59,293 nucleotides of DNA. Origin: Lachnospiraceae bacterium (lineage in GTDB: Bacteria > Bacillota > Clostridia > Lachnospirales > Lachnospiraceae). A model generated the notes under the pieces. It was not told the DNA's origin and ran no database searches. It saw nothing but the letters and a program-made list of their open reading frames with translations. The position numbers and the translations under genes are program-made. Where the stretch lies: positions 1 to 59,293 of the forward strand of contig JAEEIH010000115.1 in assembly GCA_016281275.1 (NCBI GenBank), written 5' to 3'. Position 1 is the first letter of the stretch. Each line of letters begins with the position of its first letter. Positions 1-59,293 of the stretch are shown here, piece after piece.

Positions 1-40
1 CGTCCCTCGTGGTCCATCTTGTGCGTAGCGCGAGACCCAG

Positions 41-136
41 CATCACGAGCGAAGCCGAGCGAGTGATGCGTCGCACCCACCGCCCTGCGGTGGGTGGGGG
101 ATCCGTTTTCACATGGTTCACGTGAAAACGATCCCC
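41..136. repeat. Cluster of three consecutive inverted repeats at the left edge
   Basis: Three stem-loops follow one another. CATCAC (41-46) pairs with GTGATG (63-68). CACCCACCGC (74-83) pairs perfectly with GCGGTGGGTG (87-96) around a 3-base loop. A 16-base arm at 97-112 pairs with 122-136 with a single missing base. No convincing gene covers 1-190. The function is unknown; it may be the end of an intergenic repeat element that continues left of the window. Confidence 0.6.
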
Positions 137-212
137 GTCTACGCGTTTATAACAAAAAAAGAACACCGACCGGTGTTCTCTTTTTTGTTATAAGCGCGAG
201 ACGGGGATCGAA
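129..212. repeat. Large inverted repeat mirroring the tRNA-Gly 3' end and terminator
   Basis: Bases 129-169 are almost the exact reverse complement of 171-212, differing by a few single-base changes around the CGCG segment. The right arm holds the 3' end of tRNA-Gly and half of its terminator; the left arm holds a copy of the same tRNA 3' segment (CGATCCCCGTCT) in opposite orientation. The centre is the terminator stem near 170. Confidence 0.75.
151..190 (-). terminator. Rho-independent terminator of tRNA-Gly
   Basis: GAACACCG (161-168) pairs with CGGTGTTC (171-178), and the stem is flanked by A and T runs on both sides. It starts within a few bases of the tRNA 3' end on the minus strand and could work in both directions. 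Confidence 0.85.
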
Positions 213-264
213 CCCGCGATCTTCGCCTTGGCAAGGCGACGTACTACCACTGTACCACTCGCGC
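193..264 (-). tRNA. tRNA-Gly (GCC anticodon)
   Basis: The minus strand gives a complete cloverleaf of 72 nt. The acceptor stem pairs GCGCGAG with CTCGCGC, the anticodon stem carries the loop with GCC, and the T loop reads GGTTCGATCC. The discriminator base is U (complement of base 193), as expected for glycine tRNAs. CCA is not encoded, so it must be added after transcription. It has its own consensus promoter and terminator. Confidence 0.95.
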
Positions 265-304
265 ATCATTCAGTTCAGCGTGCTTTCCTCAACACGCAAG
301 TTCG

Positions 305-333
305 ATTATACAGTCCGATTCTCGGATTGTCAA
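305..333 (-). promoter_or_regulatory. Sigma-A promoter for tRNA-Gly
   Basis: Minus-strand TTGACA (328-333), a 17-base spacer and TATAAT (305-310), a perfect consensus match. The spacer contains a short CCGA/TCGG inverted repeat. Confidence 0.85.
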
Positions 334-370
334 CACCAAATTTTATATTTTGTATTAAAAATTTACACAA

Positions 371-414
371 TAAAAAAACACCCGAAGCATGCAACTTGCA
401 ATGTATGCTTCGGG
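371..414 (-). terminator. Terminator of the YjfB-like gene
   Basis: CCCGAAGCAT (381-390) pairs with ATGCTTCGGG (405-414). On the minus strand the stem is followed by a run of seven T. It lies about 20 bases after the stop codon of the upstream gene. Confidence 0.85.
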
Positions 415-434
415 CGTTTCATCCTACCGGTCTT

Positions 435-656
435 TCAAACACTGACATCCACATTTCCTCCTACGGCGGGATTGACTGATCTCTCCATCGAAGAACGCAT
501 CATGTCAATAAGAGCTTGTCCGCCCTGTTCGGTAATATCGATCGTTTTTGCCAGCACGGATTCCGCAACCTGATTCTGAACCTTAACCGTGCTCATCGCA
601 ACGGAAAGATCAGAGATCGCATACGGATCCATCGCACTGATATCGATTCCTGCCAT
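435..656 (-). CDS. YjfB-like putative motility protein (73 aa)
   Basis: This is a small soluble protein beginning MAGIDISAMD. Its length and its layout (a short amphipathic start, then alternating helices with the stretch VAMSTVKVQNQVAESVLAKT) resemble the YjfB family, which is found with motility genes in Firmicutes; the molecular role of that family is not known. The start is supported by an AGGAAG ribosome site about 10 bases upstream. A promoter and a terminator bracket the gene, so it is a single-gene unit. It lies immediately downstream of a probable small RNA with Shine-Dalgarno-like repeats. The family assignment comes from memory of the sequence pattern. Confidence 0.7.
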   Translation of the reverse strand: MAGIDISAMDPYAISDLSVAMSTVKVQNQVAESVLAKTIDITEQGGQALIDMMRSSMERSVNPAVGGNVDVSV

Positions 657-722
657 AACAAATTCTTCCTTTCTGCCGTGAAACTGTGGGCCGATATTTG
701 CACGGCACTTTACCGTGCATTG

Positions 723-752
723 ATTATATCGGCTGTCGCATCAATAAAGCAA
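723..752 (-). promoter_or_regulatory. Promoter of the YjfB-like gene
   Basis: Minus-strand TTGCTT (747-752), an 18-base spacer and TATAAT (723-728) fit sigma-A. The overlapping GCCGATAT (726-733) equals the sigma-28/sigma-D -10 consensus, but no TAAA -35 lies 15-16 bases upstream. The -35 overlaps the T-rich tail of the preceding terminator. The transcript would start near a GCACGG/CCGTGC stem at about 697-719. Confidence 0.5.
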
Positions 753-784
753 ACGGGCATCGGTTCCTTCTTTCTCCGATGCCC
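747..784 (-). terminator. Terminator of the candidate small RNA
   Basis: GGGCATCGG (755-763) pairs with CCGATGCCC (776-784). The minus-strand stem is followed by a T-rich but interrupted tail (GTTTGCTTTATT). Confidence 0.65.
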
Positions 785-1014
785 TCAATCTATAACATTC
801 ATATAAGATTTATGTCTCCTTTGGACCGTACCTCCTTCTTTAATTATAGTTCCGGATTTTGATCAACTACGATCAGCTAAACATTTCCTTTGGACCGTAC
901 CTCCTTCATTAGTATAGTTCCGAGGATTGGTCGACTACGACCTGCTTATGTTTTTGTTGGACCGTACCTCCTGTAACAGATTTTTCTGTTTTCGTCTACC
1001 TTTTTGATTGGTAT
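750..1014 (-). ncRNA. Candidate structured small RNA with three Shine-Dalgarno-like repeats
   Basis: A perfect promoter at 1021-1049 and a terminator at 755-784 define a transcript of roughly 265 nt. No open reading frame of useful length follows any of its ribosome-site-like motifs; the only ATG frames give peptides of about 3-5 residues. The RNA contains three copies of GGAGGTACGGTCCAA spaced 67 and 69 bases apart. Between copies lie a hairpin with an invariant UAGU loop and a conserved GGAACTATA. One stem pair changes from G-C to A-U and another from G-C to G-U while pairing is kept. The function is unknown. Multiple GGA motifs would suit binding of CsrA, and the AAGGAGG motifs could bind the 16S rRNA 3' end; both are inference. 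Confidence 0.6.
821..972 (-). repeat. Three tandem repeats with AAGGAGGT core
   Basis: The plus-strand motif TTGGACCGTACCTCCT occurs at 821-836, 890-905 and 957-972, with periods of 69 and 67 bases. The two complete units also share the hairpin (arms 929-933/938-942 and 860-865/870-875) and the TATAGTTCC segment (913-921 and 845-853). Confidence 0.85.
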
Positions 1015-1020
1015 GACTGA

Positions 1021-1049
1021 ATTATAATCCCGTATATTCAAATTGTCAA
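1021..1049 (-). promoter_or_regulatory. Perfect sigma-A promoter of the candidate small RNA
   Basis: Minus-strand TTGACA (1044-1049), exactly 17 bases, then TATAAT (1021-1026). The AT-rich stretch 1050-1248 upstream of it holds nothing else that I recognise. Confidence 0.85.
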
Positions 1050-1248
1050 CACCTTTTTGAAAATATATTTTATTTTACTATTATTTTTATACGAATAGTA
1101 CTAATTGTATATTCAATTCATTATTCTTGTACTTTTATGTCATACATTTCATGCATTTAAAAGACACATAACCACTTGCCTCTTAACATCTCATGTAACT
1201 CAAAAACATATATAAACTATACCCCTTTACAAGCAGACGAACCGGCAC

Positions 1249-4185
1249 TCATTCAACCATGATATGCTGTATGAACACTTGCTCACCATAGACGATCCTG
1301 GACAACATGTCTTTTACGTTTTTTGTTTTTCCGTCACGGCTGTTAACGGTGATGTTAATCTCGTAATGATCTGTCTTTCCCGCAGCAATATCTTCCACTA
1401 TCTTATAAAGTCCTCCGTTTTCACCTTCGACGATATACGCTTTCTTCTTGCCGTTAAGCTCCTTTCTGAATTCATCGATATCGACAAAACCGAAGAGCCT
1501 GCAGGCCGCTTCATTACAATTGACAAGCAGGTACGCGTCGTCCTTGCTACTGTAATAGAACTGCATAACGGGACAGGGAATGTTTGAAAATGCCGCATCC
1601 ATAAGAAGGCCCTGCCTTTCATAACGTTTTTCCTGAATGGTCAGCCTGGTCTCCATCGCTACCCTCTTATCGATATCCTCTACGATCGCAGTTACATAAA
1701 TCCTTCCGCTGATGATGTGTGTAACGACAAATTCCGCCGAAGCCCACCTATAATCGCCGTCCGCGCACGTGTGTCTGAATCTGAGGCTTGCTTTCGTACG
1801 ACCTTTTTCTCTTACTTCTACCGCCATCTCCATGATCATAGCTCTGTCATCGGGATGGAACGTATCTACTACATGCGGCAGAACCTCGCGGGCATATTCC
1901 TCAGATGTGTATCCGTAAATCCCGGGTATATAATCATTATAGAAAAGTACATGCATTTCCTCTTCCACCAGTTCAAATTCCACTATTCCTGCGGGAACCT
2001 TATTCATTATATCGGATATCCTGTTTGTCAAACGGATATTGTTCTTAACAAGCAGCATTCTTTCGGTGATATTGTCAACCATAATATAAAGAAGGTGCTT
2101 ATCACCGCTTGTTTCGAGACATCTCACTCTGAAGCAGACATAAACCTCCTCGTTACCGTTTCTGAGATAAAGTACTTCGCAGCTCTTCTCTTCTCCCTCT
2201 CTCGCAGCATCCGAAAATGTCTCAAGTAGTTTTCTCCGGTCATCTTCACTCAGGCAATCAAGAATGCTGAAGCATCCTTCATTGAAATTATCACGGTCTG
2301 CCCCGATTGCATCGAAGAATTTCTCGTTGACTCGAAGCACCTCCACGTCTCTGCTTTCAAAGCCGATAATGGCAGCGCCGCCGACAAAGCTGTTGAATAT
2401 GAGCGTACTCTGAACGGAAGCATTCAGGAAATCTACCGTTCCGTCAGCAGCATATGAATCATAAATCCTGATCGGAAGCTCATGCTCACGACCGGTAAGT
2501 ATCTTCTCAAATTCGGAAATAGGCATCGGTCGTGCAAAATAATAGCCCTGCATGTATATACATCCGATGCTTTTGAGGTATTCGGCCTGTTCTTTTGTCT
2601 CAACACCTTCCGCAAGGACAGCAAGATTAAGCCTGTTCGACATTCTTATGACCGAACTCAAGATACTTCCGCCTCTCTCGGCATTTTTGCCGCCCTCGAT
2701 AAATTTCATGTCAAGCTTGAGCATGTCAACAGTAACATCCTTAAGTGTATTAAGCGATGAATAACCACTTCCGAAGTCATCCATTTCCACACTGAAGCCC
2801 GATTCACGAAGTCTGCTGACGGTCTCGATCATCTGCGAAGGATTGTCCATGTATGCCGACTCTGTGATCTCAATGCGTAAAAGATTAGTGGGCAGATCGT
2901 ATTTTCCGACAAGCTTAACAAAATGATCAACAAGCCTGAGGCTCGCGATGTCGGTTCTTGAAACATTGACAGAAACGGGAACGACCTCTCTTCCTTCGTC
3001 AAGCCACCTGCGCTGCAGCTTACATACCTCTTCCCAGACAAACTGATCGAGGTGGGTAATAAAGCCGTTCTTCTCAAAGATGGGCACAAACTTTCCGGGC
3101 ATGATGATACCCTTTGCCGGATGCTTCCATCTGACAAGAGCTTCCGCCCCGTGAAGCCTGTTGGTTGTGTAATTGAACTGAGGCTGTATAAAAATGATGA
3201 ACTGTCCCTCATCAAGAGCCGTGTTCATCTCATTGACTATCTGCTGGCTCTCTATAAGCTCCTGGCGCATATCCTCGCTGTAATACGCAACTCTGCTCTC
3301 GTATTTGCCCTTTATGCTCTTTAATGCAAGGAGCGCTCTGTCGCACATAAGGCTAATGTCGAGATCCCTGTTTTCAACAACATAAACGCCCATGCGCCTC
3401 GTCACATCAAAATCAAATTTCGAATCGTTTACGGGACTCGTAAGAGTATTTGCTACATTATGCCTGTTAAACACTTCCATTGGCATGCATCCGACATAAT
3501 GATCGGCTTCCCAACGCCCAAAGACTGCGTTGTCAGCCTCAAAACCCTTGAACATCCTCGCCATCTCCGAAAGGCACCGATCACCTTCCGATATGCCGTA
3601 AACATCGTTTATTACCTTAAATCCGTCTATATCGATCCTGAAGATAACGAACACATCCTTCGGATTATTGTCAATTATCTCTCGGGTTCTTTTGCAAAAT
3701 GAATTTCTGTTAAAAAGACCGGTTTTGGAATCATGCACCTGTTCGGAAAGGAATCTTCTGAACACAGGTACTCTGTTGTCATCACTCACAAGCTTTTGCG
3801 AGCTTCTTGAAATGATATTGCGTATTCTGTGCCTGATAAGCTGGATATTAAGAGGTTTGGTAAGTATGTCGGCGGCGCCGAGGTCAAAAGCACGCACCTG
3901 GTTCTCAATCTCATCCGCAGAAGTAACTACCACAACCGGAATCTCGCAAAGCTCCGAATCCTCAATCATGGCCTGAAGGACAGAAAAACCATCGATGATG
4001 GGCATGATAAGATCGAGAAGAACGATCGCCATATCCTTGTTTTTACGAAGGACATCAAGCGCTACCTCCCCGTTTTCAGCCATAAAGATTTCAAAATCAT
4101 CATCAAATGCTTCACTTAATAATATTCTGTTGGTAAATGCATCATCAACAATCAGCATTTTGAGTTTTTCTGCGCTTTTCTCCAT
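1249..4185 (-). CDS. Response regulator with degenerate GGDEF, EAL phosphodiesterase and C-terminal PAS domains
   Basis: Predicted cyclic-di-GMP phosphodiesterase (978 aa). A receiver domain comes first (about 8-125; LIVDD acidic pair, LLDLIMP phospho-aspartate, LTKP lysine). A GGDEF-fold domain follows (about 150-300) in which the signature is replaced by WEADH, so it should not make cyclic-di-GMP. The EAL domain (about 315-560) keeps every catalytic motif I can check: EAL, VNVSR, EITES, MDDFGSGYSSL, LKLD, AEGVE and QGYYF. Three PAS-like segments occupy about 600-978. Sensory domains after the EAL domain are an unusual order. The start follows an AGAGG site. There are no transmembrane segments, so it is cytosolic. 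No partner kinase is adjacent. Confidence 0.9.
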   Translation of the reverse strand: MEKSAEKLKMLIVDDAFTNRILLSEAFDDDFEIFMAENGEVALDVLRKNKDMAIVLLDLIMPIIDGFSVLQAMIEDSELCEIPVVVVTSADEIENQVRAFDLGAADILTKPLNIQLIRHRIRNIISRSSQKLVSDDNRVPVFRRFLSEQVHDSKTGLFNRNSFCKRTREIIDNNPKDVFVIFRIDIDGFKVINDVYGISEGDRCLSEMARMFKGFEADNAVFGRWEADHYVGCMPMEVFNRHNVANTLTSPVNDSKFDFDVTRRMGVYVVENRDLDISLMCDRALLALKSIKGKYESRVAYYSEDMRQELIESQQIVNEMNTALDEGQFIIFIQPQFNYTTNRLHGAEALVRWKHPAKGIIMPGKFVPIFEKNGFITHLDQFVWEEVCKLQRRWLDEGREVVPVSVNVSRTDIASLRLVDHFVKLVGKYDLPTNLLRIEITESAYMDNPSQMIETVSRLRESGFSVEMDDFGSGYSSLNTLKDVTVDMLKLDMKFIEGGKNAERGGSILSSVIRMSNRLNLAVLAEGVETKEQAEYLKSIGCIYMQGYYFARPMPISEFEKILTGREHELPIRIYDSYAADGTVDFLNASVQSTLIFNSFVGGAAIIGFESRDVEVLRVNEKFFDAIGADRDNFNEGCFSILDCLSEDDRRKLLETFSDAAREGEEKSCEVLYLRNGNEEVYVCFRVRCLETSGDKHLLYIMVDNITERMLLVKNNIRLTNRISDIMNKVPAGIVEFELVEEEMHVLFYNDYIPGIYGYTSEEYAREVLPHVVDTFHPDDRAMIMEMAVEVREKGRTKASLRFRHTCADGDYRWASAEFVVTHIISGRIYVTAIVEDIDKRVAMETRLTIQEKRYERQGLLMDAAFSNIPCPVMQFYYSSKDDAYLLVNCNEAACRLFGFVDIDEFRKELNGKKKAYIVEGENGGLYKIVEDIAAGKTDHYEINITVNSRDGKTKNVKDMLSRIVYGEQVFIQHIMVE

Positions 4186-4422
4186 GAAATACCTCTTACG
4201 TTTTTATTATAAAAATCCGTTTATAATTATAATGCTATTTTGATATTTTTGCAACACATTTTATAGGTTATTGATATTTATATTTCAAATTCTCTGTTTT
4301 TCTTCATTGATATTTCGCTTTTGTGTTGAGATTATTGTTATTTCACTTTTTGTATGTTGTTTTTTTGATTGATCGTATACTGTCCGGAGCAACATATGCC
4401 ATCGAAACAAATCTTGGTATCA

Positions 4423-4474
4423 ATCCAATTGCAAGCTTGCTTGCAACAGACGGCTTTCGTTTATCGCACAAAAA
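4423..4474. repeat. Dispersed intergenic repeat, copy A (half element)
   Basis: It contains the shared segment GCAACAGACGGCTTTCG (4443-4459) followed by TTTATCGCACAAAAA. The right arm ACAGACGGC (4447-4455) is present, but the matching left arm found in other copies is missing. It abuts a terminator, as do copies B and D. Confidence 0.75.
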
Positions 4475-4500
4475 TACGGCTGCGAGTTTCCTCACAGCCG
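4466..4500 (-). terminator. Terminator of the clostripain-family gene
   Basis: CGGCTGCGAG (4477-4486) pairs with CTCACAGCCG (4491-4500) with one mismatch. On the minus strand a TATTTTTG tail follows, lent by the A-run of the dispersed repeat. Confidence 0.8.
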
Positions 4501-4525
4501 TCAAGCCGTCACTTATAATCCGTCA

Positions 4526-6763
4526 TCAATAATCGTATCCGTCATCAAATCCGTAGTCATCGTCCCCGTAGTACTCATCCGAATAGTACTCTTCGGGATA
4601 GCTGTAGATGATCTCTCCGTCATCGGTCACGGTAATTACCACGTAGTCACTGTAATAATAGTCGCCATAGGCATCCGTAATGGTAAACTCATAGAAATAG
4701 TCAGCCGAAGGAAGAATTGCGAAAATGAGCTCGTCCTCTTCTTCCCACTCGTATTCATCTCCTTCGAATTCCGAATCATCGTCAAGATAATAGATCGGAA
4801 CGATCACATCGCCTTGTTTGATCTTTTTGATCTCCCTCGCTGCCATACCGTTCTCACCGATTCCGTCCCATGTTCCTTCGACCTTGAGCGTTATATCGTT
4901 CTGGGTGAATCTGAGGTTTGTCCGCTTCCCGTTGACGTAAACAGGCGAAGTGTAAACAGCCGTTTCTCCGTCATCGGCATATCCTACAAGATAGGTTGCA
5001 AGAAGCTGTTCGTCCGGAAGCGAATACCACCAACCGTCAAATCCGTCATAAAACTCTCCCGTTCCAAAGTCACCGAAAACATCGGCAGTCTCCCCGAGTT
5101 CGACCCTCGTCTCATCATTGATATTGAGCATAAGGTACGCATCGACGCTCGAAGTCCATTCTCGACCGTTCTCATCAAGAATAAATCCGTAGGTCTGCCC
5201 GTCCTCGCTAATCGAAGGCTCTTCTTCAAACGTAATGAGAGAGCTCATATTTTCATCATCTTCGTTATAGTAGTCAAAATAATCATCATCAAAGTAATCG
5301 TATTCACAGTCCTCATTGCTCCAGTCACCGTCATCGGTAAAGAATACGGTATTTGAATACCCGTTGTCTGTGTAACCTGTGGCAACCATGTCCGCGATCG
5401 ACATATAGTAGGGACTGATCGCAATACCCGAAAATACCTTAAGCTCCTCGGAACCCTGTATCTGAAGCGGGTAATAAACCGACAATCCCGAGGCATTTCT
5501 GTGATTTGATCCGTTCTTGTTGTATGTAATGCAATTCTTTAATGACGAAAGCACATTTCCCGGATCGGCGTAGTCGGCACAAGCATTAACGATGCCTCCG
5601 ATATCGACCATGTTTGTGTAACCCTCGCTCTTATTGTTACCTCCGAAGTTCTCGACTTTGTCGATACATCTGACGATCGCACCGAGCGCATCCGAATTAC
5701 TGCATGCCTCATAAAGTCGTGCGGCATAATCATTAAAATCGACAAGGAAAGCGTCGAATTTCGACAGATCCACAACAGTCATGGTGCACTCGTTTTCCTG
5801 CCCCACCTGCTTGCACTCCTCGTAGAAGCTGTCTGCGAGAGCCTTTCCGAGTGCGGCTCCGTCAGCAGACGGATTCGAAACAATAAAGTCTGAAATTGCT
5901 GTGTAGTCCCACCCGGAACCGGGTTCCGTTTCTTGCGACCCATACATGTACCTTGCATATGTAGCAAGAATATTGGCGGTTTCTACGGTTCCCATGAGGC
6001 AGCAGTCAAATCCGATAAACTCAAATTTGTCCGTCATCACGTCGTTGTACACGCTCGAAAGGGCCGAATTGATCTCACTCAGGTATAATGTGTCATTGTT
6101 AAACAGCTCATCAACACAAACGCCTGTGATGCTTCCTCCGCCATGATCCCAGAATACAAGACCCATCTTCTCGGAAGCATAATTGGTCACTCCCCATCTG
6201 AGGAATGATTCAAGAGTGGACGACTCGCCCATGTTTGTCAGCTCGACAGTATCGAGGAGTTCAATATCACCGTTTTGGACAATGTATCTCTCGGCTTTTC
6301 CGACAGCAAACATTTCATTGTACCACTCGCTTGTACCGCCGGTCTGAATGATAAACCTGACATTATCGCTTCCTGATGACTCCATCATCTGTGCCACATC
6401 GCTTGTAGCCGATCCCTGGCCGCTTTCCAGGTCTGTTCCGCAAAGATAAACGAATATGGTCCAAACGCCGTCCGAACCCATCTTTTTTGAGGCTCCGATC
6501 GCGCGGGAAACAGTGAGCTTTCCGTCTTTTCCGTTAACTTTGAGAGAAAAGCCCGACTTTTTTGAGCCTGTATTTACAGCGGCAGCGGAGCCTTCCGTAT
6601 TTCCGACATCTTCCTTAGAAGCCTCTGACGTAACATCCGCATCCTTCTTTTCTTCGACTTTTACCGAAGGAGCAGCCTGTTCCGTCGGTTCATCGCTTGA
6701 TGAACATGCAGATAGAATCATTGCAAATACAAGAAATAAACATAGGAAAGATTTTTTCATCAT
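4526..6763 (-). CDS. Clostripain-family (peptidase C11) lipoprotein with acidic tyrosine-rich tail
   Basis: Predicted surface lipoprotein cysteine peptidase (745 aa). A type II signal peptide ends in the lipobox LSAC (cysteine 20). A low-complexity linker follows, then the C11 domain. DHGGG supplies the catalytic histidine and FDCCLMG the catalytic cysteine, with the QTGGTSEW and SGWDY segments typical of the family. Clostripain-family enzymes cut after arginine or lysine; the exact specificity here is unknown. The central and C-terminal parts are very rich in Asp, Glu and Tyr, ending in a tail with the motif SDEYYGDDDYG. The next gene, another lipoprotein, ends in a nearly identical tail. 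A promoter lies at 6817-6845; the terminator follows the stop. Confidence 0.88.
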   Translation of the reverse strand: MMKKSFLCLFLVFAMILSACSSSDEPTEQAAPSVKVEEKKDADVTSEASKEDVGNTEGSAAAVNTGSKKSGFSLKVNGKDGKLTVSRAIGASKKMGSDGVWTIFVYLCGTDLESGQGSATSDVAQMMESSGSDNVRFIIQTGGTSEWYNEMFAVGKAERYIVQNGDIELLDTVELTNMGESSTLESFLRWGVTNYASEKMGLVFWDHGGGSITGVCVDELFNNDTLYLSEINSALSSVYNDVMTDKFEFIGFDCCLMGTVETANILATYARYMYGSQETEPGSGWDYTAISDFIVSNPSADGAALGKALADSFYEECKQVGQENECTMTVVDLSKFDAFLVDFNDYAARLYEACSNSDALGAIVRCIDKVENFGGNNKSEGYTNMVDIGGIVNACADYADPGNVLSSLKNCITYNKNGSNHRNASGLSVYYPLQIQGSEELKVFSGIAISPYYMSIADMVATGYTDNGYSNTVFFTDDGDWSNEDCEYDYFDDDYFDYYNEDDENMSSLITFEEEPSISEDGQTYGFILDENGREWTSSVDAYLMLNINDETRVELGETADVFGDFGTGEFYDGFDGWWYSLPDEQLLATYLVGYADDGETAVYTSPVYVNGKRTNLRFTQNDITLKVEGTWDGIGENGMAAREIKKIKQGDVIVPIYYLDDDSEFEGDEYEWEEEDELIFAILPSADYFYEFTITDAYGDYYYSDYVVITVTDDGEIIYSYPEEYYSDEYYGDDDYGFDDGYDY

Positions 6764-6816
6764 TACCCCCTAAAAACATATGCAGCGTTTATCGGTCTGC
6801 TAATCTCACTCAGTAC

Positions 6817-6845
6817 ACAATACCACTTTATATGTGACAGTGCAA
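6817..6845 (-). promoter_or_regulatory. Promoter of the clostripain-family gene
   Basis: Minus-strand TTGCAC (6840-6845), a 17-base spacer and TATTGT (6817-6822), about 50 bases upstream of the start codon. Confidence 0.55.
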
Positions 6846-6974
6846 ACAATCATCTTTTATCCGCAACATGTACCGACAGAATCTTCTTATCTGATATACA
6901 ATACCCCTCAGCCGCAGCTGGGGGGTTCTGTTTAACGTTCATAAATAGAATTATACCGATAACCGAACCGATTA

Positions 6975-7475
6975 TTATTCTTCGTAATAATCTTCCTCGC
7001 CGTAGTATTCATCGGAATAATCTTCCATAGCGCTCTGAGCTGCCTGATTTGCTGCCATAGCAGAATCAAAATCAAAATCGCCTCTGCTGTAAACATACTC
7101 ATATTCAGCATCGCCCATATCAAGTGTATATGAAAGAGTGTCTGCTTTCTCATCGTAAAGGAAAGAGAAAAGTGTATTGTCTATGGTAGCTTCGATACCG
7201 TTCGATCTGATGATTGTCTCTCCCTTGTTGACAGCTACAGCACCGTCAATGATATTTGTGATGCTGACTTCTTTCTCTGTAACATCAACTACCTTCTGAA
7301 CGCCTGCTTCGATAACACCGTTTTCAGCCGCAAAATCTGCTGCAGACTTTCCGTTGATAGACTTTACATGCCACTTGCCGGCTACTTTGTTGATATCAAG
7401 ACCACATGCTGTAAGGCCTAACATCATAACCGCAACAAGCATGAATACTGTTACAATACGCACTGTTCTTTTCAT
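6975..7475 (-). CDS. Small lipoprotein with acidic tyrosine-rich tail (166 aa)
   Basis: I chose the ATG at 7475 because an AAAGGGAC site sits just before it; an ATG 24 bases further upstream has no such site. A signal peptide ends in the lipobox LTAC, giving a lipid-anchored protein outside the membrane. The mature part (GKWHVKSINGK...) resembles the small beta-barrel lipoproteins often annotated as lipocalin-like or DUF4923-like; this is a guess from pattern. The C-terminus reads YSDEYYGEEDYYEE, matching the tail of the adjacent clostripain-family lipoprotein. It is transcribed from its own strong promoter. The function is unknown. Confidence 0.8.
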   Translation of the reverse strand: MKRTVRIVTVFMLVAVMMLGLTACGLDINKVAGKWHVKSINGKSAADFAAENGVIEAGVQKVVDVTEKEVSITNIIDGAVAVNKGETIIRSNGIEATIDNTLFSFLYDEKADTLSYTLDMGDAEYEYVYSRGDFDFDSAMAANQAAQSAMEDYSDEYYGEEDYYEE

Positions 7476-7539
7476 TTCTTTGTCCCTTTCTGTGTACATT
7501 TTCCATATTTATATGAGCTTTCAAAGCCCACATCCGATG

Positions 7540-7568
7540 ATTATACTCTATAGGATATTCAAATGCAA
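7540..7568 (-). promoter_or_regulatory. Promoter of the small lipoprotein gene
   Basis: Minus-strand TTGCAT (7563-7568), a 17-base spacer and a perfect TATAAT (7540-7545). Confidence 0.75.
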
Positions 7569-7663
7569 CCTATATTTTTATACAACTTATTTTTTTATGC
7601 TATATACATCTGTGCCGATACTGCGCCGGCACATAAGACAACCGTTAGTAACGAAAACATATG

Positions 7664-7688
7664 AAAAAAACGCCCTCAGGCGTTTTTT
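7664..7688. terminator. Terminator of the second phosphodiesterase gene
   Basis: AAAAAACGCC (7665-7674) pairs perfectly with GGCGTTTTTT (7679-7688) around a 4-base loop. It is symmetric, so it can act on both strands. It lies 19 bases after the stop codon. Confidence 0.88.
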
Positions 7689-7706
7689 AAAATACAGAAA
7701 TCGAAA

Positions 7707-8999
7707 TCATATATATTTAAGAAGAAATTCATCCTCGGGAAGGGGCTTGTCATATACATAGCCCTGCACATGCTCGCATCCGCAATCAAGCGCGATCTGC
7801 TCCTCATCGGAGTCCTCAACGCCCTCGCATATAACATCGAAATCTATCTGCTTGCAAAGCGATATGAGCCCGCTAAGAACTTTGAGTCCCTTCGGACTCC
7901 TTGTACTGTTCTTAATAAAACTCCTATCGAATTTGACAACATCGATGGGAAGTACGGAAAGCGAATGAAGCGAACTGTAACCTGTACCGAAATCATCCAT
8001 GCTCACCAGGAAACCAAACTGCTTGAGCTCGATGAGCTTGTCCGAAATGATGCCCGATTCCGAAATAAAAGCAGATTCCGTAACCTCAAATTCAATATAT
8101 TTGGGAGGAATGTTGTAAGGTTTAAATACCTTAATGATATCCTCCACCATACGCGAATTGTAAAAATGTATACGTGAAAGATTAACCGACACAGTCACGG
8201 GCTCGCTACCGATCTCAAGGAGCTGCTTTATCATGCCGAACACGGACTTCATTACATAAAAGTCAAGATCAATGATCCTACCGCTACTCTCAAGTATCGG
8301 AATATATTCACCCGGAGCCATGATCCTGCCGTCCTGGCATCTGATCCTACTGAGAGCTTCGGCTCCTTCAAGCCTCTTCGTCCTAATGTTGACCTTGGGC
8401 TGGTAATAAACCAGTATGTCATTATTTTTAAGCGCTGTTTCAAAAATCGAAATGATCTCGGATGTCTTCTCTTTACCCTTATACATCTCCTCACTGAAGA
8501 TGACGTAGGGCTGGGAATAATCACCCTTCATGCTTCTGCGGGCCATGTTGGCACGATCGACACACGCAACAATCTTCTCGTGGGAATCCTTAAGAATATA
8601 AACGCCGCACTGAAGGTGAAGAAGAACGGATTGGAACTGTTTTGTGTTCTCGCTGATGAATTTATCGTTATATTTTTTGAGACCATAATCAAACAGATCG
8701 GGATCCTTCGACGTTTTGTAAAGACCCAGGATGTGATCCGAATAAGGTCTGCAGGCAGTAATACAATGATAATTATCAATGACCGTGATATTTACAAGAC
8801 TCTGAAGTAATTGATTACCGATCTCGTAGCCGTATATTTGATTGATGAACTTAAAATTCGAAATATCCAATGCGATGACAGCAAATTGCTCGTCATCGGA
8901 AAGCTGCTTTTCTTTAGCTTCCTCCGCTAACGCAAGGAAATCTTCATAGAAAGGCAAACCCGTGAGCTTATCATACTGTTGGATTTTGTAATTTGGCAT
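7707..8999 (-). CDS. Cyclic-di-GMP phosphodiesterase, degenerate GGDEF plus EAL
   Basis: Cytosolic protein of 430 aa with no sensory domain. The N-terminal GGDEF fold (about 1-160, starting from the typical DKLTGLPFYEDF) has PYSDH in place of GGDEF and so should not synthesise cyclic-di-GMP; such domains often bind GTP and tune the EAL domain. The EAL domain (about 175-430) keeps EAL, VNLSR, EVTES, MDDFGTGYSSL, VKFD, CEGVE and QGYVY, so hydrolysis to pGpG is predicted. The start follows an AAGGGG site. A 33-codon frame with a better ribosome site begins 29 bases upstream and overlaps this gene. It forms its own unit with a strong terminator. Confidence 0.9.
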   Translation of the reverse strand: MPNYKIQQYDKLTGLPFYEDFLALAEEAKEKQLSDDEQFAVIALDISNFKFINQIYGYEIGNQLLQSLVNITVIDNYHCITACRPYSDHILGLYKTSKDPDLFDYGLKKYNDKFISENTKQFQSVLLHLQCGVYILKDSHEKIVACVDRANMARRSMKGDYSQPYVIFSEEMYKGKEKTSEIISIFETALKNNDILVYYQPKVNIRTKRLEGAEALSRIRCQDGRIMAPGEYIPILESSGRIIDLDFYVMKSVFGMIKQLLEIGSEPVTVSVNLSRIHFYNSRMVEDIIKVFKPYNIPPKYIEFEVTESAFISESGIISDKLIELKQFGFLVSMDDFGTGYSSLHSLSVLPIDVVKFDRSFIKNSTRSPKGLKVLSGLISLCKQIDFDVICEGVEDSDEEQIALDCGCEHVQGYVYDKPLPEDEFLLKYI

Positions 9000-9028
9000 C
9001 TAATACATCCCCTTGTGTAATAATTCAC
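8927..9028 (-). CDS. Possible overlapping upstream ORF (33 aa)
   Basis: A GTG codon at 9028 is preceded by GGGAGGTAAAGCG, a better ribosome site than that of the phosphodiesterase gene. The frame runs 33 codons and ends inside the phosphodiesterase gene in another frame. It could be a leader peptide coupled to the phosphodiesterase, or chance. The peptide has no recognisable domain. Confidence 0.25.
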   Translation of the reverse strand: MNYYTRGCIRCQITKSNSMISSRVCLSMKISLR

Positions 9029-9194
9029 CGCTTTACCTCCCAAAGAAACCATAACACTATATTATAAATTTCGTACCCTTTTGTTATATAAGATACCACA
9101 TCGCAAAAAATTATTCAATATAATTTTTCATATTTGTGAATTTCTCGTCAAAAACTATACACATGTTTTCTTTTCGTAAAATTATAGCAACAGC

Positions 9195-10229
9195 TTATTT
9201 TTTTGCCTTTCTTTTCATGTTTTCAAAGTCTCCGTGCAGTAATTTAAAGAGCGCTTCACCTTCGTCTTCTCCGCATCGATTTTTAAAGAATTTGTGAAGT
9301 TCATCTTTTGTGTTTGAAGTCAACAATCCTTCATGAATCTTGGACGCATATATATCAATAGTCTTAACACTGAGCATATCCTTAAGATAATCATAGATAT
9401 ATTGCATATCCGGACCTGCCGACACGGGCTGTTGAGTATTCTGATTTTTTTGCACTGAATCATCGTTCTTTGAAGATCTGCGTCTTCTTCGACTGCGTCC
9501 TTCTCTCTTTTCCGGGGATGCCTGAGGCTGATCCGGTGTCTCTGCACCGGTCTGCTCGTTGTCTCCTTGCTGCTTCTTGCCGTTTGGCTGTTTATTGTTT
9601 GCTTGCTTGCGATCGTCGGGTTGCTTTTGTACGCTCTCCTGTTTGGGTGTGCTTTCCCGTTTTTTGGCACTTCCCTGTGTAGCGTCATTGTTCTGTTTCT
9701 TTGCTTCCCGTTCAACCTCCTGAGAGTCTTTTCGACCGGTGATCACAGCCTTATCGACTTTCTGCTTCTGTTGTTTCGATGTGCCGTCGCCTTTTTTCTT
9801 TTTGATCGCAACGTTTCCGTTCTCGTTTCCTTTAATGGGGTGCTTAAGATCATATGCGATCGCAGAGATTATATTGTCAAATTTTCCCACACTGATAGGA
9901 TAATCGGTAAAATATCTTTCACAGAAAGTAAGTGCCGACTTAAAGCCGTTATCATGGCTGATAACAGAGAAGAATCCCTGTTTGTGGCGTTCTATCATTG
10001 CCCCCAGTAAAGAAACGATCTGGAAGTCCATGGCGTTCGATCCAACGAAGTTGGTGTTGATGAATTTCACAGTCGCTTTACTGTTGTTAATGTTCTCAAG
10101 AGTGGGAATCGTAAGATTGTTGGCGTTCTCGCTGTAGAAAATGAACACCTGGTCATCCGCTTCCAAAGAAAGGACTCCTTCAAGCCCGTTGCTCCTAACA
10201 TTCTCGAGATCTATAAAAAGGAATCTCAT
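9195..10229 (-). CDS. NYN/PIN-like nuclease-domain protein with charged linker
   Basis: Protein of 344 aa. The N-terminal about 130 residues look like a NYN (PIN-like) RNase fold: FIDLENV supplies the first conserved Asp, NAMDFQI the second and SHDNGF the third. A long low-complexity Lys/Gln/Asn/Arg-rich linker (about 145-265) includes a basic RSRRRRRSSK patch, plausibly nucleic-acid binding. A conserved-looking helical C-terminal domain follows (about 275-344). The gene starts 19 bases after the endonuclease IV stop codon, so the two are probably co-transcribed. RNA cleavage is inference from the fold; I know of no characterised member with this layout. Confidence 0.75.
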   Translation of the reverse strand: MRFLFIDLENVRSNGLEGVLSLEADDQVFIFYSENANNLTIPTLENINNSKATVKFINTNFVGSNAMDFQIVSLLGAMIERHKQGFFSVISHDNGFKSALTFCERYFTDYPISVGKFDNIISAIAYDLKHPIKGNENGNVAIKKKKGDGTSKQQKQKVDKAVITGRKDSQEVEREAKKQNNDATQGSAKKRESTPKQESVQKQPDDRKQANNKQPNGKKQQGDNEQTGAETPDQPQASPEKREGRSRRRRRSSKNDDSVQKNQNTQQPVSAGPDMQYIYDYLKDMLSVKTIDIYASKIHEGLLTSNTKDELHKFFKNRCGEDEGEALFKLLHGDFENMKRKAKK

Positions 10230-10248
10230 TTACCTTAGTCCTCCTGTT

Positions 10249-11088
10249 TTATTCTGTCCATTTGCGGATCATCCGGATTTCTTCTCTGTAGCCGTCGTCA
10301 TCGCACGGTGTCTCAAGGATGAACGGCTTTCCTTTAAGCGCGGGATGACTGACAACTCTTTTAAGCGCTTCAGCGCCTATACACCCCTGCCCTATTTTTT
10401 CATGTCTGTCTTTATGAGCTGCGAGAGGGTTCTTACTGTCATTGATATGCACGGCATAAAGCCTTTCAAGACCAATAACATCATCAAAGTGTTTCAAAAC
10501 ACCTTCAAGGTCTCCGACTATGTCGTAGCCACCGTCCCAGACATGACATGTATCCAGGCACACACCAAGTTTTTCGGGGTTTCCGAGGATATCCATGATC
10601 CGTGCGAGTTCCTCGAATGTTTTTCCTACCTCACTGCCCTTTCCCGCCATCGTCTCCAAAAGAACGGTAGTGGAAATCCCGGGGTCGATCACTTCCCTAA
10701 GCGCCTGCGCTATAAGCCTTATTCCTTCTTCCTCTCCCTGTCCGACATGTGATCCCGGATGGAAATTATAATAATTTCCGGGTATATATTCCATTCTTTT
10801 TATATCATCGGCAAGCATATTACGCGAAAAAGTCCTGATATCATCCTTCGCGGCGCAAAGATTCATCGTGTAGGGCGCGTGTGCAACAAGCTTTCCGAAA
10901 TTGTGCTCCTTCATAAGCGCGATCAGTTTTTCGGCATCCCCGGGATCAATGGCTGCCGCCGAACCGCCTCTCGGATTACGTGTAAAAAAAGCGAATGTAT
11001 TTCCGCCCACATCAAGAGCTCTCTTCCCCATCGCCTCAAAACCGCCGGATGAAGAAACATGATTTCCTATAAAAATCCCCATTTTCAC
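10249..11088 (-). CDS. nfo: Deoxyribonuclease IV (AP endonuclease)
   Basis: A 279-aa TIM-barrel endonuclease that cuts 5' to abasic sites in base excision repair. Conserved metal-ligand segments are visible: GNHVSSSGG at the start, NFHPGSHVG, LETMAGKGSEVG, CLDTCHVWDGGYD, HINDSK, DRHEKIGQG and ILETP. The length matches the bacterial Nfo family. The start has an AGAGGTG site. It is first in a two-gene unit with the NYN-domain gene. Confidence 0.93.
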   Translation of the reverse strand: MKMGIFIGNHVSSSGGFEAMGKRALDVGGNTFAFFTRNPRGGSAAAIDPGDAEKLIALMKEHNFGKLVAHAPYTMNLCAAKDDIRTFSRNMLADDIKRMEYIPGNYYNFHPGSHVGQGEEEGIRLIAQALREVIDPGISTTVLLETMAGKGSEVGKTFEELARIMDILGNPEKLGVCLDTCHVWDGGYDIVGDLEGVLKHFDDVIGLERLYAVHINDSKNPLAAHKDRHEKIGQGCIGAEALKRVVSHPALKGKPFILETPCDDDGYREEIRMIRKWTE

Positions 11089-11243
11089 CTCTTATTGCAA
11101 AAAATGGTCAAAGCGCAATTTTCTCGTGATTTTCCTTCGTAAAACCGTTCACTGCGCTGTAGCCCTGTATGAACCCAATCGATGCGAAATCACAATCGTA
11201 CCGGATCCATACCGCTCACCCATATCGAATGATGAAGTTTTGG

Positions 11244-12215
11244 TTAAATACTGTCTCCCAGGGCATTAACAAACCTGTCACGCAAAACATCATCCCTGTA
11301 ATTTCCCAGATTTATATAATTGTCTTTTGAAACGAATCCTCCGGCCATTGCCGCGTGTCCACCACCGCTGCCGATTCCCTCAAGCGCTTTTCTCGCAACT
11401 TCACCTGCGTGAACGGAAGGTCTTTCGGAACGGACGGATATCTTAACCCCGTCTTCCCTCTCACTGTAGACGATCGCAATCTCAACCTCAACCAGAGAGA
11501 GGATAAAATCCGAAAGAATGGCGATAAGTGCATCGGGACACGCGAAATTGATCTTAGAAAATCCCGCAGTACCGTAAAGCTTAATATTTTCAATTGCTGC
11601 ACCGTATGCCTGAAGGTCTTTGTACTCCATATTGTTGCCCTCAAGTTTAAGGAGTGTCTCCTCATCAGAATAATCGAAAAGGAATGCATATGCGGCTATG
11701 TCTTCGGCAGTCACTCCTCTGACGAACTGAAGAGTATCCATCTTAAGCCCGTAAAGCAGAGCCGTCGCCGTTTTCGTGTCGGGTTTAAGCCCAAGATCCT
11801 TAAAATATCCTGCGATGATCGTGGCGCATGCGCCGACAATTCTTTGGTCAAAATACCTGTATTCTACCTGAACAAAGGTCGGATGATGATCGATCGCGGC
11901 AATCTCCTCACCCGTTACATCTAAGATGTTGCCCGCGTTCTTTTGAGAATCCACACAGATGATATAGTCGTCATCGCGAAGATCGTTCGCAATGCTGTCA
12001 TGCGAAAAGAGTTCAATTCCGAATGTTTCGATCATTTTCGTTGTGCTGAGCTTGTCAATTTTACCGACGTAGATAATGGTGGATGAAATCCCGAAATTTT
12101 CAAAGAGTTTTTGTAGTCCGTATGCCGAAGCGATCGCGTCGGGATCGGGAAAATTGTGGGTCTGTATATAGACTTGTCTGCCCTCACAGATTTTGATCAA
12201 TTCTCTGACGTCCAT
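11244..12215 (-). CDS. DHH-family phosphoesterase (NrnA-like)
   Basis: A 323-aa DHH/DHHA1 protein. The start at 12215 is chosen for the GAGGAGG site directly before it; the frame stays open upstream but without a site. The DHH domain carries HNFPDPDAIAS (DxD), CVDSQ and IDHHPTF; the DHHA1 domain ends with GSGGGHAAMAGG. The family includes nanoRNases and 3'-phosphoadenosine phosphatases (NrnA) and cyclic-dinucleotide phosphodiesterases (GdpP-type); this one has no membrane or PAS part, so NrnA-like activity on short RNA or pAp is most likely. The two EAL proteins nearby would produce pGpG, a nanoRNA substrate; that link is inference. Confidence 0.85.
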   Translation of the reverse strand: MDVRELIKICEGRQVYIQTHNFPDPDAIASAYGLQKLFENFGISSTIIYVGKIDKLSTTKMIETFGIELFSHDSIANDLRDDDYIICVDSQKNAGNILDVTGEEIAAIDHHPTFVQVEYRYFDQRIVGACATIIAGYFKDLGLKPDTKTATALLYGLKMDTLQFVRGVTAEDIAAYAFLFDYSDEETLLKLEGNNMEYKDLQAYGAAIENIKLYGTAGFSKINFACPDALIAILSDFILSLVEVEIAIVYSEREDGVKISVRSERPSVHAGEVARKALEGIGSGGGHAAMAGGFVSKDNYINLGNYRDDVLRDRFVNALGDSI

Positions 12216-12275
12216 TTTATCCTCCTCTTTGATTCTATTTGCAGTCTTACCCGACCGCAACATCGCACAATAATG

Positions 12276-12304
12276 ATTATACCATAGCGTTTTCAATTAT
12301 GAAA
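12276..12304 (-). promoter_or_regulatory. Probable promoter of the DHH gene
   Basis: Minus-strand TATAAT (12276-12281) is perfect; the -35 TTTCAT (12299-12304), 17 bases away, is poor. Confidence 0.45.
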
Positions 12305-12305
12305 C

Positions 12306-12339
12306 GAAAAAAAGCAAAGCGGCTTCACACATCCGCTTT
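12306..12339 (-). terminator. Terminator of the pfl operon, overlapping the pflA stop
   Basis: AAAGCGG (12316-12322) pairs with CCGCTTT (12333-12339), and the minus strand continues into a run of seven T. The pflA stop codon (12325-12327) lies in the loop. Confidence 0.85.
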
Positions 12340-13086
12340 ACTTTTCAAAAGCTTATATTTTGCAGGAATGTATTCCTCAAGCTGTTCAGTTACAAAGGGC
12401 GGACACTCGGGTACATCCGCAAGCGGAAAAACAATTCCGAGCGCGTCATATTTGGGAATACACATCTTGTGAAAAGGTAACAGTTCAATGCGCTCCACAC
12501 CTTTATAGCGTTCCGCGATCCCAATCAGTCTTTTTATGTTATCTTCGTTTTCCGTGATCCCCGGAACAACGACATGCCTGATCCATATCCTCACCCGTGC
12601 TTTCGACGCTTTTTCGAGAAAATTCATCACCGTAGCGAGCGATCCGTTCGAATAACGCTTATAATCGTCGTCCGTGGTGAATTTCACATCACATAATGTT
12701 ATATCGGTCTTCTCAAGAAGATCGTCGAGTTTTTCTCCGCTGCAGCCGTGCCCCGATGTATCAAGGCAGGTCGAAACGCCTTCCTCATGCATTCGTTCAA
12801 AAAGCCCCGCAACAAAAGAAGCCTGTACGAGTGGTTCGCCGCCCGAAACGGTGATCCCGCCTTCCTTCCCAAAATAAGTTCTGTAGCGAAGCACCTTTTC
12901 CGCAATCCGATCGACGCTCAACAGTTCGCCGGCTTCGTTTGCCCACGTGTCCGGGTTATGGCAGTATGCGCACCTCATGGGACAGCCCTGAAGGAACACG
13001 ACACATCTGATGCCGGGTCCGTCAACACCGCCCATACTCATCACGGAATGAATTCTTCCTTTTTTATCCGTTGCTTTATCGCACAC
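12325..13086 (-). CDS. pflA: Pyruvate formate-lyase activating enzyme
   Basis: Radical-SAM enzyme that uses a 4Fe-4S cluster and S-adenosylmethionine to place the glycyl radical on pyruvate formate-lyase. The cluster motif CPMRCAYC follows the typical GGVDGPGIRCVVFLQG segment; TVSGGEPL is also present. I chose the GTG at 13086 because GAGGAAAG lies just upstream, giving 253 aa, close to the family length. The frame stays open for 20 more codons, but that part consists of an imperfect 21-base repeat. It follows pflB by about 90 bases in one operon. Confidence 0.93.
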   Translation of the reverse strand: MCDKATDKKGRIHSVMSMGGVDGPGIRCVVFLQGCPMRCAYCHNPDTWANEAGELLSVDRIAEKVLRYRTYFGKEGGITVSGGEPLVQASFVAGLFERMHEEGVSTCLDTSGHGCSGEKLDDLLEKTDITLCDVKFTTDDDYKRYSNGSLATVMNFLEKASKARVRIWIRHVVVPGITENEDNIKRLIGIAERYKGVERIELLPFHKMCIPKYDALGIVFPLADVPECPPFVTEQLEEYIPAKYKLLKSKADV

Positions 13087-13100
13087 TTTTCTTTCCTCGT

Positions 13101-13160
13101 AAAACACTCTTTTGCTGGCAAGCAAAACTCTCTTGCAGTCGATCAAAACTCTCTTGCATT
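13101..13160 (-). repeat. Imperfect 21-base tandem repeat between pflB and pflA
   Basis: CAAAACTCTCTTGCA occurs at 13123-13137 and again at 13144-13158, with a weaker third copy at about 13102-13116. It lies in the intercistronic gap. Confidence 0.6.
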
Positions 13161-13175
13161 TCCGGGTATCGTCTT

Positions 13176-15401
13176 TCAGATTCCCTCATGGAATGTTCTG
13201 CTGATAACTTCCTTCTTCTGTTCGGTTGTCAACTTGTTGAAAAGAACCGCATATCCGGAAACCCTGATCGTGAGCGTCGGATATTTTTCGGGATTTTCCA
13301 TGGCATCGATCAGAAGCTGTCTGTCGAGCACATTAACATTGAGGTGGTGAGCACCTCTTGCAAAATAACCGTCAAGGATGTTCTCAAGATTGTCTCTTCT
13401 TTCTTCCCATGTGTGACCGAGTGCCGTGGGAACGATAGAAAACGTGTTGCTTATGCCGTCCTTGCAGGTCTTGTATTGAAGCTTCGATACGGAGTTGAGT
13501 GACGCAAGAGCGCCGTTCTTGTCTCTTCCGTGCATCGGATTCGCACCCGGTGCGAAGGGCTCGCCGGCACGTCTGCCGTCGGGAGTATTTCCCGTCTTCT
13601 TGCCGTACATAACGTTCGAAGTGATGGTAAGTACGGAAAGAGTATGCTCCGCATTTCTGTATGTGGGGATTTTCTTAAGTGCTTCAAGGAAAAGTTCTGT
13701 CTGTTCCACAGCGATGGAATCGACTCTGTCGTCATCGTTACCGTAGCAGGGGAATTCGCCGATTGTTTCGAAGTCTTTGATAAGACCGTTCTCGTCACGA
13801 ATGGTACGCACCTTAGCGTATTTGATCGCTGAAAGCGAATCGGTGAGCACAGAAAGACCCGCAACGCCGAATGCCATGTAGCGATGAACATCTGTGTCGT
13901 GAAGAGCCATCTGTGTCTTTTCGTACGCGTATTTGTCATGCATATAATGAATCATGTTCATGGCCTTTACATATGTTGATGCAAGCCAGTCGCGGTAGAA
14001 GCTCATGCGCTCCATGACCTTGTCATAATCGAGGTACTCGTCCTCATAAACGGGCATCTCGGGTCCGATCTGCATGTCATAACGCTCATCCTTGCCTCCG
14101 TTTAGACTCATGAGAAGGAGCTTTGCGAGGTTGGCACGCGCACCGAAGAACTGCATGTCCTTGCCGAGACGCATTGCGGAAACGCAACATGCGATACCGT
14201 AGTCATCACCGTAGATCGGTCTCATAAGGTCATCGTTCTCGTACTGGATCGCGTGCGTATCGCATGAAACCTTAGCACAGAAGTCCTTAAAGCCCTTGGG
14301 CAGATCCTTCGACCAGAGTACTGTAAGGTTAGGCTCCGCGGAGGGTCCGAGTGTATAAAGAGTATTGAGTATTCTGAATGAAGTCTTCGAAACAAGAGTC
14401 GATCCGTCAAGCGCCATGCCGCCGACAGATTCCGTGATCCACATCGGATCCCCGGCGAAAAGTTCGTTGTATTCGGGCGTACGCAGGTGTCTCGCCATAC
14501 GAAGCTTCATGACGAAATCGTCGATGATCTCCTGAATGCCGCTCTCTGTGTACTTTCCTTCCCTGATGTCTCTTTCGAAATATATATCAAGAAATGTCGA
14601 AACACGACCGAGACTCATTGCTGCGCCGTTCTGTTCCTTGATGGCACCGAGATACCCAAAATAAAGCCACTGAACGGCTTCCTTTGAATCTGTGGCGGGT
14701 TTACTGATATCGATCTCATAAAGAAGAGCCATGTCTTTGAGCTTACCGAGGAAGTTGATCTGCTGGTAGAGCTCTTCAAGACGTCTGATCGTCTCGGCAT
14801 CACATGGATTCGATGCAAGAGCTTCTTTGTCCTTCTTCTTTTCTTCGATAAGTCTGTCGACTCCGTAAAGAGCGACTCTGCGGTAGTCGCCGATGATCCT
14901 TCCTCTGCCGTAGGCATCCGGAAGTCCTGTTATGATGCCGGCATGACGAGCCTTACGGATCTCCTCGTTATAAACGCGGAATACCCCGTCATTGTGAGTC
15001 GTTCTGTAAAGAAACTCCTCCTCAACTTTTTCCGAAAGTTCGTAGCCGTACGCCTGACATGCCTTACGTGTCATGTTGAGCCCGCCGAAGGGATTGACTC
15101 CGCGGCGGAGAGGTCTGTCGGTCTGAAGACCGACAATAAGCTCGTTCTCTTTATCGAGATATCCGGGCTTGTAATTAAGCAATGATGTAACGTGCTGTGT
15201 ATCGATGTCAAGCACGCCGCCGAATCTCATCTCAAGCTCAAAAAGACCGTCAAGCTTGTGCGAGAGCTTTTTTGTCCTTTCGGTCGCTCCTTCAAGGAAC
15301 GAACCGTCGCCCTCGTATGAGATGTGGTTATTGATAATGAAATCTCTGACATCGATAGTTTCCTGCCACTTTGTACCCTTAAAACCGTTCCAGGCTTCCA
15401 T
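13176..15401 (-). CDS. pflB: Formate C-acetyltransferase (pyruvate formate-lyase)
   Basis: Glycyl-radical enzyme converting pyruvate and CoA to acetyl-CoA and formate in anaerobic fermentation. At 741 aa it has family length. The catalytic Cys-Cys pair is visible in [10 protein letters not shown] and the glycyl radical site near the C-terminus in RVSGYAV. The start at 15401 follows AAAGGAGAAAG; the frame extends 11 codons further without such a site. The cognate activase gene follows immediately. A leader with two mutually exclusive hairpins precedes it. Confidence 0.96.
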
Positions 15402-15434
15402 GATCTTTCTCCTTTTCCTTTTGTGCCAAGTCAA

Positions 15435-15570
15435 TAATCATCGTGCCCTTCTTAAATTAAAGAAGGGCAACTTCCGAAGAAGTTGCCCAGACGGTCGGCA
15501 ATAAATATACCAAGAGGTATACGATGATTCCACGTGGTGAACTCCACTTATCCGTCAGGAATCATCAATA
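15435..15570 (-). promoter_or_regulatory. Structured leader upstream of pflB
   Basis: GGGCAACTT (15465-15473) pairs with AAGTTGCCC (15480-15488), and GCCCTTCTT (15445-15453) pairs with AAGAAGGGC (15460-15468). The two 9-bp stems share bases 15465-15468 and cannot form together. Further upstream are a TATACC/GGTATA stem (about 15506-15521) and a GATGATTCC/GGAATCATC pair (about 15523-15568). No clear promoter was found. Confidence 0.55.
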
Positions 15571-15740
15571 TGTTTCACAGCGTCCCTCGCATTCGCAATC
15601 CGCTCCGCTTCTTGCTCATGTTGCGGGACTGTGTTGCTGTTTCACAGCGGATCCCTCTCCGCTGTTTCACAGCGTCCCTCGCATTCGCAATCCGCTCCGC
15701 TTCTTGCTCATGCTGCGGGACTGTGTTGCTGTTTCACAGC
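15571..15740. repeat. Two 78-bp direct repeats
   Basis: Copies at 15571-15648 and 15663-15740 differ at one base (15621 versus the matching position in copy 2) and are separated by 14 bases. Each begins and ends with GTTTCACAGC. Each contains an internal GTCCC...GGGAC pairing. No gene lies here. Confidence 0.9.
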
Positions 15741-15754
15741 AACATGCCGGCTCC

Positions 15755-15789
15755 AAAATCACATTGAAAGCAAGCTTTCATGTGATTTT
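15755..15789 (-). terminator. Hairpin after the CheY-like gene, probable terminator
   Basis: AAAATCACA (15755-15763) pairs with TGTGATTTT (15781-15789), continuing inward with TGAAAGC/GCTTTCA. This gives about 16 pairs with one bulged base; the U-tract is only the TTTT of the stem itself. Confidence 0.6.
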
Positions 15790-15827
15790 TATCGCCGTCA
15801 TAGCTGTGATATGTAACTACATTTTTA

Positions 15828-16181
15828 TCACATCTTATTGATAACTGCAAGTATAGCTTCCGACTCGAACGGCTTCGTAACAAATTCGGATGCGCCGAGC
15901 TTAAGAGCGTCCACCATGTTGGTGTGCTGTCCGGCTGCCGTGACCATCACGATCCTTGCCGAACTGTCAACTTCCTTGATAGCTTTGAGAGCCTGAAGTC
16001 CGTCCATAACGGGCATCGTAATGTCAAGCGTCGTAATATCGGGTGAAAGCTCCTTAAATTTTGTAAGACCATCCATTCCGTCGATTGCTTCCCCGATCAC
16101 TTCATGTCCACCTTCTTCAAGGATAGTCTTCAAAACCTTACGGGAAGTTCTCGAATCATCCACTATAAGTATCTTAGCCAT
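15828..16181 (-). CDS. CheY-like single-domain response regulator
   Basis: A stand-alone 117-aa receiver. The acidic pair LIVDD, the phospho-aspartate in TLDITMP (about 53), the VTAAG threonine and the VTKPF lysine are all present, so phosphorylation is expected. There is no output domain, as in CheY. It starts 21 bases after the CheX-like gene in the same operon, suggesting a phospho-regulator and phosphatase pair. Confidence 0.92.
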   Translation of the reverse strand: MAKILIVDDSRTSRKVLKTILEEGGHEVIGEAIDGMDGLTKFKELSPDITTLDITMPVMDGLQALKAIKEVDSSARIVMVTAAGQHTNMVDALKLGASEFVTKPFESEAILAVINKM

Positions 16182-16202
16182 AAAACGTTCCCCCTTACGT
16201 AA

Positions 16203-17087
16203 TTATATAGAAATAGTAGAACCAAATGCGCACATGAGCATCACTTCCTGTCCGGAAATGTACACAGGCATCTTAACAAGACGATCTGCGCTAACCTTAA
16301 CCAGGCCGTTTCTGTACGACGGAGGAAGCATGTCAAGCTTAAGTTTTCCTGAAATACCTGTCGCAAAAAGACCGTTTATACAGTTGATGAATTCAGCAAC
16401 GGAATCAAGTGCATCGAGATCGACCTCAGGGAACTCCTCCTTGCCGAACGGTACAGCGATTGAAAGAAGCGCTTTGCCGTTTCCTCCGAAGGAGAATCCT
16501 GCTGCTCTGTCACCGCGAAGATTTTGAACGGCAGCTCCGTCAAAGCTCTCATTACGCCCCCACGAAGCGCTCCCGATGTACGCATCGCTGTCGATAAGTC
16601 TCAGGATGGTTCTGACAGCAACGCTTATGTACTCAACCTGTACGGAATCCGTTCCCTCCGGAACAAACAGAGGCACGATCCTATCCGCATCACCCGACTT
16701 TATCGAATCCATGTCTGTCGCCGTGAATCCGAGCTCCTTCTGATAGTCAAGAAATGCCTGTTCAAATGCTTCAAGTGTTAAGAATCCGTTATCCGTGATT
16801 GCCTGAGCGAAGGTAAGATACTGATTACCCTGAAGACCTAAAAGACGTCCAACCTGATCGTCTGTAAGAAATCCCTTCTCAACGGCGATGTCACCGAACC
16901 TCTTATCCATGACTGCCTGAAGCTTGTTAACCTCTGCCGCTTCCTCCGCTGTCATGAGTTTTTCCGATACTGCAATAAGACCAAGCTTAACGCGAACCTT
17001 TTTCTGAGACTCGATTGCCTGTTCAAGCTGCTCCTTACTTATCAGACCCTTTCTGACAAGATAGTTTCCAAAAAGCTGATTCACCAT
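16203..17087 (-). CDS. CheX-type phosphatase domain protein with N-terminal MshEN-like region
   Basis: A 294-aa protein. The N-terminal half (about 1-130) has the repeated LVRKGLISKEQLEQA and AVEKGFLTDDQVGRL pattern of MshEN-type or GspE N-terminal domains, some of which bind cyclic-di-GMP. The C-terminal part (about 140-294) looks like CheC/CheX: DSVAEFIN matches the DxxxExxN phosphatase signature, followed about 20 residues later by a proline. The prediction is that it dephosphorylates the CheY-like product of the next gene. A promoter is at 17134-17162 and the start has an AAAGGAGAG site. The domain combination is assigned by eye. Confidence 0.72.
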   Translation of the reverse strand: MVNQLFGNYLVRKGLISKEQLEQAIESQKKVRVKLGLIAVSEKLMTAEEAAEVNKLQAVMDKRFGDIAVEKGFLTDDQVGRLLGLQGNQYLTFAQAITDNGFLTLEAFEQAFLDYQKELGFTATDMDSIKSGDADRIVPLFVPEGTDSVQVEYISVAVRTILRLIDSDAYIGSASWGRNESFDGAAVQNLRGDRAAGFSFGGNGKALLSIAVPFGKEEFPEVDLDALDSVAEFINCINGLFATGISGKLKLDMLPPSYRNGLVKVSADRLVKMPVYISGQEVMLMCAFGSTISI

Positions 17088-17133
17088 ATGGCAGCTACTC
17101 TCCTTTCAAAACATAAAATACTTCTCAATGGAC

Positions 17134-17162
17134 ATTATACTTAACAAATCAGTCTTTGTAAA
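17134..17162 (-). promoter_or_regulatory. Promoter of the CheX/CheY-like operon
   Basis: Minus-strand TTTACA (17157-17162), a 17-base spacer and a perfect TATAAT (17134-17139). A GTCTTT/AAAGAC inverted repeat (about 17152-17164) overlaps the -35. Confidence 0.75.
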
Positions 17163-17167
17163 GACAA

Positions 17168-18349
17168 TTAAGGTTGCTGCGCGAGCGGTTTTCGCGTCTT
17201 TTTTCGGGTAATTTCCACAAGATTCAGTTTGGTCATATCTACGACTTTTGTGGGCACCCTGTCGGTTCTGCAAAGCTCCCTGAGTTCCTTCATAAGAAGT
17301 TCCCTGTGCTTTTCCTGTATCATGTCGATAAAATCAACGATTATGATACCCGACAGATTTCTGAGCCTGAGCTGTTTTGCCACCTCTTTGGCGGCTTCAA
17401 TGTTAATCCTGAAGAAAGTTTCCTGTTGTCCTTTTTTACCGCTGACCGCTTTCCCCGTGTTCACATCTATGACGGTACACGCCTCCGTCGGCTGTATGAC
17501 GAGAAATGCGCCGCTTGCAAGCCAAACACGTTCATGCTTCGCTTCTTCTATCTTCTCCTTCAGCCTGTACAAGCCCGAAAGTCCCAGGGGCTCCTGCTGT
17601 TCGTAAAGTTCAACCTTTCCAATGTCTTCTTCCTGACCGGTCTTCATATATTCGATGATCGAGTCGCGGATTTCGGGATCGTTTGTCCTTATACGATCAA
17701 TATCATTGCTGCAAAGATCCCTGATTTCCCAGATGTAAGAAGGATTTGTTCTATACAGGAGCGAAAAAGGCTTTCTGTGAACTCCTTCCCTGACAAGCCT
17801 GTCATAAGCGTCGAGAAGGTTCTCAGCCTCCGCCTTAAGCGCATCATCTTCACAGTACTGTGCGTTTGTTCTGACAATAAAGCCGCACTCTTCGCGCGCG
17901 AATGAACCGACGATCGACTTAAGTCTTGCTCTCTCGGCCGACCCCTCAACTTTTTTTGATATGCCTACAACCTTTCTCCCATGAACAAGCACAAGATACC
18001 TTCCGGTCAGGCAAAAATCCGCGGTTGCCTGAGGCGCTTTCAAGGTGCTTCCTTCTTTCGTTATTTGAACAATGATCTCATCGCCGATGCGAAGAGAACC
18101 CTCATGCCGCGTCCCCGAGCAAACGGGGTTAATTACTTCGTCAAGAGAAAGGTAACACATCCTGCCGTCTTCGATCTCAACGAAAGCGGCATTTATGTTT
18201 GCGATTATATTTTTGACTTTTCCAAGGTATATCCCCCCAAGAAGCTTGCTGCCCTCAATGTCCTCAATCTGCGCTTCAATAAGCTCGTTCCCGTCGAACA
18301 AGCTCGTGATAACCCTGTTACCGTCTTTCACGATCACCAGATCCTTCAC
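17168..18349 (-). CDS. rng: Ribonuclease E/G family protein
   Basis: Endoribonuclease of the RNase E/G family (393 aa) for rRNA maturation and mRNA decay. An S1-like part near the N-terminus (GGIYLGKVKNI...AAFVEI) precedes the catalytic domain, whose metal-binding aspartates lie in VIDVNTG and IIVDFIDM. The end LNLVEITRKK corresponds to the end of the catalytic core. The zinc-link CPxC motif and the C-terminal small domain of the roughly 490-aa enzymes are absent, so dimer or tetramer architecture may differ. It follows the TIGR03936 gene by 26 bases, a common clostridial arrangement. Confidence 0.9.
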   Translation of the reverse strand: MKDLVIVKDGNRVITSLFDGNELIEAQIEDIEGSKLLGGIYLGKVKNIIANINAAFVEIEDGRMCYLSLDEVINPVCSGTRHEGSLRIGDEIIVQITKEGSTLKAPQATADFCLTGRYLVLVHGRKVVGISKKVEGSAERARLKSIVGSFAREECGFIVRTNAQYCEDDALKAEAENLLDAYDRLVREGVHRKPFSLLYRTNPSYIWEIRDLCSNDIDRIRTNDPEIRDSIIEYMKTGQEEDIGKVELYEQQEPLGLSGLYRLKEKIEEAKHERVWLASGAFLVIQPTEACTVIDVNTGKAVSGKKGQQETFFRINIEAAKEVAKQLRLRNLSGIIIVDFIDMIQEKHRELLMKELRELCRTDRVPTKVVDMTKLNLVEITRKKTRKPLAQQP

Positions 18350-18375
18350 TTCGCAACCTTTCCTTTCGATAACGT

Positions 18376-19182
18376 TTATGCGTCAAGCGGCAGAAATTCC
18401 GTATCTCCCTTGTACGTCTCCATCCTGTGCAGAGCATAGGCATGCCTATTGTATTCGATTCCCATTTTTTCACAAAGAGCCTGCGTTACCAAACCGGGCT
18501 TTATATTCACTGCCGAACCCGAAGCTACGCAGACAAAAAACCTTCTTCCGTTCTCAAATATATCCGCGTGTGCAAGATTATCAATCCCTTCCGCGAAAGA
18601 CCTCGTAATGACCTTATTTCCCGTAAATGCAGGATCGGAAGGAGCGAGAAATTCCTCTCCCCCGGAATAAATTCTGTATATGAAAGGCTTGATGTCTGTG
18701 TCTGCCGTAGTCTTTTTTGTGCTTTTTTCAACTACTATGCTTTCCTGAGCGTAAAGCTCATGCATTGCATCCCTGAGAGCACTCTCATCCGGTACTTCTC
18801 CGTACCCGTCTTTCCATGATACCATATATTCCGCAGCCGAAACAAGAGACATAAGGCTCTGAGAGCGCGTTCCCTCGGGCGTTTCGGGAACTACGCAGCA
18901 AGAAATGAGCGCGAATCCCTCGCTTATCTGCGCGCGCATTCTGCTGAGAACATCATCCGGATCAAGCTCCTCCGTGAAATCGATCTCCATGTATTCCGCA
19001 TCACTCGAAACGCCGAGAGAAAGCGGATGAGCAAATGTCATGATCTGGTGCGGCGTAAAACCTTGCGAGTACCTTACCGGCAAGTCCGCTCTTCTTATGA
19101 CCTTCTGAAAATATCTCATGACATCAAGATGTCCGATAAATCTGAGTGCCCCGTATTTTGCAAATCTGATCCTGAGAGTCAT
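18376..19182 (-). CDS. Radical-SAM-linked protein, TIGR03936/DUF2344 family
   Basis: A 268-aa protein beginning MTLRIRFAKYGALRFIGHLD, the hallmark of DUF2344. The family nearly always sits beside or is fused to a TIGR03960 radical-SAM protein; its role is unproven, with tRNA or rRNA modification usually suspected. The start overlaps the upstream gene by 4 bases (ATGA). The ribosome site GAGGAGG is preceded by a stem-loop inside the upstream coding region. Confidence 0.88.
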   Translation of the reverse strand: MTLRIRFAKYGALRFIGHLDVMRYFQKVIRRADLPVRYSQGFTPHQIMTFAHPLSLGVSSDAEYMEIDFTEELDPDDVLSRMRAQISEGFALISCCVVPETPEGTRSQSLMSLVSAAEYMVSWKDGYGEVPDESALRDAMHELYAQESIVVEKSTKKTTADTDIKPFIYRIYSGGEEFLAPSDPAFTGNKVITRSFAEGIDNLAHADIFENGRRFFVCVASGSAVNIKPGLVTQALCEKMGIEYNRHAYALHRMETYKGDTEFLPLDA

Positions 19183-21080
19183 GATTCCTCCTCTTTAGCA
19201 GCGGTTTTTTGCTGCCGGTTCCTTGTCTCCACGCAGACACCCGTGTTCCATTCGTTACATCCGCAAGCCGAACACCTTTGGCGGCAGTTGAGAGTGACCG
19301 TTGCATTTCGTGCCCTGTCGTATTCACGGGCAAGAAACGATTTCGAAACACCCGCATCGATAAAATCCCACGGAAGTATTTCATCGGCATTTCGCTCCCT
19401 CAAGGTATAGAAATCCATGTCAACGCCTGTCGTTTCAAGAGCGTCCAGCCATCGCTGCATATCAAAATGATCCGTCCAGGCATCAAAAAGCGCTCCGTTT
19501 TTGTACGCTTCAAGGATAACGGCTCCCACTCTCCTGTCCCCTCTGGCGAGAAGTCCTTCAAGTATCGAGGTGTTGCTGTCATGCCAGTTATATTTTATGC
19601 TCTTGGCATTGAGCTGTTCCGAAAGAGTAGCGCGCAGCAGGTTCTTTCTTCGCAAATATTCGTCGGGTGTTATCTGCGCCGCCCACTGAAAGGGAGTAAA
19701 CGGCTTGGGCACAAAATACGAGGTGCTGACCGTGATCTGAACCTTCCCGTTTCTGGTAGCCTTCGGAATGTTCTCGTAGTACTCTCTGGCGATCTTATCC
19801 GCAAGGATAGGGATCCCGCAGACATCCTCGTCGCGCTCGAACGGCTGTCCGAGCATGAAATAAAGCTTAACCTTGTTCCAACCGAGTCTGAAAGCATCAA
19901 GCGCTCCCGTGAGGATCTGTTCTTCCGTAAGGCCCTTGTTTATGACATCGCGCATGTACTGCGTTCCGCCCTCCGGGGCAAACGTTATCGAACTCTTCTT
20001 AACGTCCTGCACCTTTCCCATGACATCAAGCGCAAAAGCATCGATTCTGAGTGAAGGGAGCGAAATGTTAACTTTTCTGTTGCCCATCTCGGTGATCAAA
20101 AATTCAAGAAGTTCTTTAAGCTTCGTGTAATCGCTCGAGCTTAAGGAGCTTAAGTTGATCTCCTCATAGCCCGTGTTCTTAATCATGTCAACGGCATACT
20201 GCTTTAAGAATTCGAGGCTCCTCTCTCTTATGGGTCTGTATATCATTCCTGCCTGACAGAACCTGCAGCCTCTGATACAGCCTCGCTGTATTTCGAGCGT
20301 AACACGGTCTTGGATTGCCTTAATATATGGAACGATCGGTTTTTCGGGATAATATGTGTCCGAAAGATTTGAAACAACCTGCCTTTTTATCCTTGCGGGC
20401 GCATCGCCCTTTGGTTCAAAGCGGTAGATCAGCCCGCTCTCATCATATTCCACTTCATACAGAGAAGGGACATAAAGACCCTCGATATGAGAAGCTGCCT
20501 TCAAAAAATCCTCTCTTTTTCCGCCTTCCGCCTTGATACGCTTATATGTATCAAGCATTTCGTAATAAACTGTCTCACCTTCACCGATATAAAAGATGTC
20601 AAAGAAGTCAGCTATGGGTTCGGGATTATAAACGCAGGGACCGCCGCCGATAACGATCGGCTCGTCCTCGCCCCTTTCGCTTGCCATGAGGTGAATACCC
20701 GAAAGGTCAAGCACCTGAAGCACATTTGTGTAGCACATCTCGTACTGAAGCGTTATTCCGAGAAAATCAAAGTCTTTTATGGGATCCTGACTCTCAACGG
20801 CAAAGAGTGGGATGTGTTTCTCTCTCATGATCGCATCGAGGTCCGGCCACGGCGAATAAACCCTTTCACAGTACGTATCTTCGCGCCTGTTGAACATATC
20901 GTAAAGAATCATGATGCCGAGGTGCGACATCCCGACCTCATAGACATCGGGAAAACACATGCAAAAACGTATGTCCACTTTCTCCGGATCTTTCATGACC
21001 GCGTTGATCTCATGACCGATATAACGCGCCGGCTTATCAATGCTCTCAAGTATCTCATCGCTTAACGCAAGCCTTCTCAA
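19179..21080 (-). CDS. B12-binding-type radical SAM protein, TIGR03960 family
   Basis: A 633-aa radical-SAM enzyme of unknown substrate. The N-terminal about 200 residues resemble a cobalamin-binding fold (MSHLGIMILYD, GGPCVYNPEPIADFFD). The cluster motif CIRGCRFC (around residue 267) is intact. A C-terminal cysteine-rich tail (CRQRCSACGC) may bind metal. It appears to start at TTG (21080), because AAAGGAG lies 7 bases before it and no ATG with a site is near. It is translationally coupled to the TIGR03936 gene. Confidence 0.88.
   Translation of the reverse strand: MRRLALSDEILESIDKPARYIGHEINAVMKDPEKVDIRFCMCFPDVYEVGMSHLGIMILYDMFNRREDTYCERVYSPWPDLDAIMREKHIPLFAVESQDPIKDFDFLGITLQYEMCYTNVLQVLDLSGIHLMASERGEDEPIVIGGGPCVYNPEPIADFFDIFYIGEGETVYYEMLDTYKRIKAEGGKREDFLKAASHIEGLYVPSLYEVEYDESGLIYRFEPKGDAPARIKRQVVSNLSDTYYPEKPIVPYIKAIQDRVTLEIQRGCIRGCRFCQAGMIYRPIRERSLEFLKQYAVDMIKNTGYEEINLSSLSSSDYTKLKELLEFLITEMGNRKVNISLPSLRIDAFALDVMGKVQDVKKSSITFAPEGGTQYMRDVINKGLTEEQILTGALDAFRLGWNKVKLYFMLGQPFERDEDVCGIPILADKIAREYYENIPKATRNGKVQITVSTSYFVPKPFTPFQWAAQITPDEYLRRKNLLRATLSEQLNAKSIKYNWHDSNTSILEGLLARGDRRVGAVILEAYKNGALFDAWTDHFDMQRWLDALETTGVDMDFYTLRERNADEILPWDFIDAGVSKSFLAREYDRARNATVTLNCRQRCSACGCNEWNTGVCVETRNRQQKTAAKEEES
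19187..19222 (-). promoter_or_regulatory. Hairpin-SD element before the TIGR03936 gene
   Basis: GCAGC (19198-19202) pairs with GCTGC (19211-19215) and is followed on the minus strand by TAAAGAGGAGG, the ribosome site of the next gene. Layout matches the elements at 22077, 33923, 33989 and 54396. Here it is inside the end of the upstream coding region. Confidence 0.5.
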
Positions 21081-21097
21081 TCTGTTACTCCTTTCTC

Positions 21098-21297
21098 ATC
21101 TCGCGTACAAATCCGCTATAGGAAGGGCTGCGCCCTTCTGAGATGACCGTTCACTCAGCCATCTGTACGCGAGCCTTCGTCTCACTTTGGATGTGATTTC
21201 CCGTTTGCTATAGAGAGCAAGCTCTCACAGCAAACCGTCAAATCATATCCAATTGCAAGCAAGCTTGCAACAGATGGCGTTCGTTTATCGCGCAAAA
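21098..21297. repeat. Dispersed intergenic repeat, copy B (expanded)
   Basis: Left segment TCTCGCGTAC...GATGACCGTTCACTCAGCC (21101-21160) matches 58833-58870. The arm GCCATCTGT (21158-21166) pairs with ACAGATGGC (21270-21278), followed by TTCGTTTATCGCGCAAAAA. Relative to copies C and D one pair is G-C there and A-T here on both arms. About 100 bases with further inverted repeats (GTTTGCT/AGCAAAC) separate the arms. Confidence 0.75.
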
Positions 21298-21339
21298 ACC
21301 GCCTGTCTCGTGGTTTATGTCCGCGAGTTTCGGGCGGTT
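21294..21339 (-). terminator. Terminator of the zinc-ribbon protein gene
   Basis: AACCGCC (21297-21303) pairs with GGCGGTT (21333-21339) and an inner CTCG/CGAG pairs too; the minus strand ends in five T supplied by the repeat's A-run. Confidence 0.75.
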
Positions 21340-21363
21340 GATCACAAAATCAATATCAAACGA

Positions 21364-22068
21364 TCAATTCATCTTTTCATCGAAAAATGCTTCTACCATC
21401 GTATCGGCAAGAGCTTCATCAAGACCTTCGATCTCCTTCATAAGCTCATCCTTAACATATTCGACTTCTTTAATGTATCTTACTTCCTCGGGCTCAACCG
21501 ATGCAAATTTCTCTTCCATCTCTTCTTTTTTGATGTTTGTATCGAGCCACTCCCTTACTCTCTTCTTAAGATTTTCCTCTTCTCCGACCTTGCTCTGAGC
21601 CCTTTTAGCCCTCAAAGCCGCATTGATCCCGACAAGACAGCATCCGAGCGACATAGCTCCAAGCACGATCACCGAAGGTATCGATGAGAACCACGGTATG
21701 GCATCAAGCGCACCGAGCACAAAAAGGACAATGAGAATAACCGCAAATACAAGGAACGTTACAGCGGTCTGGACCATATCCTTGCTCTCATCGCTTTTGC
21801 TGACATAGAGTTTGGCCGGCTCGGACTTTCGCTTTATTTCTTCCCTGAGCGCCTCGACTTCTTCCTCGGACAGATCATCGAGATTGATTTCTTCGCCGTC
21901 TTCACCGATGACAACTTCTTCTGCTGCGCTCTCTTCCGCTTCTGCGAGTTCTTCTTCGCTTATTGCTGCCTCTTCTTCGGGCAATTCATCAACAAGGTCA
22001 CTGCCGCAATCGGCGCATTTTTCTATTCCTTCCTGATATTCGGTCTTACATTTGGGACACCAGGGCAT
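21364..22068 (-). CDS. Zinc-ribbon membrane protein
   Basis: A 234-aa protein starting MPWCPKCKTEYQEG with two CxxC pairs (C4/C7, C18/C21), a treble-clef zinc ribbon of the DUF2007-associated kind. A strongly acidic stretch (about 28-85) follows, then two closely spaced transmembrane segments (about 100-150) and a charged C-terminal coiled region. The function is unknown. The start has GAGGAGG, preceded by a hairpin-SD element. Confidence 0.7.
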   Translation of the reverse strand: MPWCPKCKTEYQEGIEKCADCGSDLVDELPEEEAAISEEELAEAEESAAEEVVIGEDGEEINLDDLSEEEVEALREEIKRKSEPAKLYVSKSDESKDMVQTAVTFLVFAVILIVLFVLGALDAIPWFSSIPSVIVLGAMSLGCCLVGINAALRAKRAQSKVGEEENLKKRVREWLDTNIKKEEMEEKFASVEPEEVRYIKEVEYVKDELMKEIEGLDEALADTMVEAFFDEKMN

Positions 22069-22076
22069 AATAAACC

Positions 22077-22113
22077 TCCTCTTTGGAAGCGGTTTTTACC
22101 GTTTCCGATTCCT
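22077..22113 (-). promoter_or_regulatory. Hairpin-SD element before the zinc-ribbon gene
   Basis: Arms 22085-22093 and 22098-22106 pair with one mismatch in the minus-strand RNA; the ribosome site AAAGAGGAGG follows directly. A GAGGAATCGG segment precedes the stem, as in the other copies. Confidence 0.6.
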
Positions 22114-22156
22114 CGATAGATAACGATACATCATTCGATGAAGCTTTTCAAGTCCG

Positions 22157-25100
22157 TCAGCGCTTTTTATTCTTAACAACTTCGACCACGCACGCAAGGC
22201 TTCTGCCGTTAACAACCGCGTAAATCTTGGTCTTTCCGACTTTTCTCGCCGTGATCGTGCCGTTCGCAACATCCGCGATCGATTGATTGTCCGTATCCCA
22301 CCTTACGGTGAGCGCATTCGATCCGGCTCCGTCTATCTCAAGCTTGATCTTGTTGCTTTCGTACTGTGCAAGCGTTAAGCTCGTCCTGCTCAAACCGACT
22401 ACGAACACACGCACCGAGCCCTTCTTTCCGGACTTAGTCATTAGCGTTATCGAGCATGAGCCCACAGCCTTCGCCGTAATCTTTCCTGTCTTCTCGTCAA
22501 CCGAAGCCACCACGGGGTTGTCGCTGCTCCATGTGTAGGACTCCGTTACGTTTGAAGGAACGATCGTGAACGGAACAGTCTTGGCTTCACCCGGGGTCAT
22601 GATCACCTCTGCATCCGAGAAAATGACATTGGTGGCAAGTACGGGATTGCTTACCATGACCGTCACGTATGACTTAACCTCGGGATTGTCTCTCGCTGTC
22701 GCGATGATGGTCGTTGTACCAGCCGAAAGAGCAGAAACCTGACCGTTCTTGTTAACAACGGCTATCTTTTCGTTTTCACTTGTCCAAATGGGCTTATAGG
22801 TCGTATTCGCGGGCACGGTCGTAAATCTGATCTTTCTTGTTTCTCCGACGATCATAGTTATGAGCTGATCCTCACCGTTGATATCGATCTCATCCGTTCC
22901 GTCGATAACGGTGACCTCACACTGAGCGTATGCTCCGCTCTCATCCGTTGCCGAAGCGGTGATTATGGTCTTGCCGACCTTGACGCCGGTGATAACACCT
23001 TTTTCATTGACACGGCATATCTTCGAGTCGGCCGTGGACCATTCAATGTTCTTGTTGGTCGCACCGTCATTCACGACAACCGCTTCGAGCTTTAGTTTTC
23101 TGCCGACGCCGATCTCAGCCTCTTCCTGGAGCGTGATCGTCGTGACGTTTTCAATGACTGTCAGAATACAGTAAGCCATGAAATCACCGTCGTCCGTGAC
23201 GCACCTGATAAGAGTTGTTCCGCCCTTCACACCTGTGACGGTACCGTTCTTGTCAACTGTCGCGATCTGTGTGTTGTTAGACGACCATGTAAGCGAATCG
23301 TCTGTAACGTTCTTCGGTGATACCGTTGCCTCAAGAGTCAACTTTTCGCCGACATGGATCGTTGCTTCATTAAGGTTGAGACTAACGCCTGTTACCTGCT
23401 GGATTACCTCAACAGTACAATATGTGGAAAGTCCGCCCGATGTTCTGACAAAGATAACGCAATTACCCTTTGCTTTCGCTGTGATCTTTCCGTTTTTTGA
23501 AACGGTCGCCACCTTTGTGTTTGTACTTTCAAACGTCAAGATATCCGATGCCGTAACCGGAGTGAGCGCAACCTCAAGAAGGTAATGTTCGCCCACATTC
23601 ATCGTCACCGATACGATATCAAGCTTGATCTGTGTGGCAGACTGAAGTACATGCACGGTTATCATTTTAAAGATACCCGTTCCATCGGTGGATTCAACGG
23701 TAACAACCGTCGTTCCCGCATTCTTACCGGTCACATAACCGCCGCTGTCAACAGAGCAGACCTTCGAATCAAGGACATTCCACTTAAGCTTGATGTTCGA
23801 AGCATTATCGGGTGTGATGGTGTAGGTGATTCGCTGCTTTTCTCCCGCATAGATCGTAATGTCCGTTGTGTCGAGCTTAATGTCCTTAATCCCCTGTGTG
23901 ACAACAAACGTACATTGATCGGTAAGACCGTTCTCGGATACTACCGTGATGACCGCGGTTCCGGGGCTCTTAAGAAGTATCTTGCCTTCTGTTTTCTTGT
24001 CGATGTCAACTACCTTTGCGTTCGATGACTTCCATGTGAGCTTCTGGTTTTCAGGAAGCGCGGGAGTACATACCGCATAAAGCTGATAGAACTTCTGCGT
24101 CTGGGGAAGCGTCACTTCGTGCTCCGAAAGCGTAAGCCCCGCAAGCTTTTTGACAACCTTGATCACCTTTGAGGCCACGATTCCGTTATCCTTATTAAGA
24201 GCGGTAATTACAACCGTTCCTTCCTTAACACCGGTGATCGTCATGGAAAGATCCGATTTCTCGGCAACCGAAGCAAGCGACTCATCGGAGCATGTCCACG
24301 TGAGAGTCGATTTACTCAGCTTCGGAGTGACATCTGCCGAGATCGTGAGATTCTCCCCGATCATAACATAATCGGTACTTGATTTAAGTGTAATGCCGCT
24401 GACCGCATCAACAACGTTGAAGCGGCATCTCGCTCTTCTTTTCGTTCCTTTTTCGGTCCATATGTAACAGTAAACACTCGCATCACCGACTCCCACTGCC
24501 GAAACCACACCGGAATTGTCCACCGTGACAACTTTATCATTCGATGATTTCCATTCGATCTTACCGGAATATTCACTCGGTGCCTCGAGCTTGAGGACAA
24601 ACTTGTCCCCCTTGTAGAGTGTTTCGGACGTCGTATTGAGAGCCATTCCTTCGACAACTTCCACATCAAGTGAAAGACTTGAGCCGTCATAATTTATCGC
24701 GCCCGGCGAAGCCGCAAAAGAACCGAAGATATCCTCAATCGAAACATAGGGAGTGGCAGTGATCTTCGCCTTTCCTTTGGCAACCGCTTCGATAACGCCG
24801 TCGTCAAGTCCTACCGAAGCGAATTCTTCTTTGTTCGAAACAAAATGGAATGAATCGGCGGGCAGGTTGGAATTCTCCATTATGTCATAGGAATCAAAAG
24901 ACTCGCCTTTATTATATATACTGAGTATCAGCTTGTCCGTTCCGAACGAAAGCGGAATCACAAGCTTTATCACCAGCTTGTTGATCAGTCTGTTCTGAAT
25001 AAAATCATAGGTCGGGATGGATGAATTGTCGTTCTTGATAGGGATTGCACCGATCGTATAAACGCCCGCCGGAAGCTTTTTGAGTGTCACCGTACCGGTC

Positions 25101-26158
25101 GCTTCGCTTACATCGATCTTATCCTTGAATTCCTTTTCCTTTGTGATCTCTTTTGCGGCAAGTATCTGTTCGCCCCTGAAAAGATGCCAGTCCAGATCCG
25201 ATGCATGGAAAGCGTTGGTATTGATGACCACATTGACGCTGTCCGGGATTGCCCGTGCGGTGAAATCGTATTCATAATCGGTGGTAACGCCCGTAACTAT
25301 CGCTTCCGGAACGACCACTACATTAAAGGTCAGCGTGTTACCGCCCGTGTCGGTCGTGACGCTGATGCGACAAAAACCGGCCGCGTGCGCTGTGATAACA
25401 CCGTCCCTGTCGACGGTACAGACGGAATTATCGGAAGACGACCAGTTGAGTGCGTATTCCGTGGATTCAAACGAACCGGCGGGAGCATTGCTCGTGACCT
25501 TTCCCGTAAGACCCGATGAGGGCAGATAATAATAATCAACGTTACGAAGTCTCCGGACGTAATGGTTACAGCCCGGGTGTGTCGATGAATTCTCCGTGTA
25601 CAGCTGCAGTGTCGAATTCGGATCTTCGTTTTGCGCGGTCAAAAGACCGTATCCTACAGGCGTGCTTGAAGCTGCTTTAATGTTGTTCGCATCGTCCCAC
25701 TCAAGCGGAACCTTGATAACACATGCAACGGCAACTATGGGAACACTGCTGCCCGGAGGCGTGAGTGAAACCGTAAGACCTGAATATCCGGGCGCTTTGA
25801 TAGAAAGGTTGACCGTGGTGTTCATGCTGCTTCCCGTGTCGATACCTATAACGTTCGGGTTATCGGCTCTCCACTCGATGGCTGTACCCGTGGCAAGAAC
25901 GATCGGAGAATTGGCATCCCTTGTCGAGAGGTATATCTGAAGGGTTCTCGCACCGTTGTCATAGTCGGAATAGTTGATCTCTTCACCGCTGAAATAGCGC
26001 TTGGCGCTCGTGACAAGACAATAAGTGTCCGTCGATTCTGTGGGAACGGTATCGGCGGCAGCCACAGGCACCGGTTCAGCTGCTCCCATCGGCAAAAGAC
26101 AAAAAACAATGGCGGCAATGCATATAAAGCTTATAAGCCTCAAGAATCTCTTTTTCAT
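22157..26158 (-). CDS. Large secreted protein with about ten tandem Ig-like (Big_2) domains
   Basis: A 1333-aa exported protein. The start is taken at the ATG 26158, 8 bases after GGAGG; a TTG two codons earlier is less likely. The signal peptide runs to about residue 35 (MKKRFLRLIS... ending in VAAA). From about residue 500 there are ten modules of about 80 residues with the recurring pattern WxSxDxxxAxVDxxGxVTxxxxGxxxIT; one or two diverged modules precede them. There is no LPxTG motif, cell-wall-binding repeat or transmembrane anchor at the end (...VVEVVKNKKR), so attachment is unclear. A likely adhesin or surface-layer type protein. A structured leader and a sigma-28-like promoter lie upstream. 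Confidence 0.85.
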   Translation of the reverse strand: MKKRFLRLISFICIAAIVFCLLPMGAAEPVPVAAADTVPTESTDTYCLVTSAKRYFSGEEINYSDYDNGARTLQIYLSTRDANSPIVLATGTAIEWRADNPNVIGIDTGSSMNTTVNLSIKAPGYSGLTVSLTPPGSSVPIVAVACVIKVPLEWDDANNIKAASSTPVGYGLLTAQNEDPNSTLQLYTENSSTHPGCNHYVRRLRNVDYYYLPSSGLTGKVTSNAPAGSFESTEYALNWSSSDNSVCTVDRDGVITAHAAGFCRISVTTDTGGNTLTFNVVVVPEAIVTGVTTDYEYDFTARAIPDSVNVVINTNAFHASDLDWHLFRGEQILAAKEITKEKEFKDKIDVSEATGTVTLKKLPAGVYTIGAIPIKNDNSSIPTYDFIQNRLINKLVIKLVIPLSFGTDKLILSIYNKGESFDSYDIMENSNLPADSFHFVSNKEEFASVGLDDGVIEAVAKGKAKITATPYVSIEDIFGSFAASPGAINYDGSSLSLDVEVVEGMALNTTSETLYKGDKFVLKLEAPSEYSGKIEWKSSNDKVVTVDNSGVVSAVGVGDASVYCYIWTEKGTKRRARCRFNVVDAVSGITLKSSTDYVMIGENLTISADVTPKLSKSTLTWTCSDESLASVAEKSDLSMTITGVKEGTVVITALNKDNGIVASKVIKVVKKLAGLTLSEHEVTLPQTQKFYQLYAVCTPALPENQKLTWKSSNAKVVDIDKKTEGKILLKSPGTAVITVVSENGLTDQCTFVVTQGIKDIKLDTTDITIYAGEKQRITYTITPDNASNIKLKWNVLDSKVCSVDSGGYVTGKNAGTTVVTVESTDGTGIFKMITVHVLQSATQIKLDIVSVTMNVGEHYLLEVALTPVTASDILTFESTNTKVATVSKNGKITAKAKGNCVIFVRTSGGLSTYCTVEVIQQVTGVSLNLNEATIHVGEKLTLEATVSPKNVTDDSLTWSSNNTQIATVDKNGTVTGVKGGTTLIRCVTDDGDFMAYCILTVIENVTTITLQEEAEIGVGRKLKLEAVVVNDGATNKNIEWSTADSKICRVNEKGVITGVKVGKTIITASATDESGAYAQCEVTVIDGTDEIDINGEDQLITMIVGETRKIRFTTVPANTTYKPIWTSENEKIAVVNKNGQVSALSAGTTTIIATARDNPEVKSYVTVMVSNPVLATNVIFSDAEVIMTPGEAKTVPFTIVPSNVTESYTWSSDNPVVASVDEKTGKITAKAVGSCSITLMTKSGKKGSVRVFVVGLSRTSLTLAQYESNKIKLEIDGAGSNALTVRWDTDNQSIADVANGTITARKVGKTKIYAVVNGRSLACVVEVVKNKKR

Positions 26159-26207
26159 AGACAATACCTCCGTTGAGACAGCGTCAATTTCCGTCCTTTA
26201 TTGTTTG

Positions 26208-26302
26208 GGACCTGATGACACCGTTGCTTCTTTAGTACGTAATTCCCTGACTGCCACCCCCGGATAAAACCGTTTCGCACAGGTACCTCTGCGTTCAGGT
26301 CC
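26208..26302 (-). ncRNA. Candidate structured leader RNA of the Ig-like protein gene
   Basis: GGACCTGA (26208-26215) and TCAGGTCC (26295-26302) form a perfect 8-bp closing stem around 79 bases, 50 bases before the start codon. An inner GCAGAGG/CCTGTGC stem and a CGG/CCG stem also appear on the minus strand. It does not match the conserved cores I know of the cyclic-di-GMP-I, cyclic-di-GMP-II, cobalamin, SAM-I, TPP, glycine or lysine riboswitches. It may be a riboswitch or a protein-binding leader. Confidence 0.5.
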
Positions 26303-26320
26303 GAATGCATTTATTGATAT

Positions 26321-26347
26321 ATATCGACAGTTTTATCCTTTGTCTTA
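26321..26347 (-). promoter_or_regulatory. Sigma-28 (sigma-D)-like promoter
   Basis: Minus-strand TAAG (26344-26347), 15 bases, then GTCGATAT (26321-26328). This compares with the motility sigma consensus TAAA-N15-GCCGATAT: one change in each box. It lies just upstream of the structured leader. Confidence 0.5.
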
Positions 26348-26378
26348 ACGGTACCCCCGCGAAGAACGTCTTGAAGCT

Positions 26379-27005
26379 TTATTGCTCCTTGTCCTTCTTT
26401 TCGGAATCGACATCAAGCTTTGAAAAATAATCATCGATCATTTTTCCGATCATATGCTTTTTCATATAAACGTCAAAGCTGAGCATGCTTATAAAGGTGA
26501 ACATCTGCAAAAGTTCCTTGTCTTCTCCGTCATCAAGATTCTCAAAGCTTTTCTTTGATTTTCTGTATTTATGCACAACGTCTCTCGTGACATCGAAGCT
26601 CTGCTCTTGCTCTATCTTAAAGATTTCAGCATAAATCTTTTCAAAATTCACGCTGTCGTTTTCCTTGAAAAACTTCTCGGTAAGCGGGCGAAGGATACTC
26701 CTCGTGTCGCTTATCGAGAGAATGTTCTTCAGATAATACACGAAAAGGAGCAGGTACATGTGCTCTTTTGTGTACTTCTTTTTCTCGGGCGACGGCAACA
26801 ATTCGTTCTTGGTATAATTATTAATCATTGTCTTGGTCAAAAGCTTGTCATCACTGTAGCGTTTTGATGTCTCAAGATGCTCGTCAAGGAAGCTTGTGAC
26901 CTGATCCATGTAAAGATCTATGCCCGGAACTTCGCCCGGCTGTACATAATTGATTGATTTGAGCTTGGAAACGATGTTGCTGATATGATCAAAATTTTTG
27001 TCCAC
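26379..27005 (-). CDS. DUF1836 domain protein
   Basis: A 208-aa protein matching the DUF1836 pattern: a helix-turn-helix-like N-terminal half (LTKTMINNYTKNELLP) followed by KKYTKEHMYLLLFVYYLKNILSI. The family is presumed to be DNA-binding regulators. I chose GTG at 27005, preceded by AAGAGGAG, over upstream in-frame starts. It lies upstream of the Ig-like gene and downstream of a small membrane protein, but the terminator at 27052-27092 separates it from the latter. Target unknown. Confidence 0.82.
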   Translation of the reverse strand: MDKNFDHISNIVSKLKSINYVQPGEVPGIDLYMDQVTSFLDEHLETSKRYSDDKLLTKTMINNYTKNELLPSPEKKKYTKEHMYLLLFVYYLKNILSISDTRSILRPLTEKFFKENDSVNFEKIYAEIFKIEQEQSFDVTRDVVHKYRKSKKSFENLDDGEDKELLQMFTFISMLSFDVYMKKHMIGKMIDDYFSKLDVDSEKKDKEQ

Positions 27006-27051
27006 GGGTTTTCTCCTCTTAACCATGTATTGGGGTTGATCGGGCTTATAA

Positions 27052-27092
27052 AGAAAACCGGAGCAGGCCAACGATTAAGACCCTGCTCCGGT
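27052..27092 (-). terminator. Terminator of the small membrane protein gene
   Basis: ACCGGAGCAGG (27057-27067) pairs perfectly with CCTGCTCCGGT (27082-27092); the minus strand continues TTTTC. Confidence 0.88.
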
Positions 27093-27111
27093 ATATCACA
27101 GTCTCAAATGA

Positions 27112-27372
27112 TCATGCGTCGCCGTCGATGTCGTCCTCATCAATATCATCCTCATCCTCGAGGTCGTCAAATTCAGCGATATATTTGGGATTAACCCACT
27201 TATAAACGAGATAAGCGATACCTGCTACAGCAGCTATAGAACCAATGATTGCAAGCGCGATAACGATTCCGTTGTTCTTCTTCTCTTTTCTGTGAATAAG
27301 ATCGTTAAGCTTTGTCTGAGCGATAAGATCGTTCAATTTTTCGGATACCGAATCCTTAGTGAAAAATTTCAT
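27112..27372 (-). CDS. Small single-pass membrane protein with acidic tail (86 aa)
   Basis: A basic cytosolic segment (about 1-33) is followed by one transmembrane helix (about 35-58, IVIALAIIGSIAAVAGIAYL) and a C-terminal tail of almost only Asp and Glu. The function is unknown. It is a single-gene unit with a promoter whose spacer is filled by a perfect palindrome and with a strong terminator. Confidence 0.75.
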   Translation of the reverse strand: MKFFTKDSVSEKLNDLIAQTKLNDLIHRKEKKNNGIVIALAIIGSIAAVAGIAYLVYKWVNPKYIAEFDDLEDEDDIDEDDIDGDA

Positions 27373-27468
27373 TGTAAATCCCTGCCTTTCCGTAATGTAC
27401 GCACCGCGGTGCGCCTCTGTTTACAGCTTCTCCACACCGTACCGAAGAGTACGCGCACAGATTATTTT

Positions 27469-27497
27469 CTATTATGTTAATATAACATAACGTTCAA
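27469..27497 (-). promoter_or_regulatory. Promoter with 17-bp palindromic operator candidate
   Basis: Minus-strand TTGAAC (27492-27497), a 17-base spacer and TAATAG (27469-27474). The palindrome TATGTTA-ATA-TAACATA at 27473-27489 covers the spacer. The -35 overlaps the stop region of the helicase gene. Confidence 0.5.
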
Positions 27498-29857
27498 ATC
27501 TTTTCAAGTCTGGCGAACGATGCCATGACCCTTCTCTGCCCCGACGGGAAGTCGACGGTAACCTTATAGTCATCACCGCTTTTCTCCATTTCCAAAACCT
27601 TTCCGGTGCCGAATTTGACATGCTTTACCATGTCTCCGACCTTATAATCGACCGATCCCTTGGGGGCTCCTTTATGGATGCCCATCTGCTCAAACGCACC
27701 GAGTCCACCGAGTAATCCGGACTTGCCGTCAGCTGCTGACCCAATCAATACTGTTTTTCCCGGTGCAGTTCCGGGATAAAACCTCCCGGACTTATCTGAA
27801 GCAGGCACATTTCCGCGTCTGTCGTCGTTACCGTCATGTGACGAGCGTCTGATCGACGATGCCGAAGCAGCCTCTCCGGTCACTCTGACCTTGAGAAGAT
27901 GTCTCGGGATCTCCTTGACAAAACGTGAGATGGGATTAAACGATATCTGTCCTCTCACCATCCTCTGTCTTGCGGCCGTAAGTACCAGTTCCTTTTTTGC
28001 ACGTGTGATGCCGACATAGCAGAGACGTCTTTCCTCTTCGATCTCCGCCTCGGGATCGATTTCGTTGTTAATGGACATATAACTCGGGAAAAGACCGTCC
28101 TCCATCCCCGCCATAAAGACGTAAGGAAATTCAAGACCTTTTGCGCTGTGAAGCGTCATGAGAACAACACAGTTCGTATCCTCTGTGTAGCTGTCTATAT
28201 CTGCGACGAGCGAAACCTCGTCGAGAAACGCTTCAAGAGTGGGATGCTCCCCTTTATCAAGAGTCTCCTCCTCATAAGCCGTGAGTTTTGAGATCAGTTC
28301 GCTGATATTGTCGGCGCGGTCCTGCACTTTTATGTCATCATCCTCTTCCTGCCCGAGGTATTCCATATACCCCGTCTGCTCAATGATTTCATCGATCAGA
28401 TCATGAAGTCCGTCCTCCGAATCGATCCTGCTCTTCATGACCTCAACAAAAGCCACAAAACTCTCAATCCTTGAAACTGCTCTTTCAATGCCGGGAATGT
28501 TCTGCGCATGGAGCAGTGCATCATAAAACGAGATTCCTTTTTGAGTGCTGTACTCCTCAACCTTGTCGATAGTGGCAAGCCCGATTCCTCTCTTCGGAAC
28601 GTTTATGATCCTTTTTATCGCAACGCTGTCACGTCCGCTCGCTATGGTTCGCAGATATGCGAGAATGTCCTTTATTTCTTTACGCTGGTAGAAGTTCAGA
28701 CCTCCAATGATCCTGTAAGGGATATTCATCGCGATAAAACGTTCCTCGAAAGAACGGCTCTGCGCATTTGTCCTGTATAGGATCGCATAATCCGAAAACG
28801 ATCTTCCGTTGTCGATTCCGGTTTTGATCTCATCTGCAACAACGCCGGCCTCATCCCTGTCGCTTTCACATTTGATCAGTCTTACCGTGTCACCGACACC
28901 GTTATCGGTCCAAAGCTTCTTTTCCTTACGGGCAACATTATTACGGATTACTTCATTGGCCACATCGAGGATACTGTCGGTCGATCTGTAATTCTGCTCA
29001 AGCCTTATGACTTTTGCATCAGGATAATTCTTTTCAAAGTCAAGGATGTTACGGATATTCGCCCCTCTGAATTTATATATGGACTGGTCATCGTCACCCA
29101 CAACGCAAAGATTCTTTGAATATCCTCCGTTTTCGAGAGGATGGCATGCCAAAAGACGGACAAGCTCAAACTGAGCGGTGTTCGTATCCTGATATTCGTC
29201 GACCATTATATAAGCGAATCTCTCGCGATAGTACGAAAGTGCCGATTCACTTGTCTTAAAAAGCTCAACCGTCTTCATGATAAGATCGTCAAAGTCAAGC
29301 GCATTGTTTTGTGCAAGCCTTTTCTGGTACTCACGATAGCATGCCGAAAAGACCTTGTAAGGCGGATCTCCGGGTGACCTCTTTTCAAACTGATCGGGAG
29401 AAACTAGCTCATCCTTGGCTGACGAAATGACTTTAAGGATATTCCCCTCCTTAAATTTCTTGGTGTCCACCTGAAGGAAACGGCAAACATCCTTCATAAG
29501 GGTCTTCTGATCGTCTGTGTCATAGATAGTGAAATCACGCCCGTAACCGATAAGATCGATAAACCTTCTGAGGATCTTAACACATGAAGAATGGAAGGTG
29601 CTGACCCAGATGTTCTCTGCCCCGGGTCCTACGATCGAGGATATACGTTCCTTCATCTCTCCGGCCGCCTTGTTTGTAAATGTCAGGGCCATAATCTGAT
29701 AAGGGCTGACACCGCATTCCTCTATAAGATAGGCTGTTCTGTACGTAAGGACCCGAGTTTTGCCGCTCCCCGCTCCCGCGAGGATCAGCATCGGGCCCTC
29801 AGTACATGTAACCGCCTCAAATTGAACATCATTTAGCTGACGGAATTTTTCGTTCAT
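27494..29857 (-). CDS. pcrA: UvrD/PcrA-family DNA helicase
   Basis: A 787-aa superfamily 1A helicase unwinding DNA 3'-5' in repair and plasmid replication. Walker A AGAGSGKT (27-34), Walker B VDEYQDTN, motif GDDDQSIYKFRGA, motif QNYRST and motif VTRAKKELVLTA are all present. The C-terminal tail has the KFGTGKVLEME segment typical of the PcrA Tudor-like domain. The length and this tail favour PcrA over UvrD or RecB. Confidence 0.95.
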   Translation of the reverse strand: MNEKFRQLNDVQFEAVTCTEGPMLILAGAGSGKTRVLTYRTAYLIEECGVSPYQIMALTFTNKAAGEMKERISSIVGPGAENIWVSTFHSSCVKILRRFIDLIGYGRDFTIYDTDDQKTLMKDVCRFLQVDTKKFKEGNILKVISSAKDELVSPDQFEKRSPGDPPYKVFSACYREYQKRLAQNNALDFDDLIMKTVELFKTSESALSYYRERFAYIMVDEYQDTNTAQFELVRLLACHPLENGGYSKNLCVVGDDDQSIYKFRGANIRNILDFEKNYPDAKVIRLEQNYRSTDSILDVANEVIRNNVARKEKKLWTDNGVGDTVRLIKCESDRDEAGVVADEIKTGIDNGRSFSDYAILYRTNAQSRSFEERFIAMNIPYRIIGGLNFYQRKEIKDILAYLRTIASGRDSVAIKRIINVPKRGIGLATIDKVEEYSTQKGISFYDALLHAQNIPGIERAVSRIESFVAFVEVMKSRIDSEDGLHDLIDEIIEQTGYMEYLGQEEDDDIKVQDRADNISELISKLTAYEEETLDKGEHPTLEAFLDEVSLVADIDSYTEDTNCVVLMTLHSAKGLEFPYVFMAGMEDGLFPSYMSINNEIDPEAEIEEERRLCYVGITRAKKELVLTAARQRMVRGQISFNPISRFVKEIPRHLLKVRVTGEAASASSIRRSSHDGNDDRRGNVPASDKSGRFYPGTAPGKTVLIGSAADGKSGLLGGLGAFEQMGIHKGAPKGSVDYKVGDMVKHVKFGTGKVLEMEKSGDDYKVTVDFPSGQRRVMASFARLEKI

Positions 29858-29890
29858 TTATCTTTTTCTTTCAAAATTACTTTGTTTTGT

Positions 29891-31276
29891 TCACGCGCTT
29901 TTCTTTCTCCCGAGAACAAGGTTCACGATGATACCGAGAATAAGCGCTGTAGCCACGTTTGTGATGATGATACCGCCAAAATCAAGAGCAAGTCCGCCGA
30001 TACCCGAAACAAGGATAACCGAAACCGTGAAGAGATTTCTGTTGTCATCAAGATCGACATTCTTGATCATCTTAAGACCGCTGACAGCGATAAATCCGTA
30101 AAGTGCCATACATACTCCGCCCCAAACACAGCTCGGGATGGTATTGAAGAAACCTACGAAGAATGACAGGAACGAAATCACGAGTGCTAGACAAGCTGCC
30201 GTCATGATCGAGACTACAGAAGCGTTTCCCGTGATGGCAACACATGCAATTGACTCGCCGTATGTGGTGTTGGGGCAGCCGCCGAAAAATGCGCCTGCGA
30301 TCGAGCCTACGCCGTCACCGAGAAGTGTCTTGTCAAGACCGGGATTCTTAAGGAGATCCTTTTCAATGATCGAAGACATGTTTCTGTGATCTGCAAGGTG
30401 CTCCGCAAATACAACGAATCCGACGGGGATGTACGCAAGCGCAATCGTTCCGAAGTACGAAAGGCTCATATCACCGAATCCGCCGAAGGCTTTAATAAAG
30501 GTAAAGTCGGGAACCGTGAAGAAGCTTTCTGCCGTAACTCCGTTTGCGAAAAGATTTGTAAGACCCGAGAAATCGATAACCTTGATCGCGTCACAGCCTG
30601 TCGCTATTCCGATAAATGTAAGAACGGCCGCGAATACATAGCCGCAGAGAATACCTATGATGAAGGATATAAGCTTCGGGGTCTTTTTGCCGAAAACAGC
30701 AGCAAACATTGTGGCAAAAAGTGTAACAAGTCCGCAGAGAACAGCGATGAGAGTATGTCCTCCCGCAGGAGCGCTCTGAAGCTGCCCTACCGCACTGCCG
30801 GAAAGACCGAGTCCGATGATCGCAACCGTGGGTCCGATAACCGCTGCAGGCATAAGCTTGCTGATCCACTCAACACCTGCAACCTTAACGATCGCCGAAA
30901 GTATCACATAAACGAGTCCTGCAAGAACGGCGCCGATAAGGATACCTGCGTATCCGAGGCTCACGCTCGTAGCTCCCGCAAAAGCCGCGATCATTGAAGG
31001 AATGAACGAGAAAGATGACCCGAGGAAAATAGGGCTCTTTTTCCTTGTGAAGAGGACGTAAACAAGCGTACCGATACCTGCACCGAAAAGAGCCGCAGCA
31101 GGGCTCATGGCATTCGAACCGACAAGCTGGACATCAAGACCCAGTTTGTTGACTTCCGCCGTTACATTAAGCGGTACCACAAGAGTTGCAGCCATGATTG
31201 CCAAAAGCTGCTGGATTGCGAAGACAATGACTTTCGAGAAAGCCGGCTTGTCATCAACCTGGTAAATCATTTTCAT
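29891..31276 (-). CDS. uraA: Uracil permease (NCS2 / UraA-type)
   Basis: A 461-aa polytopic membrane transporter of the nucleobase/ascorbate family. It has the AIQQLLAIMAATL start, the QSAPAGG region and the signature GGCPNTTYGESIACVAITG typical of proton-coupled uracil transporters. About 12-14 transmembrane segments are visible. The SD AGGAGGGG lies 10 bases upstream. A stem with arms AATAATCGGG (31306-31315) and CCCGTATTATT (31329-31339) precedes it; I do not recognise it as a known riboswitch. Confidence 0.9.
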   Translation of the reverse strand: MKMIYQVDDKPAFSKVIVFAIQQLLAIMAATLVVPLNVTAEVNKLGLDVQLVGSNAMSPAAALFGAGIGTLVYVLFTRKKSPIFLGSSFSFIPSMIAAFAGATSVSLGYAGILIGAVLAGLVYVILSAIVKVAGVEWISKLMPAAVIGPTVAIIGLGLSGSAVGQLQSAPAGGHTLIAVLCGLVTLFATMFAAVFGKKTPKLISFIIGILCGYVFAAVLTFIGIATGCDAIKVIDFSGLTNLFANGVTAESFFTVPDFTFIKAFGGFGDMSLSYFGTIALAYIPVGFVVFAEHLADHRNMSSIIEKDLLKNPGLDKTLLGDGVGSIAGAFFGGCPNTTYGESIACVAITGNASVVSIMTAACLALVISFLSFFVGFFNTIPSCVWGGVCMALYGFIAVSGLKMIKNVDLDDNRNLFTVSVILVSGIGGLALDFGGIIITNVATALILGIIVNLVLGRKKSA

Positions 31277-31432
31277 AAAACAAACCCCTCCTGAAATATG
31301 TTTTTAATAATCGGGTCCTTCATCGGTTCCCGTATTATTCGTTAAATAAACCGGAATACATATAAAGCAGTCAAATCCGGAACATATTTATGTCGCATCC
31401 GATCAAAAAAACGGCTACAGCGAGCTTTTTGA

Positions 31433-32728
31433 TCAAGCCTTTTCAAGTGCCTGCTTAAGATCTTCGATGATCTCATCGGGATCCTCGAGTCCGACGGAAA
31501 ACCTGATGAGGTCGGGATTGATGCCCGCTTCTCTGAGTTGCTCGTCCGTGAGCTGACGATGTGTATGGCTCGCGGGATGAAGAACACCCGACTTTGCATC
31601 GGCAACATGTGTATCGATGAACACAAGCTTAAGGTTATCCATAAATCTGATGGAAGCGTCTCTTCCACCCTTGATGCCAAACGCCATAACGCCGCATGTT
31701 CCGTTCGGACAATATTTCCGTGCAAGCGGGTAGTTCTTGTCGCTCTCAAGTCCGGGGTAATTGATCCATGCAACCTTCTCGTGCTTTTCAAGGAACTGTG
31801 CGATCTTAAGAGCACTCTCACAGTGACGCTTCATCCTGAGCGCAAGAGATTCTATGCTGACATTAAGGTAAAATGCATGCTGGGGTGACTGGATCGCGCC
31901 GAAATCACGCATAAGCTGCGCGGTTGCCTTTGTGATATATGCACCCTTACCGAACTTGGTCGCATAAGTGATCCCATGATAGCTCTCATCGGGAGTGCAA
32001 AGTCCGGGGAACTTCTCCGCATGCGCCATCCAGTCAAAATTACCGCTGTCGATGATAGCACCGCCGACACAAACGGAATGACCGTCAAGATATTTGGTTG
32101 TAGAATGTGTTACGATATCGCATCCGAACTTGAATGGATTGCAGTTGATGGGTGTGGCAAAAGTATTGTCCATGATGAGCGGCACACCGTGCTTGTGAGC
32201 AACCTTTGCAAACTTCTCGATGTCAAAGATATTGACCGTAGGGTTGGTGATCGTCTCACCGAACACACACTTTGTGTTGGGTCTGAACACCTTATCGAGC
32301 TCTTCCTCTGTAATCTCATTGTCAACAAACGTAACCTCAATGCCCATCTTCTTCATCGTAACACCGAAGAGGTTGTATGTTCCGCCATAGATTGATGACG
32401 AAGCGATAAAGTGGTCGCCGTTCTCACAGATGTTGAATACCGCGAAGAAATTGGCTGCCTGCCCCGATGATGTGAGCATACCGGCAAATCCGCCTTCAAG
32501 CTCGGTAAGCTTGGCTGCGACATGATCATTGGTGGGATTCTGAAGTCTTGTGTAAAAGTATCCGCTTGCTTCAAGGTCAAAAAGCCGACCCATTGCATCG
32601 CTTGTGTCATATTTAAATGTGGTGCTCTGTACTATCGGCACCTGACGTGACTCGCCCTGACCGGGTGTCCAACCCGCAAGAATACAATTGGTTTCTTTTG
32701 AATATCCGTTCATTTTTTTTTCGACCAT
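31433..32728 (-). CDS. metY: O-acetylhomoserine sulfhydrylase / homocysteine synthase
   Basis: A 431-aa PLP enzyme of the Cys/Met metabolism family. The PLP lysine lies in HSTTKYLDGH, and SGYFYTRLQNPTN and MDNTFATP are conserved. Its length (about 430 rather than about 390) favours O-acetylhomoserine aminocarboxypropyltransferase (MetY), making homocysteine from O-acetylhomoserine and sulfide, over cystathionine gamma-synthase; methionine gamma-lyase activity cannot be excluded. Monocistronic as far as I can see. Confidence 0.88.
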   Translation of the reverse strand: MVEKKMNGYSKETNCILAGWTPGQGESRQVPIVQSTTFKYDTSDAMGRLFDLEASGYFYTRLQNPTNDHVAAKLTELEGGFAGMLTSSGQAANFFAVFNICENGDHFIASSSIYGGTYNLFGVTMKKMGIEVTFVDNEITEEELDKVFRPNTKCVFGETITNPTVNIFDIEKFAKVAHKHGVPLIMDNTFATPINCNPFKFGCDIVTHSTTKYLDGHSVCVGGAIIDSGNFDWMAHAEKFPGLCTPDESYHGITYATKFGKGAYITKATAQLMRDFGAIQSPQHAFYLNVSIESLALRMKRHCESALKIAQFLEKHEKVAWINYPGLESDKNYPLARKYCPNGTCGVMAFGIKGGRDASIRFMDNLKLVFIDTHVADAKSGVLHPASHTHRQLTDEQLREAGINPDLIRFSVGLEDPDEIIEDLKQALEKA

Positions 32729-32867
32729 TCCCCATGGTCATCCTTTCTTTTTATATTTTTGATGTTCTCTTCATAATTTGATTTGGTGATCTTTGCCCGG
32801 TAATTGTGTGTTTCCGGTCCGACCAAAATGGTCCACCCAACCCCCGTCCCCATGGGACCATGCGAGA

Positions 32868-33917
32868 TCAGCAAGTTCCGAATTTATAAGTCGTAACGCT
32901 CTTAAATTCCTCCCCGGCTTTAAGTATCGGTTGAGGGAATTCGGGATGATTGACGGCATCGGGATAAAACTGGGTCTCAAGACAGACCGCGTCACGCTTT
33001 TTATAAGTAACGCCCTGTTTTCCCTTCTGTGTCTTGATAAAGTTGCCCGCATAAAACTGAACGCCGGGAAGATCCGTGTATACAGTCACCGAGCGACCGC
33101 TTTTTTCATCGACAAGAAGTGCCGTAAATCCGTATTCACCCACCTTTTTGTCAATGACATAATTGATGTCATAGCCACCGCCGATTTCAAGCTGGTCATC
33201 GTTATTGTCTATTCTGTCTGCGATGGTTGTAAGCTCGGAAAAATCGAAAGGTGTACCGGCAAGCTTTAAGAACTCACCTGTCGGAATGCTTCCGTCCCTG
33301 ACCTTGGTAAGCTCCACCGAATTGAGCTGCAGCTTGCAATGCATCGCACTTCCCGATGCATGACCGCTGAGGTTGAAATAACTGTGGTTTGTGGGATTAA
33401 ATACAGTATCCTTGTCGGAACGACCGTTATATGTGAGAACCAGCTCGTTGTCATCGGTAAGCGTGTATGTGACACTCATTTCAAGGTTTCCGGGGAATCC
33501 CTGGTCTTTGTCGGCGCTTGAAAGCGAGAAGCATACACTGTCCTCTCCCTTTATCTGCGCTTTGAAAAAGCGTTTGTTATAGCCGTTGTCAAACGAACTG
33601 TGGAGATTGTTCGGACCGTCATTCACCTCAAGCTCGAAGGTCTCACCGTTAAGAGTGAATTTCGAATCGGCGATGCGGTTCGCATTTCTTCCGATAGTAC
33701 TTCCGAAATACGAAGGATTATCACTATATCCCAGCACATCGTCAAATCCGAGCACAACGTCATCGGACTTTCCGTTTCTGTCGGGAACGAAGAGTCGCAC
33801 AAGATTTGCGCCGAAATCGGTGATCTCGGCTGTTAAACCGTTTTTATTTGTGATGGTGTAAAGGGATGCTTTCGATCCATCCTTAAGACTTCCGAATTCA
33901 GAAATTGAAACAGACAT
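32868..33917 (-). CDS. galM: Aldose 1-epimerase
   Basis: A 349-aa mutarotase interconverting alpha and beta anomers of galactose or glucose. The catalytic histidine lies in NPTNHSYFNLSG and the catalytic glutamate in ETQFYPDAVNHPEFP. The start at 33917 follows AAAGAGGAGG; an in-frame TTG 69 bases upstream is less likely. Other Leloir genes are not nearby. The leader contains two hairpin-SD elements and a 15-codon upstream frame whose stop overlaps this gene's ribosome-site hairpin. Confidence 0.93.
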   Translation of the reverse strand: MSVSISEFGSLKDGSKASLYTITNKNGLTAEITDFGANLVRLFVPDRNGKSDDVVLGFDDVLGYSDNPSYFGSTIGRNANRIADSKFTLNGETFELEVNDGPNNLHSSFDNGYNKRFFKAQIKGEDSVCFSLSSADKDQGFPGNLEMSVTYTLTDDNELVLTYNGRSDKDTVFNPTNHSYFNLSGHASGSAMHCKLQLNSVELTKVRDGSIPTGEFLKLAGTPFDFSELTTIADRIDNNDDQLEIGGGYDINYVIDKKVGEYGFTALLVDEKSGRSVTVYTDLPGVQFYAGNFIKTQKGKQGVTYKKRDAVCLETQFYPDAVNHPEFPQPILKAGEEFKSVTTYKFGTC

Positions 33918-33922
33918 TTTTA

Positions 33923-33966
33923 TCCTCCTCTTTAGATGCGGGATACCCGCATCTGTTTCCTCGCCC
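33923..33966 (-). promoter_or_regulatory. Hairpin-SD element at galM (proximal)
   Basis: AGATGCGGG (33934-33942) pairs perfectly with CCCGCATCT (33946-33954) around a 3-base loop. The minus strand reads GAGGAAAC before the stem and AAAGAGGAGG right after it, then the galM start. Confidence 0.75.
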
Positions 33967-33979
33967 AAAACTTGACCAT
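33932..33979 (-). CDS. Possible 15-codon leader peptide of galM
   Basis: ATG at 33979 has AAAGAGGA 9 bases upstream, from the distal hairpin-SD element. The frame encodes 15 residues and stops at 33932-33934, inside the proximal hairpin next to the galM ribosome site. Translation would open that hairpin. No family resemblance; it could be chance. Confidence 0.3.
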   Translation of the reverse strand: MVKFWARKQMRVSRI

Positions 33980-33988
33980 GTACCAAGT

Positions 33989-34032
33989 TCCTCTTTAGAA
34001 GCGGTTATTTAACCGCTTCTGTTTCCTCGCCC
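33989..34032 (-). promoter_or_regulatory. Hairpin-SD element upstream of galM (distal copy)
   Basis: AGAAGCGGTT (33997-34006) pairs perfectly with AACCGCTTCT (34011-34020). It is flanked by the same GAGGAAAC and AAAGAGGA segments as the proximal copy. CTTGACC(A/G)TGTACCAAG also occurs twice (33971-33987 and 34075-34091), so the whole unit is a diverged tandem duplication. Confidence 0.7.
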
Positions 34033-34177
34033 CCGCAATTCCCGAAGGGAATGCAGCGGACCTTTAGGTCCAAAACTTGACCGTGTACCAAGCTTTCCAC
34101 TCTGATTGATTATACATTTCTTCCCTGTGGCTTGCAATAAATCACGGAAAAAAAGTATGCTTGTGTTTGAACAGACT

Positions 34178-35917
34178 TCATCGCTCGAAAATATCAACGA
34201 TGTTCATCTGGATCTCTCTTTCACCGTTAAAATCATTAACGAACGGTCTGTACGCGAGTGTAAGTTTTATGTTATTGCTTCTCCCGCAAAGCGCTTTGGC
34301 CACTTCATCTTTTCCGAACATCCGCTCAAGCTGTTCAATCGTTTCCGACGCTCTGAAAAAAATCTTTGCCGTGAGAATTCTACCGGTCGGAGTTTTCAGC
34401 TTGAAGAGAAGATTGTTTCTCTCTCTTCCCATGTAACTGAGCGAAATGAGATCAAGGTCTCTTTCTGCAAAGAGCGGTCTCGGGTTTGGCGGTCCGTACG
34501 GTTCCATCTTTGCGATCCATTCGATCATGTTTTCCGTCAGCATTTCGCACGCAAGCTCAGCGTCAAGCCTCAGGACAGGTATCATGTCATCCACCGAAAG
34601 AGCGCACTCCCTGTTGATTCTCTCCCTGAAGGCCTCCAGATTCTCTTCCTTTAACGAAAGACCCGCGGCAAGAGCATGTCCTCCGTACTTTTCGAGCAGA
34701 TCCTTACATGACGAAAGAGCCTCGAAAAGATTGTATCCTTCGACCCCACGCGCAGAACCCTTTAGCAGCTCCCCCGAACGTGTCAGAACAATCGCGGGTC
34801 TGTTGTAGGCTTCCTTTAACTGACCGGCCACGATTCCGACGATACTCTCATGAACATCCTCCATGAACACAACGAGCACCTTCCTGTCGTCGGTCGGATC
34901 TCCGATGATCAGCTTTGCCCTCTCCTGACCCTCTTGGGTTTTTGCTTTGCGGTCATCGTTCATCTCACTGCACAGAACCGCAAGTTTCTCCGCTTCCGCA
35001 TCACTTTTTGCCATAAGGAGCGATAAAGCGGTCATCGCGTCGTCAACTCTTCCCGCTGCATTTATGCAGGGTCCCAGATAATACCCGATCGTATATTCGT
35101 CAAGCTTGTCGTCCGCTATCTGCTTGACCTCTTTAAGCGCTTTCAGTCCCGGATTTTTTGTTTTGCGAAGAACATCCATCCCGAGTGAAGCTATCGTCCT
35201 GTTTTCATCGCTGAGCGGAACGACATCGCAGACAGTCGCCATACACATGAATTCAAAATAGTCGGTACTTTTTATGCCTTTACCCGTCTTTCTGCCGAGT
35301 GCTTCAACAAGCTTTGCCGCAACAACAGCGCCGCATATATCCCTGCAGGGATACATGCAGTCCTTCCGCTTCGGATCCACGACCGCATCTGCCGGAACCA
35401 ACGTTTCACCAACCTCATGATGATCCGTTACAACGATCGTGATTCCAAGTTCACGAGCCTTTTTCACAGCCTCAAGTGCCGCTATTCCGTTATCGCATGT
35501 GACGATCAGTCCGATTCCGTCAGAAAAAGCCTCATTAACTATTCCGGTGTTGATCCCGTAGCCGTCCCGCACTCGGTGCGGCAAATACACATCGGCTGTT
35601 GCTCCGAGCTTAATAAGTCCGTCCTGCAGGATATATGCGGCCATAACACCGTCAACATCATAATCACCAACAACCCTGATGCGTGTATTGCCGGAGATCG
35701 CGTCGATGATGATATCGCACGCCTTGTCCATATCCTTCAACAGAAAGGGGTCGTAAAGATCCTCTTCTTTAGGAAAAAGGAAGCGTCTTACAGCTTCCTT
35801 TTCACAAACATCTCTATTGACGAGCAGGCGGGCCACCACCTCGGGACACCCGAATTCGGTGCAGATAGCGGCCTCGTCGCCCTTTTTGTTAAAAATGGTC
35901 CATTTGGTCTTCTTCAT
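34178..35917 (-). CDS. recJ: Single-stranded-DNA-specific exonuclease RecJ
   Basis: A 579-aa DHH-family 5'-3' ssDNA exonuclease for recombination and mismatch repair. Motifs GDYDVDGV, VTCDNGI, TDHHEVGE, GPCINAAGR and the DHHA1 KYGGHALAAG are all present. It overlaps the secDF stop by one base (TAATG), indicating translational coupling. Confidence 0.95.
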   Translation of the reverse strand: MKKTKWTIFNKKGDEAAICTEFGCPEVVARLLVNRDVCEKEAVRRFLFPKEEDLYDPFLLKDMDKACDIIIDAISGNTRIRVVGDYDVDGVMAAYILQDGLIKLGATADVYLPHRVRDGYGINTGIVNEAFSDGIGLIVTCDNGIAALEAVKKARELGITIVVTDHHEVGETLVPADAVVDPKRKDCMYPCRDICGAVVAAKLVEALGRKTGKGIKSTDYFEFMCMATVCDVVPLSDENRTIASLGMDVLRKTKNPGLKALKEVKQIADDKLDEYTIGYYLGPCINAAGRVDDAMTALSLLMAKSDAEAEKLAVLCSEMNDDRKAKTQEGQERAKLIIGDPTDDRKVLVVFMEDVHESIVGIVAGQLKEAYNRPAIVLTRSGELLKGSARGVEGYNLFEALSSCKDLLEKYGGHALAAGLSLKEENLEAFRERINRECALSVDDMIPVLRLDAELACEMLTENMIEWIAKMEPYGPPNPRPLFAERDLDLISLSYMGRERNNLLFKLKTPTGRILTAKIFFRASETIEQLERMFGKDEVAKALCGRSNNIKLTLAYRPFVNDFNGEREIQMNIVDIFER

Positions 35918-38178
35918 TAAACTTCCTTCTTAAACTTTCTCTGAAGTGTGTACCAAAGTCCGCCCGTCAGGCATACGGATGAGAATGTACCCGCAATGAT
36001 GCCGACGATGAGCGGGATGGCAAATTCCTTGACGGATGTTGCGCCCATGATCGCAAGGAAAAGAACCGCAATGAACGTTGTGAGCGAAGTATTAATGCTT
36101 CGACTGAAGGTCTGGGTAATACTCTTGTTAACGATCTCACCGTAGGTGAAGCGGTTGTGGTTCTCCGCAATGTTCTCTCTGATACGGTCAAAGATAACGA
36201 TCGTTGCATTGATGGAATAACCGACTATCGTAAGCAGGCACGCAATGAATGTATTTCCGACCGTTATTCCCGCCGAATCGATCGCGTAAAGAGCGACAAC
36301 GATCAGCACGTCATGGATAAGCGCAACAACCGCAGCAACCGCGAAATTGATGTTGCGGAATCTGATCCAGATGTAGATAAGCATACAGATCGTGGCAACT
36401 ATGACGGCAACAAGAGCATCTCTCTTCATTTCACTGCTGACTGTAGAACCTACGGAAGTTGTTGTAAGATTCTCGTCAGTAACACCGAATGTGTCCTCAA
36501 ATGCCTTGGTAAGAAGCGCTCTGTTCTCAGGAGAGAGTTCTTTCGTCTTAACAGTGATCATATTCTCACTTTCGACAGTCGAAAGCTCTGCTTTCTCATT
36601 GATCGTGTCAAGAACGAGCTTTTCAATCTTGCTCTGGGCATCGGCAGGGATTCCGTCGTCAAATGTAATCGATGTGGCGGTACCGCCCGCGAAATCAAGA
36701 CCGTAGTTGAAGGGTGCGTCATATTTTGCAAAATTCATACAAATTCCGACAACACCGACCACGATACATGCTGCGGAAACGCAAAGGAATTTGGGGAAAT
36801 GCTTAACAAAAGGCTTTGCGGGCTTCTCATGCTTTGATCCGTAGAGCTTGATGCTGTCAAGACCGATCTCAAAGAAGCCGTTAAGGATGAACTTGGTAAC
36901 AAGAAGCGCGGTGATCATTGAAAGAACAACACCGATTCCGAGTGTCTGCGCAAAGCCGACTACCGTTCCGGAACCAAGCGCGAAAAGCACGATCGCAGCG
37001 ATGATGGTGGTAACATTACCGTCAACGATGGCAGAAAGAGCCTTGTGGAATCCGACCTTGATGGCTGACCTTACGGTCTTGCCTGTACCGATCTCCTCAC
37101 GGATACGTGTGAAGATGATGACATTCGCATCAACAGCCATACCGACCGAAAGAATGATACCGGCAATACCGGGCAATGTGAGCGTTACATTGAACACATT
37201 CAGACAGATGATCATGAGCTCGATATAGAACAAAAGCGCAAGTGCGGATGCAAGTCCGGGAATCCTGTAGAACGCGATCATAAATATTATGATAAGCACG
37301 AAGCCGATAAGCCCGGCGATAAGGCTTGTGGTAAGCGCATCAAGACCGAGCTTGGCGCTTTCAACGTAGTAACGAAGCACGGAAAGCTCAAGAGGAAGAG
37401 CGCCGATTCTGATCGTCGAAGCAAGGATATTTGCTTCGTCGTAATCTCTCTGACCCGAAATCGTTGCAACGCCGTCGCTGATGACTGCCGCAACCTGAGG
37501 CGCGCTGATGACTTCATTGTCATAAACGATAGCGATGATACTGTTCAACGAACCCGAACCGTAGTAGCCGTAGCAATAACTTGTGGCAGCTGCGAACTTG
37601 CTTCTTCCGGAATCGTTAAGATTGAGCTTTACAATATTCTCGGTCACGCCAAGCTTGTCGGTGATGATATCTGCCGATGCGCCGGCGATATCCGATCCGT
37701 CGATAACAACGTCTCCGTCAGCCATGATCTCCTCAAGGCTTCTTGCAAGAGTAGTCTTAGTCTCGAGACTTATGGGATCCTGAGTGTATTCGATGTTGGC
37801 AACACCCTTGTCACTCTTTCCGTAAATAAAATAGATGTTTCCTGCGTCACCGAGCTGTTCAAGAACTTCGTCGGCATCGGTGATATCGGGGATCGCTACC
37901 GTGATCCTGCGGTCACCTTCAGGATAAACCTGAGCCTCCGTACTGAACGCTTCAGCACGTCTCTGCATCTTATAAACCGTGTCACTAAGCTCATCGGCCG
38001 TAGGGTCTTCCTTCACTGTTTCATAAGTGATGCTGACACCTCCGGCAAGGTCGAGACCGAGCTTTACGTCTCTCGCGGACATGGCATTGTCCTTGTTGAC
38101 ACCTACAATCGCAACAACGCCAAGCAGTGCTATTACTGCAAGTGTCACGAGAAGTTTGATGTACCCTTTACCTTTCAT
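35917..38178 (-). CDS. secDF: Fused protein-export membrane protein SecDF
   Basis: A 753-aa fusion. SecD occupies about 1-440 (GLDLAGGVSITYE near the N-terminus, then a large P1 domain and six transmembrane helices), SecF the rest (GLDFAGGTATSITF, then six helices with the VGYSINATIVIFDRIREN signature). It uses the proton gradient to pull proteins exported by SecYEG. The ribosome site is TTGGAGG. A promoter lies about 60 bases upstream; recJ is the second gene. Confidence 0.95.
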   Translation of the reverse strand: MKGKGYIKLLVTLAVIALLGVVAIVGVNKDNAMSARDVKLGLDLAGGVSITYETVKEDPTADELSDTVYKMQRRAEAFSTEAQVYPEGDRRITVAIPDITDADEVLEQLGDAGNIYFIYGKSDKGVANIEYTQDPISLETKTTLARSLEEIMADGDVVIDGSDIAGASADIITDKLGVTENIVKLNLNDSGRSKFAAATSYCYGYYGSGSLNSIIAIVYDNEVISAPQVAAVISDGVATISGQRDYDEANILASTIRIGALPLELSVLRYYVESAKLGLDALTTSLIAGLIGFVLIIIFMIAFYRIPGLASALALLFYIELMIICLNVFNVTLTLPGIAGIILSVGMAVDANVIIFTRIREEIGTGKTVRSAIKVGFHKALSAIVDGNVTTIIAAIVLFALGSGTVVGFAQTLGIGVVLSMITALLVTKFILNGFFEIGLDSIKLYGSKHEKPAKPFVKHFPKFLCVSAACIVVGVVGICMNFAKYDAPFNYGLDFAGGTATSITFDDGIPADAQSKIEKLVLDTINEKAELSTVESENMITVKTKELSPENRALLTKAFEDTFGVTDENLTTTSVGSTVSSEMKRDALVAVIVATICMLIYIWIRFRNINFAVAAVVALIHDVLIVVALYAIDSAGITVGNTFIACLLTIVGYSINATIVIFDRIRENIAENHNRFTYGEIVNKSITQTFSRSINTSLTTFIAVLFLAIMGATSVKEFAIPLIVGIIAGTFSSVCLTGGLWYTLQRKFKKEV

Positions 38179-38238
38179 GGTAATCCTCCAAAAAAATAAC
38201 TATAATCTTCCCGGTCCTAAAAGACCTCACATCGTGAG

Positions 38239-38267
38239 ATTTTAACACAGCTGTCCAAAAAGGTAAA
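38239..38267 (-). promoter_or_regulatory. Promoter of secDF-recJ
   Basis: Minus-strand TTTACC (38262-38267), a 17-base spacer and TAAAAT (38239-38244). CTCAC-ATC-GTGAG (38226-38238) is a palindrome at the expected start site. Confidence 0.65.
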
Positions 38268-38438
38268 GAATTATCGATTTTAATTTTTTTAATAGAGATT
38301 TTATAATTTCTTAATTGTATATGGACATCATATGTGATATTATCTTACATGGTTTTCAAAACCACATCACTCGGTTTGTTTTATCACACTCATATAAAAC
38401 CCGATTGACAGAATTATATGAAACACGGAGGCTACTAA

Positions 38439-39314
38439 GTGAGAGATTACATTATTTCCACAGATTCCACTGCAGATCTTCCCGAAGATTACGTTAAACA
38501 GCACAATATTTCGATTCATCCGCTCTATTACGTTCTTGACGATTTCCAGTACGGCGGTGACAGGAACATTCCGATAAAGGATTTTTACAACAGAGTGCGC
38601 GACGGCGCAGTAGCGACAACCTGCGCTTCGAACCCCGATGTCGTTTCTTCATTGTTTACCCAAGATGTAGAAGCAGGCTTTGATGTTCTTCACATAGGAT
38701 TTTCTTCCGCTCTCTCTTCTTCGTGCAACAATGCCATGGTTGTATCCCATGAAGTAATGGACGCTCACCCCGAGGCAAAGATCAAGGTGATCGATTCCCT
38801 CGCAGCTTCTCTTGGGCAGGGTCTCCTCGTTCATTACGCGGTAAAGCTCAAGGAAGAAGGAAAAAGTCTTGACGAGGTGGCTGAATGGGTTGAAAACAAC
38901 AAGCTTCACATCTGCCATCAATTTACCGTCGAAGACCTTAAATACCTTTACAGAGGAGGACGCATTTCAAGGTCAGTCGCAATTTTCGGAACTCTCATCA
39001 ACGTAAAGCCCGTTCTTCACGTTGATAACGAAGGTCGCCTTGTTCCCATGAGTAATGTAAGAGGCCGTAAAAAATCTCTCAATACTCTCGTTGCAAACAT
39101 GGCTGCCCAGATCGGCGATTATAAAAATGATATTGTTTTCATCGGACACGGTGATTCGCTTGAAGATGCGGAATATGTACGTGACAAGGTAAAAGAACAG
39201 TTCGGTATCGATTCCTTTATCGTCAATTATATTTCCCCCACCATCGGCGCGCACTCGGGTCCCGGAACGATAGCCCTTTTCCATCTCGGTGAATCGAGAA
39301 TGATCAACGCTTAA
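38439..39314 (+). CDS. DegV family fatty-acid-binding protein
   Basis: A 291-aa protein of the DegV (FakB) family, which binds a fatty acid and presents it to the kinase FakA. It has the N-terminal STDSTADLPEDY, the HIGFSSALSSSCNN loop, the YLYRGGRISR segment and the IGAHSGPGTIALF end. It starts at GTG, 7 bases after ACGGAGG. It is the only protein gene on the plus strand here. A shared bidirectional terminator separates it from the Tad-like operon. No FakA gene is in the window. Confidence 0.92.
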   Translation: MRDYIISTDSTADLPEDYVKQHNISIHPLYYVLDDFQYGGDRNIPIKDFYNRVRDGAVATTCASNPDVVSSLFTQDVEAGFDVLHIGFSSALSSSCNNAMVVSHEVMDAHPEAKIKVIDSLAASLGQGLLVHYAVKLKEEGKSLDEVAEWVENNKLHICHQFTVEDLKYLYRGGRISRSVAIFGTLINVKPVLHVDNEGRLVPMSNVRGRKKSLNTLVANMAAQIGDYKNDIVFIGHGDSLEDAEYVRDKVKEQFGIDSFIVNYISPTIGAHSGPGTIALFHLGESRMINA

Positions 39315-39350
39315 TGTCCACATTCGGTGTTACAATATTTTTACCCCTAA

Positions 39351-39390
39351 AAGGAAAGCTGACGACTCCCTCTGTCAGCTTTTCTTTTTA
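39351..39390. terminator. Bidirectional terminator between degV and the Tad-like operon
   Basis: AAAGCTGAC (39355-39363) pairs with GTCAGCTTT (39374-39382); plus-strand TTTTCTTTTT follows, and the minus strand reads CCTTTT. Confidence 0.88.
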
Positions 39391-40002
39391 TGTTTTTTCC
39401 CTGATACGGGCGTTTCTGACACATACAAAATCGTGGTTTCCCGTAAGAGATGCGCCCACCCTGCAGACCATGTACACAAGCACGGACATTTCAGACCCCG
39501 CCTTGAATTCGATAATTCCCGTTTCATCGGGAAGAAATAAAGTATGTTCGCTTTGCCCCCAAAAACCGTCCTCCCCGCCGTTAACGACCTCCGTGACGAT
39601 CCTTGCCGCTTCATCTCCACCGGCACATCCGGTGAAAATTCTCCACGGTCCGCCCCGTCCGGTCGATCTGATGAGCATTCTTCCCTTTCCGTCCGAAACC
39701 GAAAAAGCCGCCGTCATACGCGCAAGCTCTTTTTTGTATAGATCTGAGTTTTTTCCGAGCGCCGCCGCCAGCGAGTCAATAAAAACACCTTCTATATACT
39801 CCGCGTTTTCGGGACCGATCTCATTATCCCACGCAAATATACCCAGATATGCACATGCATCGTCAACAGCGATTTCAACGGCATCCGAAAAATCGGCGTA
39901 ATATCTCATGACCGATCTGCTCTCTTTAACGGAAAGCCTTCCCACCACAAGAACAGCTGCCAGGACAATAATAAATGTTCCCGTGAATATATCAGTTCTC
40001 AT
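39388..40002 (-). CDS. Tad-like operon: single-helix exported protein (204 aa)
   Basis: Last gene of the operon. One N-terminal transmembrane helix (about 8-24) precedes an extracellular part with SDAVEIAVDDACAYLG, reminiscent of the post-helix segment in TadE/pseudopilin-type proteins. A glycine/aspartate-rich middle is followed by VYMVCRVGASLTG near the end. I recognise no catalytic motif. Minor pilin or assembly accessory is inferred from position and topology only. Confidence 0.6.
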   Translation of the reverse strand: MRTDIFTGTFIIVLAAVLVVGRLSVKESRSVMRYYADFSDAVEIAVDDACAYLGIFAWDNEIGPENAEYIEGVFIDSLAAALGKNSDLYKKELARMTAAFSVSDGKGRMLIRSTGRGGPWRIFTGCAGGDEAARIVTEVVNGGEDGFWGQSEHTLFLPDETGIIEFKAGSEMSVLVYMVCRVGASLTGNHDFVCVRNARIREKT

Positions 40003-40070
40003 TATGTTCCTTTCAGGGGCTTCCCGAGACGTTAACCCTTGCCCTCATAAAACCGCAGACCGGCCACCGA

Positions 40071-40493
40071 TCATAAGCCGAGATTTTTCCGTCTCAATCC
40101 GTTTACGGTGCCACGACAGAAAAAACTCCGTTCTCCGCAGGTAAGCTCGATCGTAATCTCATCACCTATGTTGAATTCACAGCTTTTTTTGCTCATGACC
40201 TCTTCACGTATCCGATCGTTCCCGATGTATACCGGATGCGTATCTCCTTTCTTCATGTGAAGACAGCTTATATTTACCCCAAACGCCTTCCCCGCATGCG
40301 GAAGCGAATTGACAAAGGATGTATATCCCGCCTGTGACACCTCTCCCATCCTGCACACAGTATGGAGAAACGATCTTGTTCTGATCCCGGCATCATCAAA
40401 AGCGATCCTTTCGGAATCCGTCACTGCTACAGCAGCAAAACCCGCAACAAAGATCACAAGGAAAATAAGAAATCTTGTAAATCCGTCTCTCAC
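40071..40493 (-). CDS. Tad-like operon: single-helix exported protein (140 aa)
   Basis: Starts at a GTG that overlaps the stop of the preceding 56-aa gene by 4 bases. An N-terminal helix (about 8-24, FLIFLVIFVAGFAAVAV) is followed by a region with VCRMGEVSQAGYTSFVNSL and a C-terminal GDEITIELTCG strand. The layout resembles the 166-aa protein further up the operon (helix, sorting-like segment, GDxxTxxxE strand). Function unknown. Confidence 0.6.
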   Translation of the reverse strand: MRDGFTRFLIFLVIFVAGFAAVAVTDSERIAFDDAGIRTRSFLHTVCRMGEVSQAGYTSFVNSLPHAGKAFGVNISCLHMKKGDTHPVYIGNDRIREEVMSKKSCEFNIGDEITIELTCGERSFFCRGTVNGLRRKNLGL

Positions 40494-40660
40494 TTATTTT
40501 CCTCCGGTACATCCGTCAAAAGCCTTTCAAAGCGGTTCTGCCTGTAGACCTGTCCGATGAGCTTTTCTCTTTGCGCGGAAGCGAACAATAGTACCGATAC
40601 CGCTGCGACGAACAGCACGCCCGCCACAGCCGAAACGATCATTTCCTTTATAGTCTTCAT
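40490..40660 (-). CDS. Tad-like operon: 56-residue membrane protein
   Basis: A short gene inside the operon. ATG at 40660 follows a GGGGAA site; the stop codon overlaps the next start (GTGA). The protein has one helix (about 8-28, VSAVAGVLFVAAVSVLLFAS) and a short charged tail. The length and helix recall a Flp-type pilin, but I see no G/E-F prepilin cleavage motif. The coding call rests on the tight coupling. Confidence 0.65.
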   Translation of the reverse strand: MKTIKEMIVSAVAGVLFVAAVSVLLFASAQREKLIGQVYRQNRFERLLTDVPEENK

Positions 40661-40728
40661 TTTCCCCCTGACGGCATTTTATGCACGTTTTCCCTGCCAA
40701 TCCCTTACCAAAAGCGAACCCGTGTCGA

Positions 40729-41199
40729 TCACATTCTTCCCATCCGACGTCCCATGCTTATTCCGGCGGCATGTCTTTTCAGCGTTCCTTCATACCTTCC
40801 GGACAATCGCGAAAAGACCGAAGGTGACACGATTTCTGCTCTGACGGTCACTGTGTCTCCTTCCGAAAGAAGTATCGTTTCACCGCGTCCGAGCATGCTT
40901 CGTACCTGCGAATCGTTAATATCCGCGTAATACGAACCGCCTCCCGGAACAATGTGTCTTATACCGACGGTTATTTCAACGTCATATATGTCCGGTTCAC
41001 AGGCAAGCCCACAGATAAGCTTTTCAAGCCTTTCATCACTGATCGCCCCTGAAGCGACCGTCCCGTCGACAAACGATGCCACACATGCTTCGGCTCTTGT
41101 AAGGGACTCCTCACAAATGTCATCGGATCTTACCGCAACCGGGAACACCGTGATCATAAGGATTGCAAAGAGTCCCGTCACATATTTCAAAAGATTCAT
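40729..41199 (-). CDS. Tad-like operon: exported pseudopilin-like protein (156 aa)
   Basis: The start is taken at ATG 41199, directly after the upstream stop; the frame opens 10 codons earlier inside that gene. A cleavable signal or anchor helix (about 3-20) is followed by ESLTRAEACVASFVDG, IYDVEITVGIRH and GDTVTVRAEIVSPS. There is no internal ribosome site, so it is probably translated by coupling. Role inferred from position only. Confidence 0.6.
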   Translation of the reverse strand: MNLLKYVTGLFAILMITVFPVAVRSDDICEESLTRAEACVASFVDGTVASGAISDERLEKLICGLACEPDIYDVEITVGIRHIVPGGGSYYADINDSQVRSMLGRGETILLSEGDTVTVRAEIVSPSVFSRLSGRYEGTLKRHAAGISMGRRMGRM

Positions 41200-41200
41200 G

Positions 41201-41719
41201 TTATTGCTGAGAGAATGTAATATTGACAACCATTCCGTTCTGATTCTTATAAACCTTGCCTACAAAAGTTGCCGATGGATTGATATAGTCGTCATCCGCA
41301 GGTGAACAATTCTTGGCATCATACGGCGAAGTTCTTGAGCCTTCCACTCTCTTTGTGATCGTCGTCATGTCATATGAAGAAGCTTCATGACCGGCACCCG
41401 CATATGTTGTTCCGCCCGCTGCAGCAGACTTCTGGTTGAGCTTTGTCGATACCGTAACCGAGATCACATCGCTCCTGGTCATTTTGTCGATGACATCCCT
41501 TACCTTTTCACCCGAAACATAAAGTCCGTCATAAAGCGTGGCGCTAATCTCCGAGTAGTCGCTCATAAGCTCCGAATACTGCGTATTGCCGTCATTTATG
41601 GTTCCTTTTGCCTTTGTTACCATGTAAAGCGCGATGGCGCTGAGAATCAGAGCGATAATAACAACCACCGCAAGTATCAGCCCCTTAACACTTATCTCAA
41701 TCCTGTTTCTTCTTATCAT
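41201..41719 (-). CDS. Tad-like operon: pseudopilin-like protein, paralogue 2 (172 aa)
   Basis: A basic N-terminus (MIRRNRIEISVKG) and one long helix (about 12-34) precede an exported domain. LYDGLYVSGEKVRDVI and a C-terminal NPSATFVGKVYKNQNGMVV are shared in pattern with the next gene upstream, so the two are paralogues. Helix-plus-domain layout fits a major or minor pseudopilin. Confidence 0.65.
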   Translation of the reverse strand: MIRRNRIEISVKGLILAVVVIIALILSAIALYMVTKAKGTINDGNTQYSELMSDYSEISATLYDGLYVSGEKVRDVIDKMTRSDVISVTVSTKLNQKSAAAGGTTYAGAGHEASSYDMTTITKRVEGSRTSPYDAKNCSPADDDYINPSATFVGKVYKNQNGMVVNITFSQQ

Positions 41720-41840
41720 ACGATCTTCCTTTCTTCTTTAAATCGGTTTTACCGCCGTCTATTCCCGCCCATGTTTAAAAAAACGCTCGCTCAGGCCGGG
41801 CACTGCTAAAATGCGGCAGGCTCTTTTTTCCGATTATGTT

Positions 41841-42326
41841 TTATTCCTGTGACACGCATGTAAAGGATACATGCGTAATGATCCCGTTCTCATTAGAGGT
41901 CACAAATCCGAGATAATCCGCCGCCGGATCGATCGCAAGAGGATCCGTTCCTATTCCCGAGCTTCTCACGGCAGCCTCCATTTCTGCTTTGCTGGTGACC
42001 TCGAAGGATATTCCCGACAAAGACGTTACCTGCATGACGAACGGAGCGTCATCGACGGCGGAATAAAAAAATTTCTTTCCAAAATTGAGAACGTCCGCTC
42101 CACTCACCCTGACACCGTCATACATCATCACTGCGCTGTCCTTTACCGATGCCGTCAGCTCAAGCATGTTCTCATTAACGGCATCGGAAAGTTTTCTCGA
42201 ATTCTCAAACTCCATGATCATAATGCTGACAAAAACAACCGCTATGATCACGCCCGCCGCGAATATGAGCGACTGACCGACTGCGTCAAATCTGTTTCTT
42301 TTTATGATTGTTTTATTCTGGTTCAT
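41841..42326 (-). CDS. Tad-like operon: pseudopilin-like protein, paralogue 1 (161 aa)
   Basis: Similar architecture to its neighbour: basic start (KTIIKRNRFDAVGQ), one helix (about 17-38), then MYDGVRVSGADVLNF and a C-terminal DPAADYLGFVTSNENGII. The spacing to the platform gene is 162 bases, in which only peptides of up to 20 codons could be encoded. The ribosome site GGAAGAAAG is weak. Confidence 0.65.
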   Translation of the reverse strand: MNQNKTIIKRNRFDAVGQSLIFAAGVIIAVVFVSIMIMEFENSRKLSDAVNENMLELTASVKDSAVMMYDGVRVSGADVLNFGKKFFYSAVDDAPFVMQVTSLSGISFEVTSKAEMEAAVRSSGIGTDPLAIDPAADYLGFVTSNENGIITHVSFTCVSQE

Positions 42327-42488
42327 CTTTCTTCCCGATTTTCCTCACATGCAGCTTTCTTTTTCGTCCGATTGACGTCTTTGGGCTTTCCCAAGATACA
42401 CTTCCATTTCGTGTTTACAATGCCATCACGAAACCGATCCCCATGATTTATAAGTCGGCGTTATTCAAAAGTTTTCAGCTTTTTCGCA

Positions 42489-44153
42489 TTATATCATCCC
42501 GAGAGAGTCGCTGTACGAATTGAACATCTCAAGTGCTCTCGCGATGAACGGAACAAGCAGATATCCGAAAACCACGACTCCTCCGGGTAAAATGCCCAAT
42601 ATCCCGGCAAGCATCACCTCGTCCTCAAGGCGGATCGATCTGTCAAGACTTCGTTCTTCTCTCATCCCGTCAAGTTCCGCGCTCACCTCGTCAAAAGCAT
42701 GCTTAATTCCGAGCATGTCCGTCATTTTGAAAAAACCCGCAAGTCTCCCAATCGACCTGTCATCACCAAATTCACACAAATGATTAAAGGCTCGTTCCTC
42801 ATTTGTGTTGTAGTCCATGATCGTCTTAATGAGCGCTCCCCTGGTAACTGATGCAAAGCAGAGCATGCTCTCGAGCATTATCGGAACGGTCATCCCGTTC
42901 ACGTCTTTTTCCATGTCAATGACTGCCTCGAACTGCATGACCTCTTCCTTTACCCTGCTGTCCATTACGATCCCGAGTACGGCAACGGCCGCCAAAGGCA
43001 TGAACCATCCGATCGCGCCCACAATGAGAATGAACGCCAGATCCGAAAAATCGATTTTTTCCTCCCCGTAAGAGGTCAGCCTTTTGCGGTATTCCATCGC
43101 CACAAGAGCCGCTTCCTCCATACTTCTGACTCCGGCTTCCGTTATCTCGCCGATAAGCTCATCGTCTGTGTAATGCGCCACTCCCCCGGTCGTATTTTCC
43201 ATAAGCTTCGGAATCACACGGCGCGCGGCGTTTATCGTCGCCGAATCTGCCACTCCGAGTGAGTTTTCAATGTCGGATGTGTCAAAGACATAATCATGCT
43301 TCATGTCGATATGACCGAACACGACGCTCACAAAGGAAACGACAAAGAAAAGCGCTGCAAAGGCAAAAGAAAGAAACCTGATCTTCCCGACTCCTATCCT
43401 GATGTCGAGCTTGTCAAGACGCGTACGCAGACGGTCGTTCATTGTCTTAAACGTTCTGCCGGGAATCAATAGTTCACCCGCTCTTTTTCCGAGCCTGACA
43501 AAACTGTCCCTGAACGTACCCGGATCAGAAAGTATTTCGACCGCCACGCCGCACATGAAACTGAGTATCAGGATAATGCAGCGCAGGTAAGTTCCTCCCC
43601 TTCCGTGATAAAAGGTTAAAAGCGACGGAATGGTGTCAATGCCCCAATTCCCGAGAGCCCGGACAAACAGGCAGGGTATCGCAGCCGTCGCTGCGAGTCC
43701 TTTGAAGCCGTGCGCCCTCTTCGCCAAATGACGTCGCTCCTCTCGTATATCGATCACTATCTTGAGAACGGTCTCTTCAAACGATCCTTCTCCGCCGTCA
43801 CCATATTCATCAACGAGCCTGCAAACCGAAACAAGAAGCTTTTCATACGGTTCCGAAAGCATCTCCCCGTATGACCGCGCCGTCATCCCTTCCGCGCGGT
43901 CATTACCGAACGTCCTCGTCATCCCGTACGAGAAATCCCTTAAGCGCTTCCTTTTGGGATCAAAGGATGCAAATACGGCATCCGAGAGTACTCTTCGTTT
44001 TCCGTAACGATGGCGCAGTTCAAGGCAGTAGTCCTCAAGCTCGATAAGATATTTGACTCTCTGCGAATACCTTTTGGCGGCACGATGAGACCTATAAATG
44101 ACAAACGCCGCAACAGCCAATGCCGTCACTTCATAAAAGGCAATTCCAAGCAT
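42489..44153 (-). CDS. Tad-like operon: fused inner-membrane platform protein (TadB/TadC-like)
   Basis: A 554-aa membrane protein. The start at 44153 follows GGGAGG and lies one base after the ATPase stop. Two halves each resemble a T2SSF/GspF domain: the first ends in TVLKIVIDIREERRHLAKR before a helix pair (about 155-215), the second has EEVMQFEAVIDMEKDVNGMTVP and a final helix (about 520-545). In classical tad loci these are two genes, tadB and tadC. It would form the membrane platform for the ATPase. The assignment of each half is by topology and context. Confidence 0.7.
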   Translation of the reverse strand: MLGIAFYEVTALAVAAFVIYRSHRAAKRYSQRVKYLIELEDYCLELRHRYGKRRVLSDAVFASFDPKRKRLRDFSYGMTRTFGNDRAEGMTARSYGEMLSEPYEKLLVSVCRLVDEYGDGGEGSFEETVLKIVIDIREERRHLAKRAHGFKGLAATAAIPCLFVRALGNWGIDTIPSLLTFYHGRGGTYLRCIILILSFMCGVAVEILSDPGTFRDSFVRLGKRAGELLIPGRTFKTMNDRLRTRLDKLDIRIGVGKIRFLSFAFAALFFVVSFVSVVFGHIDMKHDYVFDTSDIENSLGVADSATINAARRVIPKLMENTTGGVAHYTDDELIGEITEAGVRSMEEAALVAMEYRKRLTSYGEEKIDFSDLAFILIVGAIGWFMPLAAVAVLGIVMDSRVKEEVMQFEAVIDMEKDVNGMTVPIMLESMLCFASVTRGALIKTIMDYNTNEERAFNHLCEFGDDRSIGRLAGFFKMTDMLGIKHAFDEVSAELDGMREERSLDRSIRLEDEVMLAGILGILPGGVVVFGYLLVPFIARALEMFNSYSDSLGMI

Positions 44154-44154
44154 T

Positions 44155-45822
44155 TCAACCTCCCGCTCCCATGCGCATCTCATTTATTTCAAGATTTCCC
44201 TTTTTTATGTAGCGGGATTCCTCCGTGTCGAACACGATAAGATCGCTCAGACGGTAATACGGCGGATGAACCGAATCGGTCGGGATTATTTTTGTGATAC
44301 GCTCGACATAATGGCGTCCCGAAGTATCTCTGACCATATGCACATCAAACCCGATGCTGTCCACAACCTGCTTTTCGGCGACCGATGCATCCGTTATCCC
44401 GAATTCACACATAAGTGCATTTCGCATATATTCTATAAGCTTTTTCGTTGTTTCGTGGTGAAGCGTCGTGATCGCCATCCTTGAACCGGACTGCGAGATC
44501 TGGATAAACGCGCCGGCAACCTTCGGTTCATTGACCTCACCGATCAAAAGGACATCCGTGTCCATCTTCTTTGTGGCGGTAATGGCGTCATAGATGCTGA
44601 AATCCCCTCTCTCCTGAAGCATGTGGATGTTTCTTTCGGGATACAGATTATTAAGATCGAGCTCGAAAGAACTCTCTACAACCCTGATTGCGTAGAGCGG
44701 ATCGATATAAGCGACAAGCGCTTTGAGAAGTGTCGTCTTGCCTCCGCCCGTATTGCCTGAAATACAGAAGCTCTGCTCTCCTTTTACAAGTGCGGTCAGC
44801 ATTTCTATAACATCCTCCGCGCCTTCATGGACAAGAAGAGTTCTGATATCGGCGGGCGAAGAGCTTCTGTATTTCCTTACATAAAAAGCGTACCCGTCCG
44901 AAACGGGAGGTCGCGATACCATAACCCGCGAATTGTCTTTCATCGTCGCATGGATGACCGGGTCTCTCTGCGAAAGCGCAGCCCTCGAGTTATATCTGTA
45001 AATATTCTTTACAACACGTTCAAGCGCACCCTCACTTCCGAACGATAAAAATTTCAGGCGTACAGTCTTGCCTGCGAATACACAGTAGACGGTGTCAAAC
45101 GAACGGCTCACATGTTCGCCCGTGTTCCCTCCGTAAGGTTTTTTTTCAAAAGAATGCTCAAGAGCGCTGAGATAATCGTAGTCCGTCCTCGTTCTTCCGC
45201 CTACTCCGGCACTCACTCCGTCGACCGAAGTATCTGCGATGAGCAGATCGGTGCAGTCATTCCCGTATAAAACTTCATATACCCTCTGTACGAGCGTATC
45301 CAGCATGTCATTATAGTTCCCGGCAATTCCCGACATATGGTACGCATTTCTTACATCGTCCGAGGAGATCATGTTTCGTTCTCTCCATCCGAATTTTTCG
45401 ACCATACGCGCGAAAACGTCACGACCGCCTTCCGCAGCCATGCACATATAAAGATGCTCGAACATTTCCTGCGTGCTCATTTTGTCCGGATCGTCAAAAG
45501 GAATAAAGAGTGTTCCTCTTCCGTACCTGTCTCCCAGCATGTCAATGATCATCTGCTTGATCCGATCTTTCAGGTACTCGCGTTCGCTCTGATCTCCGAG
45601 ACATGCCTCTCTGACCGCGCGCATTATATGAAGCCTGTCCTTTTCACTTTCTGTCCCGGGATTTAACAGCAGCCCGTCAACTCCGTCTCTGACCCTCGAA
45701 CAGAGCTCCCCAAAGCTTTCGGGCGGAGGTTCGCGATCTCTTTTCTTTTTTCTGCCCGGCAGGTACATGACCAGAAATGCAACTGCTGCGCCGACCACAA
45801 TAAATAAAACGATCCATATCAT
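44155..45822 (-). CDS. Tad-like operon: TadA/CpaF-type secretion ATPase
   Basis: A 555-aa VirB11/CpaF-family ATPase that powers pilus or secretion systems. An N-terminal transmembrane helix (about 3-23) is unusual for CpaF, which is normally soluble. Walker A GNTGGGKTT, the Asp box (RVVESSFELDL), Walker B DVLLIGEVNEPK and a His box (TTLHHETTKK) are present. I chose ATG 45822, which overlaps the TadZ-like stop by 4 bases and has GGAG 7 bases upstream. Confidence 0.88.
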   Translation of the reverse strand: MIWIVLFIVVGAAVAFLVMYLPGRKKKRDREPPPESFGELCSRVRDGVDGLLLNPGTESEKDRLHIMRAVREACLGDQSEREYLKDRIKQMIIDMLGDRYGRGTLFIPFDDPDKMSTQEMFEHLYMCMAAEGGRDVFARMVEKFGWRERNMISSDDVRNAYHMSGIAGNYNDMLDTLVQRVYEVLYGNDCTDLLIADTSVDGVSAGVGGRTRTDYDYLSALEHSFEKKPYGGNTGEHVSRSFDTVYCVFAGKTVRLKFLSFGSEGALERVVKNIYRYNSRAALSQRDPVIHATMKDNSRVMVSRPPVSDGYAFYVRKYRSSSPADIRTLLVHEGAEDVIEMLTALVKGEQSFCISGNTGGGKTTLLKALVAYIDPLYAIRVVESSFELDLNNLYPERNIHMLQERGDFSIYDAITATKKMDTDVLLIGEVNEPKVAGAFIQISQSGSRMAITTLHHETTKKLIEYMRNALMCEFGITDASVAEKQVVDSIGFDVHMVRDTSGRHYVERITKIIPTDSVHPPYYRLSDLIVFDTEESRYIKKGNLEINEMRMGAGG

Positions 45823-46595
45823 AGACATTCTCCTATCCCGTCCGAGAGTTTCCTAACCGCATCGAAAAAAGCTTTTTCTTTTCCTCTCCAGCTGCATCCG
45901 AGACCTTCTTTTAAAAATCCGGTCACCCCACAGCCGTTCACGGCATCAAGATAATCACTCAGATAAGGAAGAACGCAGATCTTTTTCTTTTTAAGAAAGC
46001 TGTACCTTCTCGAGAAATAACCCGTCGAATACCTGCTCTTTTTGTCATACATTCCGAAAAGAACAAGAGTTTTTTTCTTCCCTTCGGGGATTCCCCACTC
46101 GGCCAGTTCGTCAAGCATCCTTGTGTTCTGTCTGAGGCAGATTACCAGGATGTCAGCCGTTTCAAGCTGTTCGGATGTTCTGCTCGAATAACCCGGATTC
46201 AGCTCTGCAAGGATGTTCCCACAAGTCTCGTGAGCTATCGAAAGTATTCTGCTTTCAATATCTCTCGTATGCCTGTCGTCATAGAGTTCTCTGCATCTGT
46301 TTCTTCCTCCCGGAAGGAGCAAAAGGTTCTCGGTCACCTCTACGGTATTCTCAAGTATCTGCTTTTCCGAAATCTGTCCGGATTTAAAATCCCTTACAAG
46401 GCTGTCGATCCCTTTTCCCTCAACGAGTGTTTCCCCCTTGCCTCTTGGGAGCAGAGGCATCTCCAGATTGTTCATACAATAGTGCGTTTGGGTTATAAGA
46501 ATTTTGCTCCCCCGTGAAGCAAGTGTCACAGCACTCGCCAGCGCACCCGCCGTCACCCCGCATCCGTGCATGGGACTCCAGAAAGCTATCCTCAT
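45819..46595 (-). CDS. Tad-like operon: TadZ/CpaE-like protein with degenerate P-loop
   Basis: A 258-aa protein. MRIAFWSPMHGCGVTAG is the start of a ParA/MinD-like fold, but the glycine-lysine of the P-loop is missing (GCGVTAG in place of GGxGKT), so ATP hydrolysis is doubtful. TadZ proteins often have such degenerate sites and localise the machine. The ribosome site is GGAGGTAA. It is coupled to the ATPase gene. Confidence 0.75.
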   Translation of the reverse strand: MRIAFWSPMHGCGVTAGALASAVTLASRGSKILITQTHYCMNNLEMPLLPRGKGETLVEGKGIDSLVRDFKSGQISEKQILENTVEVTENLLLLPGGRNRCRELYDDRHTRDIESRILSIAHETCGNILAELNPGYSSRTSEQLETADILVICLRQNTRMLDELAEWGIPEGKKKTLVLFGMYDKKSRYSTGYFSRRYSFLKKKKICVLPYLSDYLDAVNGCGVTGFLKEGLGCSWRGKEKAFFDAVRKLSDGIGECL

Positions 46596-46599
46596 GCGA

Positions 46600-47268
46600 T
46601 TACCTCCATCTTCCGAATAATCTTGTCACCGCTTTACCAACGATAACCTCATCTATTCCCGGAAGGATCTCTCCGATAAGTCCCCTGACAACTTCCCTCA
46701 TTCCCGGAGACACCCTATAGCTGTCGGTATTGTTACATATCCCTTTTCTGAAAAGGGTTATCGCATCAACGCTATCATATTCAAGCGCGTATATATCCCT
46801 GATCCCGTACTTGTTTCCGAGAAGGGTTATCAGTCCGAGGCTCTGACCCGTGTAATTCCTGACTATGATTCCGTCCGGGCATCCGATATATTTTTCACGC
46901 GCACTCTCGTTGCGGAGCGAATATATATTTTCATTGAGCACAAGGTAGGTTTTATCCATCCTGACCTGCCCGAGTCTTTCATCGGAAATATTGTCACACA
47001 AAGATATGATCACATCAGAAACAAATGTGTCCGATGTCAGCTTTGTATCACCATCGCACGGCAGATAAACCGTCCCCATGTATGTGGTTCTTTTATCTAT
47101 GCACTGCGGTCTCGGAATCGGTATGTAGGATGCGATCCTCTTTTCTCTCGTAAAATCAGCAATACCGCAACTGTATCCCATCCTCGTGAGAAGACCCGTG
47201 ACGTAGATCACGATATCTTCCATACAATCTCCGCAAAAAGCAACATTATACCTATCCTCTGAATTCAT
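46600..47268 (-). CDS. Tad-like operon: unknown cytosolic protein (222 aa)
   Basis: It overlaps the CpaB-like gene by 17 bases and ends 4 bases before the TadZ-like start. No signal peptide. The opening YNVAFCGDCMEDIVIYVTGLL and the alternating beta/alpha pattern look like a Rossmann-type or receiver-like fold, possibly a second TadZ/CpaE-like subunit. I do not recognise a family. Confidence 0.6.
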   Translation of the reverse strand: MNSEDRYNVAFCGDCMEDIVIYVTGLLTRMGYSCGIADFTREKRIASYIPIPRPQCIDKRTTYMGTVYLPCDGDTKLTSDTFVSDVIISLCDNISDERLGQVRMDKTYLVLNENIYSLRNESAREKYIGCPDGIIVRNYTGQSLGLITLLGNKYGIRDIYALEYDSVDAITLFRKGICNNTDSYRVSPGMREVVRGLIGEILPGIDEVIVGKAVTRLFGRWR

Positions 47269-47908
47269 CTTCCCTCTCCCTTATCTGTGATCTGACCGCC
47301 TCATTCGGCAGATATGAAATATCCGCTGCCGATTGCAAAGACGGATCGACATATCTCACCGCATATAATGTAACACCCGGTATATTGTTTCGATCTGCCA
47401 CGGCGCTGTTAAGAGTCAGCAGTTCGTTTTCCCTCACCCTAATGACAGACATCCCCGTTGAAGCGTTGTAATCCATCAGCTCCTTCTTCGAAACAACGAT
47501 ATAATCGGTCCCGTCCGCGCACATCAGTCGAACATCAATGAAATCCCCGGTTTTGATGTTCGGACCGATGCCGATCGGACCGAATGAGATTTCCCTCTCA
47601 TCCTCACTCAGTATTCCGGTCTCGATACTTTCATCAATATCATCGATGTTTTCAAGCAGTTTATCCCCGGGTAGTCCTTTCGTTTCTTCAATAAAATCGG
47701 TCCGGCTCAATACCTCCCTGTATTGTCCGGCATCGTTTCCCGGCGGAGCGCCCTTCTCTCCCGCAAATACATTACCGTTTCCGCTCCCCGCAGGAAAATA
47801 CACCAGAAACAAACATGCCGCTGATACGGTAGCCCCCAGAAAAGCGAAGAATTTCAGTGTTTTCTTCCTCTTCTTCCCTCTTGTTCCGACAATCTTCAAT
47901 TTGCCCAT
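47252..47908 (-). CDS. Tad-like operon: CpaB/RcpC-like protein
   Basis: First gene of the operon, 218 aa. A basic N-terminus and one helix (about 17-36) precede an exported domain with TGDFIDVRLMCADGTDYIVVS and ENELLTLNSAVAD, the SAF/RcpC pattern of Flp-pilus assembly proteins CpaB. The ribosome site is AGGGGGA. In Gram-negatives CpaB works with a secretin; here no outer membrane is expected. Confidence 0.72.
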   Translation of the reverse strand: MGKLKIVGTRGKKRKKTLKFFAFLGATVSAACLFLVYFPAGSGNGNVFAGEKGAPPGNDAGQYREVLSRTDFIEETKGLPGDKLLENIDDIDESIETGILSEDEREISFGPIGIGPNIKTGDFIDVRLMCADGTDYIVVSKKELMDYNASTGMSVIRVRENELLTLNSAVADRNNIPGVTLYAVRYVDPSLQSAADISYLPNEAVRSQIREREDEFRG

Positions 47909-48265
47909 AATCCCCCTTTTTTGTTTTTAATGCCGGCTTTCAAAAACGGTAATCCCGGAAAGCACCGAAAATCCGGCTCAAAAACGCTTTTGATGCATGT
48001 TTTTAACGAAACCTGAAACAACCAAACCGACAGCATGCGCTTGTCGAACAACCAAAAATTCCAACTGAGATCCGTGACGACCTGTCACTGTCCATAGAAT
48101 AAATCAACGCGAACCGGAACCCTCGTCCGGCCGAAACCATAAGAACAAAACCTTTGAAATAACCGGGTGATCTGATCTTCTTCGAAACCACCACATACAC
48201 TCCATAATGCGCAGTCGCTTTCGACCGTTATCACCTCTTTTGACCCCTCGAGCGGGTCGGTGAAC
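47909..48265 (-). other. Long 5' leader of the Tad-like operon, no clear gene
   Basis: About 350 bases separate the promoter from the first gene. Minus-strand frames of up to about 65 residues exist but lack a proper ribosome site and family pattern. GACCC/GGGTC at 48242-48257 forms a short stem near the transcript start. I recognise no riboswitch. Confidence 0.45.
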
Positions 48266-48267
48266 AT

Positions 48268-48297
48268 ATAATACCATGCCGATTTATGGCATGTAAA
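48268..48297 (-). promoter_or_regulatory. Promoter and operator candidate of the Tad-like operon
   Basis: Minus-strand TTTACA (48292-48297), an 18-base spacer and TATTAT (48268-48273). The palindrome CATGCC-N7-GGCATG (48275-48293) fills the spacer and touches the -35, so a bound dimer would block or bend the promoter. Confidence 0.6.
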
Positions 48298-48342
48298 GAA
48301 AAAAGAGTCCGTCATTTTTAATAAAAATGACAGGCTCTTTTT
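48297..48342. terminator. Terminator of asnA
   Basis: AAAGAG (48302-48307) with CTCTTT (48335-48340) and inner GTCATTTTT/AAAAATGAC; A and T runs on both sides make it bidirectional. Confidence 0.85.
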
Positions 48343-48417
48343 GTTCAATTCGCACAACCGCTTAGATACAAGCGAACTTCCTGACGCCGCTCCCGGTCCG
48401 ATATCCGGGAAACCGGT

Positions 48418-49425
48418 TCAAAGGATGGCAATATTGCCTTCAGCGGCTTTTTTCATCATATCTTCGGGCCATACCGATGAATGAACCTCACCGATGTGTG
48501 CCTTTCTGAGGAAATACATGCACATTCTGGACTGACCGATTCCGCCTCCGATGGTGAGGGGTAGTTCATTATTAAGGACCGCTCTCTGGAAATCGAGCTT
48601 AAGTCTGTCCTCATTACCGCAGATCCTGAGCTGCTTTACCAGCGAGCTCTCATCTACTCTGATTCCCATCGACGAAATCTCGAAAGCTCTGTCGAGCACG
48701 GGATAATAAACAAGAATGTCACCGTTCAGGGACCAGTCGTCATAATCGGGTGCTCTTCCGTCGTGCTTTTCGCCCGATTTAAGCTCTCCGCCGATCTGCG
48801 TAACAAATACCGCCTTTTTCAAACGGCAGATATTATTTTCTCTCTCCTTGGGTGTGGCATCCGGCCACATATCCTCCAGCTCCTGTGAAGAAATGAATGT
48901 GATCTCTTCGGGAAGCAACTCCCCGATATACGGATAAAGACCCGCGATATAGTGCTCCGTCTCACGCAGCGCGCTGTATATGGACTTAACAGTACTCTTA
49001 AGGGTTTCTATGTTGCGATCCGCTCTGTCGATCACTTTTTCCCAATCCCACTGATCCACATAGACCGAATGGAGGTTATCAAGTTCCTCATCTCTCCTGA
49101 TCGCGGTCATATCTGTGTAGAGACCCTCTCCAACGGGGAATCCGTACTTTTTCAGCGCCATTCTCTTCCACTTGGCAAGTGAATGCACAACCTCAACTGT
49201 GCTTCCGAGCTCCTTGATCTCGAAAGAAACCGGTCTCTCCACTCCGTTAAGATTATCGTTGAGTCCCGACTCCGGACGCACATAAAGAGGCGCCGAAACT
49301 CTCGTAAGATTAAGATTCTGCGCGAGCACTCTTTCAAAATGATCTTTGATCGCTTTGATGGCGATCTGTGTCTCCTTGATGTCAAGCGAAGGCTTATATC
49401 CCTCGGGTATCTGCAATGCGGACAT
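48418..49425 (-). CDS. asnA: Aspartate-ammonia ligase
   Basis: A 335-aa ATP-dependent enzyme making asparagine from aspartate and ammonia, class II aminoacyl-tRNA-synthetase fold. Conserved segments include RVSAPLYVRPESGLNDNLNG, VHSLAKWKR, TDMTAIRRDEE, SVYVDQWDWEKV and the C-terminal GGGIGQSRMCM. Family length. The ribosome site is GAGGAGGGAG. A hairpin just upstream probably ends the CYTH transcript. Confidence 0.95.
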   Translation of the reverse strand: MSALQIPEGYKPSLDIKETQIAIKAIKDHFERVLAQNLNLTRVSAPLYVRPESGLNDNLNGVERPVSFEIKELGSTVEVVHSLAKWKRMALKKYGFPVGEGLYTDMTAIRRDEELDNLHSVYVDQWDWEKVIDRADRNIETLKSTVKSIYSALRETEHYIAGLYPYIGELLPEEITFISSQELEDMWPDATPKERENNICRLKKAVFVTQIGGELKSGEKHDGRAPDYDDWSLNGDILVYYPVLDRAFEISSMGIRVDESSLVKQLRICGNEDRLKLDFQRAVLNNELPLTIGGGIGQSRMCMYFLRKAHIGEVHSSVWPEDMMKKAAEGNIAIL

Positions 49426-49449
49426 GACTCTCCCTCCTCAGATTCGGAA

Positions 49450-49486
49450 ATAATAATCGCCTCCGATGTTTATTCCTGCGGAGGCG
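49450..49486 (-). terminator. Probable terminator between the CYTH gene and asnA
   Basis: CGCCTCCG (49458-49465) pairs with CGGAGGCG (49479-49486); the tail ATTATTATTT is only moderately T-rich. It could also attenuate asnA transcription. Confidence 0.55.
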
Positions 49487-49532
49487 TTATCCATATTTTG
49501 TTCGCAAAAATAAAAACAATACGTGAAGTTTA

Positions 49533-50057
49533 TCACTTCTTTGAGCCCGATGCAATATCAGAAATGTCGTTAGCGACGGAAAGATATCCGTTTTTGTATC
49601 TCTTATCCCCCGAAACGTTCCGGGTCATCCATGCGGGAGGGACAAAAGCATCGGCCGCTTCAATGCTCGGGAACTCCACCTCGGCAAAGCGAAGTCCTTC
49701 GAGGTACCCGTGAAAGACATCAAGCTCGGCCGAAACGCTAATGGTCTCCCCGCAACATTCGTACGGTTCAAGGGGAACAATGTAACGTGTCTTCTCTATC
49801 ACGTTACCGTCTCTTTTTGATTTAAGACGCTCGTATGTTTCTTCGTCGATATCGGTTTCATGCTCATCGTTGCAGGCTACTTCCTTTCCGCCTAATTTCG
49901 TACCGAACTTTACGGTCAGAATAAATCTTTCATCCTGCTTTCTGACTCTGACGGTCGGATGACGGTTGATGTAAGCTTGCTCGATCTCCTTTTTCTTTAA
50001 GCTGTCGAGATCAAAAGGAAGTTCATCGACAATCAGATATTTGCTTTCAATCTCCAT
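49533..50057 (-). CDS. CYTH domain protein
   Basis: A 174-aa triphosphate tunnel metalloenzyme. The signature ExExK is present at the start (MEIESKYLI), followed by YINRHPTVRVRKQD with the usual basic residues, KTRYIVPL and the FAEVEFPS acidic strand. Members hydrolyse inorganic triphosphate or thiamine triphosphate or act as adenylate cyclases; the substrate here cannot be told. The ribosome site is AAGGAG. Confidence 0.88.
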   Translation of the reverse strand: MEIESKYLIVDELPFDLDSLKKKEIEQAYINRHPTVRVRKQDERFILTVKFGTKLGGKEVACNDEHETDIDEETYERLKSKRDGNVIEKTRYIVPLEPYECCGETISVSAELDVFHGYLEGLRFAEVEFPSIEAADAFVPPAWMTRNVSGDKRYKNGYLSVANDISDIASGSKK

Positions 50058-50129
50058 AAAGGAACTCCTTTCGAAGGCAGCCCGAAAACGATCCCAAAAG
50101 AAACATAAGCCTTGACCGTTCCGTTTTGA

Positions 50130-50909
50130 TCACCTTGAGACGGGCGCAGCCGTCGATACCGCACCGTCAAGGCAGTCCATCATATATTCAATGAATTTGA
50201 TCGCATTTTCTCTGTGTGCTCCGTTTATAACAACAGAGTAATAATATTTCAGCCTTACGTCATATGAAGAATATTTTTTGACAAAATCCGAAATATCCAC
50301 CGCATAAGGTGCCGAAGGCTGCTTTACGGTCTTCTCGAGATCATAATCAAACACTTCGGGTTCTATCCACACAAGCCTGTCTTCAACCCTCTTGTACAGA
50401 TTGTCGGGAAGTATTTCTCTCAGATCGCAGATCGCCTCGCTGTTAACATCGATCCTAAGCTCGGACATGGGACTTAAGAGAGCATCGATCTCCGCCGCCG
50501 CGAGAAGTGCGACAAATTTATATCTTCCGGTCGCATCTCCGTTGTCGTCGAATGAGAAACCCGTATCAAAATACGCGCCTTCTTTATCGGGGTCGGCGAT
50601 CACGAGTTCGTTAAAGCCTCCCTGAAACAGGTCAATATCCTGCTCAGTAAACGGGTTGGCAAAAACTGCCGCATAATAAACAGGCTCGATCCTGGGTCCG
50701 AATATCGTAACGGCAGCATATATCAATATTGCGAGTATCGCGATTCCGAGCAGTAACTTTTTTAAGATATAATCCTTGAAGTACTGCCATTTTTCTTTTC
50801 TGTCGAGACTCCTGAAAGTCTCTTTTGCCGATCTTTCTTCTCGTTTCTTATAAATGGCGGAATCATCGGAAATTCTGGTTTTTTTATTGCCGCCTGCTTC
50901 AATCCTCAT
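50130..50909 (-). CDS. Membrane-anchored protein of unknown function (259 aa)
   Basis: A basic cytosolic N-terminus (about 1-48, many Lys/Arg) and one helix (about 50-72, LLLGIAILAILIYAAVTIF) are followed by an extracellular domain of about 185 residues containing YYAAVFANPFTEQDID and DALLSPMSELRIDVNS. It has no motif that I recognise. GAGGAG ribosome site. It sits 72 bases upstream of the CYTH gene, so co-transcription is possible. Confidence 0.7.
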   Translation of the reverse strand: MRIEAGGNKKTRISDDSAIYKKREERSAKETFRSLDRKEKWQYFKDYILKKLLLGIAILAILIYAAVTIFGPRIEPVYYAAVFANPFTEQDIDLFQGGFNELVIADPDKEGAYFDTGFSFDDNGDATGRYKFVALLAAAEIDALLSPMSELRIDVNSEAICDLREILPDNLYKRVEDRLVWIEPEVFDYDLEKTVKQPSAPYAVDISDFVKKYSSYDVRLKYYYSVVINGAHRENAIKFIEYMMDCLDGAVSTAAPVSR

Positions 50910-50929
50910 CAGTTTCTCCTCAATTTATC

Positions 50930-50958
50930 TTGACAACTTTGAATACAATCTGTAAAAT
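50930..50958 (+). promoter_or_regulatory. Promoter of tRNA-Thr
   Basis: TTGACA (50930-50935), exactly 17 bases, TAAAAT (50953-50958); the tRNA begins 14 bases later. Confidence 0.85.
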
Positions 50959-50972
50959 TCTTTAATGTTGAT

Positions 50973-51044
<72 letters not shown>

Positions 51045-51045
<1 letters not shown>

Positions 51046-52316
51046 TAGGCGTTTTCCGTCAGGTCGATCGCAAGCTTTTCAAACAGCGTTCTGAAATCAA
51101 CCGGCTTTGCAAAGAAAGCCGAGAACCCATACTCGATCGATTTGATAACGTCCTCATTAAAATTATTCGATGTCACCGCATAGATCGGTATATCGCGTGA
51201 ATCGTCTTTTCCCGAGATCCTGATGCATCTCGCGGATGAATATCCGTCAAGGATGGGGATATCAATGTCCATAAGTATCGCGTCGTATGTTCTCGCAGGC
51301 ATGGACACAAATCTGATCACGGCCTTCCTGCCGTCCTCCGCTATATCAACTTCCGCACCGGCTCCCTCGAGGAGCTCACGCATTACTTCGATATTGAGCT
51401 CATTATCCTCAACAACAAGTATCCTTTTGCCCGTGAAATCATAGACGGGCTTCTTATTGTTTCCTTGTTTTCTGTGCCCGGATGTATATACAAAATCATC
51501 CGGAATTTCGGTTTTTTCCTCATCCGACCCTGAATTGTCGGAAACTTCCTTGCGCACACTGTAAGTGATCTTGTTTATCGCGCCCTCATTCAGTGCATTA
51601 CCGGCAAGTTCGAGGTCCCCACCGGTGTCTTCATCCTCAAGGATGAGCGACATTGTCTTGTCAAGCTTTCCGGCTTCCTCGCTGATCCTTCTGATCCTCT
51701 CGGCCAGTCTTGTCGCATCATCATTGTTTTCCGCAGCAAGCTGGGTCATGCCTATAATCCCGCTCAAAGGAGTCTTGATCTCTCTGTATATGCGACTCAA
51801 CAGCGCATTTTTGGCTTCAAGCTTTTTCTTTGCAAGCACAACGGCATCGTTTAAGTCCTGACGCGCCTGCAGATCCTTGCCCGTCTCTTCGTCGACCACT
51901 CTGAAGCAGGCAAAGAAACGGACTTCTTCCGTGATGTGCTTTGTGGGGACGATATTCTTCACCTTGACCCATCTGTAATCTCCCGCCTCATCGAGAAGTC
52001 GGAAATTGAGTTTGGTGACAAAAATACCTTCATTGATAAGCTTGCTCACCTTGTCAAGATCAAAAAACTCCTTAAAGGCCTGCTTATCATCCGGATGTAT
52101 GAGTTTTTCGGCCATAAGAATTACCTCGATATTGACAAATCCTTTCCTCGGCCAAAAGCTCTTCTCGTTACCCATAAGGGATTCAAAGCTTCCCGTTTTT
52201 AAGTCCACTTCGAAAATTTCGGCATAATAATCACGCCAAACCTGGAGCAGCTGTCCTGCACGCTGCTCCGTGGTGAAATTCTCAAGGCTTTCGATGTCGA
52301 ATTCTTTTTGTTCCAT
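51045..52316 (-). CDS. PAS and receiver protein with a broken histidine-kinase core
   Basis: A 423-aa cytosolic signalling protein. A PAS-like domain (about 25-155; FRLLDEAGDYRWVKVKN) precedes a dimerisation helix resembling HisKA. The H-box reads RIYREIKTPLSGIIG, where the phospho-accepting His is Arg. Only about 70 residues separate it from the receiver, so the ATP-binding domain is absent. The receiver (about 298-418) is intact: VVEDN, LMDIDIPILDG and FAKPV. It is probably a decayed hybrid kinase used as a PAS-controlled receiver. Confidence 0.8.
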
Positions 52317-52390
52317 TTTTATCCAATCCGGTCTTTATTTGGACCCGCAGTCAGAAGCTTTGTATTGAAAACCCGATTCTTACGGAATGA

Positions 52391-54382
52391 TCACTTCGAT
52401 ATCATCTCCATGATCTCGTTGCTTCTCGAAACGAATTTCGTCATTGCTTCAGGTGAAAGAGGCTTGTGTGAAAGCATTGCCAGATCATAAAGCTGCTCGC
52501 ATATGATCTCAACCTTTCTGCCTTTCTTATGCTCAAGAAGAAACTTGACAAGCGGATTGCTGAGGTTGAGTGTAAGTGTCTCTCCGCCGCCGAACATATC
52601 GTCTTCACCGACTCCCGACATGCTGTACATCTTCATCATATCGGACATACGTCTGCTCTCCTCCGAAAGAGTGATCACGGACGAAACGGAAGCATCCTTG
52701 AGGAACTGTGCCTTAACCTCAAGCTTGTCCTTTCCGAGTACTTTCCTGAAGAGCTTTGCAAGCGTTTCCTCGTCGTCCTTGATCTCCTTCTCGGAGCCAT
52801 CGGATTTCAGAGAATCACTGATGTCGGCATCGATGCGGAGGAACGCGAGCTTGTCGTTGTCTTGCTCGATCTGCTGGATGAAAGGCTGATCGATGTTGTG
52901 CGTCAGGATGACCGCGTTGAGTCCCTGGTTCTTAAACATGTTCACGTACTGACTCTGCTGTTTCTCGTCGGTCACGTAGTAGATCTTGTTCTTCTCGGGT
53001 TCCTTCTCTTCCTTGTTATCTTCGGAGCCGTCATCCGAAACGACCTCGCCCTCGACTCTTTCAACGCCGTCCTCGGTCTTTCCGTCCGAAGCGTCTCCGC
53101 TCTTTTCTTCAACAGGGAATCCCTGCTCTTTGATGTACTCGCTGAGTGAGAGATATTTGCCGTTCAGATCTTTAAAAAGGCAGTAGTCCCTGATCTTTTC
53201 CTTGAACTTCTGGTCCTTTATGCACCCGTACTTGATGAAAGGCGCGATGTCGTCCCAGTATTTCTCGTAATTTTCACGATCGGTCTTGAACATGCCCGAA
53301 AGCTTGTCCGCAACCTTCTTTGTGATATAGTCTGAAATCTTCTTGACAAAGCCGTCATTCTGAAGAGCGCTTCTCGAAACATTGAGCGGAAGATCCGGAC
53401 AGTCGATGACGCCTTTGAGAAGCATCAGGAACTCGGGAATGACTTCTTTTATGTTGTCCGCAATGAACACCTGATTGCTGTACAGCTTGATGACTCCCTC
53501 GAGGCTCTCGTATTCGAGATTGATCTTGGGGAAGTAAAGGATTCCCTTAAGGTTGAAGGGGTAATCCATGTTGAGGTGGATGTAGAAAAGCGGTTCCCTG
53601 TAGTCATGGAATACTGTTCTGTAGAATTCCTTGTATTCTTCCTCGGTACAGTCGTTCGGATGCTTGTTCCAGAGAGGCGTTGTGTTGTTAAGCGGCTTCT
53701 CTTCTTCCTTCTTGTCTTCCTCGCCTTCCTTATTCTCGGGTGCGGGAGCGTTCTCATTCTTCAGGTAAATGGGGACGGGCATAAACGAACAATATTTATT
53801 CAGCACTTCTCTTGCCCTATACTCATTTGAAAATTCGTAACTGTCCTCATTGAGGTAGAGCGTGATGGTTGTTCCTCTGTCGGTCTTATCGCCCTCGCTC
53901 ATCTCAAATTCCATGCCCTCGTCGGACGACCAGAACACAGGCTTTGCATCCTTCTTATACGAGAGGGTCGATATCGTTACCCTGTGAGCAACCATGAACG
54001 AGGAATAGAATCCGAGTCCGAAATGACCGATGATCTGATCCTCGCTCGCCTTATCCTTATATTTCTTAAGGAAGTCCTCGGCACCGGAAAATGCGATCTG
54101 ATTGATGTATTCCTTTACTTCATCGGCAGTCATACCGATTCCGTTATCGGTGACGGTGATGGTTTTCTCCTCCTGATTGACGCTCACGTCAATGCGGTAC
54201 TGCTCGCCTTCGGCTTCCTCAAATTCACCGATGAGCGCCAGCTTTTTAAGCTTTGTTACAGCGTCGCATCCGTTTGACACAAGCTCTCTGTAAAAAATGT
54301 CATGGTCCGAATAAAGCCATTTCTTGATAATGGGGAATATGTTCTCCGAATTGATTGAAAGATTTCCTTTTTCTGTACTCAT
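52391..54382 (-). CDS. htpG: Molecular chaperone HtpG (Hsp90)
   Basis: A 663-aa Hsp90 ATPase that helps refold proteins. GHKL ATP-site motifs are present: YRELVSNGCDAVTKL, TDNGIGMT, IGHFGLGFYSSFMV and GTTITLYL; the middle domain has NVSRSALQND. A charged insertion (about 215-235, KEGEEDKKEEEK) and an acidic one (about 440-470) are seen. Here the gene is preceded by a CIRCE operator, so HrcA control is predicted. A hairpin-SD element precedes the ribosome site. Confidence 0.95.
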   Translation of the reverse strand: MSTEKGNLSINSENIFPIIKKWLYSDHDIFYRELVSNGCDAVTKLKKLALIGEFEEAEGEQYRIDVSVNQEEKTITVTDNGIGMTADEVKEYINQIAFSGAEDFLKKYKDKASEDQIIGHFGLGFYSSFMVAHRVTISTLSYKKDAKPVFWSSDEGMEFEMSEGDKTDRGTTITLYLNEDSYEFSNEYRAREVLNKYCSFMPVPIYLKNENAPAPENKEGEEDKKEEEKPLNNTTPLWNKHPNDCTEEEYKEFYRTVFHDYREPLFYIHLNMDYPFNLKGILYFPKINLEYESLEGVIKLYSNQVFIADNIKEVIPEFLMLLKGVIDCPDLPLNVSRSALQNDGFVKKISDYITKKVADKLSGMFKTDRENYEKYWDDIAPFIKYGCIKDQKFKEKIRDYCLFKDLNGKYLSLSEYIKEQGFPVEEKSGDASDGKTEDGVERVEGEVVSDDGSEDNKEEKEPEKNKIYYVTDEKQQSQYVNMFKNQGLNAVILTHNIDQPFIQQIEQDNDKLAFLRIDADISDSLKSDGSEKEIKDDEETLAKLFRKVLGKDKLEVKAQFLKDASVSSVITLSEESRRMSDMMKMYSMSGVGEDDMFGGGETLTLNLSNPLVKFLLEHKKGRKVEIICEQLYDLAMLSHKPLSPEAMTKFVSRSNEIMEMISK

Positions 54383-54395
54383 AAAAATGTCACAC

Positions 54396-54436
54396 TCCTC
54401 TTTCGAAGCGTTCCCAAACGCTTCCGTTTCCTATTC
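54396..54436 (-). promoter_or_regulatory. Hairpin-SD element before htpG
   Basis: GAAGCGTT (54405-54412) pairs with AACGCTTC (54417-54424). AGGAAACG precedes the stem and AAAGAGGAG follows it on the minus strand, about 13 bases before the ATG. Confidence 0.65.
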
Positions 54437-54468
54437 GATACCGCGCGTACGTCGGATCATCTTTCACT

Positions 54469-54498
54469 ATCATATACCACTTAAGTCCCCAATGTCAA
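54469..54498 (-). promoter_or_regulatory. htpG promoter
   Basis: Minus-strand TTGACA (54493-54498), an 18-base spacer and TATGAT (54469-54474), directly downstream of the CIRCE element. Confidence 0.8.
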
Positions 54499-54505
54499 TA
54501 AAAAA

Positions 54506-54532
54506 TTAGCACTCAAATAAAGAGAGTGCTAA
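54506..54532 (-). promoter_or_regulatory. CIRCE element (HrcA operator)
   Basis: TTAGCACTC (54506-54514), nine bases, GAGTGCTAA (54524-54532): a perfect CIRCE match, placed 7 bases upstream of the htpG -35. It overlaps the last codon and stop of the DUF5721 gene. Confidence 0.93.
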
Positions 54533-54975
54533 CAAGTCTCTGTTTCGAGCCCGAGCTTTTTGAGAAATACCAAAGCATCGTTATCCCAGTCTCTTTCAGG
54601 TTGCTTGTCGGGATTAAATCCCTTTTGTGCAAACCCCGTGATGACAACAAGCCCCGTCCTGTCGTACCTGACGTTTATGATCCGCGAAGCATCCTCGTCG
54701 TCCTTTTGAAGGACTATTTTCATCCTTACCGGAAGTCTCCTGCCCGTTATGATACGTCGTACATTTTCTTTTGCGGCTGCCCACATGTGGAAGGCAGCCG
54801 TTCCAAGTATCTCGTTTTCATCGGTTGAATAAAACCCCCGGTTGATACGTCCGGAAATTTTGTAGTCCATTGCCATGTCAAGTTCCGCTTCAATGAACAT
54901 AAAATCATCAAAGGCCTCTCCCGAAAGAAGAAGCTCCATAAATTTTTTAATGTCATTGATCCGAAAAGCCGTCAT
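54529..54975 (-). CDS. DUF5721-like protein (148 aa)
   Basis: A small cytosolic protein starting MTAFRINDIKKFMELLLSGEAFD, the pattern I associate with DUF5721 of Clostridia. A conserved-looking MWAAAKENVRRIITGRRLP and basic LPVRMKIVLQ follow. The function is unknown. The start has AAAGGAA 8 bases upstream. It is 23 bases after the GlgX-like gene and so probably in the same transcript. The stop codon lies inside the CIRCE element of htpG. Confidence 0.68.
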   Translation of the reverse strand: MTAFRINDIKKFMELLLSGEAFDDFMFIEAELDMAMDYKISGRINRGFYSTDENEILGTAAFHMWAAAKENVRRIITGRRLPVRMKIVLQKDDEDASRIINVRYDRTGLVVITGFAQKGFNPDKQPERDWDNDALVFLKKLGLETETC

Positions 54976-54998
54976 AACGCGTTCCTTTCATGGCATCG

Positions 54999-56912
54999 TT
55001 ATTCTTTCCCCTCACTGTCCTTCGTCTTTCCTTGTTGATGAGGTTTCTGCGCTCTTTTGTTCCTTCTCGGAGCATTTGAAGTCGTCTTAACCGGTGTTTC
55101 GTCCACTCTGAAAAGCACAGCGGTCCTTCCTTGCAGAACACATGTCCGTTCTCCCACGGAAACAGCCGAGTCATCCGAAGCGAGAACCCTTGTATAAGGC
55201 TTTTCATCTATCGTCGGAAGGTCAAATTCATGTTCTTCCCAATGCATATTGATGAGGAGGAAAAATCCGGCGTCCGCATTTCTTTTATCCTTCATCGCGT
55301 AACGACCGTTAAGGAGGATCCCGAGCGTTCTGCTGTAATAACCGTAATCCGGCATCCATGCCTTAATCCCGTGGAATGAGATATCGGGGAGCCCCTGTCC
55401 CGCGTAATCCTGACCTTTAAGCGCCGATTTGTTTGAGAAAACGGGATGAAGGCGCTTCAGCTCGACAAGCTTTTTCACAAAAGCAGTGATCTCTCGTGCC
55501 TGCGCATTTTTTTCCCAGACCACATATCCCGTCTCGTTGTCGCAGCAATAATAATTGTTGTTTCCTCCGGCGGTATTGAGGAATTCGTCGCCGGCATTGA
55601 TCATTGGTACGCCTTCCGAGAGGAACAAAAGCATCAGGGCATTCCTGCACATCTTCTGTCTGAGCGCCTTTATGCTCTTTTTCCCCGTGGGACCTTCAAC
55701 GCCACAGTTCCAACTGTAATTTATCTCCCTGCCGTCGCGGTTTCTCTCACCGTTTTCTTCGTTGTGTCTCACGTCGTAGCAGAAAACATCGTAAAGCGTA
55801 AATCCGTCGTGATCGGCAAAATAATTGATCCTTGCCGTATCGCCGCCGTTATCCTTATACGAGCCGGCGAAATATCTGATCTGGTCTTCATCGCCCTTAA
55901 TGAGCCTTCGGCAATTGACCATAAACGCATCGTTGCAGCTCCCGAGCCTTTCCTTTCTGCATTCGTCGGCTATTCCACCCGTGTTCCAACCGTGTGCTAT
56001 AAGCGTCATGCCCGTAAGATACGGATCGACCGCGAGCATCGGAATGCAGGGATTGTCTCCCATGAGTCTGAAGCCGTCGATCTCGTACTCGTTTCTCCAA
56101 TACGTGAGCACTCCCGTAACGAACGAGTAAGCCACATCCGCCGGAAAACACATCTCCATCATAACGTCAATGCCCGCTCTGTGAAGAGTCCTTACAAGTG
56201 TTTTGAACTCTTTGTCCGCATTTAGCGGTTCCGATGCATATGAAGCCTTGGGTGCAAAAAAGGCTGCGGGCGCCGAATATCCCCAAACATTCAGCTTTTT
56301 TTGGGCGTCAGGCGCAGACGCACCCGGATTCAGTACGGCTTCAAACGGAGCTGCCTGCTTCCTTTCGGGAGGTCTTGTGAAATCCCTGTCCCGAACTATC
56401 TCATCAAAATCATAGCAAGGCATCAGTAAAACCGTCGTAATGCCGAGACCCTTAAGATATCTTACTTTGGAAGCAACACCGGCAAATGTTCCCGGAGCGG
56501 ATACACCCGAAGAAGAATGAGCCGTAAAACACCTTACATGAAGCTTGTAGATTATCGAAGAACGAAGATCATGAGGTTTGTACACCGCCCTGCCCGGCTT
56601 CTTTTCTGTCTCGGGCGCCGGAAGGATCGCCTCCGGAACTTCGCTTCTCTCTCCGAATTGTCCCGCATTGTAAAGAAGCTTTGCAAAGGGATCCGAAAAA
56701 GCGCCGTTCTCATTCTCAAAATGATAAACAAGCGGAACGGATTCATCCTTAAAGGAGCAGACAAACCACCCCGGATCTGTCTGCGATTCTTTCATCGATA
56801 TGGACTTTTTATTGCACATGAGCTTAACGCTCTTTGATCCGGGAGCGAAAACGGATGCCTTGATCTCCTTGTTTTCCCTTGTCAGCCCGGCAGACCTTGT
56901 GTCAATCGTCAT
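54999..56912 (-). CDS. GlgX/isoamylase-like protein lacking GH13 catalytic residues
   Basis: A 637-aa protein with the fold order of glycogen-debranching enzymes: CBM48-like N-terminal domain (about 10-95), GH13 barrel (about 150-540) and a C-terminal beta domain. Segments such as NVWGYSAPAAFFAPKASYAS, DHDGFTLYDVF and INYSWNCGVEG are clear GlgX hallmarks. However, region I has MMEMCFPAD where DVVYNH is expected, region II has GFRLMGD for GFRFDLA (nucleophile Asp lost), and region III has LIAHGWN for LIAEPWD (acid Glu lost). Only the region IV HD remains. Hydrolysis is therefore unlikely; glycan binding is a possible role. The start follows ACGGGG. Confidence 0.85.
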   Translation of the reverse strand: MTIDTRSAGLTRENKEIKASVFAPGSKSVKLMCNKKSISMKESQTDPGWFVCSFKDESVPLVYHFENENGAFSDPFAKLLYNAGQFGERSEVPEAILPAPETEKKPGRAVYKPHDLRSSIIYKLHVRCFTAHSSSGVSAPGTFAGVASKVRYLKGLGITTVLLMPCYDFDEIVRDRDFTRPPERKQAAPFEAVLNPGASAPDAQKKLNVWGYSAPAAFFAPKASYASEPLNADKEFKTLVRTLHRAGIDVMMEMCFPADVAYSFVTGVLTYWRNEYEIDGFRLMGDNPCIPMLAVDPYLTGMTLIAHGWNTGGIADECRKERLGSCNDAFMVNCRRLIKGDEDQIRYFAGSYKDNGGDTARINYFADHDGFTLYDVFCYDVRHNEENGERNRDGREINYSWNCGVEGPTGKKSIKALRQKMCRNALMLLFLSEGVPMINAGDEFLNTAGGNNNYYCCDNETGYVVWEKNAQAREITAFVKKLVELKRLHPVFSNKSALKGQDYAGQGLPDISFHGIKAWMPDYGYYSRTLGILLNGRYAMKDKRNADAGFFLLINMHWEEHEFDLPTIDEKPYTRVLASDDSAVSVGERTCVLQGRTAVLFRVDETPVKTTSNAPRRNKRAQKPHQQGKTKDSEGKE

Positions 56913-57007
56913 AAATAAACCCCGTAACTGTCGCGCCCCAACCGCCATTTTGTCGGACGATCGAAGGCGTTACTTTATTCCCCGCACATATGCGGATGCA
57001 TATGAGA

Positions 57008-58642
57008 TCAGTCCTCATCTTCCTCATTAACGGCGAGTACCGTTCTCTTTCGAGCCATCTCGTCGCTTGCAAGATAATCGTCATAGGATGAAACCTTGTC
57101 GATAAGCTTGCCGTCGGGAAGGATCTCCATGATCCTGTTCGCGGTGGTCTGGATGAACTGGTGATCGAGCGCCGTAAAAAGCTCAACTCCCGGGAACTTG
57201 ATGAGTGCGTTGTTGAGCGCTGTGATCGATTCCATGTCAAGGTGGTTGGTGGGCTCATCCATGACAAGAACGTTCGACCCGAGGATCATCATCTTGGAAA
57301 GCATGACTCTGACACGCTCTCCTCCCGAAAGGACATTGACCTTCTTAATGCCGTCTTCGCCCTTAAAAAGCATACGTCCGAGGAAACCTCTCACGTACTG
57401 CTGGTCATCGACGGGTGAGAAAGGCATGAGGTGATCAACAATCGTCTCGCTGCCCTTGAACTCCTCTGTGTTGTCCTTTGCGAAGTAGCCTCTCTGGGTT
57501 GTAACGCCCCACTTAAAAGAACCTTCGTCGGGCTCCATCTCCTCGTTGAGGATTTTGAAGAGGACTGTTGCGGCCTGGTTGTTGCCACCGACAAATGCGA
57601 TCTTGTCGTCATGTCCGACAACAAAGCTTATGTTATCGAGAACCTTCACGCCGTCGATCGTCTTCGAAAGGTTGCTGACCGTGAGCACCTCGTTTCCGAT
57701 CGCGCGGTTGGGTCTGAAATCAATGTAAGGATAAACCCTGCTCGAGGGCTTGATGTCGTCGAGCTCGATCTTTTCGAGCGCACGCTTTCGCGAGGTAGCC
57801 TGCTTGGACTTCGAAGCGTTGGCCGAGAAACGCTGGATGAATTCCTGGAGTTCCTTGATCTTCTCTTCCTTCTTCTTGTTGGCTTCCTTCATCTGTCTGA
57901 TCATGAGCTGACTCGACTCGTACCAGAAATCGTAGTTTCCTGCGTAGAGCTGTATCTTCTGATAGTCGATGTCGGCGATCTGTGTGCAGACCTTATTGAG
58001 GAAGTATCTGTCGTGGGATACAACTATGACCGTGTTGTCAAAATTGATAAGAAATTCATTGAGCCAGCTGATGGCTTCGAGATCAAGGTGATTCGTAGGC
58101 TCGTCGAGAAGGAGGATGTCGGGATTACCGAACAGCGCCTGTGCGAGAAGCACCTTGACTTTAAGGGAATCCTTGAGCTGCGACATCATCATGTGATGAT
58201 ACTCTGTTTCAACCCCGAGACCGTTAAGAAGAGTGGCTGCTTCCGACTCAGCCTCCCAACCGTTCATGTTGGCAAACTCAGCCTCAAGCTCACTCGCTCT
58301 GATGCCGTCCTCATCCGAGAAGTCTTCCTTGGCATAGATAGCGTCCTTCTCTTTCATAATCTCGTAAAGACGCTTATTTCCAAGGATTACGGTGTCCGTC
58401 ACGTCATATGAATCATATTTGAAGTGATCCTGCTCGAGGAACGAAAGTCTCTGTCCGGGAGTGATAACAACCTCGCCTTTCGAAGGCTCGAGCTGTCCCG
58501 AAAGTATCTTGAGGAAGGTGGATTTTCCCGCTCCGTTCGCTCCGATGAGGCCGTAGCAGTTTCCTTCCGTAAATTTGATATTGACGTCCTCAAAGAGTGC
58601 TCTCTTTCCGAGGCGCAGTGTCACGTTGCATGCTGCGATCAT
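57008..58642 (-). CDS. ABC-F family ATPase (YbiT-like)
   Basis: A 544-aa protein with two fused ABC domains and no membrane part, acting on ribosomes. Walker A GANGAGKST and LLLDEPTNHLDL in the first; GGNNQAATVL replaces a canonical Walker A in the second, with LSGGERVRVML and VMDEPTNHLDM intact. The first signature motif is degenerate (LKDSLKVKVLLAQAL), as also in YbiT-type members. The linker (about 240-300) is charged and helical. The start has AAGGAG. It is likely a translation factor; antibiotic resistance cannot be excluded. Confidence 0.88.
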   Translation of the reverse strand: MIAACNVTLRLGKRALFEDVNIKFTEGNCYGLIGANGAGKSTFLKILSGQLEPSKGEVVITPGQRLSFLEQDHFKYDSYDVTDTVILGNKRLYEIMKEKDAIYAKEDFSDEDGIRASELEAEFANMNGWEAESEAATLLNGLGVETEYHHMMMSQLKDSLKVKVLLAQALFGNPDILLLDEPTNHLDLEAISWLNEFLINFDNTVIVVSHDRYFLNKVCTQIADIDYQKIQLYAGNYDFWYESSQLMIRQMKEANKKKEEKIKELQEFIQRFSANASKSKQATSRKRALEKIELDDIKPSSRVYPYIDFRPNRAIGNEVLTVSNLSKTIDGVKVLDNISFVVGHDDKIAFVGGNNQAATVLFKILNEEMEPDEGSFKWGVTTQRGYFAKDNTEEFKGSETIVDHLMPFSPVDDQQYVRGFLGRMLFKGEDGIKKVNVLSGGERVRVMLSKMMILGSNVLVMDEPTNHLDMESITALNNALIKFPGVELFTALDHQFIQTTANRIMEILPDGKLIDKVSSYDDYLASDEMARKRTVLAVNEEDED

Positions 58643-58702
58643 GTGTATCTCCTTATTGTAACTGTAAATTGCGAATACTGTGCGCTGTGCGCATACATAT
58701 TT

Positions 58703-58731
58703 ATTGTACTATAAAAATCGCAGTTTTACAA
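58703..58731 (-). promoter_or_regulatory. Promoter of the ABC-F gene
   Basis: Minus-strand TTGTAA (58726-58731), a 17-base spacer and TACAAT (58703-58708). Confidence 0.6.
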
Positions 58732-58745
58732 GTTCAGGAATTCGA

Positions 58746-58797
58746 CCGTCTGTTCACAAACAAGCTTGTAACAGACGGCTTTCGTTTATCGCACATC
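58746..58797. repeat. Dispersed intergenic repeat, copy C
   Basis: CCGTCTGTT (58746-58754) pairs with AACAGACGG (58770-58778); the segment CACAAACAAGCTTG fills the loop and TTTCGTTTATCGCACA follows. It matches copy D with one difference in the loop. Confidence 0.85.
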
Positions 58798-58830
58798 GAG
58801 TAGGATGACTCCTACTCGATTCGATGGGTC

Positions 58831-58918
58831 ATCTCGCGTACTAGTCCGCTCGATGACCGTTCACTCAGCCGTCTGTTCACAAACAAGCTTGCAACAGACG
58901 GCTTTCGTTTATCGCACA
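58831..58918. repeat. Dispersed intergenic repeat, copy D
   Basis: The left segment TCTCGCGTAC...GATGACCGTTCACTC matches copy B. AGCCGTCTGTT (58867-58877) pairs with AACAGACGGCT (58893-58903), then the common TTCGTTTATCGCACAAAA tail runs into a terminator. Confidence 0.85.
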
Positions 58919-58948
58919 AAAACCCCGTAACGGGAGGTTACGGGGTTT
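58916..58948 (-). terminator. Terminator of the right-edge gene
   Basis: AAACCCCGTAAC (58920-58931) pairs perfectly with GTTACGGGGTTT (58937-58948); minus-strand TTTTT tail. Confidence 0.88.
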
Positions 58949-58986
58949 CAGATGCTTGATTTACTGAGCCGGTGAACTGACATCGA

Positions 58987-59293
58987 TCACTCAACCGTAC
59001 AGAATGCGGCAGATACATACGCCTTCGGCGCGTCATTATACACGACTGCAACCCAACCGTGAACCTCGGGCTGAGTGGGATCCAAGGAATAAACAGATCC
59101 CTCTGCGGCGATCGCAAGCTTGTTCGAATCCATGCCGGCGTCGTCACGGATGTAGACGGCTTTGATAATCTTAACCTTCTTGGTGCTGACTCCCTGAATC
59201 TGTTCATCGGCCGCCCTGCCGATTAACAAGTAAGAATTCAGGATATAACCTGTGAGGTCTCCACACTCAACAAGTGTGAATTCAGGACCTTTC
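58987..59293 (-). CDS. SH3-like domain protein, 3' end only
   Basis: An open frame enters from the right edge and ends at 58987, giving the last about 101 residues. The pattern KAVYIRDDAGMDSNKLAIAAEGSVYSL...WVAVVYNDAPKAYVSAAF matches a bacterial SH3 (SH3b) domain, usually binding cell-wall peptides or glycans in secreted proteins. The upstream visible part (FTLVECGDLTGYIL) may be the end of another such repeat. The 5' end lies outside the window. Confidence 0.7.
   Translation of the reverse strand, partial: KGPEFTLVECGDLTGYILNSYLLIGRAADEQIQGVSTKKVKIIKAVYIRDDAGMDSNKLAIAAEGSVYSLDPTQPEVHGWVAVVYNDAPKAYVSAAFCTVE

Follow-up and report, generated by a model that had tools for sequence, protein, structure and literature searches.

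Tandem Shine-Dalgarno-like units in a candidate RNA class of Lachnospiraceae: a possible decoy of translation start sites

A predicted RNA gene from a member of the Lachnospiraceae carries, behind a consensus promoter, tandem copies of a short motif that resembles a translation start site. The reading that we favor, with a probability of about 40%, is that the RNA is a multivalent decoy of such sites, holding 30S subunits without productive translation. In the proposed mechanism, a promoter-driven untranslated RNA bearing tandem GGAGGUACRGUCCA units would be transcribed, the units would bind 30S subunits by way of the 16S rRNA 3′ end, the bound subunits would not go on to elongation, and a regulatory effect would arise through titrating, or locally storing, ribosomes. 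A Shine-Dalgarno core, a start site at fixed distance that often holds no start codon, an immediate stop, multiple copies, a strong promoter, and a downstream gene that varies from locus to locus together suggest a decoy that engages 30S and yields no protein. The near-invariant spacer UACRGUCCA is the main fact that a decoy alone leaves unexplained.

The predicted RNA gene in the window

The RNA gene is located on the minus strand of the window, by which we mean the entire stretch of 59,293 nucleotides that was analyzed. Its promoter (1021..1049) matches the TTGACA-17-TATAAT consensus at 12 of 12 positions, with the −35 element at 1049-1044 and the −10 element at 1026-1021, and would place the start of transcription near 1014. 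Three units, each an exact GGAGGTACGGTCCAA, follow at 957..971, 890..904, and 821..835. Within them, exact copies of GGAGGTACGGTCC (971-959, 904-892, and 835-823) are spaced 67 and 69 nt apart, in agreement with the initial annotation, which had noted three copies at that distance. The codon at the start site is a non-start codon in all three units (ACA, AAG, and AAG). Unit 1 reads ACA AAA ACA TAA in this frame, with the TAA (946..948) at codon 3 after CCA; unit 2 reads AAG GAA ATG TTT AGC TGA, with the TGA (873..875) at codon 5; and unit 3 reads AAG GAG ACA TAA, with the TAA (810..812) at codon 3. A hairpin with a UAGU loop is situated 3′ of unit 1 (GGTCG-TAGT-CGACC, 929..942) and again 3′ of unit 2 (GATCG-TAGT-TGATC, 861..874).

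A terminator-like hairpin, GGGCATCGG-12-CCGATGCCC followed by GTTTGCTTTATT, is read from the sequence at 755..784. It has a weak T tail and is not listed by the terminator rule used (loop 3-8); a terminator-like hairpin also follows the last unit in the five sister genomes inspected. From promoter to hairpin the RNA would be about 270 nt long. The earlier claim that a promoter and a terminator bound about 265 nt lacking a usable frame thus stands, with a perfect promoter at one end and a terminator-like hairpin with a weak T tail at the other. The RNA is predicted to fold with a stability that only 1 of 200 shuffled sequences equals (z −3.1). Outside the RNA, the downstream neighbor is a yjfB-type putative motility gene (435..656, minus strand; PF14070, E 9.6e-19) and the upstream neighbor encodes a response regulator-GGDEF-EAL-PAS protein (1249..4185, minus strand).

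A conserved coding frame through the repeats, which had been named as evidence against an untranslated RNA, was looked for in relatives and not found. The sole minus-strand open reading frame of at least 25 amino acids that runs through a unit (1041-946) begins with a TTG that precedes the point where transcription is inferred to start, and its frame is interrupted and startless in the own-clade relatives compared. Across arrays, the frame upstream of the units is no more open than the other two (median 10 codons, as compared to 11 and 6) and often has no start; the unit is therefore not the end of a peptide. Unit spacings are, as a rule, not multiples of 3.

The UAGU hairpin had been described as covarying and as the signature of a selected RNA structure. 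Its presence after window units 1 and 2 and one two-sided change bear out part of this description; the covariation proved weak across six genomes. Of the 16 arrays of the genus, six, all from the own clade (unit spacing 67-82 nt), have a UAGU loop closed by at least four pairs. The remaining 10 (spacing 51-74 nt, mostly 54-59) have none; in these a simple scan detects other short stems, of 4-8 pairs. The first hairpin is present in all six clade genomes, and the second retains the UAGU loop with at least four pairs in three of them. Among the 12 hairpins of these genomes (8 distinct rows), three of the five pairs are invariant, 2 of the 8 distinct rows have a broken closing pair, and the sole compensatory change is a pair that is either A-U or G-C; as this switch separates two paralogous units, it may reflect a single event. 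The case for a selected structure is therefore weaker than was stated: the hairpin is real but local, and it cannot be the core of the class. A second hairpin candidate, internal to the motif (GGA with UCC), was rejected, as the 30 pairs with the highest mutual information over 165 units include none of its base pairs; the strongest such pairs are mostly positions a few nucleotides apart. Judged from these alignments, the selected feature is the repeat motif, not the hairpin.

A linear motif spread through one bacterial family

The exact 15-mer GGAGGTACGGTCCAA is found in at least 119 stretches of a collection of species genomes, and some of these matches, for example in Mycobacterium or Burkholderia records, are single copies that resemble chance. 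Arrays, defined as at least two units with at most 3 mismatches within 400 nt, are present in 66 of the 136 loci examined; the 68 arrays often have a spacing of 50-70 nt. Eubacterium ramulus ATCC 29099 (L061) and Anaerobutyricum hallii DSM 3353 (L045) are among the array carriers. Within the genus an array has 3-8 units. Among 28 loci drawn one per genus from 28 genera, 14 contain a single unit and no array, which counts against a multivalent decoy. The consensus of 165 de-duplicated units from 59 loci consists of an A-rich stretch followed by GGAGGUACRGUCCAAWGRAMANNUAA. The Shine-Dalgarno core GAGGU is conserved at 95-100%, A2, G3, G4, U5, A6, C11, and C12 at 98-100%, and the spacer positions A6, C7, G9, C11, and C12 at 88-100%, which nearly equals the core; because the units were gathered by their likeness to the 15-mer (at most 3 mismatches), these figures, and the duplex energies given below, are inflated. 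With the UAGU hairpin being local, sequence comparison points to a class that is defined by the linear motif GAGGUACRGUCCA.

Several other features were noticed in these and related loci. A mini-ORF of the MKLLEIH type, directly before a terminator-like hairpin, ends the arrays of loci L009, L107, L114, L119, L120, L121, L132, and L146, and four of these (L009, L119, L121, and L146) also contain MKGRDP-like mini-ORFs in mid-array. In L106, L130, and L081, a non-start unit (PKNT frame) lies 271-303 nt from an AUG unit (MDEIV) that immediately precedes a terminator-like hairpin. A different repeated element, GAGGTACAGTCCCATGC.GTATAGCC, is present in L235, L236, and L237, which represent three genera; no further unit lies within 500 nt of it.

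The distribution of the unit was assessed with R1, a sequence-only model of the 42-nt unit built from 71 sequences. A looser threshold of E ≤ 0.05 gave matches in 99 of 150 family genomes with about 7 expected by chance, and E ≤ 1e-3 was therefore adopted; a pattern of two adjacent units proved too strict (6 of 150) and was replaced by R1. The initial annotation had proposed a model search with the repeat unit across the Lachnospiraceae, and at E ≤ 1e-3 R1 matches 68 of the 150 genomes, a count from which units can be missing because scans of more than 40 genomes used stricter filters and scored few candidates per genome. In the genus, 16 of 24 genomes match, including all 7 that are at least 90% complete and at most 5% contaminated; of the 8 without a match, two are 99% and 94% complete and 6% and 8% contaminated. 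Among 249 genomes from across the phylum, the own genome was the sole match (0 of 248 others), again under the stricter filters, with which misses are possible. A phage origin was considered and rejected: the exact 15-mer has five matches in viral contigs, and none is an array. Taken together, the matches in the family, their lack elsewhere in the phylum sample, and the lack of arrays in viral contigs make this look like a family-specific chromosomal RNA class.

The promoter is a regular companion of the arrays. Within 250 nt upstream, at least 10 of 12 consensus positions are matched in 59 of the 61 arrays with usable upstream sequence, and at least 11 of 12 in 47. Composition shuffles reach 10 of 12 in ∼15%, 11 of 12 in 1.1%, and 12 of 12 never, and on the reverse strand 10 of 12 is reached in 12 of 61 and 11 of 12 in none. 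A promoter of at least 10 of 12 also precedes 24 of the 28 one-per-genus loci, of which 7 share sequence with the first array set; the other 21 were counted separately in the stop statistics below. The neighbors are less constant. Synteny with the response regulator-GGDEF-EAL-PAS gene and yjfB, the RNA lying in between, is seen in 6 of 16 genus loci, those of the own clade. At nine further loci the protein encoded nearest on the downstream side is DegV (two loci), a peptidase M14, a glycosyltransferase, an APH-type kinase, a Mur ligase/GTP cyclohydrolase, or a protein with no Pfam match (three loci). Since neighboring genes differ among loci, the RNA most likely acts in trans.

Candidate partners of the units

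Position 14 of the unit, at the normal distance from the Shine-Dalgarno core, is the start of ATG in 64 of the 165 units, of AAG in 48, and of ACA in 15. Counting ATG, GTG, and TTG, 73 units carry a start codon at this site and 92 do not. When one unit is taken from each of 67 arrays, all at loci that had been located by the motif itself, 89% have their first stop in this frame at codon 2-5; the other two frames give 28% and 23%. The same holds for 19 of 21 non-overlapping genera (4 and 7 in the other frames), a count that, like any on the 28-genus set, is slightly biased, since these loci were found by R1 and the training positions of R1 include the UAA. Start-bearing units have the early stop in 62 of 73 cases (18 and 9 in the other frames), and those lacking a codon-3 stop have it in 36 of 47 (16 and 7). 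Non-start units, the type to which all three window units belong, show a weak frame signal when they lack a codon-3 stop (19 of 27 versus 13 and 9), for which reason the UAA at position 23 of non-start units may be a plain nucleotide motif. By these codon statistics, the units look like translation start sites that have been made unproductive.

Use of the motif as an ordinary ribosome-binding site for genes was also considered and rejected. Among 97 sites in loci L030-L148 that combine the motif (at most 2 mismatches) with a start codon, one opens a 459-codon and one a 30-codon reading frame, and the rest open frames of at most 20 codons, 77 of the 97 being 2-5 codons long. Exact GAGGTACRGTCCNATG sites, found in 16 of 150 genomes, include five with open frames, of 197, 70, 70, 25, and 25 codons. 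Two near-identical 70-codon frames from one genome (L231 and L242), with GGAGGTACAGTCC or a similar ribosome-binding site, encode a GG-type leader that appears bacteriocin-like by eye.

The predominance of 2-5-codon frames also bears on a second explanation, in which the AUG units are tandem minigenes whose translation leads to peptidyl-tRNA drop-off or ribosome idling, as in toxic minigenes. Over all units, UAA is the commonest stop in this frame and Thr the commonest last codon, features that have been linked to minigene toxicity (PMC8708949). However, Thr-UAA is found mainly in non-start units; of 67 start-bearing units, 7 have Thr as the last codon and 32 stop at UAA, and more than half of all units (92 of 165), including the three in the window, lack a start codon at the site. 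We consider tandem minigenes an unlikely account of the class as a whole, and AUG-bearing units could act as minigenes in addition to serving as decoys.

Binding of the units to the 16S rRNA 3′ end had been suggested in the initial annotation, and a partner common to the whole family seems needed, a role for which 16S rRNA qualifies and CsrA and Hfq do not. The 3′ end, GGCTGGATCACCTCCTTTCT, was read from four of five other family genomes, as the 16S gene was not found in four genomes reached via the array loci. Predicted duplexes with this tail have a median of −18.3 kcal/mol over the units, and the three window units reach −18.4, −20.5, and −20.7 kcal/mol. By comparison, 63 open reading frames of at least 150 codons in the window have a median of −9.4 kcal/mol, none reaching the unit median, and three variants without the first G give only −9.8 to −14 kcal/mol. 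The pairing beyond GAGGU is less distinctive: the consensus tail gains no more there than do 5.8% of shuffled tails and 2.3% of random ones. The presumed 23S gene contains a site with a slightly stronger predicted duplex than the 16S 3′ end (−20.4 versus −19.7 kcal/mol), and the core is predicted to be unpaired at 0.40, compared to 0.43 in shuffled context, with higher values in 24 of 59 arrays. The 16S 3′ end is the best single candidate, and the part of the suggestion that fared less well is extended pairing, which is only weakly better than chance.

The spacer is where an RNA-binding protein becomes the main, close rival, since its conservation extends past the needs of Shine-Dalgarno pairing. 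The units would then be sites for a family-specific protein other than CsrA or Hfq, and the RNA a CsrB-like sponge with a different client. G9 is G in 94% of the units even though A would pair better with 16S, and a 14-nt motif, GAGGUACRGUCCAA, that is conserved well past the Shine-Dalgarno requirement, in multi-copy arrays with variable linkers, is what such a protein would lead one to expect; the UAA at position 23 of non-start units could likewise belong to the nucleotide motif. A protein site leaves unexplained, however, why 64 of 165 units have an AUG at precisely the Shine-Dalgarno distance, with in-frame stops; there is no candidate protein, and the motif precedes few longer reading frames, hence no obvious mRNA clients. 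We regard a protein sponge as a real possibility, if on balance a doubtful one.

The initial annotation had also raised a CsrA sponge, an analogue of CsrB/RsmZ linked to motility, for which the GGA motifs, the yjfB gene adjoining in 6 of 16 genus loci, and the csrA gene of the own genome speak. CsrA scores over the cut-off in 80 of 150 family genomes. Unit and csrA occur together in 33 genomes, the unit alone in 35, csrA alone in 47, and neither in 35 (Fisher p 0.33), and 20 of the unit-bearing genomes without CsrA are at least 97% complete. Among 28 loci, at least two units are present at 8 of 13 with CsrA and 6 of 15 without, a slight excess that is not significant (p 0.45), and the Pfam matches of the neighbors at other loci (nine downstream, four upstream) include no motility family. 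With the units equally frequent in the presence and absence of csrA, which has no match in 35 of 68 unit-bearing genomes, the CsrA sponge does not serve as a general explanation and is very improbable; CsrA binding as a local side use is possible in the own genome, which has the gene. Hfq (PF17209) matches 0 of 150 family genomes and 5 of 14 control genomes. On these genome counts, neither CsrA nor Hfq is the general partner.

The lack of an Hfq match also weighs against a regulatory RNA that acts by base pairing, in which the Shine-Dalgarno-like motif would pair with a pyrimidine-rich mRNA or another small RNA. The motif is linear and single-strand-like, repeated, and conserved, as such an RNA would require, and the own genome has a complement with one mismatch at a contig end, in a gene that appears flagellin-like by eye. 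Yet the own genome has two one-mismatch matches outside the array, which is about the number expected by chance (estimated near 3). We judge base pairing of this kind to be quite unlikely.

Relation to known systems and possible significance

One point of comparison is 6S RNA, a decoy that mimics an open promoter for RNA polymerase. If the decoy reading holds, both RNAs imitate the landing site of a central machine, with the difference that the present RNA would mimic ribosome start sites and not an open promoter. A dedicated ribosome-titrating RNA would be the first chromosomal RNA class to act on the ribosome as 6S RNA acts on RNA polymerase, through multiple start-site mimics (3-8 in the genus) in which the start is removed or a stop follows at once, kept across a dominant gut family in which no Hfq match was found (0 of 150 genomes); judged from sequence, this stronger statement is tentative and rather improbable.

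Type III toxin-antitoxin RNAs such as ToxI also consist of tandem short repeats under a promoter; here, in contrast, no toxin family turned up among the proteins encoded closest downstream at the 10 loci examined (in the window, yjfB). Lambda bar exemplifies the two-codon minigene with a strong Shine-Dalgarno sequence. The AUG units share with minigenes, as characterized in PMC8708949, the strong Shine-Dalgarno sequence, the 2-5 codons, and often the UAA; they differ in being tandem, on an RNA of their own, and in having startless companions. The same source describes a mini-ORF in the esp mRNA (LEE4), where a ribosome on a strong Shine-Dalgarno sequence protects the RNA, in cis on the downstream gene (PMC8708949). 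Ribosome binding without a useful peptide is common to that case and the present proposal. The esp mini-ORF acts in cis, whereas the units here are followed by a terminator-like hairpin and a variable downstream gene. CsrB/CsrC and RsmX/Y/Z are independent RNAs in which GGA motifs, repeated many times, imitate Shine-Dalgarno elements and titrate a partner (PMC9037510). The present RNA resembles them as a separate RNA with repeated Shine-Dalgarno-like GGA motifs; unlike them, it has a longer fixed motif (GAGGUACRGUCCA), is equally present in csrA-less genomes, and matches no Rfam model.

Ribosome titration, if true, would amount to a new level at which translation is controlled globally; if a protein is titrated instead, that protein would be a so far undescribed regulator, for whose isolation the RNA could serve as bait. 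Given its conservation and the near-consensus promoters at nearly all arrays, the RNA is likely to be abundant. The Lachnospiraceae rank with the most abundant bacteria of the gut, and because no Hfq match was found in the 150 sampled genomes of the family, RNA regulation there may differ from the textbook.

The initial annotation knew of no described RNA with this repeat, and the searches agree. The window RNA region has no match in Rfam 15 at gathering score, a sensitive scan of 650-1200 returned three matches far under their gathering scores (E 2.3 to 9.6), and no description of this RNA was found in the open-licence PMC literature. The class is thus undescribed in Rfam and open-licence papers; the sponge mode is known from CsrB, and the bound partner would be new. 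Rfam scans of 15 related array loci returned four tRNAs and one skipping-rope RNA, all outside the array, the latter (RF02924) at 2052-2121 of L015, shortly downstream of the array. Elsewhere on the minus strand of the window, a second perfect TTGACA-17-TATAAT promoter (305-333) precedes a tRNA gene (264-193), and a ZMP/ZTP riboswitch is found at 15478-15572 (50 bits).
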